From Halopelagius longus (lineage in GTDB: Archaea; Halobacteriota; Halobacteria; Halobacteriales; Haloferacaceae), in assembly GCF_900100875.1 (NCBI RefSeq), contig NZ_FNKQ01000002.1, positions 496,001 through 560,000 of the forward strand: 64,000 nucleotides of DNA. The letters are read 5' to 3'. How positions within the stretch are numbered: position 1 is the first letter of the stretch; each line of letters starts with the position of its first letter. Below the pieces are notes generated by a model, which was not told where the DNA came from, ran no database searches, and was given only the letters and a program-made list of their open reading frames with translations. The translations under genes and the position numbers were made by a program. Shown here in pieces: positions 1 to 64,000 of this stretch.

Positions 1-1197
1 GCGCGACTCATCGCGGCGGGCCCCGACGGCCAACCGAAGTGGATATACAACGGGTCGAAACACGGCGCGAGTTGGTTCTACAGCGTCGACCCGCTCGAGA
101 ACGGGAACCTCCTCGTCGTCAACACCGCGCCCGGCGAGACGATGGTGTACGAACTGAACCCGGAGACGAGGGAACGCGTCTGGCAGCAGAACTTCAGCAT
201 CGAGGACACCCACGACGTGGACATGATAAACGGCGACCAGTTGCTCGTCGCCAACATGCGGAACACCGAGAACGGCACGAGCAACGACCGCATCTTCATC
301 TACGACCTCTCGGAGGACGAAATCGTCTGGGAGTGGTACTTCAAGGACCACTACCCCGCGGACACCGATAAGGGGATCAGTTCCGAGGACTGGTCGCACG
401 TCAACGACGTGGACAAGATAGGAGAGGGCGAGTATCTCATCTCGCCGCGGAACTTCGACCAAGTTGCCGTCGTCAATCGCTCGACGGGCGAGATCACGAT
501 GCGACTCGGGTCGGACGACGATCACGACGTGATAAACGAACAGCACAACCCACAGTATCTGGAGTCCGAGAACGGGACGCCGACGATTCTCGTCGCCGAC
601 AGCGAGAACGACCGGGTGGTCGAGTACGCCTGCTCCGCCCGAACGGACGGCGAGTGCCAGTGGGAGCGAGTGTGGACCGTCGGGAACGACCAGTTGAACT
701 GGCCGCGGGACGCCGACCGACTCCCGAACGGTAACACGCTCATCACCGACTCGCTCGGCCACCGCGTCATCGAGGTGACGCCGACGGGCGAAATCGTCTG
801 GGAGGTGTACACGCCGTGGGCCCCGTTCGACGCCGAACGCGCCGCCTACGGGAACGAACCCGGCGGACCGACGATGCAGGACCAGAACGTCTCGGGGTCC
901 TACGAACTCTCCGGAAGCGCGGGCGAGACGCCCGGCACGGGCGACGGCGACGCGACGTTCCCCGAGTGGTTGACGACGACGTTCGGCGGAACGCCGTTGG
1001 AGGGGGCCGCAACGGAACTCGCCGACACGTGGAAGGGCCTCTCGCAGTGGATAAAGCCGGTCTGGATGGCCCCGTGGACGCTCGTGTTCGTCTCCGTCGC
1101 CCTCGTCGTCGGCCTCCTCTGGGCCGTCGCTGAACTGCTCTATCAGCGTCGGCGCGTCGTCGGCGGCGTGCGCCGCGGCGTCCAACACCTCCGATAG
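1..1197 (+). CDS. Arylsulfotransferase (ASST)-like beta-propeller membrane protein, 3' part
   Basis: The reading frame is open from the first base, so the N terminus lies outside the window; 398 residues are visible. The sequence consists of repeated beta-propeller blades with motifs such as DEIVWEWYF, GEYLISPRN, LPNGNTLITDSLGHRV and GEIVWEVYTPW, the pattern of the haloarchaeal arylsulfotransferase/PQQ-propeller family. A hydrophobic segment near the C terminus (about 25 residues, WTLVFVSVALVVGLLWAVAE) followed by basic residues suggests a C-terminal membrane anchor with the propeller outside the cell. Sulfotransferase activity is a family-level inference; no catalytic histidine can be assigned from this fragment alone. 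Confidence 0.75.
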   Translation, partial: ARLIAAGPDGQPKWIYNGSKHGASWFYSVDPLENGNLLVVNTAPGETMVYELNPETRERVWQQNFSIEDTHDVDMINGDQLLVANMRNTENGTSNDRIFIYDLSEDEIVWEWYFKDHYPADTDKGISSEDWSHVNDVDKIGEGEYLISPRNFDQVAVVNRSTGEITMRLGSDDDHDVINEQHNPQYLESENGTPTILVADSENDRVVEYACSARTDGECQWERVWTVGNDQLNWPRDADRLPNGNTLITDSLGHRVIEVTPTGEIVWEVYTPWAPFDAERAAYGNEPGGPTMQDQNVSGSYELSGSAGETPGTGDGDATFPEWLTTTFGGTPLEGAATELADTWKGLSQWIKPVWMAPWTLVFVSVALVVGLLWAVAELLYQRRRVVGGVRRGVQHLR

Positions 1198-1248
1198 CGA
1201 CTCCTCGGCGTCGCGGCCTCCGCGGGCGGCGCGGCCGCCGCACATTCC

Positions 1249-1671
1249 TCAGTCGAACGCCGCGAGACCCGTCTGTCGCCCGCCCTCCGTCGCACCTTCG
1301 GCCGTCAGCAGTCGTCGCTTCAGTTCGGGGCCGCCGTCCGCGGAGAACCCGCCGAGGGAGTCGGTCCCGACGACGCGGTGACAGGGGACCACGAGAGGGA
1401 CCGGGTTGCGACCGCACGCCTGTCCGACGGCGACGGGACTCGTGTCGAGTTCCGCCGCGATATCGCCGTACGTGCGCGTCTCGCCGTAGGGGACGGCCGC
1501 CATCGCGCGCATCACCCGTCCGTCGAAGGAGTCCGGGTAGGACACGGGCAGGTCGAACGCCGTCCGGTCACCGCGTTCGTAGGCCGCTATCTGCGCTTCG
1601 ACGGCGGCGGGGTCCGCGTCCACGTACGATTCGTCGAGTTCGACCGGGAATCCGAATATCGAAACCTGCAC
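1249..1671 (-). CDS. ogt: Methylated-DNA--protein-cysteine methyltransferase (Ogt/MGMT)
   Basis: This 140-residue protein removes alkyl groups from O6-alkylguanine in DNA by transferring them irreversibly to its own cysteine. The active-site motif PCHRV is at residues 96-100 with the acceptor Cys97. The helix-turn-helix DNA-binding part precedes it (VPYGETRTYGDIA, then AVGQACGRNP with the usual asparagine). The N-terminal domain is short, as in many archaeal homologues. It stands alone, converging on the sulfotransferase-like gene, and no operon partner is visible. Confidence 0.93.
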   Translation of the reverse strand: MQVSIFGFPVELDESYVDADPAAVEAQIAAYERGDRTAFDLPVSYPDSFDGRVMRAMAAVPYGETRTYGDIAAELDTSPVAVGQACGRNPVPLVVPCHRVVGTDSLGGFSADGGPELKRRLLTAEGATEGGRQTGLAAFD

Positions 1672-1940
1672 GGTACTGTTCCGGTGGACGCCCGGCGAGA
1701 TATCTCTACCCTTCCGGCGGTCCGAACCCTACTCCTCCGTCTCGGGTATCTCTCGGGTCGCGTCCAGAGGCGTCGGTGTCTCCGTCACGAGCGCCGTACG
1801 TCGTCGCGGAGAATAGCAGTCTCGCCGCGCGGACCGGTGGGGGGTTCGGCCCGCCTACGTCGAACCGCGTCCGTTTCGGCTCTCGTTCCGTCGCACGGTA
1901 CCGTCGTCTGGCCCCCTCCGAGTGCGGTGACGACCGTGAA

Positions 1941-2912
1941 TCACCGCCTGAGCCCGTGATAACTCCGGGAGAGAACGTACTTGCTCGCCGCCGCGGTGAA
2001 GCCGACGGGGTTCTTCGCCAGACGCGAGAGGTAGTCGTTCCCCTTCCGGTAGGTCCGTTGGATTCGCCCCGGTCGCAGCATCTCGTTGCTCTCGTAGCAG
2101 AACACCTGCTTTTTCGTCCGGTCGCATATCTTCGCCGCCTGTCGCTCGGAACTCTCGATGAACAGATTCGCGCCGGTCGCTTCGTACACGTCGGCTTTGT
2201 ACTCGGCGTGGTTGCCCCGTTCCTGCCGCGTCTCCTTGTCCGGCAGGTCCATCATCACGAGTTCGTCGTACTCGACGCCGTGTTCGTCCAACCACGCCTC
2301 CGTCTCCTCGCGGTACTTCTCCAACCGGCAGGTGACGAGCCATCCGATTCGCTGGTTCGGAATCGTCTTCGGTTCGACGGTCGCGAGGAACTCGCGGTAT
2401 CGCTCGCCGTCGTCGTTCTCCTCGGGCGTCGGGTCCCGACAGAGCACACCGTCGATATCGACGCAAGTGTTCTTCAGCGTCGGGTGATGCATCAGGTTCC
2501 ACTCGAACACCCGCGGAATCGGGACCACCTCGCTCCAGTAGTCGACGTACTGGTGTCCGCTGGTGGAGATGTACACCGCGCCGTACCGGACGTCGAAGGG
2601 GAGGTCCGCCTCTTCGAGGCGTCGCTGCGTCTCCCGCATCTGCGCCCCCGAGTTGACCGAGTCGTCCACGACCAGCACCGTCTCTGCGCCGTCGAGCGAC
2701 GGTTCGCCGTCGTGTCGGTTCCCCGTCCCGAACACCGTCCCCTCGCAGAGCCCCTCGACGTCCGTCATCGGCACGTCGAGGTGAAGACAGAGGAGTTCGG
2801 CCGCCAACATCCCGCTTCTCGGAATCCCGGCAACCACGTCGATATCAGACGGCAGGTCCTGCGCTAACTGTCGTGCGTCTTCGTTGAGTTCCGAGACACT
2901 CCGATATTTCAT
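1941..2912 (-). CDS. Phosphoribosyltransferase fused to a HAD-like domain
   Basis: The 323-residue protein has two recognisable parts. Residues 1-140 are a type I phosphoribosyltransferase fold: AGIPRSGMLAAELL near residue 28, and a PRPP-binding loop VLVVDDSVNSGAQM at 79-92. From about residue 150 a HAD-type phosphatase motif CVDIDGVLCRDP appears, with the aspartate pair at 152 and 154. The linkage suggests that both act on one nucleotide- or sugar-phosphate pathway, but the substrate cannot be told from sequence. A TTTATG box (2937-2942 on the minus strand) lies 30 bp before the ATG, which suggests a leaderless transcript. Orotate phosphoribosyltransferase alone is unlikely given the fusion. 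Confidence 0.75.
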   Translation of the reverse strand: MKYRSVSELNEDARQLAQDLPSDIDVVAGIPRSGMLAAELLCLHLDVPMTDVEGLCEGTVFGTGNRHDGEPSLDGAETVLVVDDSVNSGAQMRETQRRLEEADLPFDVRYGAVYISTSGHQYVDYWSEVVPIPRVFEWNLMHHPTLKNTCVDIDGVLCRDPTPEENDDGERYREFLATVEPKTIPNQRIGWLVTCRLEKYREETEAWLDEHGVEYDELVMMDLPDKETRQERGNHAEYKADVYEATGANLFIESSERQAAKICDRTKKQVFCYESNEMLRPGRIQRTYRKGNDYLSRLAKNPVGFTAAASKYVLSRSYHGLRR

Positions 2913-3226
2913 CCACGTTTTCTTACCATATTACCCCATAAAGAAATGTAGCGAGTAACGTCCGGTTATCGAACCATTATCTACGCTCCTCGGACCCGGA
3001 GATGCGGCGGCCACCGGACGGGGTCCACATCGGAGATAACCGCCGTGCGGCTTGAATTCGGGATTTACTATTCGAATAAATTCCCGTCGCCCGCCGTCCG
3101 GCAACGTTCCGCTCGACTCGGCGGTCACCAAATGGTACGTTTCGGTCGAACGTCACCCTCCGACGACGGTTCATCGAGCGCGACGGTGGAAAAGACCCAA
3201 GAGGTGTGACGACGCGTACACGGTCG
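2913..3226. other. Divergent intergenic region
   Basis: About 310 bp between two divergently transcribed genes. Its left end contains the TTTATG promoter box of the phosphoribosyltransferase-HAD gene. It is locally AT-rich, with an imperfect hairpin around 3058-3085 (CGGGATTTA ... TAAATTCCCG). No convincing coding sequence is visible: short frames crossing it lack family motifs and run through the promoter. Confidence 0.5.
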
Positions 3227-5020
3227 ATGGCCCTCTCCGACGTCTTTCTCGCCCCCGCGGGACTCGCCGCCCTCCTCCTCGCGGTCCCCATCATCGTCCT
3301 GTATCTCATCCGTCCGGACCCCCGCAGGGTGGAACTCCCGACGTTCCGCTTCCTCGCGGAGGATCGGCGCGAAGACGCGTCGAACCCCCTGTTCGAGCGA
3401 CTCCAACGGAGCGTCCTGTTGCTCCTCCAACTGCTCGTCGTCCTCCTCGTCGCGACGGCGTTGGCGACACCGTACGTGCCCGTCTCGGAGCGTTCGACCG
3501 TCGAGGAGACGGTGCTCGTCGTGGACGCGAGCGCCAGCATGGGCGTCCAGTCCGACGGGTCCACCCGGTTCGACCGCGCCGTCTCCGCCGCCCGAGAGGA
3601 GGTGACCGGCACCACCTCCGTCGTCGTCGCGGACGGACAGAGCACCGTCGCCCTCCGACGCGGCGACCCCGGCGAGGCGCGAACCGTCTTAGACGAACTG
3701 TCCCCCACCCAATCGCCGGGCGACCTCCGGTCGGCCGTCTCGACGGCCGCCGCCGTCGCCGGGTCCGACGCCCGAATCGTCGTCGTGAGCGACTTCGCCG
3801 ACGACGGCCCGTGGCGCGACGCCGTCCGCGTCGCCCGCAGTCGCGGACTCACCGTGGACCTCCGCCAGTTCGCCGGCGGCGGCGACGACAACGTCGGCAT
3901 CGTCGACCGGTCGTTCTCCGGCGGGCAGGTGACCGCCTCGGTGAAGAACTACGGCGACGAGGAGGTGACGAGAACCGTCGCCCTCGGCGGCGAACGGCGG
4001 TCCGTGACGCTCGGCGGCGGCGACGTCCGCTCCGTCACCCTCCCGGTCCCCGCCGGCGGGGGGAAACTCCGACTGTCGCCGGGCGACTCCTTCCCCGCGG
4101 ACGACACCTCGTACGTCGCCGCGCCGGACGACGCCACGATAGAGGTGTTGGTGCTGACGAACGACGAGAACACGTACCTGACGACGGCGCTGTCGGTCGT
4201 AGACGCCGTGGAACTCACGGTCGATAACCCGCCGACGACCGTCGAGGGCGAGTACGACGTCATCGTCTACAGCAACGTCGAGAGCGACAGACTGCTCGCC
4301 GGAAACGTCGAGGCGGGGCGCGAACTCCTCGCCGACGGCGGCGGCGTCGCCGTCCAAGCGCAGGAGTCGATGCCCGGCAAGTACGGCGACCTGTCGTTGG
4401 TGAACGCCGACGGGGTGCGCTCGAACCCGACGCTCGGCCAACCCGCAGACGACACGCTGACGCGCGGCATCTCGTTCCCGCCGCCGGAGGCGTACGTCAA
4501 CGGGACGCTCCGCGACGGCCGGGCACTCGTCTCGACCACCGAGGGAGCGCCCGTTATCGCCACGGCGCGGCGCGGCGAGGGGCGACTCCTCTACTACGGC
4601 TACATCGAGGAGCGCTCGGCGTTCAAGTACGACTACCAGTACCCCGTGTTCTGGAAGCGCGCGGTGTACCACCTCGCCGGGCGACCCCCCTTGAGCCAAC
4701 TGAACGCGGAGACGGGCGAGAGGCTCCAGTTCGGTAACGGCACGACGGTGGCGACGCCCGGCGGCACCGTGACGGCGTCGTCGGTCCGGTTGGACGACGC
4801 CGGATTCTACGAGGCGGACGGCACGCGGTACAGCGCGTCGCTCCTCAGCGAATCCGAGTCGAACGTCGTCGCCGACGACGTGGAGTCGTCCAAGACGGAC
4901 GTGGTCGCCCGCGAGGAGTCCCGAACCGTCCCGAACCCGCTGGACCACTGGGTGGCGTTGGCCGCCCTCGTCGGGGTGCTCGGAGAAGTCGCCTACCTCC
5001 GTCGGCGGGGTGACCTCTGA
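3227..5020 (+). CDS. BatA-type von Willebrand factor A membrane protein
   Basis: A 597-residue membrane protein in the BatA/BatB style. It has an N-terminal helix with the typical start (LAPAGLAALLLAVPIIVLYLI), a cytoplasmic stretch, a second helix (LLLLQLLVVLLVATALATPY) and then a von Willebrand A domain with the metal-binding signature VVDASASMG. A long beta-rich region and a final helix (WVALAALVGVLGEVAYL) follow. I prefer the ATG at 3227 because the family begins just before the first helix; an in-frame GTG lies 21 bp upstream. It is the first gene of a cluster with overlapping starts and stops. It probably binds partner proteins in a MoxR-dependent assembly or quality-control system (inference). 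Confidence 0.8.
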   Translation: MALSDVFLAPAGLAALLLAVPIIVLYLIRPDPRRVELPTFRFLAEDRREDASNPLFERLQRSVLLLLQLLVVLLVATALATPYVPVSERSTVEETVLVVDASASMGVQSDGSTRFDRAVSAAREEVTGTTSVVVADGQSTVALRRGDPGEARTVLDELSPTQSPGDLRSAVSTAAAVAGSDARIVVVSDFADDGPWRDAVRVARSRGLTVDLRQFAGGGDDNVGIVDRSFSGGQVTASVKNYGDEEVTRTVALGGERRSVTLGGGDVRSVTLPVPAGGGKLRLSPGDSFPADDTSYVAAPDDATIEVLVLTNDENTYLTTALSVVDAVELTVDNPPTTVEGEYDVIVYSNVESDRLLAGNVEAGRELLADGGGVAVQAQESMPGKYGDLSLVNADGVRSNPTLGQPADDTLTRGISFPPPEAYVNGTLRDGRALVSTTEGAPVIATARRGEGRLLYYGYIEERSAFKYDYQYPVFWKRAVYHLAGRPPLSQLNAETGERLQFGNGTTVATPGGTVTASSVRLDDAGFYEADGTRYSASLLSESESNVVADDVESSKTDVVAREESRTVPNPLDHWVALAALVGVLGEVAYLRRRGDL

Positions 5021-7413
5021 TGGTGCCCGGACTCCCCGCTTCGACCGCCCTGCAGGTGTCCGTCGAGCTTCCGACGGGCCTCTCGGCGGGCGTGGAGCGA
5101 CCGCTTCTCCTCCTCGTTCTCCCCGTCTGCGTCCTCCTGCTTTGGGCGCTCGTCTGGCGCGGCGCGACGGGCACCGCCTCCGAGCGAAGCAGGCGGTGGT
5201 TCTTCGCGACGCGCCTCCTCGTCGTCGCCCTCGTCGTCCTCGCCGCCGCCGGGCCGTACACCGTCTCCTCGCGCGAGACGCCCGGCGACCCCCGCGTGAC
5301 GGTGCTCGCGGACCGCTCCGACAGCACGGCCGTCTCGCCGCAGGTGACCGACCGACTGACGAGCGACATCGAGGGCGCGGGCGTCCCCGTGACGACGACG
5401 ACCATCGGAAGCGGCGACTCCTCGCCCGTCGGCGACGCCGTCGCGGCCAACCTCCGGGAGAACGGCAGCGTCGTCCTCGTCAGCGACGGCCGGGTGACGG
5501 AGGGGCGCAGTCTCGCCGAGGTGGCGGAACTGGCCCGTTCGCTGAACGCCACCGTCTCCGTCGTCTCGCCGCAACCGACGCAGCGGGAGCAGTACGTCAC
5601 GCTCAACGGCCCCTCGAAGGCGAGCGTCGGCGTCGAGAACAAGTTCCTCGCGAGCGTCGACGGCGTCCGCGCGGACGCCCCGACGACGGTCACCGTCTCC
5701 GTGGACGGCGAACGGGTGGCGGAACAGACGGTGCAGAACGGCACCGGCGCGTTCGAGTTCACCCACACCTTCGAGAGCACCGGCACGCACCGCGTCACCG
5801 CCCAAATCGGGGATGCAGACGACGTGTACTCGCAGAACGACGTGTTCCGAAAGACCGTTCGGGTGGTGGAGAAGCCGACGGTGCTCTACGTCTCGCCCGG
5901 CGACTACCCGTTCCGGCAGTATCTCGGGGAGGTGTACGACGTGGAGACGGCGTCGTCGGTGCCCGAGGACCTCTCGCCGTACCACGCCGTCGTCCTGCAG
6001 GACGCGCCCGCGGGAAGCGTCGGAAACGTCGACGCCCTCCAGGAGTTCGTCATCGACGGCAACGGCCTCCTCGTCGTCGGCGGGCGCAACTCCTTCGAGA
6101 ACGGCGGCTACGAGGGGTCGTCGCTGGCGTCGATGCTCCCCGTCTCGACGGGCGAGGGGACGAGTCAGAGCACGAACCTCGTGTTCGCAATCGACGTTTC
6201 GGGTAGTTCCGAGAACGGGATGCGCGTCCAGAAGGCCGTCACCCTCTCGGCCCTCGACCAACTCGGCGACGAGAACCGCGTCGGCATCGTCGGCTTCAAC
6301 CACAACGCGTACGGGGTGGCTCCGATACAGTCGCTGGGGAGCAACCGAGCGTCGTTAGAGGACAGGGTGCGGCGACTGCAAAGCGGCGGCGCGACGGACA
6401 TCGCCGCGGGCCTCCGCGGCGCGGGCGAGATGCTCGGCGACGACCCCGGGACGGTGATTCTCGTCAGCGACGGCCACGACAAGGTCGGTCCGCCGTCGGC
6501 CGTCGCCCAACGACTCCGCGCCCGCGGAATCCGCGTCATCACCGTCGGCGCGGGGCAGAACCCCAACGAGGAGAAACTCCGGACCATCGCGCAGTCCGGC
6601 GGCGGCAACTACTTCCGCGCGACGGAGACGAACCGACTCAGCATCCTGTTCGGCGGGAGCAAGCAGTACGAGGGGTCGGGCCTCACCGTCGTCGACCCCA
6701 ACTCCTTCGTCACCTCGGGCGTCGAACTCACGTCGAACCCCGGCGAGGTCAACGACGTCTCCGTGCGCCGCGGCGCGGACTTCCTCGTCGCCGCCGACGA
6801 CGGGACGCCCGCCGTCACGACGTGGCGGTACGGCCTCGGGCGGGTCGGAACCATCACCGCCTACGGGTCGGACGGGACGCTCGACGGCCTGTTGACCCGG
6901 CCGGACTCGCTCCTGTTGACGAAGTCGACGAACTACGTCATCGGCGACCCGGAGCGGAAGGCGACGGGCGTCACCGGCATCTCCGACACGCGCGTGGGGT
7001 CGCCGACGACGGTGACCGTTCGCGGCGAGGAGCGACCGACCGCCGAGGGCGTGCAGTTCAGACAGGTCGGCGAAGGGCGCTACGAGGCGAGCGTCACGCC
7101 CGACGAGGCGGGCTACCACGACGTACTCTCGGCGACGTACGCCGCCAACTACCGCGCGGAGTACGCCGGGTTCGGACCGGACCCGGCGTTGGAGTCGCTG
7201 GCGACGGGGACCGGCGGGAAGGTGTTCAGACCGTCGGAGGGCGCTCAGATAGCCGAGTTCGCCCGCGAGCAGTCCACCCGCGTCCGCCCGGTTCGGCAGG
7301 ACTGGACGTGGGTCGCGCTCCTGCTCGCCGCCCTCCTCTTCGTCGCTGAGGTCGTCTACCGGCGGGTTAAAGTCCGTCGCAGCGGAACGACGGCTGAAGG
7401 AGGATTGACATGA
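5020..7413 (+). CDS. Large von Willebrand A membrane protein with glutamine-amidotransferase-like region
   Basis: This 797-residue protein overlaps the previous stop codon by one base. Two helices lie near the N terminus (LLLLVLPVCVLLLWALVW; LLVVALVVLAAAGPY). Next come an N-terminal vWA-like domain without a clear metal site, an Ig-like segment, and a region around LQEFVIDGNGLLVVGGRNSFENG typical of the amidotransferase-like fold in such proteins. A second vWA domain has the signature FAIDVSGSSENGM and ends near QSGGGNYFRATE. A last helix (TWVALLLAALLFVAEVVYR) anchors the C terminus. It probably works with the preceding vWA protein and the MoxR ATPase. Confidence 0.78.
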   Translation: MVPGLPASTALQVSVELPTGLSAGVERPLLLLVLPVCVLLLWALVWRGATGTASERSRRWFFATRLLVVALVVLAAAGPYTVSSRETPGDPRVTVLADRSDSTAVSPQVTDRLTSDIEGAGVPVTTTTIGSGDSSPVGDAVAANLRENGSVVLVSDGRVTEGRSLAEVAELARSLNATVSVVSPQPTQREQYVTLNGPSKASVGVENKFLASVDGVRADAPTTVTVSVDGERVAEQTVQNGTGAFEFTHTFESTGTHRVTAQIGDADDVYSQNDVFRKTVRVVEKPTVLYVSPGDYPFRQYLGEVYDVETASSVPEDLSPYHAVVLQDAPAGSVGNVDALQEFVIDGNGLLVVGGRNSFENGGYEGSSLASMLPVSTGEGTSQSTNLVFAIDVSGSSENGMRVQKAVTLSALDQLGDENRVGIVGFNHNAYGVAPIQSLGSNRASLEDRVRRLQSGGATDIAAGLRGAGEMLGDDPGTVILVSDGHDKVGPPSAVAQRLRARGIRVITVGAGQNPNEEKLRTIAQSGGGNYFRATETNRLSILFGGSKQYEGSGLTVVDPNSFVTSGVELTSNPGEVNDVSVRRGADFLVAADDGTPAVTTWRYGLGRVGTITAYGSDGTLDGLLTRPDSLLLTKSTNYVIGDPERKATGVTGISDTRVGSPTTVTVRGEERPTAEGVQFRQVGEGRYEASVTPDEAGYHDVLSATYAANYRAEYAGFGPDPALESLATGTGGKVFRPSEGAQIAEFAREQSTRVRPVRQDWTWVALLLAALLFVAEVVYRRVKVRRSGTTAEGGLT

Positions 7414-8036
7414 GCTTCATCGGTCGCCCGCTGAACGTCGCGTTGGTCGCCGTCGTCTGCCTGCTGTTGACCGGTACGGTCGGTGCGACGATGTTCTACC
7501 AGTCGTCGGCGGGGGGTCTCGAACGGGAGAACGAGCAGTTGCGCGAACGCAACGAGGAGCTCCGAAACGAGCTGTCGGCCGCCAGAGAGAACGTCAGCGC
7601 CCTCCGACAGCGAGTCAAAGAGTTGAACCAGAGCCTCTCGCAGACCCGCGGCGACGTGGGGCAGGTTTCGACCAAACTCGAACGGACGGAGGAGATGCTC
7701 AACGCCACGGAGAAGGAACTGGCGAACACCGAAGACGAGCTCCAACAGAAGAAAGAGCAGCTGAGCGAGGCGCAGTCGAACCTCGAAGACGCCCGAGAGC
7801 GCATCTCCGAGCTCGAAACGAAGGTGACGACGCTCGAAGAGGAGAACGCGGAGCTCGAAGACGAGGTGAACGACCTCGAACGCGAGAACCGCCAACTGAA
7901 CGAGACGGTGAACTCGTTGGAGACGGAGGTGACGACGCTCGAAGCGGAGAACGAGCAGTTGAAGTCCGACCTCCGCACCGTCTGCAACGAGTGGGACGAG
8001 TCCAAACAGGGCCCGAAACCGGAGGAGTGCTCCTGA
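7410..8036 (+). CDS. Membrane-anchored coiled-coil protein of the MoxR/vWA cluster
   Basis: A 208-residue protein with one N-terminal hydrophobic helix (VALVAVVCLLLTGTVGATMF). A nearly uninterrupted heptad-repeat coiled coil follows from about residue 35 to 190, rich in LEREN, LETKVTTLEEEN and LEAENEQL patterns. The tail carries two cysteines, in TVCNEWDE and EECS. The start overlaps the vWA gene in an ATGA junction and the stop overlaps the next start, so translation is probably coupled. The shape is a rigid rod tethered to the membrane, probably on the outer side. No enzymatic motif is seen and I know no characterised homologue. Confidence 0.72.
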   Translation: MSFIGRPLNVALVAVVCLLLTGTVGATMFYQSSAGGLERENEQLRERNEELRNELSAARENVSALRQRVKELNQSLSQTRGDVGQVSTKLERTEEMLNATEKELANTEDELQQKKEQLSEAQSNLEDARERISELETKVTTLEEENAELEDEVNDLERENRQLNETVNSLETEVTTLEAENEQLKSDLRTVCNEWDESKQGPKPEECS

Positions 8037-9022
8037 TGGCAGACGAGCCCGACTCGGACCGCGAGTTCGACGCCGACTCCGGGTTCGGACCGACGGTGAC
8101 CGACGAGGACGCCGAACGGGGTTCGGAGTCGTCCGCCGCCAGGATGCGCGCCGCACTCGCGGAGGTTCGCGGCGAGGCGCGGAAGGTGGCCGTCGTGTAC
8201 GCCGCAATCGACGCGACGTTTCTCGCCCTCCTGACGAACCTCCTCTTTCGCGTCGTCCGCCCGCCGGCCCTCCCCGAGGCGGTGTCGCTCCCCTCTGCCG
8301 TCGCCGGTGCCGGCGGCGTCGTCCCCGCCTCGCTCCCGTTCCCGTCGCTTCTGGGCGTCCTCGTCGGCGTCGTCGCCTTCGGCGGCGAGTACGCCCTCCG
8401 CACCCGAAGGCCCCTCGTCGAGCAGTTCGAGGCGGCGAACCCTCCGGTGAACGAGGCGCTCCGGACCGCCCGCGATTCGCTTGACGACGGCGCGAACACG
8501 GAGATGGCCCGCCGCCTCTACGAGGAGGTGTTGGACCGCCTCCGCGACACCTCGAGCGTCGAACTCGTCGGCACCCGGCGAGTCGTGACGACGACGCTCC
8601 TCGTCGTCGTCCTCAGCGTCGCGAGCGTCCACGTCGCCGTCGTGGACCTCGACCTGACGGGGTCGGTCGTCGGCGTCGGCGGCGGCGACGCGACGGACAG
8701 CCAACAGCAACCGGACGGCGCCAGCCCCGACGAACCGACGGACCTGCAGAACGGCGACCAGATACTCGGCGACGCCGAGGACGTCTCCGCCGGGGACGAG
8801 GCGGTGACCGCGACGCTCGACGGCACAGGCGGCGGAAGCGGCTCCGGCGGCGGCGGCGCCGGGTCGCCCGGCTCCTACGATAGCGGCGGGTTCTCCGGTG
8901 ACGCGGTGGAGAGCCAACAGGCGGGGTTCGCGCCCGACGAACAGCTCGAAGATGCGGAGTTGATCCGCGAGTACAACTTGCAGATACGAGACGACAGAGA
9001 CGACGAAGACAATGAATCCTGA
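8036..9022 (+). CDS. Uncharacterised membrane protein of the MoxR/vWA cluster
   Basis: 328 residues from the ATG that overlaps the coiled-coil gene's stop codon. An acidic N-terminal stretch is followed by hydrophobic helices (around AIDATFLALLTNLLFRVV, LLGVLVGVVAFGGEYAL and TTTLLVVVLSVASVHVAVV). A Gly/Ser-rich low-complexity linker (GGGSGSGGGGAGSPGS) and an acidic C-terminal tail follow. No known catalytic motif is visible. Its position directly before moxR, overlapping it by 11 bp, suggests that it is a membrane partner of the ATPase system. Confidence 0.65.
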   Translation: MADEPDSDREFDADSGFGPTVTDEDAERGSESSAARMRAALAEVRGEARKVAVVYAAIDATFLALLTNLLFRVVRPPALPEAVSLPSAVAGAGGVVPASLPFPSLLGVLVGVVAFGGEYALRTRRPLVEQFEAANPPVNEALRTARDSLDDGANTEMARRLYEEVLDRLRDTSSVELVGTRRVVTTTLLVVVLSVASVHVAVVDLDLTGSVVGVGGGDATDSQQQPDGASPDEPTDLQNGDQILGDAEDVSAGDEAVTATLDGTGGGSGSGGGGAGSPGSYDSGGFSGDAVESQQAGFAPDEQLEDAELIREYNLQIRDDRDDEDNES

Positions 9023-9962
9023 CGACGACGACATCGACAGACTACAGGCGAAGCTCTCCCGCGTCCGCGGCGAAATCGGCAAGCGAATCGTCGGCCAGTC
9101 GGACGTGGTCGAACGACTCCTCGTCTGCGTCCTCGCGGACGGGAACGCCCTCCTCGAATCGAACCCCGGCCTCGGGAAGACGACGCTCGTGCGAACCGTC
9201 GCGGAGGTGACGGACCTCTCCTTTTCGCGCATCCAGAACACGCCCGACCTGATGCCCTCCGACATCACCGGCACCGAGATAATCCGCGAGTCAGAGCAGG
9301 GCCGGGAGTTCGTCTTCGAGAAGGGGCCGGTGTTCGCGAACCTCGTCCTCGCCGACGAGATAAACCGCGCGACGCCGAAGACGCAGGCCGCGTTGCTGGA
9401 AGCGATGCAGGAAAAGCAGGTGACTGCGGCGGGGGACACGTACGAACTCCCGAGTCCGTTCTTCATCCTCGCGACGCAGAACCCCATCGACCAAGGCGGG
9501 ACGTACCCCCTTCCGGAGGCGCAAACCGACCGCTTCCTGATGAAGATACTCGTCGATTACCCCTCCTTCGACGAGGAGAGCGAGATAGTGAACCGCTACG
9601 CGGCGGGCGCGGCGAGTCCGGAGGTCGAACGCATCCTGAGTCGCGACGAACTCCTCCGGGCGCAGACGCTCGCCCGGCAGGTGCCCATCGCCGACGACGT
9701 CCGCGACAGGGCCGTCGAACTCGTCCGCGCGACCAGAACCGCAGACGACATCGAGTACGGCGCGAGTCCCCGCGCGAGCATGTCGCTGGTCCTCGCGGCG
9801 AAGGCGCGGGCGTTCCTCGCCGGGCGGTCGCACGTGAGTTGGGAGGACGTGAAGGAGATGGCCCCGCCCGTCATCAGACACCGCATCATCGTCGATTTCC
9901 GCGCCGAACGCGAGGGCGTCACGCCCGACGAGGCGGTGAAATCGTTGCTCGCGGACGCCTGA
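9012..9962 (+). CDS. MoxR-family AAA+ ATPase
   Basis: This 316-residue cytoplasmic ATPase has a Walker A motif in LESNPGLGKTTLVRT, a Walker B motif and MoxR signature in LADEINRATPKTQAALLEAM, and sensor 1 in FFILATQNPIDQGGTYPL. A helical lid domain follows. MoxR proteins act as chaperone-like ATPases that mature or insert partner proteins, often vWA proteins encoded beside them, and that context holds here. The gene begins inside the previous reading frame and ends three bases before the DUF58 gene. Confidence 0.93.
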   Translation: MNPDDDDIDRLQAKLSRVRGEIGKRIVGQSDVVERLLVCVLADGNALLESNPGLGKTTLVRTVAEVTDLSFSRIQNTPDLMPSDITGTEIIRESEQGREFVFEKGPVFANLVLADEINRATPKTQAALLEAMQEKQVTAAGDTYELPSPFFILATQNPIDQGGTYPLPEAQTDRFLMKILVDYPSFDEESEIVNRYAAGAASPEVERILSRDELLRAQTLARQVPIADDVRDRAVELVRATRTADDIEYGASPRASMSLVLAAKARAFLAGRSHVSWEDVKEMAPPVIRHRIIVDFRAEREGVTPDEAVKSLLADA

Positions 9963-9964
9963 CG

Positions 9965-10825
9965 ATGACCATCGACCCCGGCTTCCTCGACGAACTCGCG
10001 CGCCTCGACGCGTCGCTGAAACGGCAGTCCGACTCGCCGTTGCAGGGCGAACAGGAGTCCGAGAGCGTCGGCGAGGGGTTGACGTTCAGCGACTACCGCA
10101 GGTACGCGCCCGGCGACGACACCCGCCTCATCGACTGGCGCGTCTACGCGCGGACGGAGGAGTACTTCATCAAGCAGTTCGAGGCGGAGCGAAACCTCAC
10201 CGTCCACGTCCTCGTCGACTCCTCGGCGTCGATGGACTACGGCGAGGGCGACGACCACAAGTTCGAGTTCGGCGCGAAGATCGGCCTCGGGTTCGCCTAC
10301 CTCACCGCCGAGGAGAACAACGACTTCCGCTTTTCGACCGTCGGCGACAGGCCGTACCGCCTCGACGCCGGGCGGTCGAACCGCGGCGAACTGCTCTCGG
10401 TGATAGACCGGTTGAACGAGACGACGCTCGACGGCGAGGCGGAACTCGCCGCCGCCGCCGAGGAGTACGCGGACACCATCCGCTCGCGGTCGCTCGTCGT
10501 CCTCGTCAGCGACTTCCTCGTGGACCCCGAGGAGGTGGCCGAAACCGTCGCCGCCCTCGGCGACAACGACGTGCTCCTCGTCAACGTCCTCGCGCCGGAC
10601 GAACTCGACCCCGGCGTGACCGGCGACACCATCTTCGAGGACCCCGAGTCCCACGAGACGCGGCGGTCGTACTTCGGCGGGTCGTTGGCCCGGCAGTACC
10701 GAAACCGACTGGAGGAGCACACCGACGCCGTCGCCGAACGGGCGCGGGACCTCCGGGCCGACTACGCCCTCCTCGATACGGGCGAGGAGTTCTTCGAGGC
10801 GTTCACGGCCGTCTGGGTCGGGTGA
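9965..10825 (+). CDS. DUF58 domain protein (MoxR partner)
   Basis: A 286-residue protein with the DUF58 core motif FSDYRRYAPGDDTRLIDWRVYART, shown here in part by YAPGDD and the IDWR block. A vWA-like segment with VHVLVDSSASMDYG follows. DUF58 genes are almost always next to moxR, and this one begins three bases after the moxR stop. I use the ATG at 9965 because it directly follows moxR and gives a normal family length. The protein probably recognises or holds a target for the MoxR ATPase. Confidence 0.88.
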   Translation: MTIDPGFLDELARLDASLKRQSDSPLQGEQESESVGEGLTFSDYRRYAPGDDTRLIDWRVYARTEEYFIKQFEAERNLTVHVLVDSSASMDYGEGDDHKFEFGAKIGLGFAYLTAEENNDFRFSTVGDRPYRLDAGRSNRGELLSVIDRLNETTLDGEAELAAAAEEYADTIRSRSLVVLVSDFLVDPEEVAETVAALGDNDVLLVNVLAPDELDPGVTGDTIFEDPESHETRRSYFGGSLARQYRNRLEEHTDAVAERARDLRADYALLDTGEEFFEAFTAVWVG

Positions 10826-10893
10826 CCGAGCGATCCGGCCCCCGGCTCCCGTCCGCCCGCGCGCTTTTCATCGACGGGTCCGATACTCGCCCC

Positions 10894-11994
10894 GTGACAC
10901 CACCGTACGAGAACGTCGCGGCGCGCCTCTCCGACCTCGACCCCGTCTCGGTCTGCTGTCTCCCGGACGGCAGCGTGGACGACCACTACGAACTCGACGC
11001 CGGCGACGAACGCGTCGCGTCGCGGGAGGGGTTCGCTCGGGCCGTCGAGGGCGGCGAGGGGTCGCTCAGACGGCGGCGCGTCGCGCGCGAACCCGGCGGA
11101 CAGGCGGTCAACGCCGCACGTCAGACCGCCGCGCTCGGAGACGACGCGACCCTCTTCGGCCACCTCGACCACGCGGTGTTCGAACGCCTCGACCCGGCCG
11201 TCGAGACGGTGTCGTTCGGGTCGCCCTCGGAGGTGGACGTGCTCCGCCTCGCGGAGAGCGACCTGATGCTCGTCACCGAGTCGGACGAACTCGAATCGTG
11301 GTCCGGAGCCGTCCTCCGGTCGGACAGGTCGCTCGCGGCCCTCTACGACGCCGACGCGGTGTACGTCGGCAACTGGGCGTCGGCCCCCGGACTCGCGGCG
11401 GCGTTCGACACGATGGCCGAGGAACTGACCGACTCGCTTGTCGTCGTCGACCCCGGCCCCCTCGGCCATCTCCCCGACGAACGGATCGAGGGCCTGTTCG
11501 ACGCGCTCCGAGCTGTCTCGGAGTCGAACGATGCGGTCTTGAGCCTCAACGACCGGGAACTCGGCGTCCTCGCGTCGTACGCGGACGGCGCGACGAACGA
11601 GAGCGCCGAGGCGGACGACGCCGAGGGGGCCTCCGCGGGCGACCGGTCAGACTCCGACGACGACGCGGCCCGACTCGCCGGCCTCCGGGAGTCCACGTCG
11701 CTCCGTCTGGCGGTCCTGCACGACGCCGACAGGGCCGTCGCCGCGGGCGCCGGAGACGGGGAGGGAGGGGACGCCGAGGTGACGGCGGTTCCGAACGCGG
11801 AGACGGACCGCGTCGAGACGACGACGGGCGCGGGCGACCGGTTCTCGGCGGGACTCGCACGCGCGTTGGCCGCCGGGTGGCCCGCCGAGGAGTCGCTGGC
11901 GCTCGGCAACCTCTGTGCCACCTACCGCGTCGCGACGGGCGGCACCGGCACCGCGACGGAGTTGCGCGCGTTCGCCGACGCGGCGTTCGGGTAA
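10894..11994 (+). CDS. PfkB-family carbohydrate kinase
   Basis: A ribokinase/PfkB-fold kinase of 366 residues. The N-terminal substrate motif is PGGQAVNAARQTAALGDDA and the C-terminal ATP/anion-hole motif is TTGAGDRFSAGLARAL. An acidic insertion (about residues 225-255) of low complexity separates them. I chose the GTG at 10894, because a T-rich box in GCGCTTTTCATC about 30 bp upstream fits a leaderless promoter; a longer form could begin at the GTG at 10822, overlapping the DUF58 stop. The sugar substrate is not determinable. Confidence 0.8.
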   Translation: MTPPYENVAARLSDLDPVSVCCLPDGSVDDHYELDAGDERVASREGFARAVEGGEGSLRRRRVAREPGGQAVNAARQTAALGDDATLFGHLDHAVFERLDPAVETVSFGSPSEVDVLRLAESDLMLVTESDELESWSGAVLRSDRSLAALYDADAVYVGNWASAPGLAAAFDTMAEELTDSLVVVDPGPLGHLPDERIEGLFDALRAVSESNDAVLSLNDRELGVLASYADGATNESAEADDAEGASAGDRSDSDDDAARLAGLRESTSLRLAVLHDADRAVAAGAGDGEGGDAEVTAVPNAETDRVETTTGAGDRFSAGLARALAAGWPAEESLALGNLCATYRVATGGTGTATELRAFADAAFG

Positions 11995-12051
11995 CCGACG
12001 CGACTGACCGCATCCCGCGCCTATTTGACGGTCGATGTGCGACGGTGGAAC

Positions 12052-13302
12052 GTGTCGCGCGAACAGGGTCGTCGCGTGGTCGCTCTCGTCTCGGGCTCGC
12101 ACTTCGTCAATCACGCCTTCATGGTGCTTCTAGCCCCTCTCGTGGGCGTCCTCGCCGCGCGGTTCGACGTGGGAATCGCCGCGATAGGGCTCGCAATCGG
12201 CGTCCCGCAGGCGGTGGTGCTCCTGTTACAGCTCCCGTTCGGCTACGTCTCGGACGGCCACAGTCGCACGCTCGTCCTCCTCGCGTCGCTCGTCTTCGGA
12301 ACGGTCGGTGCCGCGGCGACGGCGCTCGCACCCTCCTACGAGTGGCTCCTCGCCGCGCAGGTGGTTCTCGGCGTCGGCGTCGCCGGACACCACCCCGCCC
12401 ACTACCCCCTCTTGGCCGTCGCCTCCCCCGACGAGTCGCGGGGGAGAGCCTACAGCGCACACGCGTTCGGCGGGGAGGCCGGCCTCGCCGCTCCGTACGC
12501 CGCCGTCGGAGTCACCTCCGCGCTGTCTCTGTCGTGGCGCTACGCCGTCGGCGCTCTCGCCGTCGTCGGCCTCGCGTACACCCTCCTCACGTTCGTCGTG
12601 GTTCGGGGGCTGGACGGCGGCATCAAGCGCCCGGACCCGGCGGACAGAGCGACGGAACGGCCGACGCTCCGTTCGATTCCCGGCCGCGTCGCGGCGACGG
12701 GCCGCGCCCTCGCGAGTTCGACGGGCATCCTCGGGTTGACCGTCCTCGCCTTCGTCACCTCCGCGGCGGCGTGGTGCATCCGGACGTACACGCCGCAGCT
12801 TCTGACCGCGGGGTACGGCGTCGCCGACGGCACGGCGAACCTCCTCGTCTCCGCGATGCTCGTCGTCGGCGCGGGACTCATCGTCTTCGGCGGGTCGATG
12901 ACGGACCGCGTGGGGCCGCCTGCGGTGGCCTACGGCGGGTACACGGCGCTCGCCGTCGTCGCGGCGGCGCTCGCGACGCTGTCGCTCCCCCTCGCGGGTC
13001 TGGTCCTCGTGTTGCCGTTCAGCGGAACCATCAGCCTCTCTCGCCCCGCGCGTTCGACGCTCGCGGACCGCTTCTCCGCGCGGAGCGATTTAGGGAAGAA
13101 CTTCGCGCTCGTGACCGTCGGCATCTCCCTCGGCGGCGCACTCGCGCCGCCGGCGTTCGGGTACCTCATCGACGCCGCGGGCGTCGCCGCCGCGTTCGGC
13201 GTCGTCGCCGGCATCGCCCTCCTCTGTCTCGTCCTCGTCCGCCTGACGCTCCGAACCGCGCCGCCGTCGGTCACGGCCCCCGCGCCGACGGCCGACGACT
13301 GA
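12052..13302 (+). CDS. MFS transporter, fosmidomycin-resistance (Fsr)-like
   Basis: A 12-helix major facilitator protein of 416 residues. Helix-rich sequence begins at VVALVSGSHFVNHAFMVLLAP. The block VGVAGHHPAHYPLLA and the later SGTISLSRPARSTLADR resemble the Fsr branch of drug exporters. I choose the GTG at 12052 because a CTATTTGA box lies about 28 bp upstream; TTG 12025 or GTG 12037 would add 5-9 residues. The substrate is unknown, and assignment to the Fsr group rests on overall pattern only. Confidence 0.75.
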   Translation: MSREQGRRVVALVSGSHFVNHAFMVLLAPLVGVLAARFDVGIAAIGLAIGVPQAVVLLLQLPFGYVSDGHSRTLVLLASLVFGTVGAAATALAPSYEWLLAAQVVLGVGVAGHHPAHYPLLAVASPDESRGRAYSAHAFGGEAGLAAPYAAVGVTSALSLSWRYAVGALAVVGLAYTLLTFVVVRGLDGGIKRPDPADRATERPTLRSIPGRVAATGRALASSTGILGLTVLAFVTSAAAWCIRTYTPQLLTAGYGVADGTANLLVSAMLVVGAGLIVFGGSMTDRVGPPAVAYGGYTALAVVAAALATLSLPLAGLVLVLPFSGTISLSRPARSTLADRFSARSDLGKNFALVTVGISLGGALAPPAFGYLIDAAGVAAAFGVVAGIALLCLVLVRLTLRTAPPSVTAPAPTADD

Positions 13303-13394
13303 CGGCGACGCACCGTCAGCGAACCGCGAAAATCAGCCGCGCTCGTAGATATCTTCACTATTCTGCACGTCGTATCCGTCTGCGGTGATTAGTG

Positions 13395-13847
13395 ATGGCA
13401 ACTACTGCGTCCACCGCGGCACAGAACCGACGAACGTTCGAGCGTATCGCCCGCGAGTTCTGGAACGAACGGAACTACGACGCGGCCGACGACGCCTACG
13501 CCGAGGAGGTTACGCTGCGCACGCAGACGGAACCGGACGTCCTCGAAGGCGTCGAGGGGGTGAAGGCGTTCGCTCGGCGGTACCACGACGCGTTCTCGGA
13601 CTTCGAGCTCGACCTGTGCGACGTTCGGGCGTCGGACGACGTGGTCTACGGGCGGTACGCCGTCCGCGGCACGCACGACGGGACGCTCCGGAGTCCCGAC
13701 GGCGACATCCCCGCCACCGGCGAGCGAATCGAACTGTGGGGACTCGTCGAAGCGCGGTTCGAAGACGGCCGGTGCGTCGAGGAGTGGAACAGCACCGACG
13801 CCGCGACGATGGCGAGCCAACTCGGTATCGCGCCGGGAATCGAGTAA
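13395..13847 (+). CDS. SnoaL-like / ester-cyclase-fold protein
   Basis: 150 residues with the cone-shaped alpha+beta barrel pattern of the SnoaL/NTF2-like superfamily: an N-terminal helix with NRRTFERIAREFWNE, then LEGVEGVKAFARRYHDAFSDFEL, and a strand-rich end with RIELWGLVEARFEDGRCVEEW. Members bind small hydrophobic ligands or catalyse polyketide cyclisation, but no specific substrate can be proposed. The ATG at 13395 is preferred over a GTG one codon upstream. Confidence 0.75.
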   Translation: MATTASTAAQNRRTFERIAREFWNERNYDAADDAYAEEVTLRTQTEPDVLEGVEGVKAFARRYHDAFSDFELDLCDVRASDDVVYGRYAVRGTHDGTLRSPDGDIPATGERIELWGLVEARFEDGRCVEEWNSTDAATMASQLGIAPGIE

Positions 13848-13849
13848 AA

Positions 13850-13870
13850 ACGGAGACCGTCCGGTTTTTT
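13850..13870 (+). terminator. Hairpin plus T-tract terminator
   Basis: A small stem (ACGG-AGA-CCGT at 13850-13860) is followed by six T residues at 13865-13870. It lies directly after the SnoaL-like gene and before the convergent zinc-finger gene, so it probably ends the plus-strand transcript. Confidence 0.45.
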
Positions 13871-13877
13871 CGGCGGG

Positions 13878-14075
13878 CTATCCGGACCACTCGCCGCCGA
13901 TGTCGTTCGTGACCGAACTCCGCCACTCCTCGAAGCCGCGTTCGCAGACGGAACTCTCCTGCAGGTGGGTCATGAACCCCTCGCCGGGGTTCTCTAACTC
14001 GGCCATGCAGAACGGACAGACGCTCGGGTCGTCCCACGTGTACGCCAGCACGGAGGGTGGTTCTGGTTCTGACAT
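13878..14075 (-). CDS. Small C2HC zinc-finger protein
   Basis: A 65-residue protein with one putative zinc site made of Cys20, Cys23, His37 and Cys44 (CPFC then MTHLQESSVC). The rest is acidic and aromatic. Very small zinc-finger proteins are abundant in haloarchaea and several affect swimming, biofilm or stress behaviour, but this one cannot be matched to a studied member. A TAAAATG box about 25-30 bp upstream supports a leaderless start. Confidence 0.72.
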   Translation of the reverse strand: MSEPEPPSVLAYTWDDPSVCPFCMAELENPGEGFMTHLQESSVCERGFEEWRSSVTNDIGGEWSG

Positions 14076-14234
14076 ACGCGCGAGTACACACTCATTTTAC
14101 ATAAGTATGGGGTAGATATTCGACATTTTTGGAACAAACATCCACAATAGTGCGATTTGAGTTTAGATATGGTTCGAAGAACGTTCGGGACGCTTCGAAA
14201 CGATAAACCTCGGCGAGGGGGTACGATTCGGTCG

Positions 14235-14660
14235 ATGAACTACATGCTGTGGGCAGTTATCGCCCTCGCCGCCTACTCGCTCGTCGCGCCGCTTATGAGC
14301 GTCGCGACGACCGGGTCGCCGAAGATACCGAGCAACGTCGCGGCGCTGATGGCGAACACGGTGCTGGTCGCCGTGACGTTGGGCGTCGTCGTCTACAACG
14401 ACAGCAACGCCGTCACCTACGTCTCGCATCCGAAGGCGAAGTTCGTCCTCGCCGCGGGCGTCTGTCTCACCGTCGGCATCCTCGCGTACTACCGCGCGCT
14501 GTCGATGGGGCCGGTGAGCATCGTCTCGCCCGTCTTCGGGATGTTCCTCGTTCTCAGTTCCGTCATCGGCATCGCCTTCCTGAACGAGTCGCTCACCGCC
14601 CGCAAGGTGATCGGAATCGGCCTCGCCCTCGTCGCCATCTACCTCGTCAGCGTCGAGTGA
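14235..14660 (+). CDS. Half-size EamA-family membrane transporter
   Basis: 141 residues forming a single EamA (DMT) domain with about five helices, ending in the usual signature (GPVSIVSPVFGMFLVLSS ... FLNESLTARKVIGIGLALVA). Two-domain DMT exporters are twice this length, so this protein probably dimerises like other single-domain members. The ATG at 14235 is chosen because the hydrophobic region begins right after it and a CGATAAAC promoter-like box lies about 35 bp upstream. Substrate unknown. Confidence 0.8.
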   Translation: MNYMLWAVIALAAYSLVAPLMSVATTGSPKIPSNVAALMANTVLVAVTLGVVVYNDSNAVTYVSHPKAKFVLAAGVCLTVGILAYYRALSMGPVSIVSPVFGMFLVLSSVIGIAFLNESLTARKVIGIGLALVAIYLVSVE

Positions 14661-14722
14661 GACTCACTCGGTGGAGGACCGGAGCGGCAACGACTTTTTG
14701 CGCGGCGACCCAACCCCCGCGC

Positions 14723-15286
14723 ATGGTGTTGATGCAGTCAGACTCCGAACTGTCTCGCGGCGACGAAGCGCCCTTCTTCTCGCTCCCGGGCGCGGACGGG
14801 GAGACGTACGCGCTCGATACCTTCGCCGACTACGAGGCGTTGCTCGTCGTGTTCACGTGCAACCACTGCCCGTACGCGGAGGCGAAACGGGAGGAGTTGA
14901 ACCACCTCGCGGAGTCGTACGACGGACTCGCCGTCGTCGGCATCAACCCGAACGACGCCGAGGAGTACCCCGACGACTCCTACGAGGCGATGCGCGAACG
15001 GGTCGAAGAGGGGGAGATTCGCTTCACCGCCTACCTGCGCGACGAGTCCCAAGACGTCGCACGGGAGTACGGGGCCGTCTGCACGCCCGACCCGTTCCTC
15101 TTCGAACGCGCGGACGACGGATTCGAGTTGGTCTTCCACTCGCGCATCGACGACGCGATGAGTCCCGACGAGGAACCGACCGACTACGAGATGCGGACGG
15201 CCGTCGAGGCGGTGTTGGCCGACGAGGAGATACCGACCGAGGAGACGCCCTCGCAGGGGTGCTCCATCAAGTGGCGCGAGGAGTAG
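14723..15286 (+). CDS. Thioredoxin-fold / AhpC-TSA-like redox protein
   Basis: A 187-residue protein of the thioredoxin superfamily. After FFSLPGADGETYALDTFADY, strand and active site read LVVFTCNHCPYAEAKREEL, giving a CxxC pair at Cys46 and Cys49. The following VVGINPNDAEEYPDDSYEAM and a cis-proline region (AVCTPDPFLFE) fit the RESA/AhpC-TSA branch. It is probably a cytoplasmic thiol oxidoreductase, since no signal peptide is present. A second in-frame ATG lies three codons downstream. Confidence 0.83.
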   Translation: MVLMQSDSELSRGDEAPFFSLPGADGETYALDTFADYEALLVVFTCNHCPYAEAKREELNHLAESYDGLAVVGINPNDAEEYPDDSYEAMRERVEEGEIRFTAYLRDESQDVAREYGAVCTPDPFLFERADDGFELVFHSRIDDAMSPDEEPTDYEMRTAVEAVLADEEIPTEETPSQGCSIKWREE

Positions 15287-15730
15287 TCAGTCGAGTTCTA
15301 ACTCCGAGGCCTGCTGAAGCGCCTCGCGGGCGCTCTCGACCGCGGTTTCCTTCTTCGCCGGGTAGGCTTCGACCTTCGCGCGGAGCGTGAGGCCCCCGCC
15401 GCGGCGGACGTCGCCTCGGAACGCGGCCTGTTTGTCCAACCGCATGAACAGTTCGCAGTTCTCGGTCACCCGGTCGTCGAGTTCGTCGAGGAGTCCCTCG
15501 AAGTCGGGCAGTTCCGAGATGCGCGCGAGGACGTGGCGAACCTCGTCGGCGTTCTCGACGCGGGCGGAGAAGACGATGATGCGGTCGCCGTGGTGGCCGG
15601 TGCTGACGGTACGTTCGACCTCGAACTCCTCGGGGAGGAACGTTCGAAGCGCGTCCTCGACGCGCTTCTCGTCTTCGGTCGCGTAACAGAACGTACGCAG
15701 ATCTACGTAGTGGAACGGGACGCGCGGCAT
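15287..15730 (-). CDS. RNA-binding protein of the COG1325 (exosome-associated) family
   Basis: A 147-residue archaeal protein with the family start MPRVPFHYVDLRTFCYAT, the TVSTGHHGDRIIVFSARVEN segment and the basic-hydrophobic C-terminal part. These proteins are predicted RNA-binding factors linked to the archaeal exosome or ribosome; that role comes from family knowledge, not from a visible catalytic motif. It converges on the thioredoxin-fold gene, with the two stops adjacent. Confidence 0.8.
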   Translation of the reverse strand: MPRVPFHYVDLRTFCYATEDEKRVEDALRTFLPEEFEVERTVSTGHHGDRIIVFSARVENADEVRHVLARISELPDFEGLLDELDDRVTENCELFMRLDKQAAFRGDVRRGGGLTLRAKVEAYPAKKETAVESAREALQQASELELD

Positions 15731-15769
15731 TCTTCCTCGTCGATTCGCACTGCGCGGGGAAAAGCCCGC

Positions 15770-15961
15770 TTATTCCTCGTCTTCCTCGGCGGCTTCGAGT
15801 TGGTCCTCGGAGATGCCGACCTCCTGTCCGTCGTCGAAGCTCACGGTGTACGTCGGGTCGCCGAACATCGTCTCGACGACCTGCGTGATGGTCCCGACTT
15901 CGCCGTCGAACTCGCTGTGTTTGTCGTGCAGGACGACCGTATCTTCCTTTTCGAAGGACAT
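15770..15961 (-). CDS. Small SH3/KOW-like protein (DUF1918-like)
   Basis: 63 residues from the ATG at 15961. The sequence MSFEKEDTVVLHDKHSEF, then GEVGTITQVVETMFGDPTY and VSFDDGQEVGISEDQLE, is a small beta-barrel pattern resembling DUF1918 or KOW proteins, followed by an acidic tail. An upstream start would add nine basic residues with no family support. Function unknown. Confidence 0.68.
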   Translation of the reverse strand: MSFEKEDTVVLHDKHSEFDGEVGTITQVVETMFGDPTYTVSFDDGQEVGISEDQLEAAEEDEE

Positions 15962-16193
15962 GGCCGAACGGTCGCTCCGGACGCTCAAAAGTGGACTGAT
16001 TCACCGACCGCTCGTCGTCCGGACGGCGTCTCGGCGCCTCCGCCGACCGCAGACCCGGGGCGTTTCCCGAACGAAGCTACCTTTACGCGCGGGGTCGAAT
16101 CGCCGCTATGAACGCCACGGACGGCCGAGAAACCCGCCCGCCCGACAGCACCGGACGGAGTCCGGCGGGCCCTCGATACTCGCTCGACGACAG

Positions 16194-16757
16194 ATGACGG
16201 TCGACGACCTCTGGTTTCTCGCGGACGAAGCGACGCAACGGGCCGAACAGGCGTACCACCGACTCCGGGAGCGACACTCGGGGTACATCCAGCGGACGCA
16301 CACGCGACGCGTCACCAGAGAGCGGTTCCGGACGCTCGCGCGGCGGGTGAAGGAGACCGGCGCGCCGTACGGCGCACAGACCGTCGTCCACCGCGACGGC
16401 GACGAGATACTCCTCGTCAGACACGAGGGCGTCGACATGTGGGTGCTCCCCGGCGGCGAACTGCGCGACGGGGAGACGTACCGCGAGGCGGCGGAGCGAG
16501 AACTCGCCGAGGAGGCGGGCGTCTCCGCGGACTTCCGCGGCCTCGCCATGGCGAACCGCATCGACATCGCGTGCGACGACTACGCGACGTGGGGCGTCCT
16601 CCCCGTGTTCGCCGCGGCGGCGACCGAACTCGACCTCTCGGTGTGCGACCCGGACGGGGAAATCTCCGCGGCGGAGTGGTTCCCCGTCTCGAACCTCCCC
16701 GCCGACACGCGCGACCGAGACGACATCCTCGCGTGGTACGACCGCGCGGGGCCGTGA
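16194..16757 (+). CDS. Nudix hydrolase
   Basis: A 187-residue hydrolase of nucleoside-diphosphate-linked substrates. The Nudix box is complete, from Gly88 through Glu94, Arg102-Glu103 and Glu106-Glu107 to Gly109, matching G-x5-E-x7-REU-x-EE-x-GU. An N-terminal helical extension of about 60 residues precedes it. The ATG at 16194 is chosen because sequence upstream carries no family pattern. The real substrate (oxidised nucleotide, ADP-ribose or other) cannot be read from the motif. Confidence 0.88.
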   Translation: MTVDDLWFLADEATQRAEQAYHRLRERHSGYIQRTHTRRVTRERFRTLARRVKETGAPYGAQTVVHRDGDEILLVRHEGVDMWVLPGGELRDGETYREAAERELAEEAGVSADFRGLAMANRIDIACDDYATWGVLPVFAAAATELDLSVCDPDGEISAAEWFPVSNLPADTRDRDDILAWYDRAGP

Positions 16758-16773
16758 CGAGCGAGTGCGACGC

Positions 16774-17121
16774 TCACCGCGGCGCGTCGTCGCCGTCCGC
16801 GGCCGTTTCCACTTTCTGCCCCCAGAATCCGGGGTGTTTCGTGACCGTCACGTCGCCGAGAACCCGCGTCTGACAGGCGAGCCTCAGACCCGATTCCGGG
16901 TCGTGCGGCGGCGCGGACAGGCGCTTGCGCTCTCGGTCCTCGGGGTCGGACACCTCGCCCTCGACGGCGACGGCGCACGTCCCGCACGTCGCGTGGCCGC
17001 GACAGTTCAGTAGCCGCGACCCCCCGTTGTGCGGCGTCTCGCCCGCGTCGAGGAGCACGTCGCGGAGGACGGCCCCGCGTTCGCACTCTATCTCCGTGCC
17101 GCGATAGTTAATGACTGGCAT
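16774..17121 (-). CDS. [2Fe-2S] ferredoxin
   Basis: A 115-residue electron carrier with the cluster ligands Cys40, Cys46, Cys49 and Cys83 (C-x5-C-x2-C ... C, as in NCRGHATCGTC and LACQT). This spacing fits the adrenodoxin/putidaredoxin-like group rather than the long halophilic plant-type ferredoxin with its acidic insertion. Its redox partner is not encoded nearby. Confidence 0.88.
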   Translation of the reverse strand: MPVINYRGTEIECERGAVLRDVLLDAGETPHNGGSRLLNCRGHATCGTCAVAVEGEVSDPEDRERKRLSAPPHDPESGLRLACQTRVLGDVTVTKHPGFWGQKVETAADGDDAPR

Positions 17122-17205
17122 AGTATCGAGTTCGTGCGCCGAGCCTATAGGAGTAGCTCACGCTGCCTCGGTGGTCCTAAATACCGGGGAGTTCTCCTGC
17201 CGAGT

Positions 17206-17865
17206 ATGCGAACGAGTCGACGCTCCCTCCTCGCCGCGACGGGTGGTGCGCTCACCGCCACCGCCGGTTGCCTCGGCAGTCTCCCCGGTTCCTCGGGTGG
17301 AGCAAAACCCTCCTGCGACGTCGGAGAGCAAGAGACGGTCCAAGAACTCCCCCGCCCGACGCTCGGACCCGACGACGCGCCCGTGACGGTGGACGCCTAC
17401 GAGGACTTCGCCTGTCCCCACTGCGCGACGTACAGCACGGACATCTTCCCGAAGATACGCGAGGACTACGTCTCCTCGGGCGACATCAAGTACCGGTTCT
17501 TCGACTTCCCGCTTCCCGTGAACGAGCAGTGGTCGTGGGGCGGCGCTATCGCCGCGCGCGCGGTCCAAGACCGGACGGACGCCGAGACGTACTTCGACTA
17601 CGCGCACGCCCTGTTCGAGAATCAAGACAAACTCACGAGTTCGGGCCACCAACTCGTCCACGACCAAGCGGAGGAGCTCGACGTGAACGGCTGTCAGGTC
17701 ATGGCCGCCGTCGAGCAGGACACGTACCGGCCGGTCGTGGAGGCGGACCGGCAACGCGCCACGGACAACGGGTACGACTCGACGCCGACGATCGTCGTCG
17801 ACGGCGAAGCGCTCGACTCCTACAGCTACGACGCGGTGTCTTCGGCCATCGAGAGCAAGCTCTGA
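17206..17865 (+). CDS. DsbA-like thiol oxidoreductase, Tat lipoprotein
   Basis: A 219-residue exported protein. The N terminus has a twin-arginine motif (TSRRSLL) followed by a lipobox ending at Cys22 (TATAGC), typical of haloarchaeal Tat-dependent lipoproteins. The active site is CPHC at residues 70-73 in YEDFACPHCATYSTDIFP, and a cis-proline loop appears in STPTIVVDG. It probably forms or rearranges disulfides outside the cytoplasmic membrane. The ATG at 17206 places the Tat motif at the extreme N terminus. Confidence 0.9.
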   Translation: MRTSRRSLLAATGGALTATAGCLGSLPGSSGGAKPSCDVGEQETVQELPRPTLGPDDAPVTVDAYEDFACPHCATYSTDIFPKIREDYVSSGDIKYRFFDFPLPVNEQWSWGGAIAARAVQDRTDAETYFDYAHALFENQDKLTSSGHQLVHDQAEELDVNGCQVMAAVEQDTYRPVVEADRQRATDNGYDSTPTIVVDGEALDSYSYDAVSSAIESKL

Positions 17866-17912
17866 CGGCGGTGACGACCCCGGATTCGGACTCGACGGAC
17901 GGCGCCAAACGA

Positions 17913-17930
17913 TTACTATAATCATAGTAA
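17913..17930. promoter_or_regulatory. Perfect palindrome upstream of the uspA promoter
   Basis: TTACTAT-AATC-ATAGTAA is a perfect 7-bp inverted repeat with a 4-bp spacer. It ends 16 bp before the TTTAC box (17946-17950), which is itself 31 bp before the UspA start codon. The position fits an operator or activator site controlling the stress gene. Confidence 0.5.
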
Positions 17931-17976
17931 GTTCCCGAGAAGCTCTTTACGCCCCGGCGGTCATCGGGAAAACGAG

Positions 17977-18462
17977 ATGAGCGCAAACACGGCAGACCGC
18001 ACGGACGCGACGGGACTGGATACGGTTCTCCTCGGCATCGGCGGACGCGACGACGCCCGCGTCGACGCACTCGTCGACGCCGTCAGGGAGACGGCCGGAC
18101 CGACCGACGCGACGGTCGTCGTCGCGCACGTCTTCGACAAGGAGTCCTACAGGGACGCCGTCGAGCAGTTGCTCGACGCGGAGGGCGGAACCATCGAGCC
18201 CGACGAACTGGCGTCGCGGATGAGCCTCACCCGGGAGATTATCGAGCGGTTAGAGCGGGACGGCATCGACTGCGAACCCCGCGCGACGACCGGAACGAGC
18301 GGCGAGGGAATCGTCGAAATCGCGGAGGAAGTCGGAGCCGACCGGGTGGTCGTCGGCGGCCGTCAGCGGTCGCCGGCGGGCAAGGCGATATTCGGAAGCG
18401 TGGCCCAAGAAGTGATGCTCGAGGCTCCCTGCCCGGTGACGTTCGTTCGAAATCGGGAGTGA
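17977..18462 (+). CDS. Universal stress protein (UspA family)
   Basis: A 161-residue single-domain Usp protein. The ATP-binding motif is visible in VVVGGRQRSPAGKAIFGSVAQ, preceded by GTSGEGIVEIAEEVGADR, and the protein ends with the standard PCPVTFVR strand. Usp proteins bind ATP and help in stress survival; many haloarchaea carry dozens. A TTTAC box 31 bp upstream indicates a leaderless transcript, and a palindrome lies just before that box. Confidence 0.9.
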   Translation: MSANTADRTDATGLDTVLLGIGGRDDARVDALVDAVRETAGPTDATVVVAHVFDKESYRDAVEQLLDAEGGTIEPDELASRMSLTREIIERLERDGIDCEPRATTGTSGEGIVEIAEEVGADRVVVGGRQRSPAGKAIFGSVAQEVMLEAPCPVTFVRNRE

Positions 18463-18560
18463 GCGAGCCTCGGCCGTACGGTCGCCACTGAGAGCCACGG
18501 CACTGCTCCGTCTGGGAATCGAACCATATTTTTTACACACGAGCGAGTTACTATTCACAG

Positions 18561-19940
18561 ATGTCTACAGCTAGCATACGCGAGGTCGTACGCGGCGACG
18601 GCGACCGGTTCGTCTACGTCGTCTCCGCGTTGGCCGCCCTCAACGGGCTTTTGTTCGGATTCGACACCGGCATCATCTCGGGTGCGTTCCTGTTCATCCA
18701 AGACACCTTCACGATGTCCCCCCTCGTCGAGGGGATCATCGTCAGCGGAGCGATGGCCGGTGCGGCCGCCGGCGCGGCCGTCGGCGGGCAGTTGGCGGAC
18801 AGAATCGGACGGCGGCGACTCATCCTCCTGTCGTCGGTCGTCTTCTTCGTCGGTTCGTTCACCATGGCCGTGGCTCCGAACGTCCCCGTGTTGGTCGCCG
18901 GGCGACTGATAGACGGCGTGGCCATCGGCTTCGCCTCCATCGTCGGCCCCCTGTACATCTCCGAAATCGCCCCGCCGAGCATCCGCGGGGCGCTCACGTC
19001 TTTGAACCAACTCATGGTGACCACGGGCATCCTCATCTCGTACTTCGTCAACTTCGCGTTCGCCGACGCGGGCGCGTGGCGCTGGATGCTCGGCGCCGGG
19101 ATGGTTCCGGCCGTCGTGCTCGCCGTCGGAATGCTGAAGATGCCCGAGAGCCCGCGTTGGCTCTTCGAACACGGCCGGCGGGACGAGGCGCGGGCCGTCC
19201 TCGAACGGACCCGCGACGAGGGCGTCGACACCGAACTCGACGAAATCGAAGAGACCGTGAACAAGCAGTCCGACAGCGGACTCCGGGACCTGTTGGAACC
19301 GTGGCTCCGCCCGGCGCTGGTCGTCGGTCTGGGACTCGCCGTCCTCCAGCAGATAACCGGCATCAACGCGGTCATCTACTACGCCCCCACCATCCTCGAA
19401 TCGACCGGCTTCGGCGGCGTCACGTCCATCCTCGCGACGGTCGGCATCGGGACCATCAACGTGGTGATGACCGTCGTCGCGATCGCCTTGGTGGACCGCG
19501 TCGGCCGGCGGCGACTGCTCCTCGTCGGGGTCGGCGGGATGGTCGTCACGCTCGCCATCCTCGGGACGGTGTTCTACCTCCCCGGGTTCGGCGACGTGCT
19601 CGGAATCGTGGCGACGATCAGCCTGATGCTGTTCGTGGCGTTCTTCGCCATCGGGCTCGGTCCCGTGTTCTGGCTGCTCATCTCCGAAATCTACCCGCTC
19701 GCCGTCCGCGGGTCCGCCATGGGGGTCGTCACCGTCGCCAACTGGGGCGCGAACCTCCTCGTGTCGCTGGCGTTCCCCGTCCTGCGGGCCAGCATCGGGA
19801 CGCCCTCGACGTTCGGGCTGTTCGGCTTCTTTAGTCTGGTCGGACTGGTGTTCGTCCACCGGTTCGTCCCCGAGACGAAGGGCCGGACGCTCGAAGCGAT
19901 AGAGACCGACCTCCGGGACAACGTCTCGCTGTTGGACTGA
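18561..19940 (+). CDS. Sugar porter family MFS transporter
   Basis: A 459-residue, 12-helix sugar:proton symporter or facilitator. Family signatures are intact: FGFDTGIISGAF in helix 1, ADRIGRRR after helix 2, PESPRWLFE after helix 6, QQITGINAVIYYAPT in helix 7, VDRVGRRRLLL and PETKGRTLE at the end. The exact sugar is unknown. A TTTTTTAC box about 30 bp before the ATG suggests a leaderless message. Its end faces the Dyp-like gene across a terminator. Confidence 0.92.
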   Translation: MSTASIREVVRGDGDRFVYVVSALAALNGLLFGFDTGIISGAFLFIQDTFTMSPLVEGIIVSGAMAGAAAGAAVGGQLADRIGRRRLILLSSVVFFVGSFTMAVAPNVPVLVAGRLIDGVAIGFASIVGPLYISEIAPPSIRGALTSLNQLMVTTGILISYFVNFAFADAGAWRWMLGAGMVPAVVLAVGMLKMPESPRWLFEHGRRDEARAVLERTRDEGVDTELDEIEETVNKQSDSGLRDLLEPWLRPALVVGLGLAVLQQITGINAVIYYAPTILESTGFGGVTSILATVGIGTINVVMTVVAIALVDRVGRRRLLLVGVGGMVVTLAILGTVFYLPGFGDVLGIVATISLMLFVAFFAIGLGPVFWLLISEIYPLAVRGSAMGVVTVANWGANLLVSLAFPVLRASIGTPSTFGLFGFFSLVGLVFVHRFVPETKGRTLEAIETDLRDNVSLLD

Positions 19941-19959
19941 GTCGGGTCGACTCTTTTTT
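19940..19959 (+). terminator. Hairpin plus T6 terminator
   Basis: AGTCG-GGT-CGACT at 19940-19952 is followed by TTTTTT at 19954-19959. It sits in the 39-bp gap between two convergent genes and probably ends the sugar porter transcript. Confidence 0.55.
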
Positions 19960-19979
19960 CGCGCTCTCGGCCGGACTCC

Positions 19980-21293
19980 TCACCCGTCGAGTCCGGGCAC
20001 CTCGCCCGTCGGCGTCGGGAGCGACCGGAGTTCCCGCGGCGGGACGAGGAAGTTCCCCCGCCGTTTCACGAAGATGTACTCCAAGATGCCGTTGTTCACT
20101 CGCTGACGGATGGTGGGGATGTCCGTCAGGTCCTCGCCGTTCATCGCCGCCCGCACCTCCTCGAAGTCGGTGATTCGGCGCTGGAGCGTCGGGAAGTGGA
20201 GGCTGGCGGTGTTGTCGTCGGTGGACTCGACGTGTCGGCGCAGGATGCGGACGTTCCCCTCCTCGTCGCGGTTCGCCCGCGCGGCCTTCTGGGCGTGGCC
20301 GACGCGGCCGAACTCCATCGCGTGGTCGCGGATGGCGTCGCGTATCTCCGCTGTCACGCCGCTGTCGTTCCCGAGGTTGTCGCCGACGCCCTCCACGAGT
20401 CCCTTCTCGGCGTGGACGGGCGAGAACATCTCCGAGACCCGTTGGTCGAAGTTCTGTTCGACGTACCAGTCCTGCAGGCGTTGGCGGACGTTCGAGACGT
20501 GCTTCGTCGTCCCGCCCGAGAACGGCCCCTCCCGGATCGTGACGTAGTCTTCGGTCGCTTGCGTCTTCGCGAACCCGGCTTTGAAGCCCATGAACAGCGG
20601 TGACTCCTCCGGGACGGGGTTCGTGTCGGGGATCCCCTTCAGGCCGTCCTGCCTCTCGGCGGGCATCCCCGGCCCGACGAACCCGGTCCGGCGGGCATCG
20701 ACGTCGAACACGTCCGTCAGCGCCGCCCGCATCTCGACGCCGTTTGCCGTCTCCGACTCCCCGCGGAGGGCTTGTTCGGCTTCGAGAACCGCGTCCGCGC
20801 GGTCGGAGGCGAGGTGGACGAGCGCGTCCTGTCGGTCGAACTCCGGCGTCTCGAACGACGAGAGCGCGCGCGGTTCCGGCAAGTCGACGCTCTCCGGCAG
20901 GGAGTCTTCGAACCGCGAGAAGTACCGCGGCGAGTAGGCGACCGAGTAGATGACGCCCTCGTTGCTCCGTTCGTACGCCTCGTCGACGGTCGCGAGGGCG
21001 GACTCGACGGTCCGTCGGTCGTCGTCGCTCGGCGGCGCGTCGCCCGGGAGCGTCAGGTAGAGAAACACCTGATGGCGCGGCAGTTCCACGTTGCCGTCGT
21101 CGTCCCGTCGGACGAAGTCGTTCCACGCGTGCTGTCTGGACGGGAGCGACCCGGGGTCGGTCGTCCCCGTCGGAATCGGCGCTTCGTTTTCCTCCTCGGC
21201 GCGGTTCATGCAGGCCGAGAGCGCGGTCGCTCCGCCGACGGCGACGGCGGCCTTCATAAACTCCCGTCTGGACGCTCCGCCTCCGTCGAACAT
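19980..21293 (-). CDS. Dyp-type peroxidase-like Tat lipoprotein
   Basis: A 437-residue exported protein. The N terminus carries RREFMK and a lipobox ending at Cys28 (ALSAC). Near the C terminus the block VGHAQKAARAN, ILRRHVESTDDNTASLHF and LQRRITDFE follows the pattern of Dyp peroxidases, where the histidine is the proximal heme ligand. A TTTTTT box lies about 30 bp before the ATG at 21293, so I use that start; an upstream ATG at 21338 would bury the Tat signal. The distal GxxDG motif is not obvious, so heme binding is likely but peroxidase activity is less certain. Confidence 0.72.
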   Translation of the reverse strand: MFDGGGASRREFMKAAVAVGGATALSACMNRAEEENEAPIPTGTTDPGSLPSRQHAWNDFVRRDDDGNVELPRHQVFLYLTLPGDAPPSDDDRRTVESALATVDEAYERSNEGVIYSVAYSPRYFSRFEDSLPESVDLPEPRALSSFETPEFDRQDALVHLASDRADAVLEAEQALRGESETANGVEMRAALTDVFDVDARRTGFVGPGMPAERQDGLKGIPDTNPVPEESPLFMGFKAGFAKTQATEDYVTIREGPFSGGTTKHVSNVRQRLQDWYVEQNFDQRVSEMFSPVHAEKGLVEGVGDNLGNDSGVTAEIRDAIRDHAMEFGRVGHAQKAARANRDEEGNVRILRRHVESTDDNTASLHFPTLQRRITDFEEVRAAMNGEDLTDIPTIRQRVNNGILEYIFVKRRGNFLVPPRELRSLPTPTGEVPGLDG

Positions 21294-21384
21294 ACCCCGG
21301 CTAGGCGTCTGCGGAAAAAAGGGGTTCTGGTGCGGCACGCGAATACAACGACTCGCTTTTGTCCGACGACGCTAAGTGATCTGT

Positions 21385-22587
21385 ATGGACGGACGACGCG
21401 GCGAACGTGTGCGTCTGGCGCTCGCGGTGTGGGCGGTGTTGGTCTCGCAGGTGCTCGTCTACCCCGGCGTGTCCGACCTCGTCGTCGCCCTCGGCGGCGG
21501 CGGCGACGTGAACGCGGGCATGTGGTTCCTCGTCGCGGAGTTCGCGGCCTTCGTTCTCTTCGCCGGCGTCTGGGGCGCGGCCAGCGACGCACTCGGCCGC
21601 CGCAGACCGCTCGTCGTCCTCGGCGCAGTCGGCGGCGCGGGCGGCTATCTCCTCCTCGCGGCCGTCCCCTCCCTCGGACTCCCGTTCGCCGCGGTGCTTC
21701 TGATTCGCGCCCTCGGCGGCGCGATGACCATCGGCGCGTTCTCGCTTTCGATGACGGCGCTGGCGGACCTCGCGGGCGGCAACGGGCGCAACATGGGCGC
21801 GGCGGGCATCGCCATCGGCCTCGGGGCGGCGCTGGGGTCCGTCGTCGGCGGGCGACTCTCCGACGTCGACCCGCTGTATCCGCTGTACGGCGCGGCCGTC
21901 CTCCTCGTCGCCGCCGCCGCACTGGTCGCGACCATCCCCGACCGGACGCCCGACGGCGTCCGACTCCGCCTCGGCCCCGCGCTCTCGCGTCTGAGCGAGA
22001 AACCGGCGCTCGCAGTCCCGTACGCGTTCGGGTTCATCGACCGGATGACGGCGGGGTTCTTCGCCCTCGTCGGCGTCTACTACTTCCGGGAGACGTTCGG
22101 CCTCGACGCGTTCGGCGCGGGACTCGCGCTTTCGGCGTTCTTCTTCCCCTTCGCGCTGTTGCAGTACCCCGCGGGAGTCCTCTCTGACCGCGTCGGGCGG
22201 TTCGGTCCGGTCGTCGTCGGGTCGCTCTGCTTCGGGTTCGCCATCGTCGGCGTCGGACTCGCGCCGACGCTCGAACTCGCCGTCGCCGGGATGGTCGTCG
22301 TCGGCGTCTTCGGCGCACTCGTCTCCCCGGCGACGATGGCGCTCGTCACCGACGTGGCGTCGCCGGAGGAACGCGGGGCGGCCCTCGGGGGGTTCAACAT
22401 CTTCGGCAGTCTCGGCTTCCTCGCGGGGTTCGTCGTCGGCGGCGTCGCCACCAGCACCGCGGGCTACCTCGCGGCGTTCGTCACCGTCGGCTTCTCGGAA
22501 GTCGCCATCGCCGTCGTCGCCTCGCGGGCGGTCAGACGCCTCAGTCCGACGCCGACGGGCGGGGTGGCGTTCTCGGCAAACGACTGA
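21385..22587 (+). CDS. MFS transporter
   Basis: A 12-helix transporter of 400 residues with the loop 2-3 motif GAASDALGRRRPLVVLG and the corresponding C-half motif LSDRVGRFGPVVVGS. The pattern is that of drug:H+ antiporter-type MFS proteins, without a distinctive substrate signature. The ATG at 21385 is preferred over a GTG three codons upstream because a GCTTTTGTC box lies about 30 bp before it. It is divergent from the Dyp-like gene. Confidence 0.85.
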   Translation: MDGRRGERVRLALAVWAVLVSQVLVYPGVSDLVVALGGGGDVNAGMWFLVAEFAAFVLFAGVWGAASDALGRRRPLVVLGAVGGAGGYLLLAAVPSLGLPFAAVLLIRALGGAMTIGAFSLSMTALADLAGGNGRNMGAAGIAIGLGAALGSVVGGRLSDVDPLYPLYGAAVLLVAAAALVATIPDRTPDGVRLRLGPALSRLSEKPALAVPYAFGFIDRMTAGFFALVGVYYFRETFGLDAFGAGLALSAFFFPFALLQYPAGVLSDRVGRFGPVVVGSLCFGFAIVGVGLAPTLELAVAGMVVVGVFGALVSPATMALVTDVASPEERGAALGGFNIFGSLGFLAGFVVGGVATSTAGYLAAFVTVGFSEVAIAVVASRAVRRLSPTPTGGVAFSAND

Positions 22588-22643
22588 CCGCGGCTGCGCG
22601 GGCGGGAGGTGCAGCGCTCCCGTTTAAGTATTCGGCTCACAGG

Positions 22644-22690
22644 GCTTCAGGAAGCTCGTCCGTGGAGCGAAACTGCCTTCTCAGGAAGGC
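22644..22690 (+). promoter_or_regulatory. Two hairpins in the leader of the SPW-repeat gene
   Basis: A TTTAAG box at 22623-22628 predicts transcription starting near 22652, leaving about 85 nt before the ATG. Two related stems occur here: GCTTC-AG-GAAGC at 22644-22655 and GCCTTC-TCAG-GAAGGC at 22675-22690. They could be RNA hairpins or protein sites; the first overlaps the predicted start. Confidence 0.35.
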
Positions 22691-22737
22691 ATCGGACGCT
22701 TACCGATACTGCTCCAATGGTCGGTGGTGTCTATACA

Positions 22738-23184
22738 ATGAGTGAACGTGACAGAACGACAGCGGAGACGGCGACCGACTACGACCCGAACCCCGGCGAA
22801 CGCGGAAAGTGGCTCTCGGCCGTCATCGGCCTCCTCGGACTGTGGATGCTCGCGCAAGCCGTCCTCTTCGAACTCGCGGCCAGCCAGTTCTGGAACGACG
22901 TTCTCGTGGGTGCCCTGTTCCTCGTCGTCGGGGCGTACAACTACTATCGGCGGTCGAACGAGCGGATAGGCAACGTCGCGGCGGCCGCCGTCGCCGCGTT
23001 GGTCGGCCTGTGGCTAATCGTCGCGCCGTTCGTGCTCGGAGTCGACGCGGGCGCGACCGAGACGGCGAACGACCTCGGCTTCTGGAACGACGTGGTCGTC
23101 GGCCTCATCGCGGCCGTCATCGGCGGGTACAGCGCGTACAAAGCGCGTGACCGACGCGAGGACGTCCGCCGGACGGCGACCTGA
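22738..23184 (+). CDS. SPW-repeat membrane protein
   Basis: A 148-residue protein with four hydrophobic helices in two similar halves. Each half contains a SPW-repeat signature: SQFWNDVLVGALFLVVGAYN and FWNDVVVGLIAAVIGGYSAY. SPW proteins are integral membrane proteins of unknown function. The ATG at 22738 gives a charged N-terminal tail before the first half. Confidence 0.82.
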   Translation: MSERDRTTAETATDYDPNPGERGKWLSAVIGLLGLWMLAQAVLFELAASQFWNDVLVGALFLVVGAYNYYRRSNERIGNVAAAAVAALVGLWLIVAPFVLGVDAGATETANDLGFWNDVVVGLIAAVIGGYSAYKARDRREDVRRTAT

Positions 23185-23237
23185 CAGCGTAACGTCGACG
23201 CGGTGCCTGCAAACGCCGGGCGGCCCCCGATTCGGCC

Positions 23238-23540
23238 TCAGCGACCGTCCCGCGGTCGGTCGAGTTTCTTTCGTCGGTACGCCGCCACGTGGTACCGCGT
23301 GAGTATCACCGAGAACGCTACCGCGACCGCTCCGAACGCGGCGATGTAGGGGAGCGACCCGTCGTGCACGACGCCGTTGACGAACTGTAACGCCGAAAAC
23401 ACCGGGAGGCCGAACGTGAAGATGGCCGTCCGAGCGGGGAACTCGCGGGCCATCTCCAGAAACGCTTCCGCCTCGTCCGCTGACCGATTGTCAATCGAGC
23501 TCACGTCTGGGTTCGGTGAGTTCTCCCGAGAACCGGTCAT
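23238..23540 (-). CDS. Small two-helix membrane protein
   Basis: 100 residues: an acidic N-terminal part (residues 1-35), then helices around FTFGLPVFSALQFVNGVV and YIAAFGAVAVAFSVILTRY, and a basic tail (RRKKLDRPRDGR). No family signature is recognised. It lies just after an aldo/keto reductase gene on the same strand, 36 bp away. Confidence 0.6.
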   Translation of the reverse strand: MTGSRENSPNPDVSSIDNRSADEAEAFLEMAREFPARTAIFTFGLPVFSALQFVNGVVHDGSLPYIAAFGAVAVAFSVILTRYHVAAYRRKKLDRPRDGR

Positions 23541-23576
23541 AGTTCCTTCGAAACCCTTCGAGCGACGCGTCCGGTC

Positions 23577-24551
23577 TCAGTCGTGTCCGGAGACCCGGAC
23601 CGGTTCGTACGGCTCTTCGAGGTACTCCATATCCGACTCCGAAAGGTCGATATCGAGGGCTTCGACGGCGTCTTCGAGGTGTTCGACGCTCGTCGTCCCG
23701 ACGATGGGCGCGTCCACCCGGTCTTTGTGGAACAACCACGCGAGGCCTATCTGGGCCATCTTCACGCCCTTCTCTTCGGCCAGTTCCTGCACGCGTTCGT
23801 TCACCTCGCGGCCGCCGCCTTCGAGGTAGGGGTGGCCGTGGGCGTGTTCGTCGGACTCCCCGCGCGTGGTGGACCGCGCCTCCTCGTGGGGCCGGGCGAC
23901 CCACCCTCGCGCGAGGGGCGACCACGGGATGACGCCGACGTTCTCCTTCTCACAGAGGGGGAGCATCTCGCGTTCCTCCTCCCTGTAGAGGAGGTTGTAG
24001 TGGTTCTGCATCGTCGCGAACCGTTCGAGTCCGAGGCTCTCGGACGTGTGGAGGGCGTCGGCGAACTGGTAGGCCCACATCGACGAGGCGCCGACGTACC
24101 GCGCCTTCCCGCGGCGGACGGCGTCGTCCAACGCCCGGAGCGTCGTCTCCATCGGCGTGTCGTCGTCGTAGCGGTGAATCTGCAGGAGGTCCACGGTGTC
24201 CATCCCCAGCCTATCGAGCGAGTCGTCCAGCTCCTGTTCGATGGCCTTCCGGGAGAGGCCGCCCGAGTTGGGGTTCCCCTCGTCCATCTGGAAGTACACC
24301 TTCGTCGCCACCACCGCCTCGTCGCGGCGACCCTCCAACGCCTCGCCGAGGACGCGTTCGGACTCGCCCTCGGAGTACATGTTGGCGGTGTCGAAGAAGT
24401 TGATTCCGAGTTCGAGGGCGCGTTCGACGAGTTCCTTCCCCTCCTCCTCGTCTAGCACCCAGTCGCGCCAGTCGCTGGTTCCGAAACTCATGCAGCCGAG
24501 ACAGATCCTCGACACCTCCATCCCGGTGTCGCCGAGCGTCGTGTACTCCAT
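23577..24551 (-). CDS. Aldo/keto reductase
   Basis: A 324-residue NAD(P)H-dependent oxidoreductase with a TIM-barrel fold. The catalytic tetrad residues appear in NFFDTANMYSEGE (Asp, Tyr), VVATKVYF (Lys) and LLQIHRYDDDTP (His). The C-terminal cofactor segment reads APIVGTTSVEHLEDAVEAL. It resembles the large group related to potassium-channel beta subunits and YajO. The ATG at 24551 gives the canonical start MEYTTLGDTGMEVS. Confidence 0.9.
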   Translation of the reverse strand: MEYTTLGDTGMEVSRICLGCMSFGTSDWRDWVLDEEEGKELVERALELGINFFDTANMYSEGESERVLGEALEGRRDEAVVATKVYFQMDEGNPNSGGLSRKAIEQELDDSLDRLGMDTVDLLQIHRYDDDTPMETTLRALDDAVRRGKARYVGASSMWAYQFADALHTSESLGLERFATMQNHYNLLYREEEREMLPLCEKENVGVIPWSPLARGWVARPHEEARSTTRGESDEHAHGHPYLEGGGREVNERVQELAEEKGVKMAQIGLAWLFHKDRVDAPIVGTTSVEHLEDAVEALDIDLSESDMEYLEEPYEPVRVSGHD

Positions 24552-24715
24552 GTGTATCGCTACCGTCTCTCGCCGCGGCAAAGAAGTCACGGGAGGCGGT
24601 CCGGACCGCCGGAACCCTCGGGGAACGCCGGCCGTGTCCTCGGAGGGTGAGGCGGCGGGAAGCCGCCGCCTGAAAAAACACTAACGATTATTACGATTAT
24701 GTGCGACTAACTACC

Positions 24716-26371
24716 ATGACCGTAGAGTACGAGGCCGCGGTAGCATCGTTCGAGTGGGACGTACCCGCCGACTACAACCTCCCGGCGGTCGTCGAGTCGC
24801 ACGCGGACTCGTTCGACGACCGGGTGGCGCTTCGCTTCCGAGACGCCGGCGGCGTCCGCGAGGAACGGACGTACGGCGACTTGCGGCGGGACGCGAACCG
24901 CTTTGCGAACGCGTTGGAGGCGGCGGGCGTCGGTCCGGGCGACCGGGTGTTGCACCTCCTGCCGCGGCACCCGGACGTGTTCGCGATTCAACTCGGCGCT
25001 CTGAAGCGCGGCGCGTTGCTCGTCCCCTGTTCGTCGATGCTCAAACCGAAGGACATCGCCTATCGGGCGTCCGACTGCGAGGCGACGGCCGTCGTCGCCC
25101 ACGACTCTCTCGTCGGCATGGTCGACGCCGTCCGCGAGGAGACGCCCCTCTCGACGTTCGTCTGCGTCGGCGGCGCCCTCGACGGGTGGGACTCGTTCGA
25201 GGAATCGGTCGACGGACGGGCGGAGACGCACGACGGTCCGGAACTCCGCGCCGAGGACCCGATGTCCATCAACTACACGTCTGGGACGACGGGCCAACCG
25301 AAACCGGTGGTGCACCGCCACCGGTGGATGCGGTGTTTCGAACTCGTGAACGCGCCCTACTGGTGGGGCGTCACCGCGGACGGCGTCGTCGCGCCGGGGT
25401 TCGAGGGGTCCGACGCGCCGACCCTCGAAGACGAACTCCTCTGGGCGACGACCGGGACCGGGTGGGCGAAGTGGTTCTGGAGTCCCGTCGGCGTCGGACT
25501 CACGACGGGGGCGACGCAGTTGCTCTACGACGGCGAGTTTGACCCCGAGACGTTCCTCTCGGTGATGGCCGAGGAGGGCGTCACCCGCCTCTGCGCCGTC
25601 CCGACGCAGTACCGCATGTTCGCGCAGGCGGACCTCTCGGCGTACGACATCGACCTCCGCGCGGCCCTCTCCGCGGGCGAACCGCTGAACCGCGAACCCA
25701 TCGAGGCCCTCGAATCCGCGTTCGGCGTCACGCCGCGGGACGGGTACGGGCAGACGGAGACGGTGGCTCTCGTCTCGAACTACCCCGGAATCGACGTGAA
25801 GCCCGGCAGCATGGGGAAGCCGACGCCCGGCCTCGGCACGACGATACTCGACGACGAGGGAGAGGAACTCGGCGCGGGCGACATCGGCGAAATCGCCGTC
25901 CCCGTCGACTGTCCGGGCATCTTCGACGGCTACTTCGAACGCGAGGAGTTGGACCGCGAGACGTTCGCGGGCGAGTACTACCGGACGGGCGATTTGGCCT
26001 CCCGCGACGAGGACGGCTACTTCTTCTTCGAGGGGCGCGCCGACGACATCATCATCTCCGCGGGGTACCGCATCGGCCCGTTCGAGGTGGAGGACGCCCT
26101 CGTCTCGCACCCCTCGGTCGCCGAGGCGGCCGCCGTCGCCTCGCCGCACGAGGAACGCGGCGACGTGGTGAAGGCGTACATCGTCCTCGCGGACGGGTAC
26201 GACCCCTCCGACGAGTTAGCGACCGAGATTCAGGAGTTCACGAAGGAGGAGACGGCCCCGTACAAGTATCCGCGCCGGGTGGAGTTCGTCGAGGAACTCC
26301 CGAAGACATCCAGCGGAAAGATACGCCGCATCGAACTCCGAACCCAGGAGAAGGAGGCGTTCGGGCAGTAA
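24716..26371 (+). CDS. Acyl-CoA synthetase (AMP-forming)
   Basis: A 551-residue adenylate-forming enzyme that activates a carboxylic acid with ATP and joins it to CoA. Motifs in order are INYTSGTTGQPKPVVH (phosphate loop), DGYGQTETVAL, YYRTGDLASRDEDGYFFF, GRADDIIISAGYRIGPFEVE and KTSSGKIRR with the catalytic lysine. The pattern fits medium-chain or acetate/propionate-like synthetases. An AT-rich box ACGATTATTACG about 30 bp upstream supports the chosen ATG. Confidence 0.92.
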   Translation: MTVEYEAAVASFEWDVPADYNLPAVVESHADSFDDRVALRFRDAGGVREERTYGDLRRDANRFANALEAAGVGPGDRVLHLLPRHPDVFAIQLGALKRGALLVPCSSMLKPKDIAYRASDCEATAVVAHDSLVGMVDAVREETPLSTFVCVGGALDGWDSFEESVDGRAETHDGPELRAEDPMSINYTSGTTGQPKPVVHRHRWMRCFELVNAPYWWGVTADGVVAPGFEGSDAPTLEDELLWATTGTGWAKWFWSPVGVGLTTGATQLLYDGEFDPETFLSVMAEEGVTRLCAVPTQYRMFAQADLSAYDIDLRAALSAGEPLNREPIEALESAFGVTPRDGYGQTETVALVSNYPGIDVKPGSMGKPTPGLGTTILDDEGEELGAGDIGEIAVPVDCPGIFDGYFEREELDRETFAGEYYRTGDLASRDEDGYFFFEGRADDIIISAGYRIGPFEVEDALVSHPSVAEAAAVASPHEERGDVVKAYIVLADGYDPSDELATEIQEFTKEETAPYKYPRRVEFVEELPKTSSGKIRRIELRTQEKEAFGQ

Positions 26372-26404
26372 CCCCGGCTTCGACGGACCCGTCGCCGGCC
26401 GCGC

Positions 26405-27175
26405 CTACACGTGCGGTTCCGGCATCAGTTCCTCGAACTCCCGCGCGGCTAGCCACTCGCAGAGTTCGACGAGTTGGTCGCTCGCGGCCTCGAACATCTC
26501 CTCGCCCTTCTCCGCAGTCGCGTCCGTCTGGTCGCCGAGGACGCCGTTCGCCGTGTTGTCGGCGGCGTCGTAGAACGTCCGCGACCCGTACTTCACGGTC
26601 CCGGCCGCGTCGACGCTCGGAACCCCGCCGTCTCTGGCCTCCGTCAGTCGGTCGTCGTGGACCAACTCCGAGCGGAGGTACTGAATCATCGCCGTCTCCT
26701 TCGGCCCGCCGTGCGGCCCGTTCTGTTCGAAGAGGTCGTCGACGAGTTCGGGGATGCTCTCGTTCCACATCCACTCTATCGCGAACGCCGTCTCGTCCTC
26801 GCGGAGGCGCGCGCCCACCTCCCGGAGGTGCGGGACGTTCCCGCCGTGGGCGTTGACGTATATCACCCGGTCGATGCCGTGTTCGGTGAGGTTCCGCGTC
26901 AGCGATTCGACGTACTCTCGGAACACCCGCGGTTCGACCCACATCGTCCCGTGGAACTGCCGGTGGTGACCGCTGACGCCGACGTTTATCGTCGGCGTGC
27001 AGAGGTACCCCGTCCGGTCTGCGGCCTCCCGGGCGAACGCCTCCGCGATGAGGTGGTCAGTCGCCTCCGGGAGGTGCGGACCGTGCTGTTCCGTCGACCC
27101 GGTGGGAACCAGTGCGAGCGATTCTTCCTCGAAGTAGGCTTCGAGGTCCGGCCACGCTTCGTCTCCGAGGTACAT
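26405..27175 (-). CDS. Creatininase-family amidohydrolase
   Basis: A 256-residue metal-dependent amidohydrolase of the creatininase fold, with TGSTEQHGPHLPEATDHL, GHHRQFHGTM and YVNAHGGNVPHL carrying the metal-binding Glu, His and Asp residues. Family members include creatininase, the MftE peptidase and FAPy deformylase (ArfB), so the substrate is open. I use the ATG at 27175 because the upstream 18 residues carry no family pattern. Confidence 0.88.
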   Translation of the reverse strand: MYLGDEAWPDLEAYFEEESLALVPTGSTEQHGPHLPEATDHLIAEAFAREAADRTGYLCTPTINVGVSGHHRQFHGTMWVEPRVFREYVESLTRNLTEHGIDRVIYVNAHGGNVPHLREVGARLREDETAFAIEWMWNESIPELVDDLFEQNGPHGGPKETAMIQYLRSELVHDDRLTEARDGGVPSVDAAGTVKYGSRTFYDAADNTANGVLGDQTDATAEKGEEMFEAASDQLVELCEWLAAREFEELMPEPHV

Positions 27176-27265
27176 TACCGAACTCTCCGGGAGGAACGAC
27201 CAATAGGTTGGTGTGGAATCGCGCCGCACGGTTCGCCGGTCCGACGCGAGAAAGCGGTTCGACCG

Positions 27266-27766
27266 TTACCGGTCGTTCGCGGCGTTCGTCTCCGTCTCCG
27301 CCGTCGCACCCGCGTCCGCCGCCTCCGTCTCCGCGTCCGTGCCCGCCTCCGCTTCGAGTTCGTCGAAGAACGCCCCGACGCGGCGGCGTATCTCGTCGCG
27401 TATCTCCGCCGTCTTCTCCGGCCCCTCGCCGTGCGGGTCGTCGAGTCCCCAGTCGCGGTTCTCGCCGCCCCACCCGGCGGGGCAGACGTCCTCGGCGGAA
27501 CATCCCATGGTGACGACGTAGTCCGCGTCGGCTATCTCCTCGAACGTGACCTCCCGCGGCGTGCGGTCCGAGAGGTCGATTCCGAGTTCGGCCATCGACT
27601 CGACGACGTTCTCGTGGACGCCGTCGGCGGGGCGCGTCCCGCCCGTGAGGACGGTCGCGTCGAGTTCTCGTTCCGCGAGTTCTCTCCGCGCGAACGCGTA
27701 GGCCATCTGGCTCCGCCCGGCGTTTTGGACGCAGACGAACGCGACGGTGGGTGGGGATGGGACCAT
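27266..27766 (-). CDS. Arsenate reductase / low-molecular-weight phosphatase-like protein
   Basis: A 166-residue protein with the phosphatase loop C-x5-R at Cys12-Arg18 (VCVQNAGRSQ). Two further cysteines at 89 and 95 (MGCSAEDVCPAGWGG) match the redox pair of thioredoxin-coupled arsenate reductases, so ArsC activity is more likely than plain phosphotyrosine phosphatase. The last 35 residues are an Ala/Glu/Thr-rich tail outside the fold. No other arsenic gene is nearby. Confidence 0.85.
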   Translation of the reverse strand: MVPSPPTVAFVCVQNAGRSQMAYAFARRELAERELDATVLTGGTRPADGVHENVVESMAELGIDLSDRTPREVTFEEIADADYVVTMGCSAEDVCPAGWGGENRDWGLDDPHGEGPEKTAEIRDEIRRRVGAFFDELEAEAGTDAETEAADAGATAETETNAANDR

Positions 27767-27931
27767 CGGCGGAGACTCTCGGCGGAGACGGCATAGTGGC
27801 TTCGCCGTCTCGTCGGTATCGCCGCACGCCCGTTCGGGCGCGGAGTCGGGACTAGGAGGCGTGAAAAACGGCAGAACCGTGGTGAGAATCGACGTGGCCG
27901 CCGACCGCAGTACCGCTACCGTGTTGCGTTC

Positions 27932-28126
27932 TTACAGACGCTGGAGGTTCTTCGCTCGCGGGCCTTTGTCGGCCTGCTCGATTTCGAATTCGACCTCCTG
28001 ACCCTCCTCGAGGTCCGGGCCGCCGACGTCTTCCATGTGGAAGAACACGTCTTCGTCCGCGTCGTCGCTTTCGATGAAACCGTAACCGCCTGTGTCGTTG
28101 AAGAACGCAACCGTACCTTTCGCCAT
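27932..28126 (-). CDS. cspA: Cold-shock protein (CspA family)
   Basis: A 64-residue nucleic-acid-binding protein of the cold-shock domain type. The RNP1-like motif is GGYGFIES and the RNP2-like motif is DVFFHMED; both are acidic compared with bacterial CspA, as expected in halophiles. It probably acts as an RNA chaperone. Confidence 0.93.
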   Translation of the reverse strand: MAKGTVAFFNDTGGYGFIESDDADEDVFFHMEDVGGPDLEEGQEVEFEIEQADKGPRAKNLQRL

Positions 28127-28190
28127 TACGCACGGTAAAACGGGCAGGGGACTGATAAGGATTCCGGCGTCTGTATCACGATGCGAACAC

Positions 28191-28592
28191 TCACATCTCC
28201 GTGGACTCCGCGGTCAGAGACAGCACAGAGACGCGGCGGACGGCGTCGAAGTCCCGGAGGCGGTAGACGAGCGTTCGGACCCGTTCGGCCGGGCCCTCGC
28301 AGAACGCCGCTTCGAGGCACCACTCGCCGTGGTGGGTGTGACTCGTCGCGTCGATGACCGCCTCGAACTCGTGTTGGACGACGTGCAACTCGCCGATGAC
28401 CGCCTCGTGTTCGTAGTCGAAGACGACGACGGCGGCGATGTCGCCCTCGGCGTCTTCGAGTCGACTGTGGGACTCGACGTACTCCAGCATCGCCTCGCGG
28501 ATGGCGCGCGACCGGGAGTCGATACCCTCGGCCCGCCAGACGGCGTCGAACGCCGAGAGCACCTCCTCGGATACGTTCAGACTGGTTCGCAT
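28191..28592 (-). CDS. NikR-like ribbon-helix-helix regulator
   Basis: A 133-residue regulator. The ribbon-helix-helix domain occupies residues 1-45 (MRTSLNVSEEVLSAFDAV), and an ACT-like metal-sensing domain follows. His74, His85, His87 and Cys92 mirror the Ni(II) ligands of E. coli NikR (His76, His87, His89, Cys95), though the last spacing is one residue shorter. A nickel/cobalt transporter gene begins 680 bp away on the other strand, a plausible target. CopG-family regulators of other metals are the main alternative. Confidence 0.75.
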   Translation of the reverse strand: MRTSLNVSEEVLSAFDAVWRAEGIDSRSRAIREAMLEYVESHSRLEDAEGDIAAVVVFDYEHEAVIGELHVVQHEFEAVIDATSHTHHGEWCLEAAFCEGPAERVRTLVYRLRDFDAVRRVSVLSLTAESTEM

Positions 28593-28644
28593 ACCTCGAC
28601 GGTCGGCGGCGGAGGGACAAGAAGCCGACTGCTACGGGCGCGAC

Positions 28645-29094
28645 TCACTCCTCGTCGGAGTCTCGGACGATCTTGAGCCAGAAGTCCTCGACGGACTGGA
28701 TGAACTCGACGAACTCCGCGGGTTCGACCGGTTTCTGGATGTACGCCTCCGCCTCCAGTCCGTGCGACCTGACCAGATCCTCGCCGAGGTCCGAACTCGT
28801 CAGGGCGACCACCGGGATGTCGGCCACTTCGGGGTCGCCTTTCAGTTCGGACAGCACCTCGATGCCGCTCTTTCCGGGAAGTTGCAGTTCCAGCAGAATG
28901 AGGTCCGGACACGGGGAATCCTCGTACTCGCCGCGTTGGTGGATGTAATCGAGGGCGGACTCGCCGTCGGAAACCGCGTTTAGCGTGTTCAGAATCTTCG
29001 CGTCCTCGAACTGCTCTGTGAACAACCGCGTGTCGCCGGGACTGGGCTCGACCAGTAGAATTTCTATCGAGTCAACTGTCGCGTCCGTGGCCAT
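28645..29094 (-). CDS. Response-regulator receiver protein with degenerate acidic pocket
   Basis: A 149-residue single receiver domain resembling Rcp1-type response regulators (ILLVEPSPGDTRLF, then LILLELQLPGKSG, VVALTSSD and AYIQKPVEP). The phospho-acceptor position is Glu69 instead of Asp, and the first acidic pair reads Glu-Pro instead of Glu-Asp. The threonine and lysine are kept. It probably cannot be phosphorylated normally and may be constitutively on or act by binding. It lies next to the NikR-like gene on the same strand. Confidence 0.83.
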   Translation of the reverse strand: MATDATVDSIEILLVEPSPGDTRLFTEQFEDAKILNTLNAVSDGESALDYIHQRGEYEDSPCPDLILLELQLPGKSGIEVLSELKGDPEVADIPVVALTSSDLGEDLVRSHGLEAEAYIQKPVEPAEFVEFIQSVEDFWLKIVRDSDEE

Positions 29095-29270
29095 TACCTA
29101 CTTCTATGGATGCAAGAATAAAACGACGCGGTCGGCTCTATTGACCTGTTCTGAACCCTACCGTTCCGGCTCTCGCGGTTCGAGTCCGTTCGCTGCGTCG
29201 GTCGTCGTTATTACGAAACCCCCGAATCGGTCTTAACAGGCGTTTTACGCCGTCTTCGACTACCTCCGTC

Positions 29271-30038
29271 ATGGTGAGCGAACTCGTCGGACTGTTCGTC
29301 GGGGCCGTCGGCCTCGGCGTCGTCCACGGCGTCGAACCCGGACACGGGTGGCCCGTCGCGGCGGCGTACGCGATGGAGAAGCGACGGAAGTGGGTCCGCG
29401 GGACACTCGCGGGCGTCGTCCTCGGCGTCGGCCACCTCGTCAGCAGTCTGGCGATGGTCGCCGTCTTCTTCGCCGCGAAGTCGTACTTCGAACTCGGGGA
29501 GGCGTCGTGGCTTCCGACCGTCGCGGGTATCCTCCTGATTCTCCTCGGTCTGCACGAACTCCGCGGAGGCGGACACGGGTACGGTCACGACCACGGACAC
29601 GACGACTCCGACGACCACGGCCACACCCACGGTCACGACCACAGCCACCACCGCGACGCCGACACCGACACCGGTCTCTCCGCACGCCTCCGCGGCGTCC
29701 TCCCCTCGGGCGGTCACTCGCACGACCACGACCATCCGGAACCGGACGCCTCGGAGACGAGTCTCCGGAGTCTCGCCTCGTTCGCGTTCGTCCTCGGGTT
29801 CGCCCACGAGGAGGAGTTCGAGATTATCCTCCTCTGTTCGGGGTCGAACTACTGCCTCGAACTGATGACCGCCTACGCCCTCGCCGTCGTCGCCGGCATC
29901 GTCGGCCTCACGTTGCTCCTCGTGGCGGGGTACTACCGCTACGAGGACCGCGTGGAGGCACTCGCGCCGTACTTCCCGACGATTTCGGCCCTCGTCTTGA
30001 TCGCGATTGGACTGGGGTTCGTCATCGGCGTCTTCTGA
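29271..30038 (+). CDS. Nickel/cobalt transporter (NicO/RcnA-like) with His-rich loop
   Basis: A 255-residue membrane protein. The first helix holds the metal motif VVHGVEPGHGWPVAAAYAM, close to the HALEPGHGK motif of NicO/RcnA transporters; a second motif is GFAHEEEFEIILL. Between them lies a loop with about 18 histidines (residues 100-155), which probably binds metal in the cytoplasm. A TTTTAC box lies 30 bp upstream, and a near-palindrome TCGT-TATT-ACGA (29205-29216) precedes it. Uptake or efflux direction cannot be told; the nearby NikR-like regulator supports nickel. Confidence 0.82.
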   Translation: MVSELVGLFVGAVGLGVVHGVEPGHGWPVAAAYAMEKRRKWVRGTLAGVVLGVGHLVSSLAMVAVFFAAKSYFELGEASWLPTVAGILLILLGLHELRGGGHGYGHDHGHDDSDDHGHTHGHDHSHHRDADTDTGLSARLRGVLPSGGHSHDHDHPEPDASETSLRSLASFAFVLGFAHEEEFEIILLCSGSNYCLELMTAYALAVVAGIVGLTLLLVAGYYRYEDRVEALAPYFPTISALVLIAIGLGFVIGVF

Positions 30039-30041
30039 CGC

Positions 30042-30629
30042 TCACTCCCCCGAGTTTCGTCCCATCTCGTGGAACTCCTCGTTCGGGCGCATGTCGGCGA
30101 ACATCGCCATCCGGTTCGAGAGGTTGAAGAACGCGGTGACCGCGCCGACGTCCCAGATTTCCTCCTCCGTGAACCCCGCCTCGCGCAGGAGTTCGAAGTC
30201 GGACTCGTCCACCTCCGTCGGCCGTTCGGTGAGTTTCACCGCCACGTCGAGCATCGCCAGTCGTTCGTCGGAGACGTCCGCCGTCCGGTAGTTCGCGACG
30301 AGTTGGTCCGCGAGCGTCGGGTCCTCGGCGTAGATGCGGACGAGTGCGCCGTGGGCGACGTTGCAGTAGTAACAGTGGTTGACGCCCGAGACGGCGACGA
30401 TTATCATCTCCACCTCCTCCCTGTCGAGGGAGGTGTCCTCGACGAGGGCGTCGTGGTAGTCGAAGAACGCCCGGAAGTGACTCGGCTTGTACCCGAACGC
30501 CGCGAAGACGTTCGGCGGAAAGCCCGCGCGGTCCGTCTCCTCGTCGATTCGTTCCTTCAGGTCCGCCGGCAGTTCGTCGTACTCGGGGACCGGAAAGCGC
30601 CGCATCGCGTCGGAGTCGAACTCGACCAT
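30042..30629 (-). CDS. AhpD-like alkylhydroperoxidase-family protein
   Basis: A 195-residue protein of the carboxymuconolactone decarboxylase/AhpD fold, peroxidase-related subgroup. The redox motif is VNHCYYCNVAHGALVR, with the CxxC pair and the histidine three residues later. The N-terminal half (LPADLKERIDEE ... FGYKPSHFRAF) matches the same subgroup. It probably reduces peroxides using a thiol donor. The gene converges on the nickel/cobalt transporter with only three bases between stops. Confidence 0.87.
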   Translation of the reverse strand: MVEFDSDAMRRFPVPEYDELPADLKERIDEETDRAGFPPNVFAAFGYKPSHFRAFFDYHDALVEDTSLDREEVEMIIVAVSGVNHCYYCNVAHGALVRIYAEDPTLADQLVANYRTADVSDERLAMLDVAVKLTERPTEVDESDFELLREAGFTEEEIWDVGAVTAFFNLSNRMAMFADMRPNEEFHEMGRNSGE

Positions 30630-30686
30630 GCCGGTATTCCTCCCGGTCGATGCTTAATGATTTGCGCCCGCGTCCGCGCGCGTCCT

Positions 30687-30860
30687 TCAGAGGAAGAACG
30701 CCGAGATGAGGAACGTGACGAACACGTACACCGGACCGCTGAGGAACGCCGCGGCGAGGAGAATCGCGAACCACCGGCGGCCGTTCCCCGGCAGGGAGGG
30801 CACCTCGGAGGGGAAGTACGGGGAGAGGGGACCGTTCGATTTCGGGTCTCTGTTTCCCAT
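30687..30860 (-). CDS. Small two-part membrane protein (57 aa)
   Basis: A 57-residue reading frame from an ATG at 30860 to a TGA at 30687-30689. The N-terminal half is polar and proline-rich (MGNRDPKSNGPLSPYFPSEV); the C-terminal half is one long hydrophobic stretch (RRWFAILLAAAFLSGPVYVF, then VTFLISAFFL). The clear polar-to-hydrophobic design and normal haloarchaeal codon choice argue for a real gene. Function unknown. Confidence 0.62.
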   Translation of the reverse strand: MGNRDPKSNGPLSPYFPSEVPSLPGNGRRWFAILLAAAFLSGPVYVFVTFLISAFFL

Positions 30861-30957
30861 GTTGACATCTCTCGCCGCGCTTCGGATTACTGTTTCGCCG
30901 GTTCGGACGCCCCGTTTAAAACAGGTCCAGAGAGGAAGCGTCGACTTCGGCCGCCGC

Positions 30958-31476
30958 TCAGACCCTGACCGCGAGGAGGAACGTGGCCGACGCGACGAAG
31001 ACGCCCGCGGCGAACAGTCCGTAGTTCGCGATTCGACTCTTCGCGGGCCAAAGCGACAGCGAGTACCGGCGGGACGAAAGCGGCCACAGGAAGTTCACGC
31101 CCATCGGGGTGAGCACGTCGGCGAGGAGGTGCGCGACGACGGTGAGGACGCCGACGAAGAAGCCGAACGCGGGCAGACCGACGCTTACGCCGCCGACGCC
31201 GACTGCGAGGGCGACGCCGACTTCCGACCCCGCGTCGGCCAGCAGGTGGCCTACCCCGGCGAACGCGCCGCCGACGGCGGCGGCGAACGGGAGCGAGTGG
31301 GTCGGACCGCGGTGGTCGAGGAACGGAATCCGGTGGTCGACGTCCGGCAGCATCGCCAACCCGAGCATCGCCGCGCCCGTCAGGAACGCCAACTCCGGCC
31401 GTCCGAGGCGGAGGAGGGCGAACCCGACGGGCGAGAACACCGCGAGGGAGACGCCGTAGTGCCCCAGTTGGTACAT
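30958..31476 (-). CDS. YdjM/DUF457-type membrane-bound metal-dependent hydrolase
   Basis: A 172-residue membrane protein with the family pattern MLPDVDHRIPFLDHRGPTHS and a later HLLADVLTPMGVNFLWP. These conserved His/Asp residues are thought to bind a metal at the membrane surface. The ATG at 31476 is chosen because the sequence upstream is polar and lies across the promoter of the divergent MscS gene. Catalytic role inferred from family only. Confidence 0.82.
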   Translation of the reverse strand: MYQLGHYGVSLAVFSPVGFALLRLGRPELAFLTGAAMLGLAMLPDVDHRIPFLDHRGPTHSLPFAAAVGGAFAGVGHLLADAGSEVGVALAVGVGGVSVGLPAFGFFVGVLTVVAHLLADVLTPMGVNFLWPLSSRRYSLSLWPAKSRIANYGLFAAGVFVASATFLLAVRV

Positions 31477-31569
31477 ACCCCCCGTCGGCGTGGCGGCCGG
31501 AAAAAGCGACCGGTCGCCGCCGGAGACCGTACCGGAAACGGTTATCTCTCGGCGGCGTCCATATCTCCC

Positions 31570-32733
31570 ATGTTCGACCCTCTCGTCCGCATTTTCGACG
31601 GTTTCGGTCCGTGGGAGACGACGGCGCTCGTCCTCCTCGTCTCCGTCGGCGCGGCCCTCGCGTTGGAGTTCGTCGTCCTCCGCGCCGCCCGCCGCTACGT
31701 CACCCACACAGACACGGAGTACGACGACATCGTCCTCACGGAACTTCGGATTCCGGTCGTCCTGACGGCGGCGCTGGCGGGCGTGTTCGTCCTGACGCAG
31801 GTGCCCGCCGTCCGAACCGCCGTGTTAGTGGACCCCGCGACCGTCGAACGGTTCTTCGGCCTGCCTTCCCTCTCCGTCATCGTCGTCGTCTGGGCCGTCG
31901 CCGCGAACCGCATCGTCAACCGAATCGTCGACTCCGTCTCCGAGAAGGGGAGTCGCTACGACTTCGCGCCGGTGTTCTCGAACGTCTGGACGCTCGTCGT
32001 CCTCGGCGGGGCCGCCGCGACGCTCCTTTGGCTCTGGAACGTCGAGATAACCCCCCTCCTCGGCGCGGCGGGCGTCGCCGGGATAGCGGTCGGGTTCGCC
32101 GCGAAGGACACCGTCGCCAACTTCTTCGGGGGAATCGCCCTCTACTTCGACGACACGTACAAGATAGGCGACTACATCGTCCTCGACGACGGCACCGCCG
32201 GAACCGTCGTGAAGGTGGGTATCCGGTCGACCACCCTGCTCACGCGCGACGAACTGCTGGTGACGGTGCCGAACTCCGTCCTCAACGCCGCGAAGATAAC
32301 GAACGAGTCCGCGCCCCAACGCCGACGGCGGATTCGCGTCCCCGTCGGCGTCGCCTACGGCACCGACGTGGACGCCTTCGAGGCACTCGGCGTCGACGTC
32401 GCCCTCGCGGCCGATATCGTCCTCGACTCGCCGCGCCCGCGGATGCGGTTCCGGCGCTTCGGCGACTCCGCGTTGGAGTACGAACTGCTCTGTTGGGTCG
32501 ACGGCCCGACGCGTCGCCGCCGCGCCCAACACGAACTGAACCGGGCGCTCTACACGGAACTTCTCGCCGCGAACGTCGAGATTCCGTACCCCAAGCGCGA
32601 CGTGACGATTCGGCGCGAGGCCGGCGTCGACGCCGACGCACCCACCGCCGCCGCGAACGGCGACGCTCTCGACGCGGAAATCGCCTCGAACGGCGACTCC
32701 GCAGACCTCGCCGACGGACGCCCCAAACGGTAA
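31570..32733 (+). CDS. MscS-family mechanosensitive channel
   Basis: A 387-residue channel with three to four N-terminal helices and the pore-lining and beta-domain signature GVAGIAVGFAAKDTVANFFGG, followed by YKIGDYIVLDDGTAGTVVKVG and VTVPNSVLNAAKITN. It opens under membrane tension and releases solutes after hypo-osmotic shock. The last 45 residues are a low-complexity acidic tail. The ATG at 31570 follows a TTATC-type box about 30 bp upstream; the longer open frame upstream overlaps the opposite-strand gene and is not coding. Confidence 0.9.
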   Translation: MFDPLVRIFDGFGPWETTALVLLVSVGAALALEFVVLRAARRYVTHTDTEYDDIVLTELRIPVVLTAALAGVFVLTQVPAVRTAVLVDPATVERFFGLPSLSVIVVVWAVAANRIVNRIVDSVSEKGSRYDFAPVFSNVWTLVVLGGAAATLLWLWNVEITPLLGAAGVAGIAVGFAAKDTVANFFGGIALYFDDTYKIGDYIVLDDGTAGTVVKVGIRSTTLLTRDELLVTVPNSVLNAAKITNESAPQRRRRIRVPVGVAYGTDVDAFEALGVDVALAADIVLDSPRPRMRFRRFGDSALEYELLCWVDGPTRRRRAQHELNRALYTELLAANVEIPYPKRDVTIRREAGVDADAPTAAANGDALDAEIASNGDSADLADGRPKR

Positions 32734-32757
32734 CCTCGCGGGGGACCGAACGGCCGT

Positions 32758-33003
32758 ATGGTCTCGCCGATGCAGTCGGCCGTCGCGGAGCTCCTCGACG
32801 GCGTCATCAACGCGTACGGCCCGTTCGTCATCCCCGTCGCGTTGTTCGCGTTGGGTGCCGTCGGCTACCTGTTTCTGGTCGCCGTCGGGCGCGCGGGCGT
32901 CGAGGGCGACGCGCCGACCGACGACGCGGCGGCGACGCTCCGCGACGGCGGCGACGGCGACGACGGAGAGACGCGCGCCGACCGGTCGGACGACGACGCC
33001 TGA
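32758..33003 (+). CDS. Small single-helix membrane protein
   Basis: 81 residues with one hydrophobic helix (VIPVALFALGAVGYLFLVAV) and an acidic, Asp/Gly-rich C-terminal tail. It follows the MscS gene by 24 bp on the same strand and is probably cotranscribed. No family recognised. Confidence 0.6.
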   Translation: MVSPMQSAVAELLDGVINAYGPFVIPVALFALGAVGYLFLVAVGRAGVEGDAPTDDAAATLRDGGDGDDGETRADRSDDDA

Positions 33004-33024
33004 CCGGGAGTTCGTCGCTCGCCG

Positions 33025-33828
33025 TCACCGGTGCCACGGCGCGTCGTCGGGGTCGATGATTCGCTTCTCGCGGTCGATGTCGGCGATGCGGTCGAGGTCC
33101 TCCGCGTCGAGTTCCACGTCGCGCGCGGCGAGGTTCTCCTCGATGTGGTCGCCCGTCGCCTTCGGAATCGGGACGACCGACTCTTGGGCCATCGCCCACG
33201 CGAGAGACACCTGCGCGGGCGTGGCGTCGTGCTTCTCCGCGATATCGACGAGCGTCGGGTCGTCGAAGAACTCCCCTCGGCCGAGCGGTGCGTACGACAC
33301 CAGCGAGTAGCCGTGTTCGCGGGCGTCCGCCCGGAGTTCGTCCTGTCGGAGGAGGGGGTGACACTCCACTTGGTTGGCCGCGAGCGGTGAGTCGAGAATC
33401 CCGCGCGCCTCCGCGAGGAGTTCGGGCGTGAAGTTGCTCACGCAGACGTGGTCGACGAGACCCTCGTCGCGGAGTTCGTCGAACGCCGGAAGCGTCTCCT
33501 CGGCGTCGTACGCGCCGGTGGGCCAGTGGACGTAGAGCATCTCCACGGAGTCGACGCCGAGGCGGTCGAGGCTCTCGCGGGCCGTCCGCCGTACGTCGTC
33601 GGGCGCGAGGTTGTCGGGGTGAACTTTCGTCGCGAGGACCACCTCCGAGCGGTCGACGTCGCTCCGGCGGATTCCCTCGCCGACGGCCGCCTCGTTGTCG
33701 TACATCTGCGCCGTATCGACGTGCCTGTAGCCGAGATTCAGCGCCGTCGCGACGCTCTCTGCGCACTCCTCGGGGTCGTCGTTTCCGGAGGTGCCGAGTC
33801 CGATGTCCGGGAGGTCGAGGTCGGTCAC
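33025..33828 (-). CDS. Aldo/keto reductase (2,5-diketogluconate reductase type)
   Basis: A 267-residue NADPH-dependent reductase. Tetrad positions appear in YRHVDTAQMYDNE (Asp, Tyr), VVLATKVHPDN (Lys) and MLYVHWPTG (His); the C-terminal cofactor motif is VVPIPKATGDHIEENL. I use the GTG at 33828 (start VTDLDLPDIGLGTSG), because a CACCTTTGCC box lies about 28 bp upstream and nothing upstream of it resembles the family. Substrate not known. Confidence 0.87.
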   Translation of the reverse strand: MTDLDLPDIGLGTSGNDDPEECAESVATALNLGYRHVDTAQMYDNEAAVGEGIRRSDVDRSEVVLATKVHPDNLAPDDVRRTARESLDRLGVDSVEMLYVHWPTGAYDAEETLPAFDELRDEGLVDHVCVSNFTPELLAEARGILDSPLAANQVECHPLLRQDELRADAREHGYSLVSYAPLGRGEFFDDPTLVDIAEKHDATPAQVSLAWAMAQESVVPIPKATGDHIEENLAARDVELDAEDLDRIADIDREKRIIDPDDAPWHR

Positions 33829-33902
33829 GTCCGACCCGTCGAACGCGACGGGCAAAGGTGTGAGCGAAGCGGCGAGAAGAAAGCGTTCGAGCGTTCGGGC
33901 GG

Positions 33903-35492
33903 TCAGTCGGCCTTCGTCTGCCGTTCGTCGCTGCGGACGAACCGGTCGTACGCCGAGGCGAAGTCCTCGTCCGCCTCCGCGGACTCCTCCCACTCGTCGA
34001 GTCCGCGTTCCTCGCGGGTGCCCTCGACGGTGTTGTCGAGGACGAACGCGAACAGGCCGCCGACGGCCATGCCGGTGGAGCCGATGACGTAGACGGTGTT
34101 CGCGACGATTTGGGTCCCGAGAACCGGGCCGAACAGCCAGACGCCGGCCATCCCCTCCTGGAACGCCTGCGCCGACCCGACGTTCCCCATGTACGAGGGG
34201 ACGGCGAGTCCGACGAACAGGGCGACGCCGACGATGAAGACGTTGCGCGAGGAGTCTAAGTCCACGTACTTGAGGTTCGAGAGGCCGACGGCGACGATTT
34301 GGCCGAACATGGCGATGTAGAGGCCGCCGACGATTGGGTCCGGGATGGTGGCGACCAGTTGGCCGAAGTAGCCGACGAACCCGACGAACAGCATCACCGC
34401 CGCGCCGATTTGGACGACGTATCGGGAGGCGACGCCCGTCAGGCCGATGGCGCCGATGTTCTCCGAGTAGGAGGTCGAACCGCTCCCGCCCATGATGCCG
34501 GAGAACACGTTCATGATGCCCTCCATGCCGATGCCGTGGTCGATGCGCTTCTTCGAGGGCGCGCCGACGCCCGAGAGGCGCGCGACGGCGTGGTAGTCGC
34601 CCAGAGACTCTATCATCGAGGCGGCGACGCCCGCCAGCATCCCGACGAAGAAGGAGGCGGTGAACTGCGGCACGCCGAACGCGACGGACCCGACGAGGGG
34701 GAGTCCGACCGTCACCGTGTTCGGCCCGCCCGCGAAGCCCCACTGGAGGGGGTAGATGGGCACGAACGCCGGCGCGGACAGCACCATCCCGAAGTCGACG
34801 TACCCCGGCGTTCCGGGCGCGTAGACGCCGGTGGCCGAGAGGACGGCGGCGGCGACGTACGCGGCGACGATACCGAGGAGCACCGGGAACAGTTGGAACA
34901 CGCGGTGGGCGGTGTCGAAGTACTGCGAGAACAGGACGATGAGAAGCAGGGTGAACGCGAGGAGCCACACGTTACCCCCGGCGGAGGTCACCTGCGACGT
35001 GTCGAAAAGCGAGAGGCCGATGAGCGCTATCGTCGGCGCGATGACGACCGGCGAGAGATAGGCGCGGAGTTTCCCCAGCAAGCCGAGGTAGCCGACGACG
35101 ATTTCGACCACCGCCGCCGCGATGATAGCCCCCTGCAACTGGAGCAACGCCGCCTGCCAATCGGGGCCGGCGGGGTTCGTCGCCGTCACGACGCCGACGA
35201 CGGCGAGTGCGGGCGCGAGCATCGAGAACGGCGCGCCCTGCACGATGGGGTAGCGGTTCCCGAACGTCGTCTGCGCCAGCGTCGCTATCCCCGAGACGAC
35301 GAAGAACGTCCCGACGAAGCGCGGGATAATCTCGGCGGGCATGCCGAGTGCGCCCGCGAGGATGAGGGGGACGGCGATGTTCGCGCCGACCATCGTGAGG
35401 TAGTGTTGGACGCCGAGAAGCAGCGAGGTTCCGAAGGGTGGTTTGTCTTCGATGCTGTACTCTACGAACGACGAGTCGCCCCCGCGACTCAT
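33903..35492 (-). CDS. Uracil/xanthine permease (NCS2 family)
   Basis: A 529-residue membrane transporter of nucleobases. It has the NCS2 start VQHYLTMVGANIAVPLILAG, the central GVPQFTASFFVGMLAGVAASMIESLGDYHA block, and the substrate region GMEGIMNVFSGIMGGSGSTSYSENIGAIGLT, cited here in part through SYSENIGAIGLTGVASR. About 12-14 helices are visible. The ATG at 35492 gives a short acidic tail before helix 1. Whether it prefers uracil or a purine cannot be read safely. Confidence 0.9.
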   Translation of the reverse strand: MSRGGDSSFVEYSIEDKPPFGTSLLLGVQHYLTMVGANIAVPLILAGALGMPAEIIPRFVGTFFVVSGIATLAQTTFGNRYPIVQGAPFSMLAPALAVVGVVTATNPAGPDWQAALLQLQGAIIAAAVVEIVVGYLGLLGKLRAYLSPVVIAPTIALIGLSLFDTSQVTSAGGNVWLLAFTLLLIVLFSQYFDTAHRVFQLFPVLLGIVAAYVAAAVLSATGVYAPGTPGYVDFGMVLSAPAFVPIYPLQWGFAGGPNTVTVGLPLVGSVAFGVPQFTASFFVGMLAGVAASMIESLGDYHAVARLSGVGAPSKKRIDHGIGMEGIMNVFSGIMGGSGSTSYSENIGAIGLTGVASRYVVQIGAAVMLFVGFVGYFGQLVATIPDPIVGGLYIAMFGQIVAVGLSNLKYVDLDSSRNVFIVGVALFVGLAVPSYMGNVGSAQAFQEGMAGVWLFGPVLGTQIVANTVYVIGSTGMAVGGLFAFVLDNTVEGTREERGLDEWEESAEADEDFASAYDRFVRSDERQTKAD

Positions 35493-35686
35493 CTCGAATC
35501 CCCGTCCATGTCTGTCGGTTGGGTTCGTACCGACGCACATATATCCGACGTTCTGCGCCCGACGAGACGTACGGAACGACCGTGCGGGACGCTCACGCGT
35601 TCGAACCGTCCCCGCGGACGCGACAACGGAGATAGGAGACAGGTAAGCGTGACAACTGATTTGCGTGCGCCGTCCGTGGAGCCGAT

Positions 35687-37048
35687 ATGTCCGGTCCAAG
35701 GGAGACGACGGGGAACGACTCGTGGCTACTGGGGTGGGGCCTCGGTTACGCGTCGGTCGGTGCGGCCTCGCTGTTAGTACCGCTGTACGCCATCGACTTG
35801 GGGGCGGGGGCGCTTCTGGTCAGTCTCGTCGCCGCGACGGCGGCGTTCGCCGGCGTCCCCGGCGCGATACTCTGGGGGAAACTCGTCGCGACGACGAATC
35901 GCCGCCGACCGTTCGTCCTCGTGGCCCTCGGACTCACCGCCGTCGTCCTCCTGACGATGCCGTTCTACACGTCGCCGTGGGCGGTTCTGGTCGCCAACGC
36001 CGCTCTCTGGTTCGTCGTGGCCGCCGCCGCGCCGGTGCTCAACGTCATCGTCGTCGAGGGGTACGAGGCGTCGCGGTGGAGCGAACGGTTCGGCCTCCTC
36101 AACCACTATCAGGGGTACGGCTGGCTGGGCGGCCTCGTCGTCGGCGCGGTGTGGTCCGCCGCCGCGGGTCCGGTCGGCGTCGGACCCCTCGCAGCCAAGC
36201 GCCTGTTCTTCCTCGCGGGCGGCGTCGCCGCACTCGCCGGTCTCGCCGTCGTCTACGCGCGCTACCCCGAGAAATCGACCATCTCCGAGCGACGGTTCCT
36301 GCGACTGGCAGAGCAGTTCGCGGGCAACGGGATGCTCGGGCGGTCCGTCCGAGCCGTCCCGTTCGGCCCGCAACGCGTCTACTGGGCGCTTCGGAACCTG
36401 CGCAGAGGGTCCGACGGCGACGGTGCGTCGGGCGCGGGCGGACTCCGCGGGCGCTTTCCCGCGGGACTGACGCGCTACCTCCTCGCGGCGACTGTGTTCT
36501 TCACCGGGTTCGCGGCCTTCTTCGGCCCGCTTCCGGCGTACCTCACGGAGGCCGGCTACTCGACGGACCAGGTGTTCGGCCTGTTCGTGGCGTCGTCGGC
36601 CGCCTCGGCGGTGTCGTACGCCCGCGTCGGGAGTCTCGTCGCGCGGCGGGACCCGTTCCGCCTGCAGACCGGTGCGCTCCTCTCGCGCGCCGTCGCGTTC
36701 CCGTTGGTCGCGTTCGTGGGGGCCGCCCTCGCGCCGCCCGTCGGACTCGCCGTCGTCGGCGTCCTCTTTTTCGCCATCGGCGTGACGTGGGCGGTCATCA
36801 GCATCACGGCGACGGGACTCGTCTCCACGCTCGCACCCGAGTCCGTCCGCGGCGAGGCGTTGGGCGCGTACACCGCACTCGGCAGTCTCGGCGGCGGCGT
36901 CGGGAGCATCCTCGGCGGCGCGGTGGCGGACGGACTCGGCTACGGGGCGGCGTTCGGCGTCGCGGCGGCCTGCGTCGTCGCCGCCGTCGGAGTGGCCGTC
37001 GCCGGCCGCCCCGGTGGGACGACGACGGACCCCGTCGCCGGCGACTGA
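35687..37048 (+). CDS. MFS transporter
   Basis: A 12-helix transporter of 453 residues. Helix-rich sequence begins at WLLGWGLGYASVGAASLLVP, with a loop 2-3 motif in GAILWGKLVATTNRRRPFVL and a long central loop (about residues 200-265). The second half ends with SVRGEALGAYTALGSLGGGVG. No substrate signature is recognised. It is the last gene before the motility island. Confidence 0.82.
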   Translation: MSGPRETTGNDSWLLGWGLGYASVGAASLLVPLYAIDLGAGALLVSLVAATAAFAGVPGAILWGKLVATTNRRRPFVLVALGLTAVVLLTMPFYTSPWAVLVANAALWFVVAAAAPVLNVIVVEGYEASRWSERFGLLNHYQGYGWLGGLVVGAVWSAAAGPVGVGPLAAKRLFFLAGGVAALAGLAVVYARYPEKSTISERRFLRLAEQFAGNGMLGRSVRAVPFGPQRVYWALRNLRRGSDGDGASGAGGLRGRFPAGLTRYLLAATVFFTGFAAFFGPLPAYLTEAGYSTDQVFGLFVASSAASAVSYARVGSLVARRDPFRLQTGALLSRAVAFPLVAFVGAALAPPVGLAVVGVLFFAIGVTWAVISITATGLVSTLAPESVRGEALGAYTALGSLGGGVGSILGGAVADGLGYGAAFGVAAACVVAAVGVAVAGRPGGTTTDPVAGD

Positions 37049-37114
37049 ACGTCGGCGAGTCGCGGTCGCTCCGACCGAAACGAAATCGCAGAAGAGAGAG
37101 ACGGCGCGGCGCGT

Positions 37115-37612
37115 TCAGGCCGACGCCACGGCGTCGACGGGCGATATCCAGATGACGAGTTCGCCGTCGCGCTTGATGACGCCCTCGATGGCGTCGTCCT
37201 TCTCTAAGGGCGGTTCCTCGACGTCGTCCATGCCGACGCGGACGACCTGGTACACCTCGTCGACCATCCATCCGATGGCCGCCTCGTCGTCGAACTTCCC
37301 GGGGTCGAAGATGACGATGCGCTTCGACTCGTCGTCGTCGTCGTCGACGTTGAGAAGCGACTTGGGGTTGATGATGGAGGTGGTTCGCCCGCGGAGGTCC
37401 ATCACGCCCTCCACGTAGTGGGGTGCGTTCGGAACCGCGGTGAGCGACCCCTTGTCGACTATCTCCGAGACGTAGTCGATGTCGACGCAGTACGTCTCCC
37501 CGCCGAGTTTGAACTCCAGCACCTGCACTTCCTTGGTCGATTCCTCTTCCGTGTCGTCTGCCGCCGCCCCGGTGGTCGCTCCGGCACCCGCGGCCTGTGT
37601 GTTCTGCGACAT
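37115..37612 (-). CDS. cheW: Chemotaxis coupling protein CheW
   Basis: A 165-residue adaptor joining transducers to the histidine kinase CheA. After an acidic Ala/Thr-rich tail (residues 1-28) the CheW fold starts at VQVLEFKLGGETYCVDIDYV, with the conserved PHYVEGVMDLRGRTTSIINP. A GGAGG sequence eight bases before the ATG is a good ribosome site, so this message has a short leader. Its promoter shares an operator with the divergent cheB operon: a TTTATT box at 37676-37681 stands 19 bp from the half-site. Confidence 0.95.
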   Translation of the reverse strand: MSQNTQAAGAGATTGAAADDTEEESTKEVQVLEFKLGGETYCVDIDYVSEIVDKGSLTAVPNAPHYVEGVMDLRGRTTSIINPKSLLNVDDDDDESKRIVIFDPGKFDDEAAIGWMVDEVYQVVRVGMDDVEEPPLEKDDAIEGVIKRDGELVIWISPVDAVASA

Positions 37613-37675
37613 GTTGTGGTCCTCCGACGCCGCCTCGGCGACGCCGGGCTTGCTCGTATCTGGCGCGAAGCCGCC

Positions 37676-37729
37676 AATAAATGTACGTACCCGATTATCA
37701 GCCGTGATTCTTGCCGGGGAGCGTTTAAG
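37676..37729. promoter_or_regulatory. Shared operator and divergent promoters of cheW and cheB
   Basis: The inverted repeat TATCA-GCCG-TGATT covers 37696-37709. On the plus strand the half-site starts at 37705 and the TTTAAG box at 37724; on the minus strand the half-site starts at 37700 and the TTTATT box at 37681. Both spacings are exactly 19 bp. The same element with the same spacing occurs at other motility promoters in this window, so it is probably the binding site of a shared regulator. Confidence 0.8.
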
Positions 37730-37756
37730 GTGCCCAATTCGGAACGTCGTCTATAG

Positions 37757-37852
37757 ATGAGCGGACAGAACAGAGTACGAACGGCTTCGACCCGGCGGGC
37801 GACCCCCGCAGACCCCGGCGTTCCCGCGAGGGTAGCGGGGTCGCACCGATGA
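37757..37852 (+). CDS. Leaderless 31-codon reading frame coupled to cheB
   Basis: The first ATG after the cheB promoter opens a 31-codon frame of basic composition (MSGQNRVRTASTRRATPADP, then 11 residues). Its ATG is 33 bp from the TATA start, so it would be the 5' end of a leaderless message. Its TGA overlaps the cheB ATG as ATGA. It probably serves as a translational leader for cheB; a functional peptide is possible but unsupported. Confidence 0.45.
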   Translation: MSGQNRVRTASTRRATPADPGVPARVAGSHR

Positions 37853-39000
37853 GCGCCGTCTCCGGTCCCGGTAACGGCGACGCGAACACCCGCGCCGTCG
37901 TCGTAGACGATTCGCGGTTCATGCGGACTCTCATCCGCACGCTGTTGGAGGACGGCGGCATCGACGTCGTCGCCGAGGCGGAGAACGGCGCCGACGCCGT
38001 CGACGTCGTCGGCGACTGCGAACCCGACGTCGTGACGATGGACATCGAGATGCCGGAGATGAACGGTCTCGAAGCGGTCGAGACCATCATGTCCGAGTGT
38101 CCGACGCCGGTGTTGATGTTGTCCGCGCACGCCGACGACGGGGCCGAGGTGACCTTCGAGGCCCTCGATAAGGGTGCCGTCGACTTCGTCACGAAACCCG
38201 GAGGCGAGGTCACCTCCTCGATGCCGCGGGTCAAACGCGAGTTAGTCGAGAAGGTCAGGTCCGCCGCGGCGGTCGACCTCTCGGCGGCGCGCAAGACGAA
38301 ACGAGAGACGCCCGACGGGCCCGAACAGACGGACGACGCGTCCGAACCGACGACGTCAGAGCGGACGTCGTCCGGCGGTTCGTCCTCGTCGTCGCGCCCG
38401 ACGGACGAGTCCGCGTACCCCGACGTTTCGACGCTTATCGTCGGGGCGTCGACCGGCGGTCCGAACGTCGTCGAACGCGTCCTCGGGGACCTTCCGACGG
38501 AGGCGAACCTCCGCATCCTCGTGGTACAGCACATGCCGAAAGGGTTCACCGCACGCTTCGCCGACCGCCTGAACGACCGCTCGGAGTACGACGTCCGCGA
38601 GGCGACCGACGGGGAACAGATCGGCGTCGGCGAGGCGCGCATCGCCCCCGGCGGGTCGCACCTACTCGTCACCCGCGACCGAGGCGGGCGACTCACGCTC
38701 GAACTCACCGACACGCAACCGGTCCACGGAGTCAAACCCGCGATAGACCTGACGATGGCCTCGGCCGTCGAATCGGTCGAGGGCCCCCTCGCGGGCGTCC
38801 TCCTGACCGGCATGGGTCGAGACGGCGTCGACGGGATGGGTCGCATCCACGGCGCGGGCGGACACACGGTCGCACAGGACGAAGAGACGTCAGCCATCTT
38901 CGGCATGCCGAAGCGAGCCATCGAGACGGGCTGCGTCGATACGATCGCACCAGCGGAGGGCGTCGCCGACGGCGTCCTGCGCGGACTACAGGAGGACTAA
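37849..39000 (+). CDS. cheB: Chemotaxis protein CheB (receiver-methylesterase)
   Basis: A 383-residue enzyme that removes methyl groups from, and deamidates, transducers. The receiver domain spans residues 14-125 with Asp20-Asp21 and acceptor Asp65 (VTMDIEMPEMNG). A Ser/Thr-rich linker follows to about 190. The esterase domain has the catalytic serine at 201 (VGASTGGPN), histidine at 228 (VVQHMPKGF) and aspartate in LTGMGRDGVDG. It begins inside the stop codon of a short upstream frame and ends two bases before cheA. Confidence 0.96.
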   Translation: MSAVSGPGNGDANTRAVVVDDSRFMRTLIRTLLEDGGIDVVAEAENGADAVDVVGDCEPDVVTMDIEMPEMNGLEAVETIMSECPTPVLMLSAHADDGAEVTFEALDKGAVDFVTKPGGEVTSSMPRVKRELVEKVRSAAAVDLSAARKTKRETPDGPEQTDDASEPTTSERTSSGGSSSSSRPTDESAYPDVSTLIVGASTGGPNVVERVLGDLPTEANLRILVVQHMPKGFTARFADRLNDRSEYDVREATDGEQIGVGEARIAPGGSHLLVTRDRGGRLTLELTDTQPVHGVKPAIDLTMASAVESVEGPLAGVLLTGMGRDGVDGMGRIHGAGGHTVAQDEETSAIFGMPKRAIETGCVDTIAPAEGVADGVLRGLQED

Positions 39001-39002
39001 CG

Positions 39003-41498
39003 ATGGACGAGGAACTCTACCAAGCATTCATCACCGAGAGCGAAGAGAGCATCACGCAACTGAACAACTCGCTGCTGGAACTGGAGTCGAACCCCGAAGA
39101 CACCGACGCAATCGACGAGATTTTCCGGCAGGCGCACACGCTGAAGGGGAACTTCGGCGCGATGGGCTTCGACAACGCGGCGACGGTCGCCCACGCAGTC
39201 GAGGACCTCTTAGACGAGATTCGGCACGACCGCCTCGAAGTCACGCCCGAGCGCATGGACCTCGTGTTCGACGGGATGGACGAGATTCTCGACATCCTCC
39301 ACGAGATAGAGGAGCACGGCGAGTCCCGGACCGACCCGACGGACCTGGTCGAGAAGATTCGCGCCGCGGCGGAGGGCGACGACGACGCGGAGACGACGGC
39401 GGGAAACTCGGACGCGGCGGCCGTTGACGAGTCGGCCGCCGAAACCGACGTGGCCGCGCTGACCCGTGACGTCCTCGACGAGGGGACCGTCGCGGACGCC
39501 GACCACCTCTACCACGTCGCGGTCGAACTCGACACGGGCGAGATGAAGGGCGTCGACGCCGGCCTCTTCTTGGGCAACGTGCCCGAGGAGTTCGACGTCG
39601 TGGGCGCGAGCCCCGACGTGGACAGCATCGAACGCGGCGACTTCGAGGACGGCTTCGCGCTCTTCGTCGCGGGCGTTCCCGGCGAGGAACTCGACGCGAC
39701 GCTCTCCGGCCTCTGGAAGGTCGAATCCGTCGAGTGCACCGACGCGTCGGACGCGTTCGACGCACCGGTCGCGGGCGACGCGGACGCCGGGACGGACGCC
39801 GAGGCGGAGACGGAATCCGAAGCGGACGCCGCGGAGTCCGCGGCGGGCGACGACTCGACGGAGTCGGACGACGCCGACGAACGAAGCGCATCCGGCGACG
39901 GGACGGACGCAGACGACGCCGAGGGCGTGGTCGCCGACCCGTCGGCCGAGGTAGACCCCGAGGAGGCCGAGGCGGCCGTCGAAGCCGTCGCCTCGTTCTC
40001 GGGTAGCGGGGGAACGTCCGACGACGCGTCCGAGGCGGACGCAGACGCGGACGCCCCCGAGTCCGACGCCGTCGAAGCGGACGCGGACGCGACGGCCGAC
40101 GCCGAGGCGGAGTCCGACGAGGAACCCGCCGAGACGCCCGGCGAACCCGCGTCGGCGGACGCCGGCGGAGACGCGTCCGAGGCGTCGTCGGCGGACGACG
40201 ACGCCTCGGAGTCGTCCGAGTCGGAGAAGAAAGACGAGAAGAAGAAGAAGAAGGGCCGCTCCATCTCGGCGGTGAAGTCGGTCCGCGTGGACGTAGACCA
40301 ACTCGACCAACTCCACGAACTCGTCGAGCAGCTCGTCACCAGCCGTATCAAACTCCGGCAGGCGATGGAGGGCGAGGGCGCGGGCGGCGAGGCCGGCTTA
40401 GACACCTTAGACGAACTGGACAAGATATCGACGAACCTCCAGAACACCGTCATGGACATGCGGCTCATCCCGCTGAAGAAGGTGTTCGACAAGTTCCCGC
40501 GGATGGTCCGCGACATCGCGCGCGAACAGGACAAGCGCGTCCGCTTCAAGGTCGAGGGCGAGGATATCGAACTCGACCGGACCATCTTGGACGAGATATC
40601 CGACCCGCTGATGCACGTCCTCCGGAACGCCGTGGACCACGGCATCGAGATGCCGGACGAACGCGAGGCGGCGGGCAAGTCCCGCACCGGGACCATCGAA
40701 CTCAGCGCCCGCCGGCAACACGACACCGTCATCGTCACCGTCGAGGACGACGGCGGCGGCATCGACGCCGACGCGGTGCGCGACAAGGCCGTCTCGAAGG
40801 GACTCGCGACGCGCGAGGAGATAAACGAACTACCCGACGAGGAGGTGTACGACTACGTCTTCCACCCCGGCTTCTCGACGAACGACGAGATCACCGACGT
40901 GAGCGGACGCGGCGTCGGGATGGACGTGGTGAAGACCACCGTCGAGTCGCTCGACGGGTCCGTGGACGTCACCAGCACGCCGGGCGAGGGGTCGACGTTC
41001 ACGATTCGCCTCCCCGTCTCCGTCGCCATCATCAAGGTGCTGTTCGTCAGCGTCGGCGAACGGGAGTTCGGCGTCCCCATCAAGTACATCGACGAGATTT
41101 CGCGCCGCCAGCGCGTCGAGACGATAAACGCCGCGGAAGTCGTCGTCCACGAGGACCAGATATTCCCGCTCATCCGCCTCCGGAACGCGCTCGACGTCGA
41201 CATCGACGAGTCCGACAGCGGGATGGTCGTGCGCATCCGCCCCGAAGACAGGCAGGTCGCGCTCCACTGTGACAGCGTGACCCGTCAGGAGGAAGTCGTC
41301 GTCACGCCGCTTCAGGGGCCGCTCAGCGGAACCCGAGGGCTCTCCGGAACCGCGGTCATCGGCGACGGGAACGTCATCCCCATCCTCGACGTGAGCACGC
41401 TCGAACTTCCCGAGCAAGGGAAGCAGGCGATGCGGGAGTGGACGCCACCGTCGACCGAGGACGAGGGCGCGACGGACGCAGAGGAGGCGGCTGACTGA
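39003..41498 (+). CDS. cheA: Chemotaxis histidine kinase CheA
   Basis: An 831-residue kinase that passes phosphate to CheY and CheB. The P1 domain holds the phosphorylated His45 (AHTLKGNFGAMGF). A small alpha/beta P2-like domain follows around residues 155-245, then a very acidic Asp/Glu/Ala/Ser linker of about 165 residues ending in a lysine run (KKDEKKKKKGR). P3 starts near VRVDVDQLDQLHELVEQL; P4 shows HVLRNAVDHGIE, VEDDGGGIDAD and DVSGRGVGMDVV; P5 ends the protein. The cheR start overlaps the stop. Confidence 0.97.
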   Translation: MDEELYQAFITESEESITQLNNSLLELESNPEDTDAIDEIFRQAHTLKGNFGAMGFDNAATVAHAVEDLLDEIRHDRLEVTPERMDLVFDGMDEILDILHEIEEHGESRTDPTDLVEKIRAAAEGDDDAETTAGNSDAAAVDESAAETDVAALTRDVLDEGTVADADHLYHVAVELDTGEMKGVDAGLFLGNVPEEFDVVGASPDVDSIERGDFEDGFALFVAGVPGEELDATLSGLWKVESVECTDASDAFDAPVAGDADAGTDAEAETESEADAAESAAGDDSTESDDADERSASGDGTDADDAEGVVADPSAEVDPEEAEAAVEAVASFSGSGGTSDDASEADADADAPESDAVEADADATADAEAESDEEPAETPGEPASADAGGDASEASSADDDASESSESEKKDEKKKKKGRSISAVKSVRVDVDQLDQLHELVEQLVTSRIKLRQAMEGEGAGGEAGLDTLDELDKISTNLQNTVMDMRLIPLKKVFDKFPRMVRDIAREQDKRVRFKVEGEDIELDRTILDEISDPLMHVLRNAVDHGIEMPDEREAAGKSRTGTIELSARRQHDTVIVTVEDDGGGIDADAVRDKAVSKGLATREEINELPDEEVYDYVFHPGFSTNDEITDVSGRGVGMDVVKTTVESLDGSVDVTSTPGEGSTFTIRLPVSVAIIKVLFVSVGEREFGVPIKYIDEISRRQRVETINAAEVVVHEDQIFPLIRLRNALDVDIDESDSGMVVRIRPEDRQVALHCDSVTRQEEVVVTPLQGPLSGTRGLSGTAVIGDGNVIPILDVSTLELPEQGKQAMREWTPPSTEDEGATDAEEAAD

Positions 41499-42331
41499 TG
41501 GGAAGTTCCGACCTCTCGGCAGACGAGGGGTTCACCGACCTCCTCGAAATCATCGAGGAGTCGCTGTCGTTCGCCACGAGTTCGTACAACAACGCCTACC
41601 TCGACAGGCGCATCTCCGCGCGGATGCGGCGCCGCCGCGTGGACGATTACGAGAGCTACCAAGCGCTGTTGCTCGACGACGCGGAGGAACAGACCGCGCT
41701 GCTCAACTCCCTGAGCGTGAACGTCACGAGTTTCTTCCGCAATCCGAAGATGTGGGAGGCGCTCCGGGAGGTTCTCGCGGAGTTGTCCGCCTCGGGGCGG
41801 ACGAGAGTGTGGAGCGCGGCCTGCTCTGACGGCCGCGAGGCGTACTCGCTCGCGATGCTCGCGCACGACGACGACCGAATCGACCCCTCGAACGTCGAAA
41901 TCCTCGGTACGGACATCAAGCCGACGATACTCACCGCGGCCCGCCGCGGCGAGTACCGGGCCTCGGAGACGAACGACCTGCTCGATCAGTTGTCGCCGTT
42001 GGACGACCACGAACGGTACATCGAACGCGACGGCGACTCGTTCCAAGTCACGGACGAAGTCCGCGATCTGGTGTCGTTCCAGAAGCACGACTTGGTCCAA
42101 GAGGAACCGCCGCAGACGTTCGACCTCGTCCTCTGTCGGAACCTGTTCATCTACATCAACACCGACGCCAAGCAGGCCATCTTCGAGACGCTCGGCTCCG
42201 CGCTCGCTCCCGACGGCTATCTCACCATCGGGATGACCGAGACGATACCGCCCTCCTGCCGCGGTCGGTTCGAACCGGTCGAGAAACGGCTTCGCATCTA
42301 CCGAAACAGCGCAGGCGATTCGAACTCGTGA
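41498..42331 (+). CDS. cheR: Chemotaxis methyltransferase CheR
   Basis: A 277-residue S-adenosylmethionine-dependent methyltransferase acting on glutamates of transducers. Features are VNVTSFFRNPKMW in the N-terminal domain, the cofactor loop VWSAACSDGREAYSLAM, EILGTDIKPTILTAAR and FDLVLCRNLFIYI. Its ATG overlaps the cheA TGA by one base, so translation is probably coupled. Confidence 0.96.
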   Translation: MGSSDLSADEGFTDLLEIIEESLSFATSSYNNAYLDRRISARMRRRRVDDYESYQALLLDDAEEQTALLNSLSVNVTSFFRNPKMWEALREVLAELSASGRTRVWSAACSDGREAYSLAMLAHDDDRIDPSNVEILGTDIKPTILTAARRGEYRASETNDLLDQLSPLDDHERYIERDGDSFQVTDEVRDLVSFQKHDLVQEEPPQTFDLVLCRNLFIYINTDAKQAIFETLGSALAPDGYLTIGMTETIPPSCRGRFEPVEKRLRIYRNSAGDSNS

Positions 42332-42340
42332 GGTGAGTGG

Positions 42341-43225
42341 ATGAAACCCGGAGAACAGAAGGTAAGCGACACCAACGGTCGGTTCCTGCAGGCGCTCCGG
42401 AACGGCCGCGAAGTGAGCGACGCAAACTGGACGAACGGTCGCATCCTCCTCTCGAACCAGCGCCTCATCCTCGCGGGCACGGGGGGAAAGCGGACGTTTC
42501 CGCTTTCGACCATCGAACAGGTCGGCGGCCGGTTCGACGTCAACCAGCGAGTCGCAACCGTCTCCGACTATCTCGCGCTTCACTACGACGGCGGCGAGGA
42601 AGTCGTCCTCGTCGCGCCCAAGAACTTCGACGAGTTCGAACTCGACCTCTACGGCGCGTTGCTGAACTCGACGAAGTTCCTCGTCCGCCACCCGGCCGTC
42701 GAGGGGGGCGTCGTCCAGAACACCGAGTGGGTCGGTGCCCGCATGAAAGTCGAACAGGAGGCCGTGAGCATCGCCACCGTCACCGGGTCGTTCGTCGAAG
42801 TCCGACTGGACGACATCGGCGACATCAACATGGGCCGCCGGACGGTCCGCGAGGAGTCCCGCGAGGTCATCGAAGTCGAACACTCCGACGACGACGGGAC
42901 GAGCGTCCAGACGTACATCTCCGGTCCGGAACAACCCATCGGCATCCTCAAGTCGCTTCTCAGAATCGGCGAGGAGCAGTCGGAGATGGCGCTGGACCTG
43001 AGCAAGACCGACAAACAGGTTCTGATGGCGCTGTACTCCGGCGTCGAGCCGTTCGACATCCCCGCGTTTCTCGGCCTCGACGTGGAGGAAGTCGAGGAAC
43101 TGTTCGTCCGACTCGTCGACCACGACGTCTTAGACGAGGTTCGCGTCCGGCACGAAGTCGAACTCAACGCGCGCGGGCGGAGCATCGCGGCGGACGCCAT
43201 AGAAGACGACCAAGCCTCGATGTAA
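42341..43225 (+). CDS. cheF: Taxis protein CheF, second copy (cheBAR operon)
   Basis: A 294-residue member of the archaea-specific CheF family, which links phosphorylated CheY and CheD/CheC to the archaellum motor. Recognisable blocks are GRILLSNQRLILAG, KRTFPLSTIEQVGGRFD, LLNSTKFLVRHPAVEGGV and the C-terminal winged-helix-like LSKTDKQVLMALYSGV. A related but longer CheF is encoded at the end of the arl operon. This copy lies nine bases after cheR. Confidence 0.9.
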   Translation: MKPGEQKVSDTNGRFLQALRNGREVSDANWTNGRILLSNQRLILAGTGGKRTFPLSTIEQVGGRFDVNQRVATVSDYLALHYDGGEEVVLVAPKNFDEFELDLYGALLNSTKFLVRHPAVEGGVVQNTEWVGARMKVEQEAVSIATVTGSFVEVRLDDIGDINMGRRTVREESREVIEVEHSDDDGTSVQTYISGPEQPIGILKSLLRIGEEQSEMALDLSKTDKQVLMALYSGVEPFDIPAFLGLDVEEVEELFVRLVDHDVLDEVRVRHEVELNARGRSIAADAIEDDQASM

Positions 43226-43585
43226 ATCCACCTTTTTGCGAGGAGCGGTCGTGCGTAGCGCGACCCGATGAAGTAAAAACCGGACCGCTACCAGAAATCG
43301 GAGATTCGGGTCGTTCAGCCAGAACGCTTCGCGTTCTGGCGACAAAGAGTTTCGCGAGGCTCGGGCGAAGTCCTCGCTCGCGGTGCAAGTCGATGCGCCG
43401 CGCGACGGCGATACCCTTCCATCGACGCGGCATATCCCATCCGATCTATTCGTACTTCCCCGAGTCAGAGGGAGCGACTCCATCGACCATCATGTAGAGA
43501 GTCCAGTTCGTGTACCCATACACTGATGCGTCAGACACTAACATGCCATCTGTAATTTGAAGAGCCAATCGCGGGGAATTGTTGT
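43226..43585. other. Gene-free gap with candidate dispersed repeat
   Basis: 360 bp after the second cheF. A T5 run at about 43232 may end the cheB operon. Bases about 43235-43440 resemble a degenerate conserved repeat: they include a perfect stem CCAGAACGC-TTC-GCGTTCTGG (43319-43339), and frames through them have the tone of short repeat-derived hypothetical proteins. The right end is AT-richer and leads into a foreign-looking acetyltransferase gene. No convincing coding sequence. Confidence 0.45.
43319..43339. repeat. Perfect inverted repeat in the candidate dispersed element
   Basis: Nine-bp arms CCAGAACGC and GCGTTCTGG are separated by TTC. It is not followed by a T-tract on either strand, so it is not a typical terminator; it may be part of a dispersed repeat. 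Confidence 0.6.
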
Positions 43586-44053
43586 ATGGAACTCATCGAA
43601 GCCGAAGAAGACGACCTCGACACGCTCGTCGACTACTGGTATTCTCTTGCAAGAGCGATGGAATCGTACGACGAGCTGAATAAACTCGTCTATACGGATA
43701 TCGACGAAGTCTCGGATGACGGCTTCCGCGCTCATCTTGACGACGACGAAATCACCGACTATCTCGTCATTCACGAAGGTGAGACGATCGGCTTCGTAAC
43801 TCTCCGCGAGGGCCACCATTCGTCTCGGCAGTACTCGAGATATCTTCGCATCGTGAACCTCGCTATTGACGAATCGCATCGGAACCGAGGTCACGGTACG
43901 AACGTTATCGAACGCGTCGAGGAGATCGCCCGCGAGATGGGTTGTGACCACCTCAAGGTCTCCTGTGAATGGCACAACGAGGGCGCACGCCGGTTCTACC
44001 GCGATACCGAGTTCCGACCGAAGCAAGTAGATTACGCGCAACCGTTAGAGTAG
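43586..44053 (+). CDS. GNAT-family N-acetyltransferase, probably acquired
   Basis: 155 residues with the acetyl-CoA-binding motif A in SHRNRGHGTNVIERVEEIA and the following motif B region HNEGARRFYRDTEF. The acceptor substrate is unknown. Codon use differs from neighbours: AT-ending codons (tat, att, aat, gat) are frequent, and flanking DNA is AT-richer. It lies between the two cheF genes with no motility operator, so recent insertion into the island is likely. Confidence 0.85.
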   Translation: MELIEAEEDDLDTLVDYWYSLARAMESYDELNKLVYTDIDEVSDDGFRAHLDDDEITDYLVIHEGETIGFVTLREGHHSSRQYSRYLRIVNLAIDESHRNRGHGTNVIERVEEIAREMGCDHLKVSCEWHNEGARRFYRDTEFRPKQVDYAQPLE

Positions 44054-44212
44054 AGTGAGTCAACACAGACGTTCGGCACGCCTCCCCCCTACGACCGTTT
44101 CGTCGCGAACGAACTGAAACGAGGTTGCCCCCGCCGAGTACCTTCTCCGTCGTCGGCGTTCGCGCCTCGTCACGTTATCGGGATGTCGACGAAGCCGCGA
44201 TTGTAGGGCGGC

Positions 44213-45271
44213 TCAGACGTTGACGTCCTCTATCTCCTCGTTGACGACGAACCGCCCCTGCGGCGTGAGTTCGCACGGCGTCGTGCTGTCGGTGATGAGG
44301 TCGTCCTCGAACAGTTCTTCGAGCTTCACCTCCAGTTCGTTCTCGTCGAGTTCCAGAAGCGACGCGAGGTCGATTTCGGGTCCGGTGGAGTAGAGGCCGA
44401 CGAGCACCTCCAGTCCCTCCTCGCTCACCTCCACGTCGCGCGCGTCGCTCTTTATCCAGTGGTAGATGAGACGCAGGTACCGACCGAGGACGTTCATCTT
44501 CCGCCGCGACGGGAGGGATATCTCTGTGGTGACGGTCTGTCCGTTCTCGACGTGTTGCACCGAGAGGACGAGCTGTTTCTCCCCCTCGACCGTCCGTTCG
44601 ATGACCTCGAAGAAGATGACGGAGGCGAGGTCGATGGTGAACGGTTCGTCCTCCTCGCCGAGGGAGTCGTTGCCGGGGAACGTGACGGACTCGTAGTCGA
44701 GGTGGAGTCCGGTCTCGCGCTTCGGCGAGTCCATGACGCGGCCGCCCACCTTCGCCGGGTGCGTGACCATCGTCTTCGACCCGTTCAGCGCCGCGCGGAA
44801 CAGGAGTAGCGAGAACTTCTCGATTGTGTCGCGGTCCCCGCCGATGACCGTCGTCTGACGGCGGTTGTCGACGATGTATCCCACCATCACGGTGTAGTCG
44901 AAGAACTCCTCGACTTCCGCCGGGACCTGTCCGACCGCGATGTCGAACACCGAGGTGATGGGGATGACCGTCTTCGACCGCGACGTAGCGAGGATGAGGC
45001 GGCGACTGCTCATCAGGACGCGACCCTTCACCGGGTCGAACGAGGCGTTGCCCCCCGCGACGAAGTTCGCGACGAAGTCCACCACGATGGACTCGCCCTT
45101 GGCGGCCTTCTTCTTGTCGCGCTCCGAGCGGTCGGGCTCTTCGTCCGTCGTGTCCGGTTCTTCCTTCTTCTGCCGATAGGCTTCGAGCAGGTTCTCCCCG
45201 TTCGACTCGGTGTCGGCCGGGGAGGTACCCGAGCCGTCGGTTTCTATCTCTCTGTCTGAGGTGTCCGTCAT
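44213..45271 (-). CDS. cheF: Taxis protein CheF, first copy (arl operon)
   Basis: A 352-residue CheF-family protein. An acidic/basic N-terminal extension (residues 1-60) precedes the core with KGRVLMSSRRLILATSRSKT, VVGYI-type strands, FRAALNGSKTMVTHPAKVGG and the C-terminal winged-helix-like LEVLVGLYSTGPEIDL. Its ATG overlaps the arlJ stop in an ATGA junction, so it is the last gene of the arl operon and is made with the motor it is thought to contact. Confidence 0.92.
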   Translation of the reverse strand: MTDTSDREIETDGSGTSPADTESNGENLLEAYRQKKEEPDTTDEEPDRSERDKKKAAKGESIVVDFVANFVAGGNASFDPVKGRVLMSSRRLILATSRSKTVIPITSVFDIAVGQVPAEVEEFFDYTVMVGYIVDNRRQTTVIGGDRDTIEKFSLLLFRAALNGSKTMVTHPAKVGGRVMDSPKRETGLHLDYESVTFPGNDSLGEEDEPFTIDLASVIFFEVIERTVEGEKQLVLSVQHVENGQTVTTEISLPSRRKMNVLGRYLRLIYHWIKSDARDVEVSEEGLEVLVGLYSTGPEIDLASLLELDENELEVKLEELFEDDLITDSTTPCELTPQGRFVVNEEIEDVNV

Positions 45272-47028
45272 ACGCTAATCAGTGCTCCCGCGAGCGAGGA
45301 GGTGGCGACTGCGCTCGCACAGCCGATCCAAACGAGGACCACGAAGTGAAGGTACGCGTTCGCTTTGTGCCCGCCGTCGACCATCCGGATCATCAGCGAC
45401 GACAGCAGGGCGTTGAACAGGATGATGAGCGTCAGCAGGTACTCGATGAACGGGATGTCGTACACGCCCGCGTAGATGAGCTGACCGAACTCCAGTTGTG
45501 CGAGGTTCATCTGCGTGGAGAACGACGCCAGAATCTCGACGACTTCCAGTCCGATGAAGAACGCGAAGGACGCGGAGGCGGTGATGCCGTACAGCACCCC
45601 GATGAGCGTGATGGTCGACTGCTCGCGCTGGCGGCGGAGCTTGATGACCTCGCTCATGTTGGTACTGATGAGTTCGCCGAGCTGCTTCGGTTCCCCACCC
45701 ATCTGTCGGCCCACGTTGTACATCTCGCTGAACTTCTGGATGAGGTACGAACTCGACTCCGCCGTGAAGAAGAACCACGACCGGGTCGGACCGATCCGCA
45801 TCTTCAACCGGGTGTAGAGTCGGTCTATCTGCCGCGTTAGCACGCCGAAGTCCTTGTTTCGGAGGGTCTTCAACACCGCGGTCGTCGTGCTCTGCTTCGC
45901 GCTCTCGGACGCGCCGAGTGCGCGGATGAACCCGGGGAACTCCTCGTCGCGTTCCTTGATGCGGTTCTCGTGTCGCCGCGCGATGATGCCGGGAACCGCA
46001 AGCGGCGTCAAAGGCGTCGCGAGCAGTAGCGGAACGGGCGTATCGAGCATGACTCCCTGTATCGTCCGTCCGACGGACGTGACGCCCGCGGTGCCGATGG
46101 CGAGGACGCCGACGAACAGGAACGAGAGCGCGACGGCACCGTAGAGGGTGATGTCTATCTGCCTGTCGGCCTTCGTCCGGTAGTCGCTCTGGTGGTACCA
46201 GAGGGGGTCGTACGGCGACATCGTCCTGATGACGTAGTAAAAGCCCAGTTGGACGAAGACGAACAGCACGATGACCGCCGAGATGGTCATCGTCGCGTCC
46301 GTCCCCGTCAGTATCGGGAGGACGATGGCGTTGATGATGGCGAACGTCATCGACAGGATCATCGAGAGGTAGAGGTCCTTCATCACTTCGAGGTTGCCGA
46401 GTGCGCTCTCGTAGACGGTGATGTACTTCTGGACCATCGCACTCTGCTCGCCGAGGAGGAAGTCGTCGATGCTCTGCCCGGCGTTGAGCGCGTACGCGAG
46501 GCGGTCGAGGAAGTCCGCGAGCGGTTTCGAGGGGACCTGTCTCGCCCGACGGCGGCAGGCGTCGTCGAGCGACTGGTTCCACGTGTCCACCAACTGCGTG
46601 ATGCGGCGCATCTCGACGGCGAGTTCGCCGTACTCCTTCTCGCGGCCGAGCGTTCGGAACACCTGCACGCGGTCGATGTTCGTCGTCGAGAGCACGGTCA
46701 TGTGCGTGATGACGAGGTGAAGCTGGTTCTCCAGTCCCCGGCGCTGTTGTTCGACCAGCAGGCGCGGGTACAGAAGCGCCGCGATCAGCATGAGTGCGCC
46801 GAGCAGGAAGATGGGAAGGCGGACGAGTAGCGGTAACGGAAGCAGTAGCGCCCCGAGCACGGACGCGAAGAAGAACACGGTGGCCGGCAGGAGGACGATG
46901 AGGCCGTACCGCTGCGTCTCCATCGGCATCCGCTCGTAGGAGTCGAGAATCGATCCGAGGAACTCGCGGGCCCGTTGGGCCTGCGTCGTCATCCCGTCGC
47001 CCGTGGCACCTGCTCCCGTCATGATCAC
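45268..47028 (-). CDS. arlJ: Archaellum membrane platform protein ArlJ (FlaJ)
   Basis: A 586-residue polytopic membrane protein homologous to type IV pilus PilC/TadB. Several long hydrophobic helices are seen, for example LIVLLPATVFFFASVLGALLL and SFLFVGVLAIGTAG, and cytoplasmic loops contain two T2SSF-type segments (RLAYALNAGQSIDDFLL; IRALGASESAKQSTTTAVLK). It is the platform driven by the ArlI ATPase. The start may be GTG 47028, overlapping the arlI stop, or ATG two codons later. Confidence 0.93.
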   Translation of the reverse strand: MIMTGAGATGDGMTTQAQRAREFLGSILDSYERMPMETQRYGLIVLLPATVFFFASVLGALLLPLPLLVRLPIFLLGALMLIAALLYPRLLVEQQRRGLENQLHLVITHMTVLSTTNIDRVQVFRTLGREKEYGELAVEMRRITQLVDTWNQSLDDACRRRARQVPSKPLADFLDRLAYALNAGQSIDDFLLGEQSAMVQKYITVYESALGNLEVMKDLYLSMILSMTFAIINAIVLPILTGTDATMTISAVIVLFVFVQLGFYYVIRTMSPYDPLWYHQSDYRTKADRQIDITLYGAVALSFLFVGVLAIGTAGVTSVGRTIQGVMLDTPVPLLLATPLTPLAVPGIIARRHENRIKERDEEFPGFIRALGASESAKQSTTTAVLKTLRNKDFGVLTRQIDRLYTRLKMRIGPTRSWFFFTAESSSYLIQKFSEMYNVGRQMGGEPKQLGELISTNMSEVIKLRRQREQSTITLIGVLYGITASASFAFFIGLEVVEILASFSTQMNLAQLEFGQLIYAGVYDIPFIEYLLTLIILFNALLSSLMIRMVDGGHKANAYLHFVVLVWIGCASAVATSSLAGALISV

Positions 47029-48692
47029 ACCCTCGCCATGTCGAACGGCAGTCCCTCGACGCCGTCACGCTGGTAGTCTTCGATGAGTTCGTTCGTCTCG
47101 TGGTAGCCGACGATGTTCTCCTGTTGTGCGCGGCGGACGATTTCGGCGCGGAACTCGATGTCCTCGTATATCTTCCGGGTGTCGGAGTAGCCCAGCAGGG
47201 TCGCGATCTTCTCCTCCATGATGAAGGAGTTGTTCCGGCCCTGGAACACGATCTCGTCCTCGACGGGGTCCCAGTAGAACGCCTCGCGAGTCACGACGCC
47301 GCCCATCTCCTTTGAGTACCCCTCTATCTCTTGGACGCTCGTCACGCGACGGAGGATGTCGTTGCCTCGCTTCACCCTGTTTTGGAAGAGGGCGATGTCG
47401 CAGTTCGACATGAACGTCTCGGGGACGTTGATGGGGTCGCCGGTGAAACGCTGAATCATGGAAACGATGTCGGATGCGTGGAACGTCAGCATCACCGGGT
47501 GACCGGTCTGGGCGGCCTGGAACGCCATCCGCCCCTCCTCGCCACGAACCTCCCCGACGATGATGTAGTCGGGGCGAGAACGGAGGGCGGCGGCGACGAG
47601 GTCGAACATGTCCACCTCGGACCCGCCCCCGCGACCCTCGCGCGTGAGGAGTTGCTGCCACGTGTCGTGCGGCGGAAGCACCTCGGCGGTGTCCTCCGCG
47701 GTGTAAATCTTCGAGTCCTGCGGGATGAACGACGTGATGGCGTTCAGCGTCGTCGTCTTCCCCGACGCCGTCTCGCCGACCACGAACACCGTCCGCTCGT
47801 TCTCCAACGCTATCCAGAGGTACGCACAGAGTTCCGGCGATAGCGTCCCCCACTTCGAGATTTGGAACGCGGACAGCGGAACGTCGTCGCCCTGACGGAT
47901 GGTGAGGCTCGACCCCTTCAGCGACACGTCGTCGGAGTAGATGATGTTGATACGCGACCCGTCCGGGAGCGTCGAGTCGACGATGGGGTGCGCGTCGGAG
48001 ATGGGGTCGCCGATGCGTTCACCCATGTTTCTGAGCCAGTTGTCGAACTGGTCCGTCGAGTCGAACTCGACGGTGGTCTCGAGCAGGCCGAACACGCCGT
48101 GGTCGACGTCGACCTGGTTGGGTCCGATGACGTGAATGTCCTCGTTCGCCGGGTCGCGCATGATGGGTTCGAGCGGACCGAGACCCACGATGTCGCGCAC
48201 TAACCGGTACTGTATCTTCTCGTACGTCTCCTCGGTCACCTGCACCGGACCGAGGTCGAGTCGCTGAATCAGCTCTTGGACGCGACCCTCTTGGGCCCCT
48301 TCGATGGCGACGATCTCCTCGAGGAGTTCTTGAATCCGGTCTTCGTACTCGACGTCCTCCTCGGGCGCGGGCTTCGACACCGAGCGTTCGAGGAGCTTGT
48401 CCTTCACCTGATCGAAGATGTCGTGTTCCTTCTCGTCGAGTTCGGGTTCGATGGCGTAGTACTTCGTCGTCTCGCCGAAGTTCCCGTACACCTGCGCGTA
48501 TATCGGTCCGCCGAGGTGATAGACGATGTTCGGTCGGCGCGACTCGTGGTCGCCCGTCGGTTCGTCGATGAGCATCGGAAATTCGCCGGTAATCTGCTTG
48601 AACCGCTTGAGGTGCTCACGCAGGTGGGACCACCGCATCGCGTGCTGTTTCAGGTCGTCCGAAATCGCGGATGAGCCGTGGTCCGTCGGCAT
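47025..48692 (-). CDS. arlI: Archaellum motor ATPase ArlI (FlaI)
   Basis: A 555-residue secretion-type ATPase that drives both assembly and rotation of the archaellum. The C-terminal motor domain has Walker A GETASGKTTTLNAI, an Asp-box YTAEDTAEVLPPHDTW and Walker B with IIVGEVRGEEGRMAFQA, followed by the His-box TFHAS. The N-terminal domain is acidic. The arlH stop overlaps its start at a single base, and its own stop overlaps arlJ. Confidence 0.96.
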   Translation of the reverse strand: MPTDHGSSAISDDLKQHAMRWSHLREHLKRFKQITGEFPMLIDEPTGDHESRRPNIVYHLGGPIYAQVYGNFGETTKYYAIEPELDEKEHDIFDQVKDKLLERSVSKPAPEEDVEYEDRIQELLEEIVAIEGAQEGRVQELIQRLDLGPVQVTEETYEKIQYRLVRDIVGLGPLEPIMRDPANEDIHVIGPNQVDVDHGVFGLLETTVEFDSTDQFDNWLRNMGERIGDPISDAHPIVDSTLPDGSRINIIYSDDVSLKGSSLTIRQGDDVPLSAFQISKWGTLSPELCAYLWIALENERTVFVVGETASGKTTTLNAITSFIPQDSKIYTAEDTAEVLPPHDTWQQLLTREGRGGGSEVDMFDLVAAALRSRPDYIIVGEVRGEEGRMAFQAAQTGHPVMLTFHASDIVSMIQRFTGDPINVPETFMSNCDIALFQNRVKRGNDILRRVTSVQEIEGYSKEMGGVVTREAFYWDPVEDEIVFQGRNNSFIMEEKIATLLGYSDTRKIYEDIEFRAEIVRRAQQENIVGYHETNELIEDYQRDGVEGLPFDMARV

Positions 48693-49444
48693 TATGCGAC
48701 ACTCCTACTTTCGATGACGATGCCGATTCCGGACCGGACGGAGAACCCGACGCGGTCGCCGACCTGTTCGCCCATCCCCGCGAACCGCTTGACGAAGATG
48801 TTCCGGCGCACGTCGTTCCCGACTTCGACCATCTCCAGTTCGAGGAACACGTCGGCGATGGAGCGGAACGGCCCGATCGCCTCGTCGTCGACCGTCGAGG
48901 GGTCGACGGTGAGGACGATGGTCTTGCCCTTCGTCGTCAGGTCGCGGAAGAACGAGATGATTTCGAGGGCGGCCTGTCGCTCCTCGTTCTGCCGGACGAG
49001 TGCCTCGAACTGCGGGTCGTTCCGCAGGATGGCGTCGAACGTGTCGATGATGATGACGTCGCCGTCCCAGAGGGTGTCGGCGTCCATCAGTCGTCGGAGC
49101 AACTGTTTCCGCTCTTGCTCCGCGGACCCTCCCGTCAGCGCACCGGAGGCGTCTATCTCCGCTTGGAGGAACAGAACCTCCTCGTTCAGCAGGGGCTTGA
49201 CCACGTCGTACGACAGCGAGTGCATCTGGTCGAGGAAACCGCGGACGCCCAACTCGGTCGATACGAGCGTCGTAACGATGTCCTCTTGGCAGAACCCGTA
49301 GGTGAATCGCTGCGAGAGGACGCTCTTTCCGGCACCGTAGTCCCCCTCGATGAGGACGATAGCGCCCTTCGGTAGTCCCCCGCCGAGTTCCTTCTCTAAG
49401 CGGTCGTGCTGTCCCAATCCGAGAGGAAAGTGATTTGCGTTCAT
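48692..49444 (-). CDS. arlH: Archaellum ATP-binding protein ArlH (FlaH)
   Basis: A 250-residue RecA/KaiC-like protein that binds ATP and joins ArlI to the motor complex. Walker A is EGDYGAGKSVLSQRF, and the degenerate Walker B VIIIDTFDAILRND is typical of ArlH, consistent with binding rather than rapid hydrolysis. Start and stop overlap the neighbouring genes by one base, so stoichiometry is probably set by coupled translation. Confidence 0.95.
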   Translation of the reverse strand: MNANHFPLGLGQHDRLEKELGGGLPKGAIVLIEGDYGAGKSVLSQRFTYGFCQEDIVTTLVSTELGVRGFLDQMHSLSYDVVKPLLNEEVLFLQAEIDASGALTGGSAEQERKQLLRRLMDADTLWDGDVIIIDTFDAILRNDPQFEALVRQNEERQAALEIISFFRDLTTKGKTIVLTVDPSTVDDEAIGPFRSIADVFLELEMVEVGNDVRRNIFVKRFAGMGEQVGDRVGFSVRSGIGIVIESRSVA

Positions 49445-49896
49445 TAGTTCGTCCTGAATTTGAATATCTCTTCGTCGCCGTTGATGACGACTTTCGCACG
49501 GTGGTCGCCCGATTCGAGCGACAGTTCGGACACCGTCACTCTGACCACGCCGTGCGGTCGCCAGTCGGTACTTCCGTCGACGATGGAGACGCTCACGTTC
49601 GTCTGGTACTTCGAGTCGACGATGACGTCGAACGTCTTGCCCGTCGCCGGGAGGGTACTGAGCCCGGTGTTTTTCACCAACAGTGTGAGGTTACCCTCCG
49701 AACTGTTGTAGACGCCAGCCTCGCTGTCGCTTATCACCTCGATGTCGGTTCTGATGTTCTCGGTCACGTCGCCGCCGCGTTCGTCGAGGGCGTTGCTGAT
49801 ACCGCCGACCGTGTCGATGAGGACGCCTGCGACTCCCGCCGCGATGACGAGGCTGGCGATAAAGAGGATGAGGCTCGGAGCGGAGACGTCCGCCAT
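49444..49896 (-). CDS. arlG: Archaellum stator protein ArlG (FlaG)
   Basis: A 150-residue protein with an N-terminal helix (APSLILFIASLVIAAGVAGV) that resembles pilin-type segments but has no cleavage site, followed by a beta-sandwich domain outside the membrane (NLTLLVKNTGLSTLP, VRVTVSELSLESGDHR). With ArlF it forms the stator that contacts the S-layer. It lies one base after arlF. Confidence 0.93.
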   Translation of the reverse strand: MADVSAPSLILFIASLVIAAGVAGVLIDTVGGISNALDERGGDVTENIRTDIEVISDSEAGVYNSSEGNLTLLVKNTGLSTLPATGKTFDVIVDSKYQTNVSVSIVDGSTDWRPHGVVRVTVSELSLESGDHRAKVVINGDEEIFKFRTN

Positions 49897-49897
49897 C

Positions 49898-50341
49898 TTA
49901 GCTCACCACCGTCACGGTTCTCGTGTCGGAGACGCCCGTCTCGGTGACGAGCTTCACGCGCGAGGCGTTGGTCCCCAAGTCGATGCGGAGCGTCTCCCCG
50001 GGCGCCCAGAGGTCGGTGTTCATCTCTCCGTCGACGTACGTGTTGTTACCGGACACGTCCTGGTACTCGTTGTCCGCGAGCACCGTCGTATCCCGAACCG
50101 AGAGCGTCGTCGAACCGGTGTTGTTGGCACGAATCACGACTCCGTTCCCGTCGCTGGTGTTGTACGTCGCATTGAAGATGTCTATTCCCGTGTTCCGTTG
50201 GTCGAGGAGACGCTCGTGGTTCTCCTGTTCGGCCTCCGTCAGTCGCTCGGCGGTACCCGCCGCTGCGGTGTACAGCGTGCCCGTACAGATGAGCACGCCG
50301 AGGAAGATTATCGCCGTCGAGCCACTAACGCCGAAGCCCAC
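49898..50341 (-). CDS. arlF: Archaellum stator protein ArlF (FlaF)
   Basis: 147 residues: an N-terminal membrane helix (TAIIFLGVLICTGTLYTAAA), a short helical linker and an extracellular beta-sandwich (GNGVVIRANNTGSTTLSVRD). ArlF binds S-layer protein outside the membrane and partners ArlG. The start lies 17 bp inside the arlCE frame. Possible N-glycosylation sequons (NAT, NTS, NNT, NAS) fit its external location. Confidence 0.93.
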   Translation of the reverse strand: MGFGVSGSTAIIFLGVLICTGTLYTAAAGTAERLTEAEQENHERLLDQRNTGIDIFNATYNTSDGNGVVIRANNTGSTTLSVRDTTVLADNEYQDVSGNNTYVDGEMNTDLWAPGETLRIDLGTNASRVKLVTETGVSDTRTVTVVS

Positions 50342-51800
50342 CGCGACCCCCTCTCCGTCCGTGAGCGGAGAGCTCTTCGAGCAGACGCGCCTCGGCGACG
50401 TCGCCCGCCAGTCGGCTGATGTACGTCAGGCTCTCCTTGTGGTGTTCGACGCGCAGGTCACGCGGCTCCTCCGTCGCCGTCGCGGACGCCGCGTTCCGCA
50501 CGTGGGCGTTCATCTTCCGCTCGACGTGCCGCGAAATCCACTCCTGTTCTCTGTACTGTCGAAGCGCGCGGGCCGCGCCGATCGCGCCGCCGACGGAGAC
50601 GAGGAACCGAGTCCACTCCAGCGCGACCGACTCCGCGATGTAGCTCGCGGGCAGGCTGGTGAGGTACTCCGGACCCTCGGCGACGTCGGCGCTCGCACCG
50701 TATCCGGACTGCGGTTCGGTTCGGCCCGACCGGGGCTGAGACCGGCTCTGCGTCGGTGCGGGCTGCTGTTCGACCGGTTCCGGCTCCGGTTCCGGCTCGG
50801 GCGTCTCCGTCGCGGCCTCGTGGTCGAACTCGAACGCCTGCGATTGGTCGTCCGACTCGGTCTCCGCGTCGTCCTCCTCGAAGTACGCGTCCGACTCGGC
50901 GGCGTCCGCCTCGTCGGCGGACGACTCGTCGGGGGACTCGCCGACCAACTCCTCGGTCGTCGGCATCTCGGAGTCGTCGGAAGCGATGTCCGCCTCGTCG
51001 AGGGGCGACTCGTCGACGGCCTCCTCTTCGTCGTCGCCGTCCTCGTCGAGATCGTCCTCCCAGCCTTCGCCCTCCTCGTACTCGGATTTCAGGTCGTCGA
51101 AGCTCGACCCGCCGCCGGACGACGATTCGGTCTCCTCCTCGGAGTCGTCGTCGCCGTCGTCTAAGGCGTCGGCCGGGCTCTCTCGTTCCTCTTCGGCGAG
51201 TTCGTCCCCGGCGGCCAACTCGGCCTCGGCCTCGCCGGCCTCGGCGTCGATTTCGCCGAAGTCCTCGTCGAAGAAGCTCTCGGCGTCGGCGTTGGCGACG
51301 TCGGGGTCGAGGTTTTCGTCCTCTTCCTCCTCGCCTTCGAAGATGCCGAACGAGCCGCCCCCTTCGAGGCCGCCCATCTCGCGGGCGTCGTCCACGAACG
51401 GGTTGATGCCGCGAGTAACCATCTCGTAGATGTCGAGGAGCTTCCTGATCGTGTCGTCGAGTTCTTCGACCGTCTCCCCTATCTGTTTGTTCTCCTCGCG
51501 GACGGTGTTCATGCCGGACGAGACGGCGCTCAGTTCGTTCTCGAGGTCGGAGATGCGGTCTTCGAGTTCGGCGACCGTCGAGTCGTCGACGGAACCGCCG
51601 CCTCCGCCGCCGTCTCCGAAGTCGTCGCCGTCTCCGAAGTCGTCGCCGTCCTCGAACTCGTCACCGTCTCCGAAGTCGCCGAAGTCGTCGGAGAGGTCGT
51701 CGAGGTCCTCGTCGAACCCGAGTCCGTCGGTGGCGACGGTGTTCTCGCCGTCGGACGGCGAATTCTCGTCGTGTCCGTCCATCCAGTCCATCATTCCCAT
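50325..51800 (-). CDS. arlCE: Archaellum cytoplasmic protein ArlCE (FlaC-FlaE fusion)
   Basis: A 491-residue cytoplasmic protein that links the motor to chemotaxis signals. The acidic Asp/Gly-rich N terminus contains FGDGDD repeats, followed by a FlaC-like coiled coil (residues 72-115, VAELEDRISDLENELSAV). A long Glu/Asp/Ser linker leads to the C-terminal FlaD/E domain (EYLTSLPASYIAESVALEW, then AGDVAEARLLEEL). A GGAGG motif lies eight bases before the ATG, and about 400 nt of structured leader separate it from the likely promoter. Confidence 0.92.
   Translation of the reverse strand: MGMMDWMDGHDENSPSDGENTVATDGLGFDEDLDDLSDDFGDFGDGDEFEDGDDFGDGDDFGDGGGGGGSVDDSTVAELEDRISDLENELSAVSSGMNTVREENKQIGETVEELDDTIRKLLDIYEMVTRGINPFVDDAREMGGLEGGGSFGIFEGEEEEDENLDPDVANADAESFFDEDFGEIDAEAGEAEAELAAGDELAEEERESPADALDDGDDDSEEETESSSGGGSSFDDLKSEYEEGEGWEDDLDEDGDDEEEAVDESPLDEADIASDDSEMPTTEELVGESPDESSADEADAAESDAYFEEDDAETESDDQSQAFEFDHEAATETPEPEPEPEPVEQQPAPTQSRSQPRSGRTEPQSGYGASADVAEGPEYLTSLPASYIAESVALEWTRFLVSVGGAIGAARALRQYREQEWISRHVERKMNAHVRNAASATATEEPRDLRVEHHKESLTYISRLAGDVAEARLLEELSAHGRRGGRGGLRR
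51608..51679 (-). repeat. 18-bp tandem repeat x4 inside arlCE
   Basis: Four consecutive 18-bp units (51608, 51626, 51644, 51662) vary around CGCCGTCTCCGAAGTCGT. Each encodes six residues of the FGDGDD type. The third unit has diverged most. Such repeats can change in number by slippage and so vary the acidic N-terminal tail. Confidence 0.75.
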
Positions 51801-52220
51801 CTGTCTCGCCTCCGTCTCCGCTGAGGGTCACGCGGGGTCGACGCTCCCGCCGGCGGGAGCGAACGACGCCCGCTATCCCGACGCGCGTCGTCGGTTGTGG
51901 ATACGAGACGGGGTCTCGCGTCCCGCAAGCCGGGACGCTGTCGCGTGACCAGACCGTCTCTGGCGGGTAGTCGAACGTCGCTCGACGCCGTCCGACCACG
52001 CGTACGTGACCGACGAGAGTGTCTCGCCGACGGCGCCGCCGAACGGCGTTTCGTGGGCCATCGGACACCGCTCGATGACAGCGCAGAGTCACGCTCTGCG
52101 GGCCACCGAACCGGCTCCGGTGACGACACCGAACCGTCGTGGCGGTAACGCGCCGACTCCCGACCGGATCGGGTCTCCGGGCTCGGGGGTGCAGGTAGCA
52201 TTGATCCTACGGTACTTACA
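51801..52220 (-). promoter_or_regulatory. Structured ~400-nt leader of the arl operon
   Basis: No convincing gene lies in this stretch. It holds at least four strong inverted repeats: a perfect 20-bp palindrome at 51842-51861 (CGCTCCCGCC/GGCGGGAGCG), GAGAC-GGG-GTCTC at 51905-51917, GCGTCCCG-CAAGC-CGGGACGC at 51918-51938 and CGCAGAG-TCACG-CTCTGCG at 52082-52100. If transcription starts just after the operator at 52247-52260, these would form hairpins in the arlCE 5' untranslated region. Confidence 0.5.
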
Positions 52221-52260
52221 GTAATACAAGAATGTTCGCTTTCGATTATCAGCCGTGATA
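52221..52260 (-). promoter_or_regulatory. Motility operator upstream of arlCE
   Basis: TATCA-GCCG-TGATA covers 52247-52260 and is a perfect inverted repeat of 5-bp arms. On the minus strand the 19-bp position (52232) holds TTCTTG, a weak box, with GTATTA a few bases later. The flank TGATAATCGAAAGCGAA resembles that of the cheY promoter. On the plus strand no TATA-like sequence is present at 19 bp, so the site more likely serves arlCE. Confidence 0.6.
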
Positions 52261-52404
52261 TCGGCAAAACCGAGAACCCGGTCCGTCGACCGACCGAATA
52301 TCTCGACGGCCGCGGCGCATCGACCGACGGACGGGTGTAAGAAGAATTAACCGGATGGGGAACCGACCCTCGTACCGATAACCTTCCACGGAAGTCACCC
52401 AATC
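52261..52404 (+). promoter_or_regulatory. Upstream region of the KaiC-like gene
   Basis: 144 bp without coding features. Candidate promoter boxes are GATAAC at 52377-52382, about 28 bp before the ATG (leaderless), and AATTAACC near 52346, which would give a short leader. The motility operator lies at its left edge but not at the usual distance from either box. Confidence 0.35.
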
Positions 52405-53151
52405 ATGCCAGAGTTCGTCAAGACAGGGGTCGAGGGACTCGACTCCATCCTCAACGGCGGCATCGTGAAGAACGCCGCGGTACTTATCAGCGGAAATCCG
52501 GGTACCGGTAAGAGTATCCTCGGACTGCAGTACCTCTACAACGGCGTCGACAAGTACGACCAAGGCGGCATCTACCTCACTTTCGAGGAGTCGGAGGAGG
52601 ACATCCGGCAGGCGGCGGAGTCCATCGGCTTCGAGAAGTGGGACGAGTACGTCGAGGACGGCCGAATCAAGGTGTACGACAAGCGCACGCTCCTGCGCGA
52701 CGGCGACTTTTCGGCGACGCTCGACCGGATCCTCGGCGACCTGCAGGACACCAACTACGACCGACTCGTCCTCGACTCGCTGACGATGTTCCAACTCTTC
52801 TTCGAAGACGAGAAGGAGCAGCGACAGTACCTCCTGAAGTTCATCGACATCCTGAAAGATAGCGGCCTCACGTCGCTTCTCACGACCGAACAGTCGGCCA
52901 TCTTCCCCGAGACGGAGATCGGGTTGGAGAACTTCCTGACCGACGGGAACATCTACCTCATCCAGAGTCCGGCGGGAGCGACGAGCAACCGGTACGTCTG
53001 GGTCGCGAAGATGCGCAAACAGTCCATCAAAAACTCCATGTTCCCCTTGGAGATCAACCAAGGCGGCATCCAGATATACGAACAGGCCGCCGGGTTCTCG
53101 ATGGTCGGCGAATCGCCGCCGTGGTTCGGCGAAGAAGACGGCCTCGAATAG
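52405..53151 (+). CDS. KaiC-like RecA-superfamily ATPase
   Basis: A 248-residue single-domain KaiC/RadA-type ATPase. Walker A reads SGNPGTGKSILGLQYLY, the catalytic glutamates appear in LTFEESEEDIRQA, and Walker B in RLVLDSLTMFQLFF. The DNA-binding parts of RadA are missing. Its location between the arl operon and the archaellins suggests a signalling or regulatory role in motility, possibly related to ArlH-type proteins, but no direct evidence is visible. Confidence 0.85.
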   Translation: MPEFVKTGVEGLDSILNGGIVKNAAVLISGNPGTGKSILGLQYLYNGVDKYDQGGIYLTFEESEEDIRQAAESIGFEKWDEYVEDGRIKVYDKRTLLRDGDFSATLDRILGDLQDTNYDRLVLDSLTMFQLFFEDEKEQRQYLLKFIDILKDSGLTSLLTTEQSAIFPETEIGLENFLTDGNIYLIQSPAGATSNRYVWVAKMRKQSIKNSMFPLEINQGGIQIYEQAAGFSMVGESPPWFGEEDGLE

Positions 53152-53157
53152 TCGGCC

Positions 53158-53168
53158 CTTCGTTTTTT
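53158..53168 (+). terminator. T-tract terminator after the KaiC-like gene
   Basis: The sequence CTTCGTTTTTTCG begins seven bases after the stop codon, with six T at 53163-53168. A U-rich run like this is the usual haloarchaeal termination signal. No strong stem precedes it. Confidence 0.45.
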
Positions 53169-53326
53169 CGTCCGCGTCACGACGCTTCGGAGCGTCGAGC
53201 CGGTCGTTCGCTCGAACGCCGCGAGTCGACGGACCGGCCGTCGCGCCGTCGCGTCCGCTCCGCTATCGGGCGTGGAAAATGAAAGAAGTCGAGTAGTCGT
53301 TGCCGATACCGAAGAGGTGGACGAAC

Positions 53327-53929
53327 TTAGAGTTCGACCGGCTGACCCTGGCTCTTGCCCGCGAGCTGCTGGGGCATCGTCAGCATGACCTGCGTCGTGC
53401 CGCCCGTTCGGCTGGTGATCTCGAGACGGACCTGTTCGCCCGTGTTGAGTCCACCGTCACCGCTCTCGATAGCCGACGTGTTGAGTTTGACCTCGTAGCG
53501 GTCGTTCATGCTGTTGAGAACGCCGAAGGAACCGTCGTCGTCAGTGACCTTCTGGAGCGCGAAGTACTCCCCGTCGGCGGTCTTGTCGGTCGAGTTCGTC
53601 ACCGTCTGTACCTCGGAGTCGCTGAGGTACTTTATGGACGTCTGGTCCATGTCGACGCTGCTGGAACCGGCGGCCAGACGGACGGTCATCGTGATGTTTG
53701 CGATGTCCGTGTTGTTACCGACCGTACCGTGGGTGTTCAGAACCTCGACGCGGTTCGTGACCTTGTTGACGCTTTCCTGACCCGCATCCTCGGCAGTCGC
53801 CTGGAGGAAGCCGGCCGTGTTCACGAGGACGCCCGCCGCGATCGCCGCGACGAGAACCATCGCGATGAACACGATGAGCGTACCGATACCGACCTGACCG
53901 CGATCTTCTTCGTTGAATATGTTTTTCAT
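53327..53929 (-). CDS. Archaellin (second of tandem pair)
   Basis: A 200-residue filament subunit. The class III signal peptide ends in DRGQVGIG, where the archaellin peptidase cuts after the glycine, and the following hydrophobic helix [20 protein letters not shown] forms the filament core. The C-terminal end ([20 protein letters not shown]) is nearly identical to the first archaellin. Four N-glycosylation sequons are visible. A GGAG motif eight bases before its ATG and a 12-base gap show that it is the second gene of a two-archaellin operon. Confidence 0.95.
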
Positions 53930-53941
53930 GTCAATTACTCC

Positions 53942-54613
53942 TTAGAGGGGAACCGGGTCGTCGTCGCTCTGGCCCGCGAGCTGCTGGGGCATCGTCAGGA
54001 TGACCTGCGTGGAGCCACCGGACCGGCTCGTAATCTCGAGCTTGACCGAGTCGCCGGTCGAGACACCCGCGCCGTTCTGCTCGACGACGGACGTGTTGAT
54101 GATGAGCTCGTAGCGGTCGGCCTGACTGTTCAGAACGGGGTACGACGCGTCGTCGTCGTCGTTGAGCGCGTACGCCGTGAACTCGGTGTGGTTGAGACCT
54201 TCGTTAGCACCGGTGGAGTTGTACTTGTGGACAGCTCCGAGCTCGGTCCCGTTGTTACTCGTCGAGTTCTTGTAGACGAGGTTCTTCGCCGTAGATCCGC
54301 TCACGTACTTTATCGACGTGTCTTCGAGCGACACACTACCGGACCCGGCGGCCAGACGGACAGTCAGGTTGAGACTGTCGACGGCCAGGCCGTTACTGGT
54401 GTCGTTGACCATACCGTGCTTACTGACGACGTCGACACGGTTGGTTACCTTATTCACACTTTCCTGTCCAGCATCCTGCGCAGTCGCCTGGAGGAAGCCG
54501 GCCGTGTTCACGAGGACGCCCGCCGCGATCGCTGCGACGAGGACCATCGCGATGAACACGATGAGAGTTCCGATACCGACCTGACCGCGGTCGGCGTTGT
54601 TTTCTTCGAACAT
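53942..54613 (-). CDS. Archaellin (first of tandem pair)
   Basis: A 223-residue subunit with the processing site DRGQVGIG and the same core helix as its partner. The central surface domain differs and is longer, with about seven N-x-S/T sequons (NDT, NLT, NST, NGT, NST, NHT, NTS) against four in the partner, suggesting heavier glycosylation. Promoter geometry predicts a leader of about 55 nt with a weak GGAG motif. Confidence 0.95.
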
Positions 54614-54693
54614 GGGTTAGTTATCTCCAAATCGGTCCTCCACCCCCTCGCCGGAGGTGAAGACCTACGATGCTGAAAATCATCGTATCCTAC

Positions 54694-54727
54694 ATAACGG
54701 TACGGGCCCGATTTTCGGAGATGATAA
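54694..54727 (-). promoter_or_regulatory. Motility operator and promoter of the archaellin operon
   Basis: On the minus strand TATCA-TCTC-CGAAA (54727-54714) is a weaker version of the motility element, the right half matching TGATA at three of five bases. The box GTTATG begins 19 bp after the right half-site (54699), the same spacing as at the other sites. The flank AAATCGGGCC also resembles the others. Confidence 0.55.
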
Positions 54728-54861
54728 TCGGGGGCGTGTGCGTCGAATTAATGAAATACTACGCGCACGCGGGCGAATGAAGAATTACAATGGAGTGAGA
54801 GCAGGTAGCACGCGGCGAGACCTCTCTACGAACGTGGGGCAGAGTCGAATACGCTGAAGAA

Positions 54862-55200
54862 TCAGTCGTGTGCGATCTGACGCCAGACGTCGTCGAGTTT
54901 GTTTTTCACCTCGGGTCGTTCCGTCACGGCGACGTTGTAGTCGTCCTCGTCGAAGCTGATGACTATCTTGTCCACCTCGCGCCGGTAGACGTTCGTCCGG
55001 CGGTGTTCGTCAGAGAGGACCCTGTCGTGAAGTTCCAGAAGGCCGGCGGCGGTGAGTTCCTCGATGCGACGGTAGCACGTCGCGATCGGGATGTCGAGCA
55101 TCTCGCTGAACTCCTGCGCCGAGTGCGGTTCGTCCGCGGCGCGTAAGATGTCCGGGTTGTATTCGTTGCCCAACGCTGCAAGGGTCCTGTCAGACTCCAT
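54862..55200 (-). CDS. Winged-helix transcriptional regulator beside the archaellins
   Basis: A 112-residue DNA-binding protein of the ArsR-like winged-helix type. The helix-turn-helix is around HSAQEFSEMLDIPIATCYRR, with a wing ending near LSDEHRRTNVYRREVDKIVI. There are no metal-site cysteines of the classical ArsR kind. Its place between archaellins and taxis genes makes it the best local candidate for controlling the motility operator; it may be related to EarA, the euryarchaeal archaellum regulator, but I cannot confirm that. Confidence 0.82.
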   Translation of the reverse strand: MESDRTLAALGNEYNPDILRAADEPHSAQEFSEMLDIPIATCYRRIEELTAAGLLELHDRVLSDEHRRTNVYRREVDKIVISFDEDDYNVAVTERPEVKNKLDDVWRQIAHD

Positions 55201-55278
55201 AGATGGGGGTAGGTCTGTCGTGAGTCCATGTGAATGTGTTGGTTACCAGTATGACTCGAAGTCGAAAACGTCGCCCGA

Positions 55279-55295
55279 GTTATCGGGTGGATAAC
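55279..55295. promoter_or_regulatory. Palindrome between the winged-helix gene and the 191-aa gene
   Basis: GTTATC-GGGTG-GATAAC is a perfect 6-bp inverted repeat with a 5-bp spacer, placed near the middle of a divergent intergenic region. It shares the TATC/GATA core with the motility operators but has a different spacer, so it may be an autoregulatory site. Confidence 0.4.
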
Positions 55296-55368
55296 CGTCA
55301 GGCCTCGGACATCAATCAGCTGAACTGTCAGCGATGGGCTTAATATTCCCCCGCCGGGACCAAGCATC

Positions 55369-55944
55369 ATGGCTCCCGGAAATCCGCCCGAAGACAGAAG
55401 CCGTCGCCGCCGGGAGGAGGAGGGCGTCATCGGCCCGAACGAACTCGACTACTCGGACGACGAACGCGTCGCCCAGATTCGAGACGGTCGGTACGTCGTC
55501 GCCACGGACAACGACGAGAAACCGCGCGTGGACGAAGAGGAGTCACCGCCCAGAGAGGCCGAGGAGGAACGCACCCTCGAAGAACGCGGGAACTTCGCGA
55601 AGCAGCAGATGGCGCGGTACGTCTCGGACAAGGGTTCGAGTCACGGCATCGCCGTCACCGCGTCGTTCGGCGGGCGGGTCGCCCAACGCGAACGGTTCTC
55701 CGACGACATCGCGACGGCGTTCGGCGACGTCGTCCAGTGGTACGCCGACCAAGTCGACGCCGACGCGACGCCCCAGGAGGTGTTGGGCATCCTCCTTTTG
55801 GCCTCCGACACCGACGTCGCGTTCCCGACCAAAGTTCTCGCCCCCGTCCTGCGAACGCACGGCCTCACGACGGACGACTCCATCGGCGAGTTAGTCGAGG
55901 CGTTGGGCAGTGACGGACTGCAGATACCCCCGGAGAATCGCTAA
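55369..55944 (+). CDS. Conserved-looking 191-aa protein of the motility island, unknown function
   Basis: A hydrophilic protein with a charged, disordered N terminus (residues 1-75) and a folded C-terminal half: FAKQQMARYVSDKG, SFGGRVAQRERFSDD, VVQWYADQVDADATPQEV and PTKVLAPVLRTHGL. No catalytic motif or signal peptide is seen. A TTAATA box 29 bp before the ATG supports leaderless expression. A poor half-match to the motility operator lies near 55312-55325, so regulation with the island is possible but unproven. Confidence 0.7.
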   Translation: MAPGNPPEDRSRRRREEEGVIGPNELDYSDDERVAQIRDGRYVVATDNDEKPRVDEEESPPREAEEERTLEERGNFAKQQMARYVSDKGSSHGIAVTASFGGRVAQRERFSDDIATAFGDVVQWYADQVDADATPQEVLGILLLASDTDVAFPTKVLAPVLRTHGLTTDDSIGELVEALGSDGLQIPPENR

Positions 55945-56001
55945 TCGCGCTACCGGGACGCGGCGGGCGGGAGCGGGCGGCGTACCGACGCGGACGCACC
56001 C

Positions 56002-56035
56002 TATCAACGCTGATAATAGGGAGCGAGGGTTTATA
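56002..56035 (+). promoter_or_regulatory. Motility operator and promoter of cheY-cheC
   Basis: TATCA-ACGC-TGATA (56002-56015) is a perfect inverted repeat. The TTTATA box begins at 56030, 19 bp after the start of the right half-site, and the cheY ATG follows 31 bp later, so the transcript is leaderless. The opposite direction has no box at 19 bp. Confidence 0.8.
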
Positions 56036-56060
56036 GACCGTTTCTCGGAACAGTCTCTCC

Positions 56061-56429
56061 ATGGCAAGCACCGTACTGGTTGTGGACGACTCGGCGTTCA
56101 TGCGGAACCTGCTGAAGCAGTTGCTCGACGGAGAGCACGAAGTAGTTGGGGAAGCCGAGAACGGCGTCGAAGCCGTCGAACTCTACCGAGAACTCGGGCC
56201 CGACGTCGTGACGATGGACGTCGTGATGCCCATCAGAAATGGAATCGAAGCGACGACAGAGATCAAGTCGATGGACTCCTCGGCGTCGGTCATCATGTGC
56301 ACCTCCGTCGGACAGGAAGAGAAGATGCGCGAGGCGGTCGAAGCGGGCGCAGACGGGTACATCACGAAACCCTTCCAGAAGCCCAACGTCCTCCAAGCCA
56401 TCGACGACGTGGTGAGCGTCGAGGCATGA
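56061..56429 (+). CDS. cheY: Chemotaxis response regulator CheY
   Basis: A 122-residue single receiver domain. Asp9-Asp10, acceptor Asp53 (TMDVVMP), Thr81 and Lys103 (ITKPF) are all in place. CheY-P carries the signal from CheA to the archaellum, in archaea through CheF. Its start is leaderless and its stop overlaps the cheC start as ATGA. Confidence 0.97.
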   Translation: MASTVLVVDDSAFMRNLLKQLLDGEHEVVGEAENGVEAVELYRELGPDVVTMDVVMPIRNGIEATTEIKSMDSSASVIMCTSVGQEEKMREAVEAGADGYITKPFQKPNVLQAIDDVVSVEA

Positions 56430-57616
56430 ATCTCGACGTCCAGTCGTTACGAACGTTCAGCCGGCTCGCCCACTCGGGCGCAGAGCGCGCCGCGGGGTCG
56501 CTCACGCAGTTGACCGGCGTCGAAACGTCCGTCAACGTCACCAAGATCGAAGTGAGCACGCGCGGCGACGTCGAACGAGAGTTCGTCGAACAGGACCTCG
56601 TCAGCGTCCACATCGGATTCAACGGCGGTATCGACGGGCGGACCGTGCTCGCGTTCGACCGTGACAAGGCGGTCGAACTCGTCGACGTCCTCGTTCCGGG
56701 GGCCGCGGAACAGCCCGACGGAGAGATGGCGACGAGCGGACTGAAAGAGCTCGGTAACATCATGCTCGGCGGCTTCATCGACGGCTGGGCCGACTTCCTC
56801 GAAACGTCGATAGACATCACGACGCCGACGTTCGTCGACGTGGAGAGTCAAGGCGCGTTGGACGACATCACGGGCGATTCCGGGTTCGAGATGGACACCG
56901 GCGAGGACCACGTCCTCGCGTTCCGGAACCAACTCGAGACCGCAGACGAGAAGGTCAACTTCCAGATCTACATGCTCCCGACCCACGATTCCATCGAGAC
57001 TATCTCGACTATCGCCGGGTCGGAGGGGAAGACGGTGCCCGTCGAATCGTTCACCTCCTTCTCCGAGATGATCACGGACGGCGCGGAGCAGGCCTCGGAG
57101 GACCTGACGGCGATGACCGGAAGCGACACGACGGTCGAAGTGAGTCGCCTCAGTTTCGTCCCCATCGAAGCCGTTCCGATGGAACTCACGGAGGAGACCC
57201 GCCTCGGCGTCGTGTTGGAGTTCGAGGGGTTGCCGTCCGGCTACATCGCGATTCTGTTCGACGAGGAGTCGGCGGACAACCTCGCGGAGTCGCTCATGCC
57301 GGGAATGGAGGCGGACGCGGCGATGCGCCAAAGCGCGATTCAGGAGATAGGCAACATCACCACGTCGGGGTTCCTCGACGGGTGGGCGAACGCGCTCGAG
57401 ACGACGATAGAGATTTCGCCGCCGACGTACGTCGAAGACCTCGGCTCGGCGATAATCGACCCGCTCGCCACCGAGCTCGCACAGTCGCAGGAACACGCGT
57501 TCCTCATCGACTCGACCATCGTCACCGACGACGACGAGTTCACGTGCGACATCTACGCCCTCCCGAACGAAGCGCAACTCCGCGAGGCGCTCAATCGCCT
57601 TGCGGCGGAAGCGTAA
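56426..57616 (+). CDS. cheC: CheY phosphatase CheC, long two-repeat form
   Basis: A 396-residue CheC, about twice the usual length, made of two related CheC-like repeats. Each repeat has one complete phosphatase motif S-x3-E-x2-N-x22-P: SGLKELGNIMLGG in the first and SAIQEIGNITTSG in the second. Other helices of the same type (around SGAERAAGSLTQL and GAEQASEDLTAM) are degenerate. It dephosphorylates CheY and binds CheD. The start overlaps cheY. Confidence 0.93.
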   Translation: MNLDVQSLRTFSRLAHSGAERAAGSLTQLTGVETSVNVTKIEVSTRGDVEREFVEQDLVSVHIGFNGGIDGRTVLAFDRDKAVELVDVLVPGAAEQPDGEMATSGLKELGNIMLGGFIDGWADFLETSIDITTPTFVDVESQGALDDITGDSGFEMDTGEDHVLAFRNQLETADEKVNFQIYMLPTHDSIETISTIAGSEGKTVPVESFTSFSEMITDGAEQASEDLTAMTGSDTTVEVSRLSFVPIEAVPMELTEETRLGVVLEFEGLPSGYIAILFDEESADNLAESLMPGMEADAAMRQSAIQEIGNITTSGFLDGWANALETTIEISPPTYVEDLGSAIIDPLATELAQSQEHAFLIDSTIVTDDDEFTCDIYALPNEAQLREALNRLAAEA

Positions 57617-57623
57617 CTCGCGT

Positions 57624-57639
57624 CGGGGGCGAACCCCCG
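57624..57639 (+). promoter_or_regulatory. GC hairpin between cheC and cheD
   Basis: CGGGGG-CGAA-CCCCCG is a perfect stem of six G-C pairs with a CGAA loop, placed 8 bases after the cheC stop and 46 bases before the cheD start. No T-tract follows, so it is not a normal terminator; mRNA processing or attenuation between the genes is possible. Confidence 0.4.
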
Positions 57640-57685
57640 GCTCACCACCGGGAACCGTCCTCGTCGTGACGTCCGACAAACCACT

Positions 57686-58195
57686 ATGAAAGTATACACG
57701 AGCGAGACGCAGAGTACGCACCGGACGAAGGAGCGAATCAAAGTCGGCATCGCGGACTTCGCCGTCGGAACCGGCGAGACGACCCTCGTAACGAGCGGGC
57801 TCGGTTCCTGCGTCGGCATCGCGGTGTTCGACGCCCAGCAGTCCGTCGGCGGCCTCGCGCACGCGATGTTACCGACCGCCGACGGCGACGAGAACGACGC
57901 GAAGTACGTCGACACCGCCGTCCCGGCGCTCGTCGGGGCGATGGAGAAAGAGGGGGCCGTTCCCGGCAACCTCCGGGCGAAGCTGGCGGGCGGTGCGACG
58001 ATGTTCGAGTTCACGTCGGCCGAAGAGAGCATCGGCGACAGGAACGTGGTCGCGGCGCGCGACACGTTGGATTCGCTCGATATCCCGCTCGTCGCCGAAG
58101 ACGTCGGCGGCGACTACGGCCGTTCGCTCCAGTTTTCCGTCCGCTCCGCCGACCTCCGCGTTCGGAGCGCGAACGCCGGCGTAAGCACTCTCTGA
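57686..58195 (+). CDS. cheD: Chemotaxis glutamine deamidase CheD
   Basis: A 169-residue enzyme that deamidates glutamines on transducers and binds CheC. The catalytic residues correspond to T. maritima CheD with an offset of 15: Thr36, Cys42 (GLGSCVGIAVFD) and His59 (GGLAHAMLP). No own motility operator is visible, so it is probably read from the cheY promoter. Confidence 0.95.
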   Translation: MKVYTSETQSTHRTKERIKVGIADFAVGTGETTLVTSGLGSCVGIAVFDAQQSVGGLAHAMLPTADGDENDAKYVDTAVPALVGAMEKEGAVPGNLRAKLAGGATMFEFTSAEESIGDRNVVAARDTLDSLDIPLVAEDVGGDYGRSLQFSVRSADLRVRSANAGVSTL

Positions 58196-58226
58196 TAACG
58201 AGAAATCGCACGACTGCGCCGGTTGT

Positions 58227-58260
58227 TATCTCAGATGATATCCGGATCCCCGGATTTATA
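58227..58260 (+). promoter_or_regulatory. Motility operator and promoter of the transducer gene
   Basis: TATCT-CAGA-TGATA covers 58227-58240. TTTATA begins at 58255, again 19 bp after the start of the right half-site, and the ATG follows 31 bp later (leaderless). Confidence 0.78.
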
Positions 58261-58285
58261 CGTTCACTGACGCGACGCGATTATC

Positions 58286-60871
58286 ATGATTACTCTCCGC
58301 ACAGCGGTCGGTGGCGTCGGCCGCCGACTGGGACTGGTCGCCGACCGCATCGGGTCGCTCGCGCCCGAGCGGATTCGGCGGAGCTACGCGCGTAAGTTGG
58401 CCGCGCTCTTTCTCGTCGTCCTCCTTTTGTTCGCCGGGTTCGCGGCGATGGAGTACCGAGCCGTCTCCGAGAAGGTCCACGCCAACGAACAGGAGGAGCT
58501 CCAACAGACCGCCGAACTGCAGGCGACGCAGCTCGGCGAGTGGATGAGCCAACGCCGCGAGACGGCCCGGATGCTCTCGGCGTACGGCATCTACGACCAG
58601 CACGAATCGCTCGTCAGCGAGCGGTTGACTCGCGAGGTGGACAAGCTTCCGGCCGGCTACCGGGCCATCCACTACGTGGACACGAACAGCGGGAAAGTCG
58701 TGGCCAGCTCCGACGAGTCCGCCGTGGGAACGACGCCGTGGAAGGGGACGGACCTCGTCGCGTCCGCGGGGTCGTCGTTCTCCCAAAACGTCGTCCGGTC
58801 GTCCCCGTACGCCTCTCGGTCGGGCGAGCGAGTCATCGCGTTCGCGTCCGGAGTCCAGACGCGCCCCGCGCGCGCCATCGTCGTGACCGCCGACGTGTCG
58901 GCGTTGGAGAGCAGGCTCGACACCTCCGTCGAGGGGTCGTTCGTCCGCGTCGTCTCGACGGACGGCGACGTGATGTTCGACGGAAGCGGCGCGGAGTCGC
59001 CGTCGCTCAGGTCCGACGGGGAACTGCTCTCTCTCGCCCAGAGCGGCAAGAGCGGCGTGACGGAGCGTCCGGCCGACGACTCGATGGACGAGAAACACCT
59101 GCTCGCGTACGCGCCGACGGGCGAGGGGTCGGTCGTCCTCGTGTACGCGCCGACGCGGACGGCGTACGGCCTCCAACACACCGTCGGGACGCACGTCTTC
59201 CTCATCGTCGGCCTCGCCGTCGTCTCCCTCGCCGGAGTCGGGGGCGTCCTCCGCCGGAACACGGTGACGCCGCTGAACCGACTCAACTCGACCGTAGACC
59301 GACTGCGGGCGGGCGAACTCGACGCGAGCGTCGAATCGAGCCGAGACGACGAGTTCGGCGACGTGTTCGCGGGCATCGCGCAGATGCGCGACGACCTCCG
59401 GGACCAACGGGCGGACGCCGAGGCGTACCGCGAGGTGATGGAGCGCACCGCCGACGGCGACCTGACCGCCCGGATGGACGAGGAGAGCCGTTCGCAGGAG
59501 ATGTCCACCATCGCCGAGGCGTTCAACGACATGATGGACGAACTGTCCGCGACGGTGCGTCGGGTCTCGCAGTTCGGCGAGGACGTGGCCGAACTCGGGC
59601 GGGAAGTCGCGGCGAGCACGGACGAGGTGAGCGAGCGGAGCAGAGCGGTGAGCGAGTCCATCGAACAGATATCCGCCGGGGCCGCCCAGCAGTCGTCGGG
59701 CATCGCGCAGGTGTCCGAAGAGATGGACGACCTCTCGGCGTCCATCCAGCAGATAGCCTCCGCCGCGGACGAACTCGCCACGCTCTCCGAGGAGACGGCG
59801 GAACGCGCCCACGGCGGGGCCGACGCCGCGACGGACGCCCTCGACGGGATGGACGACATCCGCGCGGAGACCGAACGCACCGTCGAGGAGATAGAGCGAC
59901 TCGACGGTCATCTCCGCGAGATAGAGGCCGTGGTCGGAGTCATCTCCGACGTGGCCGAGCAGACGAACATCCTCGCGTTGAACGCGGAGATAGAGGCCGC
60001 CCGCGCGGGCGAGGCCGGCGAGGGGTTCGCCGTCGTCTCCCACGAGGTGAAATCGCTCGCCGAGGAGACCCAAGAGTCCGCTTCGGAGATATCGGCCCTC
60101 GTCGAGGACATCGCCGAACAGAGACAGCGCGTCGTCCGGCGCGTCGAACGGATGCAGGAGGGCGTCCGGTCCGGCGCGGAGGACGTCGAAGGAGCGCTCG
60201 ATTCCCTCGACGACATCGTCGTCCGCGTCGAGGAGACGAACGACAGCGTGTTGGAGATAACCGACGCGACCGGCGGACAGGCCTCCTCCTCCCAAGAGGT
60301 GCTGTCGATGGCGGACGACATCGCCAGCATCGCGGAGGAGATGACCGCCGAGGCGGGTGCCGTCGCCGAGACCGCCGAGGAGCAGACGGCGACGGTGGAC
60401 GACGTGAACGAGCAGATGCAGTCGCTCTCGACGGACACCGACCGACTCGTGACGATGCTCGACCGCTTCGAGGTTGCGGGGTCCGACGGGCGACCCGACG
60501 CGGCGGCCGACGGCGAACGTTCGCTCCGTGAGGAACCGACCGGCGGGGACCGGACGTCCGAGGAGGCGCCCGCCGTCGGGACCGAACCGGACGCCGGCGA
60601 CGAATCGGGGTCGGACGGCGACCCGCCGTCCGCCGACGAACCGGCGTCCGACGCCGAGGCCGAGTCCGGATTCGAATTCGACTCGGTGACCGCCTCCGAC
60701 GGCGACGCCGAACCGTCGGACGGCGACGAGCAGTCGGAGGCGACCGATGCGGAGAGCGATTTCGCCGCCCCGGATGGCGACGACTCCACCGTCGCCGACG
60801 CCGCCGAGGAGAGTGAGACGGAGGCGACGGCGCGTCCGACGCCCGACGGCGGTCACGCTGACGACGACTGA
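58286..60871 (+). CDS. Halobacterial transducer (methyl-accepting chemotaxis protein)
   Basis: An 861-residue membrane receptor. Helix 1 lies at about residues 38-56 and helix 2 at 302-322; the roughly 245 residues between them form an extracellular sensor of the Cache type ([19 protein letters not shown] ... [15 protein letters not shown]). Two HAMP-like segments follow (about 324-375 and 400-445). The signalling hairpin tip is near residues 550-600 ([20 protein letters not shown]). The last 125 residues are an acidic low-complexity tail. The ligand is unknown. Confidence 0.95.
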
Positions 60872-60899
60872 ACGACTCTCGAACGCCTCCGACCCTAGT

Positions 60900-60933
60900 T
60901 ATCTGTTTTGATAATATCGGGGGCAGGTTTATC
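60900..60933 (+). promoter_or_regulatory. Motility operator and promoter of arlD
   Basis: TATCT-GTTT-TGATA covers 60900-60913. TTTATC begins at 60928, exactly 19 bp after the right half-site start. Transcription from near 60957 would leave a leader of about 88 nt before the arlD ATG. Confidence 0.78.
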
Positions 60934-61044
60934 CCGGTCCCGCGGATTGGCACTCACAACACGACGACGCCTTCCGTGACCGACGGGCGGCGTCTTTGCC
61001 GCGGCGCGTTCGACCGACGAACCGTCGTGAGCGAGGTGAGGCTG

Positions 61045-62199
61045 ATGAAGATAGATCCCGAAAACTACGACCTCCGAGAACTCCGGCGTATCGCCGACGA
61101 ACGACGGGCAGACCGCAACGGACGAACGTCCGAGGCCGACGAAGCGTCCGACGAGGACGAGGCCGACGGACGGCGACCGCGACGCGAGGGCCCGCCGAAC
61201 CGAAGCGGTCGAAACGACGGCCGCCGGTCCCGTGAGGACCGGGACGCGCCGCGTCGAGACGAGTCGCGCCGGAACGGCGAGAGCCGACGCCGAAGCGACG
61301 ACAGACCGCGCCGGAACGACGACCACCAGCGCCGAAGCGGCGACCAGCGCCGAAGCGACGACCGACCGCGTCGGAACCGAAACGGCCGGTCCGACGAACT
61401 CAGTCGCCCCCGACAGGGACACTCAGACCACGGCGACGCGCAGGACGAAGTCGTCAGAGCGGACCGCCTCGCGAGCGAAATCGGCCTCGGTCGCCCGTTC
61501 GGCGACTCCTCCCGCGACGGACGCCGAGGAACCGGCCGCGCCGAGAACGACCGCGGACGCGCGAACGACGGTCAGCGCCGAGGTTCCCGTAACGGCCACC
61601 GTCGGGACGCCCGCGACGACCGACAGTACGACGAGAGAGGCTACGACGACGGCTACTCGGAGTACGACGACGGGTACGACGAGTACGACGACCCCCAGTA
61701 CGACGAACTCGGCTACACGGAGTACGACGAGGGTCGGTCGAACGACTCCTTCGGGCGCGACGCCGAGTACGACGATTACGACGACCACCCCGACGACGTG
61801 GGACAGTTCCGCTTCGACAACGAAGTCCACGAACGCCCCCGCGGCCGGGCGGGCGAAGTGCTCCGGCAGAACCAACTCGAACAGCTTCTCGTCCACGAGA
61901 CGGCCGCCGCGGGCGATTCGCTCGAGAAGCCCTACCTGCGAACCCTGCCGAACGAGTACGCCGCCGAGCGAGTCGTCTTCGACTGGTTGGAGTTCATGGT
62001 GCTGAAGGGCGGGTTCAAGCGGACGATGGACGCCCTCCGCTACTACCTCACCGTCGATTGGATCACCGAGGACGTCGAGACGGAACTGCACGACTACCTC
62101 ATCGGCTTCTCGGGCAACGTCGCCGACACGACGGAGTTCGACGTGGACGACCACCACCTCAGCCTCCTCTACGTCGCGCGCCTCACTTCGATGACGTAA
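61045..62199 (+). CDS. arlD: Archaellum accessory protein ArlD (FlaD/E domain)
   Basis: A 384-residue cytoplasmic protein. It starts MKIDPENYDLRELRRIADER, like FlaD proteins. A long Arg/Asp/Asn-rich repetitive stretch (RRSDD and RRND units, about residues 40-185) and a Tyr/Asp-rich stretch (EYDDGY units, about 185-240) follow. The C-terminal 105 residues are the FlaD/E domain (KPYLRTLPNEYAAERVVFDW). I use ATG 61045 because GAGGTGAG ends four bases before it, matching the anti-Shine-Dalgarno; GTG 60976 is the alternative. Confidence 0.88.
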   Translation: MKIDPENYDLRELRRIADERRADRNGRTSEADEASDEDEADGRRPRREGPPNRSGRNDGRRSREDRDAPRRDESRRNGESRRRSDDRPRRNDDHQRRSGDQRRSDDRPRRNRNGRSDELSRPRQGHSDHGDAQDEVVRADRLASEIGLGRPFGDSSRDGRRGTGRAENDRGRANDGQRRGSRNGHRRDARDDRQYDERGYDDGYSEYDDGYDEYDDPQYDELGYTEYDEGRSNDSFGRDAEYDDYDDHPDDVGQFRFDNEVHERPRGRAGEVLRQNQLEQLLVHETAAAGDSLEKPYLRTLPNEYAAERVVFDWLEFMVLKGGFKRTMDALRYYLTVDWITEDVETELHDYLIGFSGNVADTTEFDVDDHHLSLLYVARLTSMT

Positions 62200-62346
62200 C
62201 CGAGGAATTACATCCTCCCGCGGACGCCTCCCTCCGAACCACTTCATTGGCTCTCTGTCTTCCGTTTTTCGACTCGTCGCGTTCGATCCACTTATGTAAG
62301 AACGATTACCAACAGGATTTTCTACCAGTTGCGTATCCGTCCGGGT

Positions 62347-63417
62347 ATGACGGAGGATGGAAGCGGCGAAGACGAATCGACGAACGACGAGAGCAGTTCG
62401 GGGCCGACTGCGGTCGGAGTGAAACTCGGCAGTACGCGCACGGTGCTTCAGTTCCGGAACGACGACGGCGAGGTGGAGACGGTTCGGACGCTGACCTGTC
62501 TGGCGACGTACGACGACCCGTTGACCGGCGAGGAGCGAGTCCTGTTCGGCGAACAGGCCGCCCAAGAGTACCCCGACAGAGTGGAGTACATGCTCCGGTC
62601 GGGCCTCCCCGAAAGCCGCGAGGGGACGGAGTTGGCCAAGAAGTTCTTCGCGGAACTGGTGTCGGCGCACGGACTCGATACCGACAGCGCCATCGTCTAC
62701 GCGATTCCGACGATAGACAACGAACCCGGACTGGCGAGTCTCAACGAGGTGATAGAGGACAGTCCCGTCGGCGGGGCGTTCGTCCGCAGTTTCCCCGAGT
62801 CGCTCACCGGTTCGATTCCCGCGTTGGGCGACGGCCTCGAAGCGATAGAGAGCGTCTTCGTCGCGGTCAACATGGGCTCGACGAACCTCGAAGCGTCGGC
62901 GTACCGCCACGGCGAGCAACTGTCGCCGTTCGTCTCTGGGGCCGTCACCGGCAACGAAGTGGACCGCCGCATCGCAAACGCCGTCGAGGAGGAGACGCAG
63001 GGCCGCGTCAACGTCGACCTGACGACGGCGCGGGAGTACAAGGAGACGCACGCCGACTTCGACGAGTTCGAACCGTTCACGGACGTCATCCAGCAACCCG
63101 GCGGCGGGTCCCACGAGTTCACCATCGAACGCTCGGTGATGGAACCCCTCGACGACTACCTCGACGACGCGGTGGACGAGGTAGCGAACAACTTCCTCTC
63201 GCAACTGGCGAACGACCACATGAAACCGTACCAACTCGCCCTGAGCAAGCCCATCGTCCTCACGGGTGGGATGGCGTGCATCCCGGGTATCGTCGAGGAG
63301 TTCGAAGCGCGGATGAGCGAGGAACTCAACCGCGACGTGGAGTGCGTCGCCGCGGACCGGCCGGACACCGCGCCCGCCGAGGGTGCCCGGCGCATCGCGG
63401 AACGACTCGTCGAGTAG
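62347..63417 (+). CDS. Actin-like ATPase (MreB/Hsp70-fold; salactin/volactin-like)
   Basis: A 356-residue protein of the actin superfamily. Phosphate 1 motif VGVKLGSTRTVLQF, phosphate 2 motif VFVAVNMGSTNLEAS and adenosine motif IVLTGGMACIPGIVEEFE are recognisable, all somewhat divergent from MreB. An acidic Ser/Glu/Asp tail precedes residue 20. Haloarchaeal actin homologues (salactin, volactin) form dynamic filaments linked to cell shape and motility; that this is an orthologue is inference. A GGATTTTCTA box 30 bp upstream suggests a leaderless start at 62347. Confidence 0.82.
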   Translation: MTEDGSGEDESTNDESSSGPTAVGVKLGSTRTVLQFRNDDGEVETVRTLTCLATYDDPLTGEERVLFGEQAAQEYPDRVEYMLRSGLPESREGTELAKKFFAELVSAHGLDTDSAIVYAIPTIDNEPGLASLNEVIEDSPVGGAFVRSFPESLTGSIPALGDGLEAIESVFVAVNMGSTNLEASAYRHGEQLSPFVSGAVTGNEVDRRIANAVEEETQGRVNVDLTTAREYKETHADFDEFEPFTDVIQQPGGGSHEFTIERSVMEPLDDYLDDAVDEVANNFLSQLANDHMKPYQLALSKPIVLTGGMACIPGIVEEFEARMSEELNRDVECVAADRPDTAPAEGARRIAERLVE

Positions 63418-64000
63418 TCAGGACTGCTCTTCTCTGAACGCCCGGACCGCCTCGCGGTCCGGAAGCGCCGTCATCGCCCCCGCGGCGGTGGTCGTCACCG
63501 CGGCGACGGCGTTGGCGAACGCCAACACCTCCGAGAGCGGTTCGTCTCCGACGAGTGCCGCGATGACGCCCGCGGTGAAGGCGTCGCCCGCGCCGGTGGT
63601 GTCGACGGGCGTCACCTCGTACCCGCCGTGTTCGACCACCGAGAGGTCCGACGTCCACGGCGACCCGTCGGAGGTGGCCGCAAGCGACCCGTCGCCGCCG
63701 AGGGTGAGAAGCGCCGTGTGCGGTCCCTCGTCGAGAATCGCGTGCGCGAGTTCCGAGGGGTCGCCGCTCACGTCGAAGGCGGCCAAGTCCTCCGGCGTCG
63801 CCTTCACCACGTCGGCGAGTCCGAACGCCTCGCGCATCGACCCGACGTAGTCGAACGTCTCCCACAGTTCCGGCCGGGCGTTGGGGTCGAACGAAACCGT
63901 CGCGCCCGCCTCCCGCGCGCGGCGCATCAGGTCGAAGGTGGCCTCGCGCGACGGTTCGTCCGCGAGGGTGACGCCGCCGACGTGGACCCACTCGGCACCT
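63418..64000 (-). CDS. PfkB-family sugar kinase, C-terminal part
   Basis: The frame is open to the end of the window, so the N terminus is missing; about 193 residues are visible. The C-terminal signature is VDTTGAGDAFTAGVIAALVG with the catalytic aspartate, preceded by SFDPNARPELW and LLTLGGDGSLA. The visible part starts with EWVHVGGVTLAD. Pattern is closest to fructokinase-type members. It converges on the actin-like gene with adjacent stops. Confidence 0.88.
   Translation of the reverse strand, partial: GAEWVHVGGVTLADEPSREATFDLMRRAREAGATVSFDPNARPELWETFDYVGSMREAFGLADVVKATPEDLAAFDVSGDPSELAHAILDEGPHTALLTLGGDGSLAATSDGSPWTSDLSVVEHGGYEVTPVDTTGAGDAFTAGVIAALVGDEPLSEVLAFANAVAAVTTTAAGAMTALPDREAVRAFREEQS

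Follow-up and report, generated by a model that had tools for sequence, protein, structure and literature searches.

A predicted CsmR operator at the midpoint between the divergent cheW and cheB promoters of Halopelagius longus and related haloarchaea

Introduction

In Halopelagius longus, cheW and the cheB-cheA-cheR-cheF operon are read in opposite directions from an intergenic region that contains one palindrome. The question raised by this locus is whether a single element can act on two opposed promoters and, if so, which protein would bind it. The original prediction was that the palindrome drives cheW and cheB in both directions with mirror-image geometry. We followed it up in a stretch of 64,000 nucleotides (the window), which holds an archaellum and chemotaxis cluster, and in the genomes of related species. 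The che genes flanking the palindrome are:

37115 to 37612, minus strand: cheW (Pfam CheW, E 1.2e-27)
37849 to 39000, plus strand: cheB (Pfam CheB_methylest and Response_reg)
39003 to 41498, plus strand: cheA, second gene of the operon (ORF between cheB and cheR, its name inferred from this position)
41498 to 42331, plus strand: cheR (Pfam CheR, E 5.3e-47)
42341 to 43225, plus strand: cheF, the archaeal adaptor and last gene of the operon (Pfam CheF-arch, E 9.5e-74)

The CheB encoded here is 71% identical to that of Halogeometricum limi, and the host of the window stands near Haloferax and Halogeometricum.

Results

The palindrome TATCA-GCCG-TGATT (TATCAGCCGTGATT) was read in the cheW/cheB intergenic region at the place where it had been claimed, together with a TTTATT box for cheW and a TTTAAG box for cheB. 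The elements of this region are:

37696 to 37709, no strand: predicted CsmR-type operator (motif match to PMC13286277 and conservation in 50 divergent loci)
37696 to 37700: TATCA, the cheW-facing half of the operator
37705 to 37709: TGATT, the cheB-facing half of the operator
37676 to 37681, minus strand: TATA-type box of cheW, TTTATT (AATAAA on the plus strand; read from the sequence and found in 20/21 divergent versus 0/15 non-divergent loci)
37724 to 37729, plus strand: TATA-type box of cheB, TTTAAG (read from the sequence and found in 21/21 divergent and, on the cheB/cheY side, 15/15 non-divergent loci)

Each box lies 14 bp from the nearer edge of the operator, and the palindrome is the exact midpoint between two back-to-back promoters whose outward-pointing boxes are separated by ~42 bp. 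The distance of 19 bp given originally matches the count from the first base of each half-site, read toward its gene, up to the box. Transcription starts around 37650 (minus strand) and 37755 (plus strand) are plausible predictions. We scored boxes by their matches out of 6 and called a box at 4/6 or more, a score that is reached at ~3-4% of background offsets. Since such words are rare, an exact mirrored pair of boxes at the same site is improbable by chance, and conservation settles the question: the mirror layout is real and far beyond chance. A Shine-Dalgarno-like GGAGG precedes cheW in the window and was not general among the relatives compared; H. volcanii reportedly works without a Shine-Dalgarno mechanism at its 5'-UTRs (PMC3986360).

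For the comparison with relatives, we looked for CheB in 243 genomes of the order and compared 80 upstream regions. Allowing one mismatch at most, the site was present in 50 of the 51 loci in which cheW is divergent from cheB, this window counted. These divergent loci were dereplicated to 21, drawn from two families and with kinship handled by dereplication alone, and a box of at least 4/6 stood at exactly gap 14 toward cheB in 21/21 of them and toward cheW in 20/21. Among the dereplicated loci with a non-divergent cheW, the forward box was present in 15/15 and the back-side box in 0/15, so that the back-side box distinguished both dereplicated sets with a Fisher p of 2.9e-9. Since the downstream genes in those control loci are cheY and then cheB, the control group is the cheY-cheB promoter. 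These figures bear out the proposal that a second box occurs only where there is a divergent gene, as does the cheY site of the window, which has TTTATA at gap 14 toward cheY and a back-side score of 1/6. The divergent core was free of any indel, with widely variable distances outside it: in relatives, the box lies ~30-107 nt from the cheW ATG and 30-199 nt from the cheB ATG.

A whole-genome scan for the two-sided pattern matched 57 of the 243 genomes, each of them once, while the reversed control matched in one genome. The sites were placed just upstream of cheB, except for those of G068 and G231, for which cheB coordinates were not listed, and within the 243 genomes the two-sided form was restricted to the families of Haloferax/Halorubrum and of Haloarcula. 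When a perfect site followed by TTTATW was searched in 59 genomes allowing 4-30 bp in between, exactly 14 bp separated them in 11 of the 19 matches, and the reversed pattern gave no match in the same genomes and range. Judging by these counts, the 14-bp spacing is a rule of the putative CsmR regulon. At the Halonotius loci (L066, L146 and L147) the cheB-facing half has been lost and both boxes still flank the remaining TATCA at gap 14; full symmetry is thus not always required, and by its sequence this locus is a natural half-site mutant.

The palindrome fits the binding site of CsmR (hvo_1209), a winged-helix motility regulator of 13 kDa described in Haloferax volcanii in June 2026, for which ChIP-seq disclosed the consensus TATCA(N4)TGATA upstream of BRE/TATA and a de novo motif of ~34 bp (PMC13286277). 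The operator in the window departs from that consensus only in its last base (TGATT), a variant shared by 44 of the 50 divergent loci. Moreover, the 14-bp site, the 14-bp gap and the 6-bp box add up to 34 bp on either side, which is the geometry of the longer CsmR motif. In H. volcanii, the csmR gene lies upstream of arlA1/arlA2 (PMC13286277), and the window carries its ortholog directly upstream of two archaellin genes:

54862 to 55200, minus strand: csmR ortholog, a winged helix-turn-helix protein of 112 amino acids (Pfam HTH_20, E 6.6e-9)

The orthologs of two Haloferax strains and Halogeometricum show 90-92% identity (92% in Haloferax marinum), and the product of the window gene is the likely binder of the cheW/cheB operator. 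Matches to csmR at E<=1e-8 were found in 228 of the 243 genomes, and most genomes with a csmR ortholog also had the CsmR site at the che operon; Halonotius, with its half-site, is an exception, and the site was missing from two small genomes and at some second copies of cheB. The comparative data together with the identity of the motif lend strong support to the idea of one palindrome serving two opposed promoters with mirror geometry.

Three genomes of one genus (g42; G051, G067 and G148) have kept cheB, and their best csmR matches had E values of 5e-10 to 3e-14. At their cheB loci (L053, L060 and L045) the CsmR site was absent and cheW was not found beside cheB, an apparent joint loss of the site and of a close csmR relative. 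As to other binders, the ribbon-helix-helix regulator CdrS was considered and was dropped after the CsmR paper (PMC13286277).

To characterize the half-sites we used a one-sided set, defined by TTTAT at gap 14, with 81 sites among the matches listed for the 243 genomes and 43 after dereplication. In this set the promoter-facing half ended in A in 40/43 and a degenerate one was almost never seen, with the far half being AATCA in 16/43 and either AATCA or TATCA being tolerated. In the two-sided operator, 20 of the 21 lineages had TATCA as the cheW-facing half (TATCC in the remaining one) and 19 of the 21 had TGATT or TGAAA as the cheB-facing half (p 3e-11). The two-sided operator is polarised, canonical toward cheW and non-canonical toward cheB, and this is a new observation. 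The mean TATA box score was 5.3/6 on the cheB side versus 4.5/6 on the cheW side (paired p 0.02, a value that ignores shared ancestry); the trend is not universal, since in the window the cheW box scores 6/6 and the cheB box 5/6.

Within the window we found six sites of CsmR type versus a shuffled mean of 2.05, and six were reached in 1 of 100 shuffles. Boxes on both sides were present only at the cheW/cheB site, the other five being one-sided:

52247 to 52260, minus strand: site of the arl operon, with TTCTTG at gap 14 on the minus side
54713 to 54726, minus strand: CsmR-like site of the archaellins, with GTTATG at gap 14 on the minus side
56002 to 56015, plus strand: cheY site (TATCAACGCTGATA), with TTTATA at gap 14
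58227 to 58240, plus strand: site of a transducer gene, with TTTATA at gap 14
60900 to 60913, plus strand: site of a gene with an archaeal flagella D/E domain, with TTTATC at gap 14

A box-like word stood at gap 14 at every site of the window, strong at four of them, with weak ones for arl and the archaellins. Downstream of the last two sites listed, Pfam identified MCPsignal and HAMP domains in 58286-60868 and an Arch_fla_DE domain in 61048-62196. The arl site is a perfect TATCA(N4)TGATA ~450 bp upstream of arlCE (start 51800, minus strand); this distance and the weak TTCTTG box imply either an unusually long arl leader or an unannotated small gene there. In the whole genome, the motif with two mismatches matched 144 sites versus 129 for the reversed control, which makes the motif alone unspecific at that level, and we therefore trusted only sites with a gap-14 box. 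Two perfect matches (C2:18169 and C3:273800) and one near-match (C3:377505) had no gap-14 box in either direction and probably do not mark promoters. The sites with such a box outside the window (C2:564192-564269, C5:168309-168386 and C2:370527-370559) are candidate additional CsmR targets; the one at C5 precedes a gene resembling a membrane transducer.

The cheB side has a further element between the box and the gene:

37757 to 37852, plus strand: leader micro-ORF of 31 amino acids, with its stop and the cheB ATG overlapping as ATGA

Its ATG lies 33 nt after the start of the TATA box (30-35 nt in most divergent relatives), and hence the micro-ORF is probably leaderless. The exact 4-nt ATGA overlap was found in six other dereplicated relatives (L017, L022, L039, L041, L089 and L095), with near-overlaps in further ones, and in Halorubrum cheB itself begins at the position of the micro-ORF. 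The peptides of the relatives are unrelated and of 17-55 amino acids, so that neither sequence nor length is kept. Translational coupling through ATGA overlaps has been documented in haloarchaea (PMC6728339), and the arrangement suggests that translation of cheB may be coupled by termination-reinitiation to the leaderless micro-ORF.

Discussion

We consider it very probable that the palindrome is a CsmR operator common to two back-to-back promoters. Some fifty related species preserve the mirror layout, and both genes, cheW and cheB, are therefore probably under the control of a single bound protein. In the mechanism that we propose, a two-fold symmetric CsmR dimer would bind the dyad, and its two faces would make the same TFB/TBP contact on either side, as the identical 14-bp distance of each TATA/BRE unit would permit; with the same contact on both sides, cheW on the minus strand and the cheB-cheA-cheR-cheF operon on the plus strand would be regulated together. 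Both the binding of CsmR in this species and the simultaneous use of the promoters are inferred. The polarity could then represent a trade of binding contact for box strength, with a canonical half toward cheW and a better TATA box toward cheB fixing the relative output. The original prediction that one dimer sets the balance of CheW to CheB/CheA/CheR is compatible with this polarity, which renders it testable but is no proof of it. The fuller version, in which a canonical cheW half, a TGATT or TGAAA cheB half and a stronger cheB TATA box fix the ratio of CheW to CheA/B/R/F while cheB translation is tied to the micro-ORF, is put forward tentatively and we hold it rather doubtful.

Several other explanations were weighed. 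That box-like words had arisen accidentally in an AT-rich intergenic region has practically no probability left: words of 4/6 do turn up at the low background frequency given above, but the comparative data, with two conserved families and 57 genomes with one match each against a single control genome, exclude it. We also find it very improbable that CsmR directs cheB only, next to an independent and constitutive cheW promoter that is nearby by accident. The text of the CsmR paper names the cheBARF unit and not cheW (PMC13286277), and the one-sided sites show that this promoter layout works without a back-side box. However, spacing drift would be expected of an independent cheW promoter, and in 20/21 lineages the cheW box keeps gap 14 exactly, versus a back-side box in 0/15 non-divergent loci; besides, the half that faces cheW is canonical in nearly all lineages and the degenerate one faces cheB. 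It is improbable, if somewhat less so, that the promoters compete, with the dimer engaging one preinitiation complex at a time in an either-or switch that sets the CheW:CheB/A/R/F ratio. The conserved half-site polarity and the unequal TATA strength (paired p 0.02, uncorrected for phylogeny) are what such tuning needs, but the outward-facing boxes ~42 bp apart leave room for two complexes, and our measurements do not separate an either-or switch from simple co-regulation.

The sign of the regulation is disputed. CsmR could be a repressor, the dimer blocking TFB on both sides and its loss derepressing both genes, which we judge unlikely but deserving of more credit than the foregoing. In H. volcanii, deletion of csmR upregulates cheBARF, which is cited as one transcription unit, and the rise of the target operons is strongest where a strand-consistent motif is present (PMC13286277); up-regulation, the best-studied consequence of CsmR loss, is a poor fit to simple activation. 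Against these raised transcripts, the geometry suggests recruitment. The site lies upstream of BRE/TATA, leaving ~8 bp before a 6-bp BRE, and this placement is near that of activator elements such as the GvpE UAS. An exact 14-bp phase would be unnecessary for blocking; its occurrence on both sides argues for TFB/TBP contact, which bears on whether CsmR activates or represses. Furthermore, motility is lost in the deletion and raised by overexpression, and the authors inferred a positive role from the site position (PMC13286277).

Returning to the shared CsmR operator, its motif and its position upstream of BRE/TATA are those of the H. volcanii operator (PMC13286277); the H. volcanii targets arl, cheBARF, cheYCD and arlD are also predicted targets here, and csmR lies upstream of archaellin genes in both. 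It differs in that its cheB-facing half departs from the consensus, unlike the H. volcanii motif, and in that the main text of that paper, from which cheW is absent, presents strand-oriented sites and none that is two-sided, whereas here one site faces two promoters. The closest precedent is GvpE at gvpA/gvpD, where, as described by Bauer 2008 (in PMC4390858), the UASA/UASD elements form a central activator element between opposed haloarchaeal promoters, adjoin BRE on both sides and need their spacing to BRE. A central element with fixed BRE/TATA spacing on each side is common to both systems, gap 14 being found on both sides in essentially all cheW/cheB loci, and the cheW and cheB promoters are candidates for a similar dependence on a central element. 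On the other hand, GvpE is described there as a leucine-zipper-like protein with two overlapping 20-nt elements that have 7 nt in common, whereas the cheW/cheB region has a single 14-bp dyad and a winged-helix protein; two overlapping GvpE-type elements were not found between the boxes. By analogy, the site may act like a GvpE element but is not one, and it is most likely a CsmR operator with a new two-sided layout. EarA, at the archaellum promoters of Methanococcus and Pyrococcus, is like CsmR a dedicated euryarchaeal archaellum regulator, although haloarchaea lack it and it bears no relation to CsmR (PMC13286277).

The shared operator would extend the CsmR regulon to cheW, a target unnamed in the text of PMC13286277. 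It would also offer a natural test of the contact between a regulator and the basal machinery, with one protein, one dyad and two equal and opposite spacings, for which nature provides the controls in the Halonotius half-site mutants and the one-sided relatives. If it is true that the polarity sets protein ratios, a signalling array would have in it a simple means of fixing its stoichiometry.
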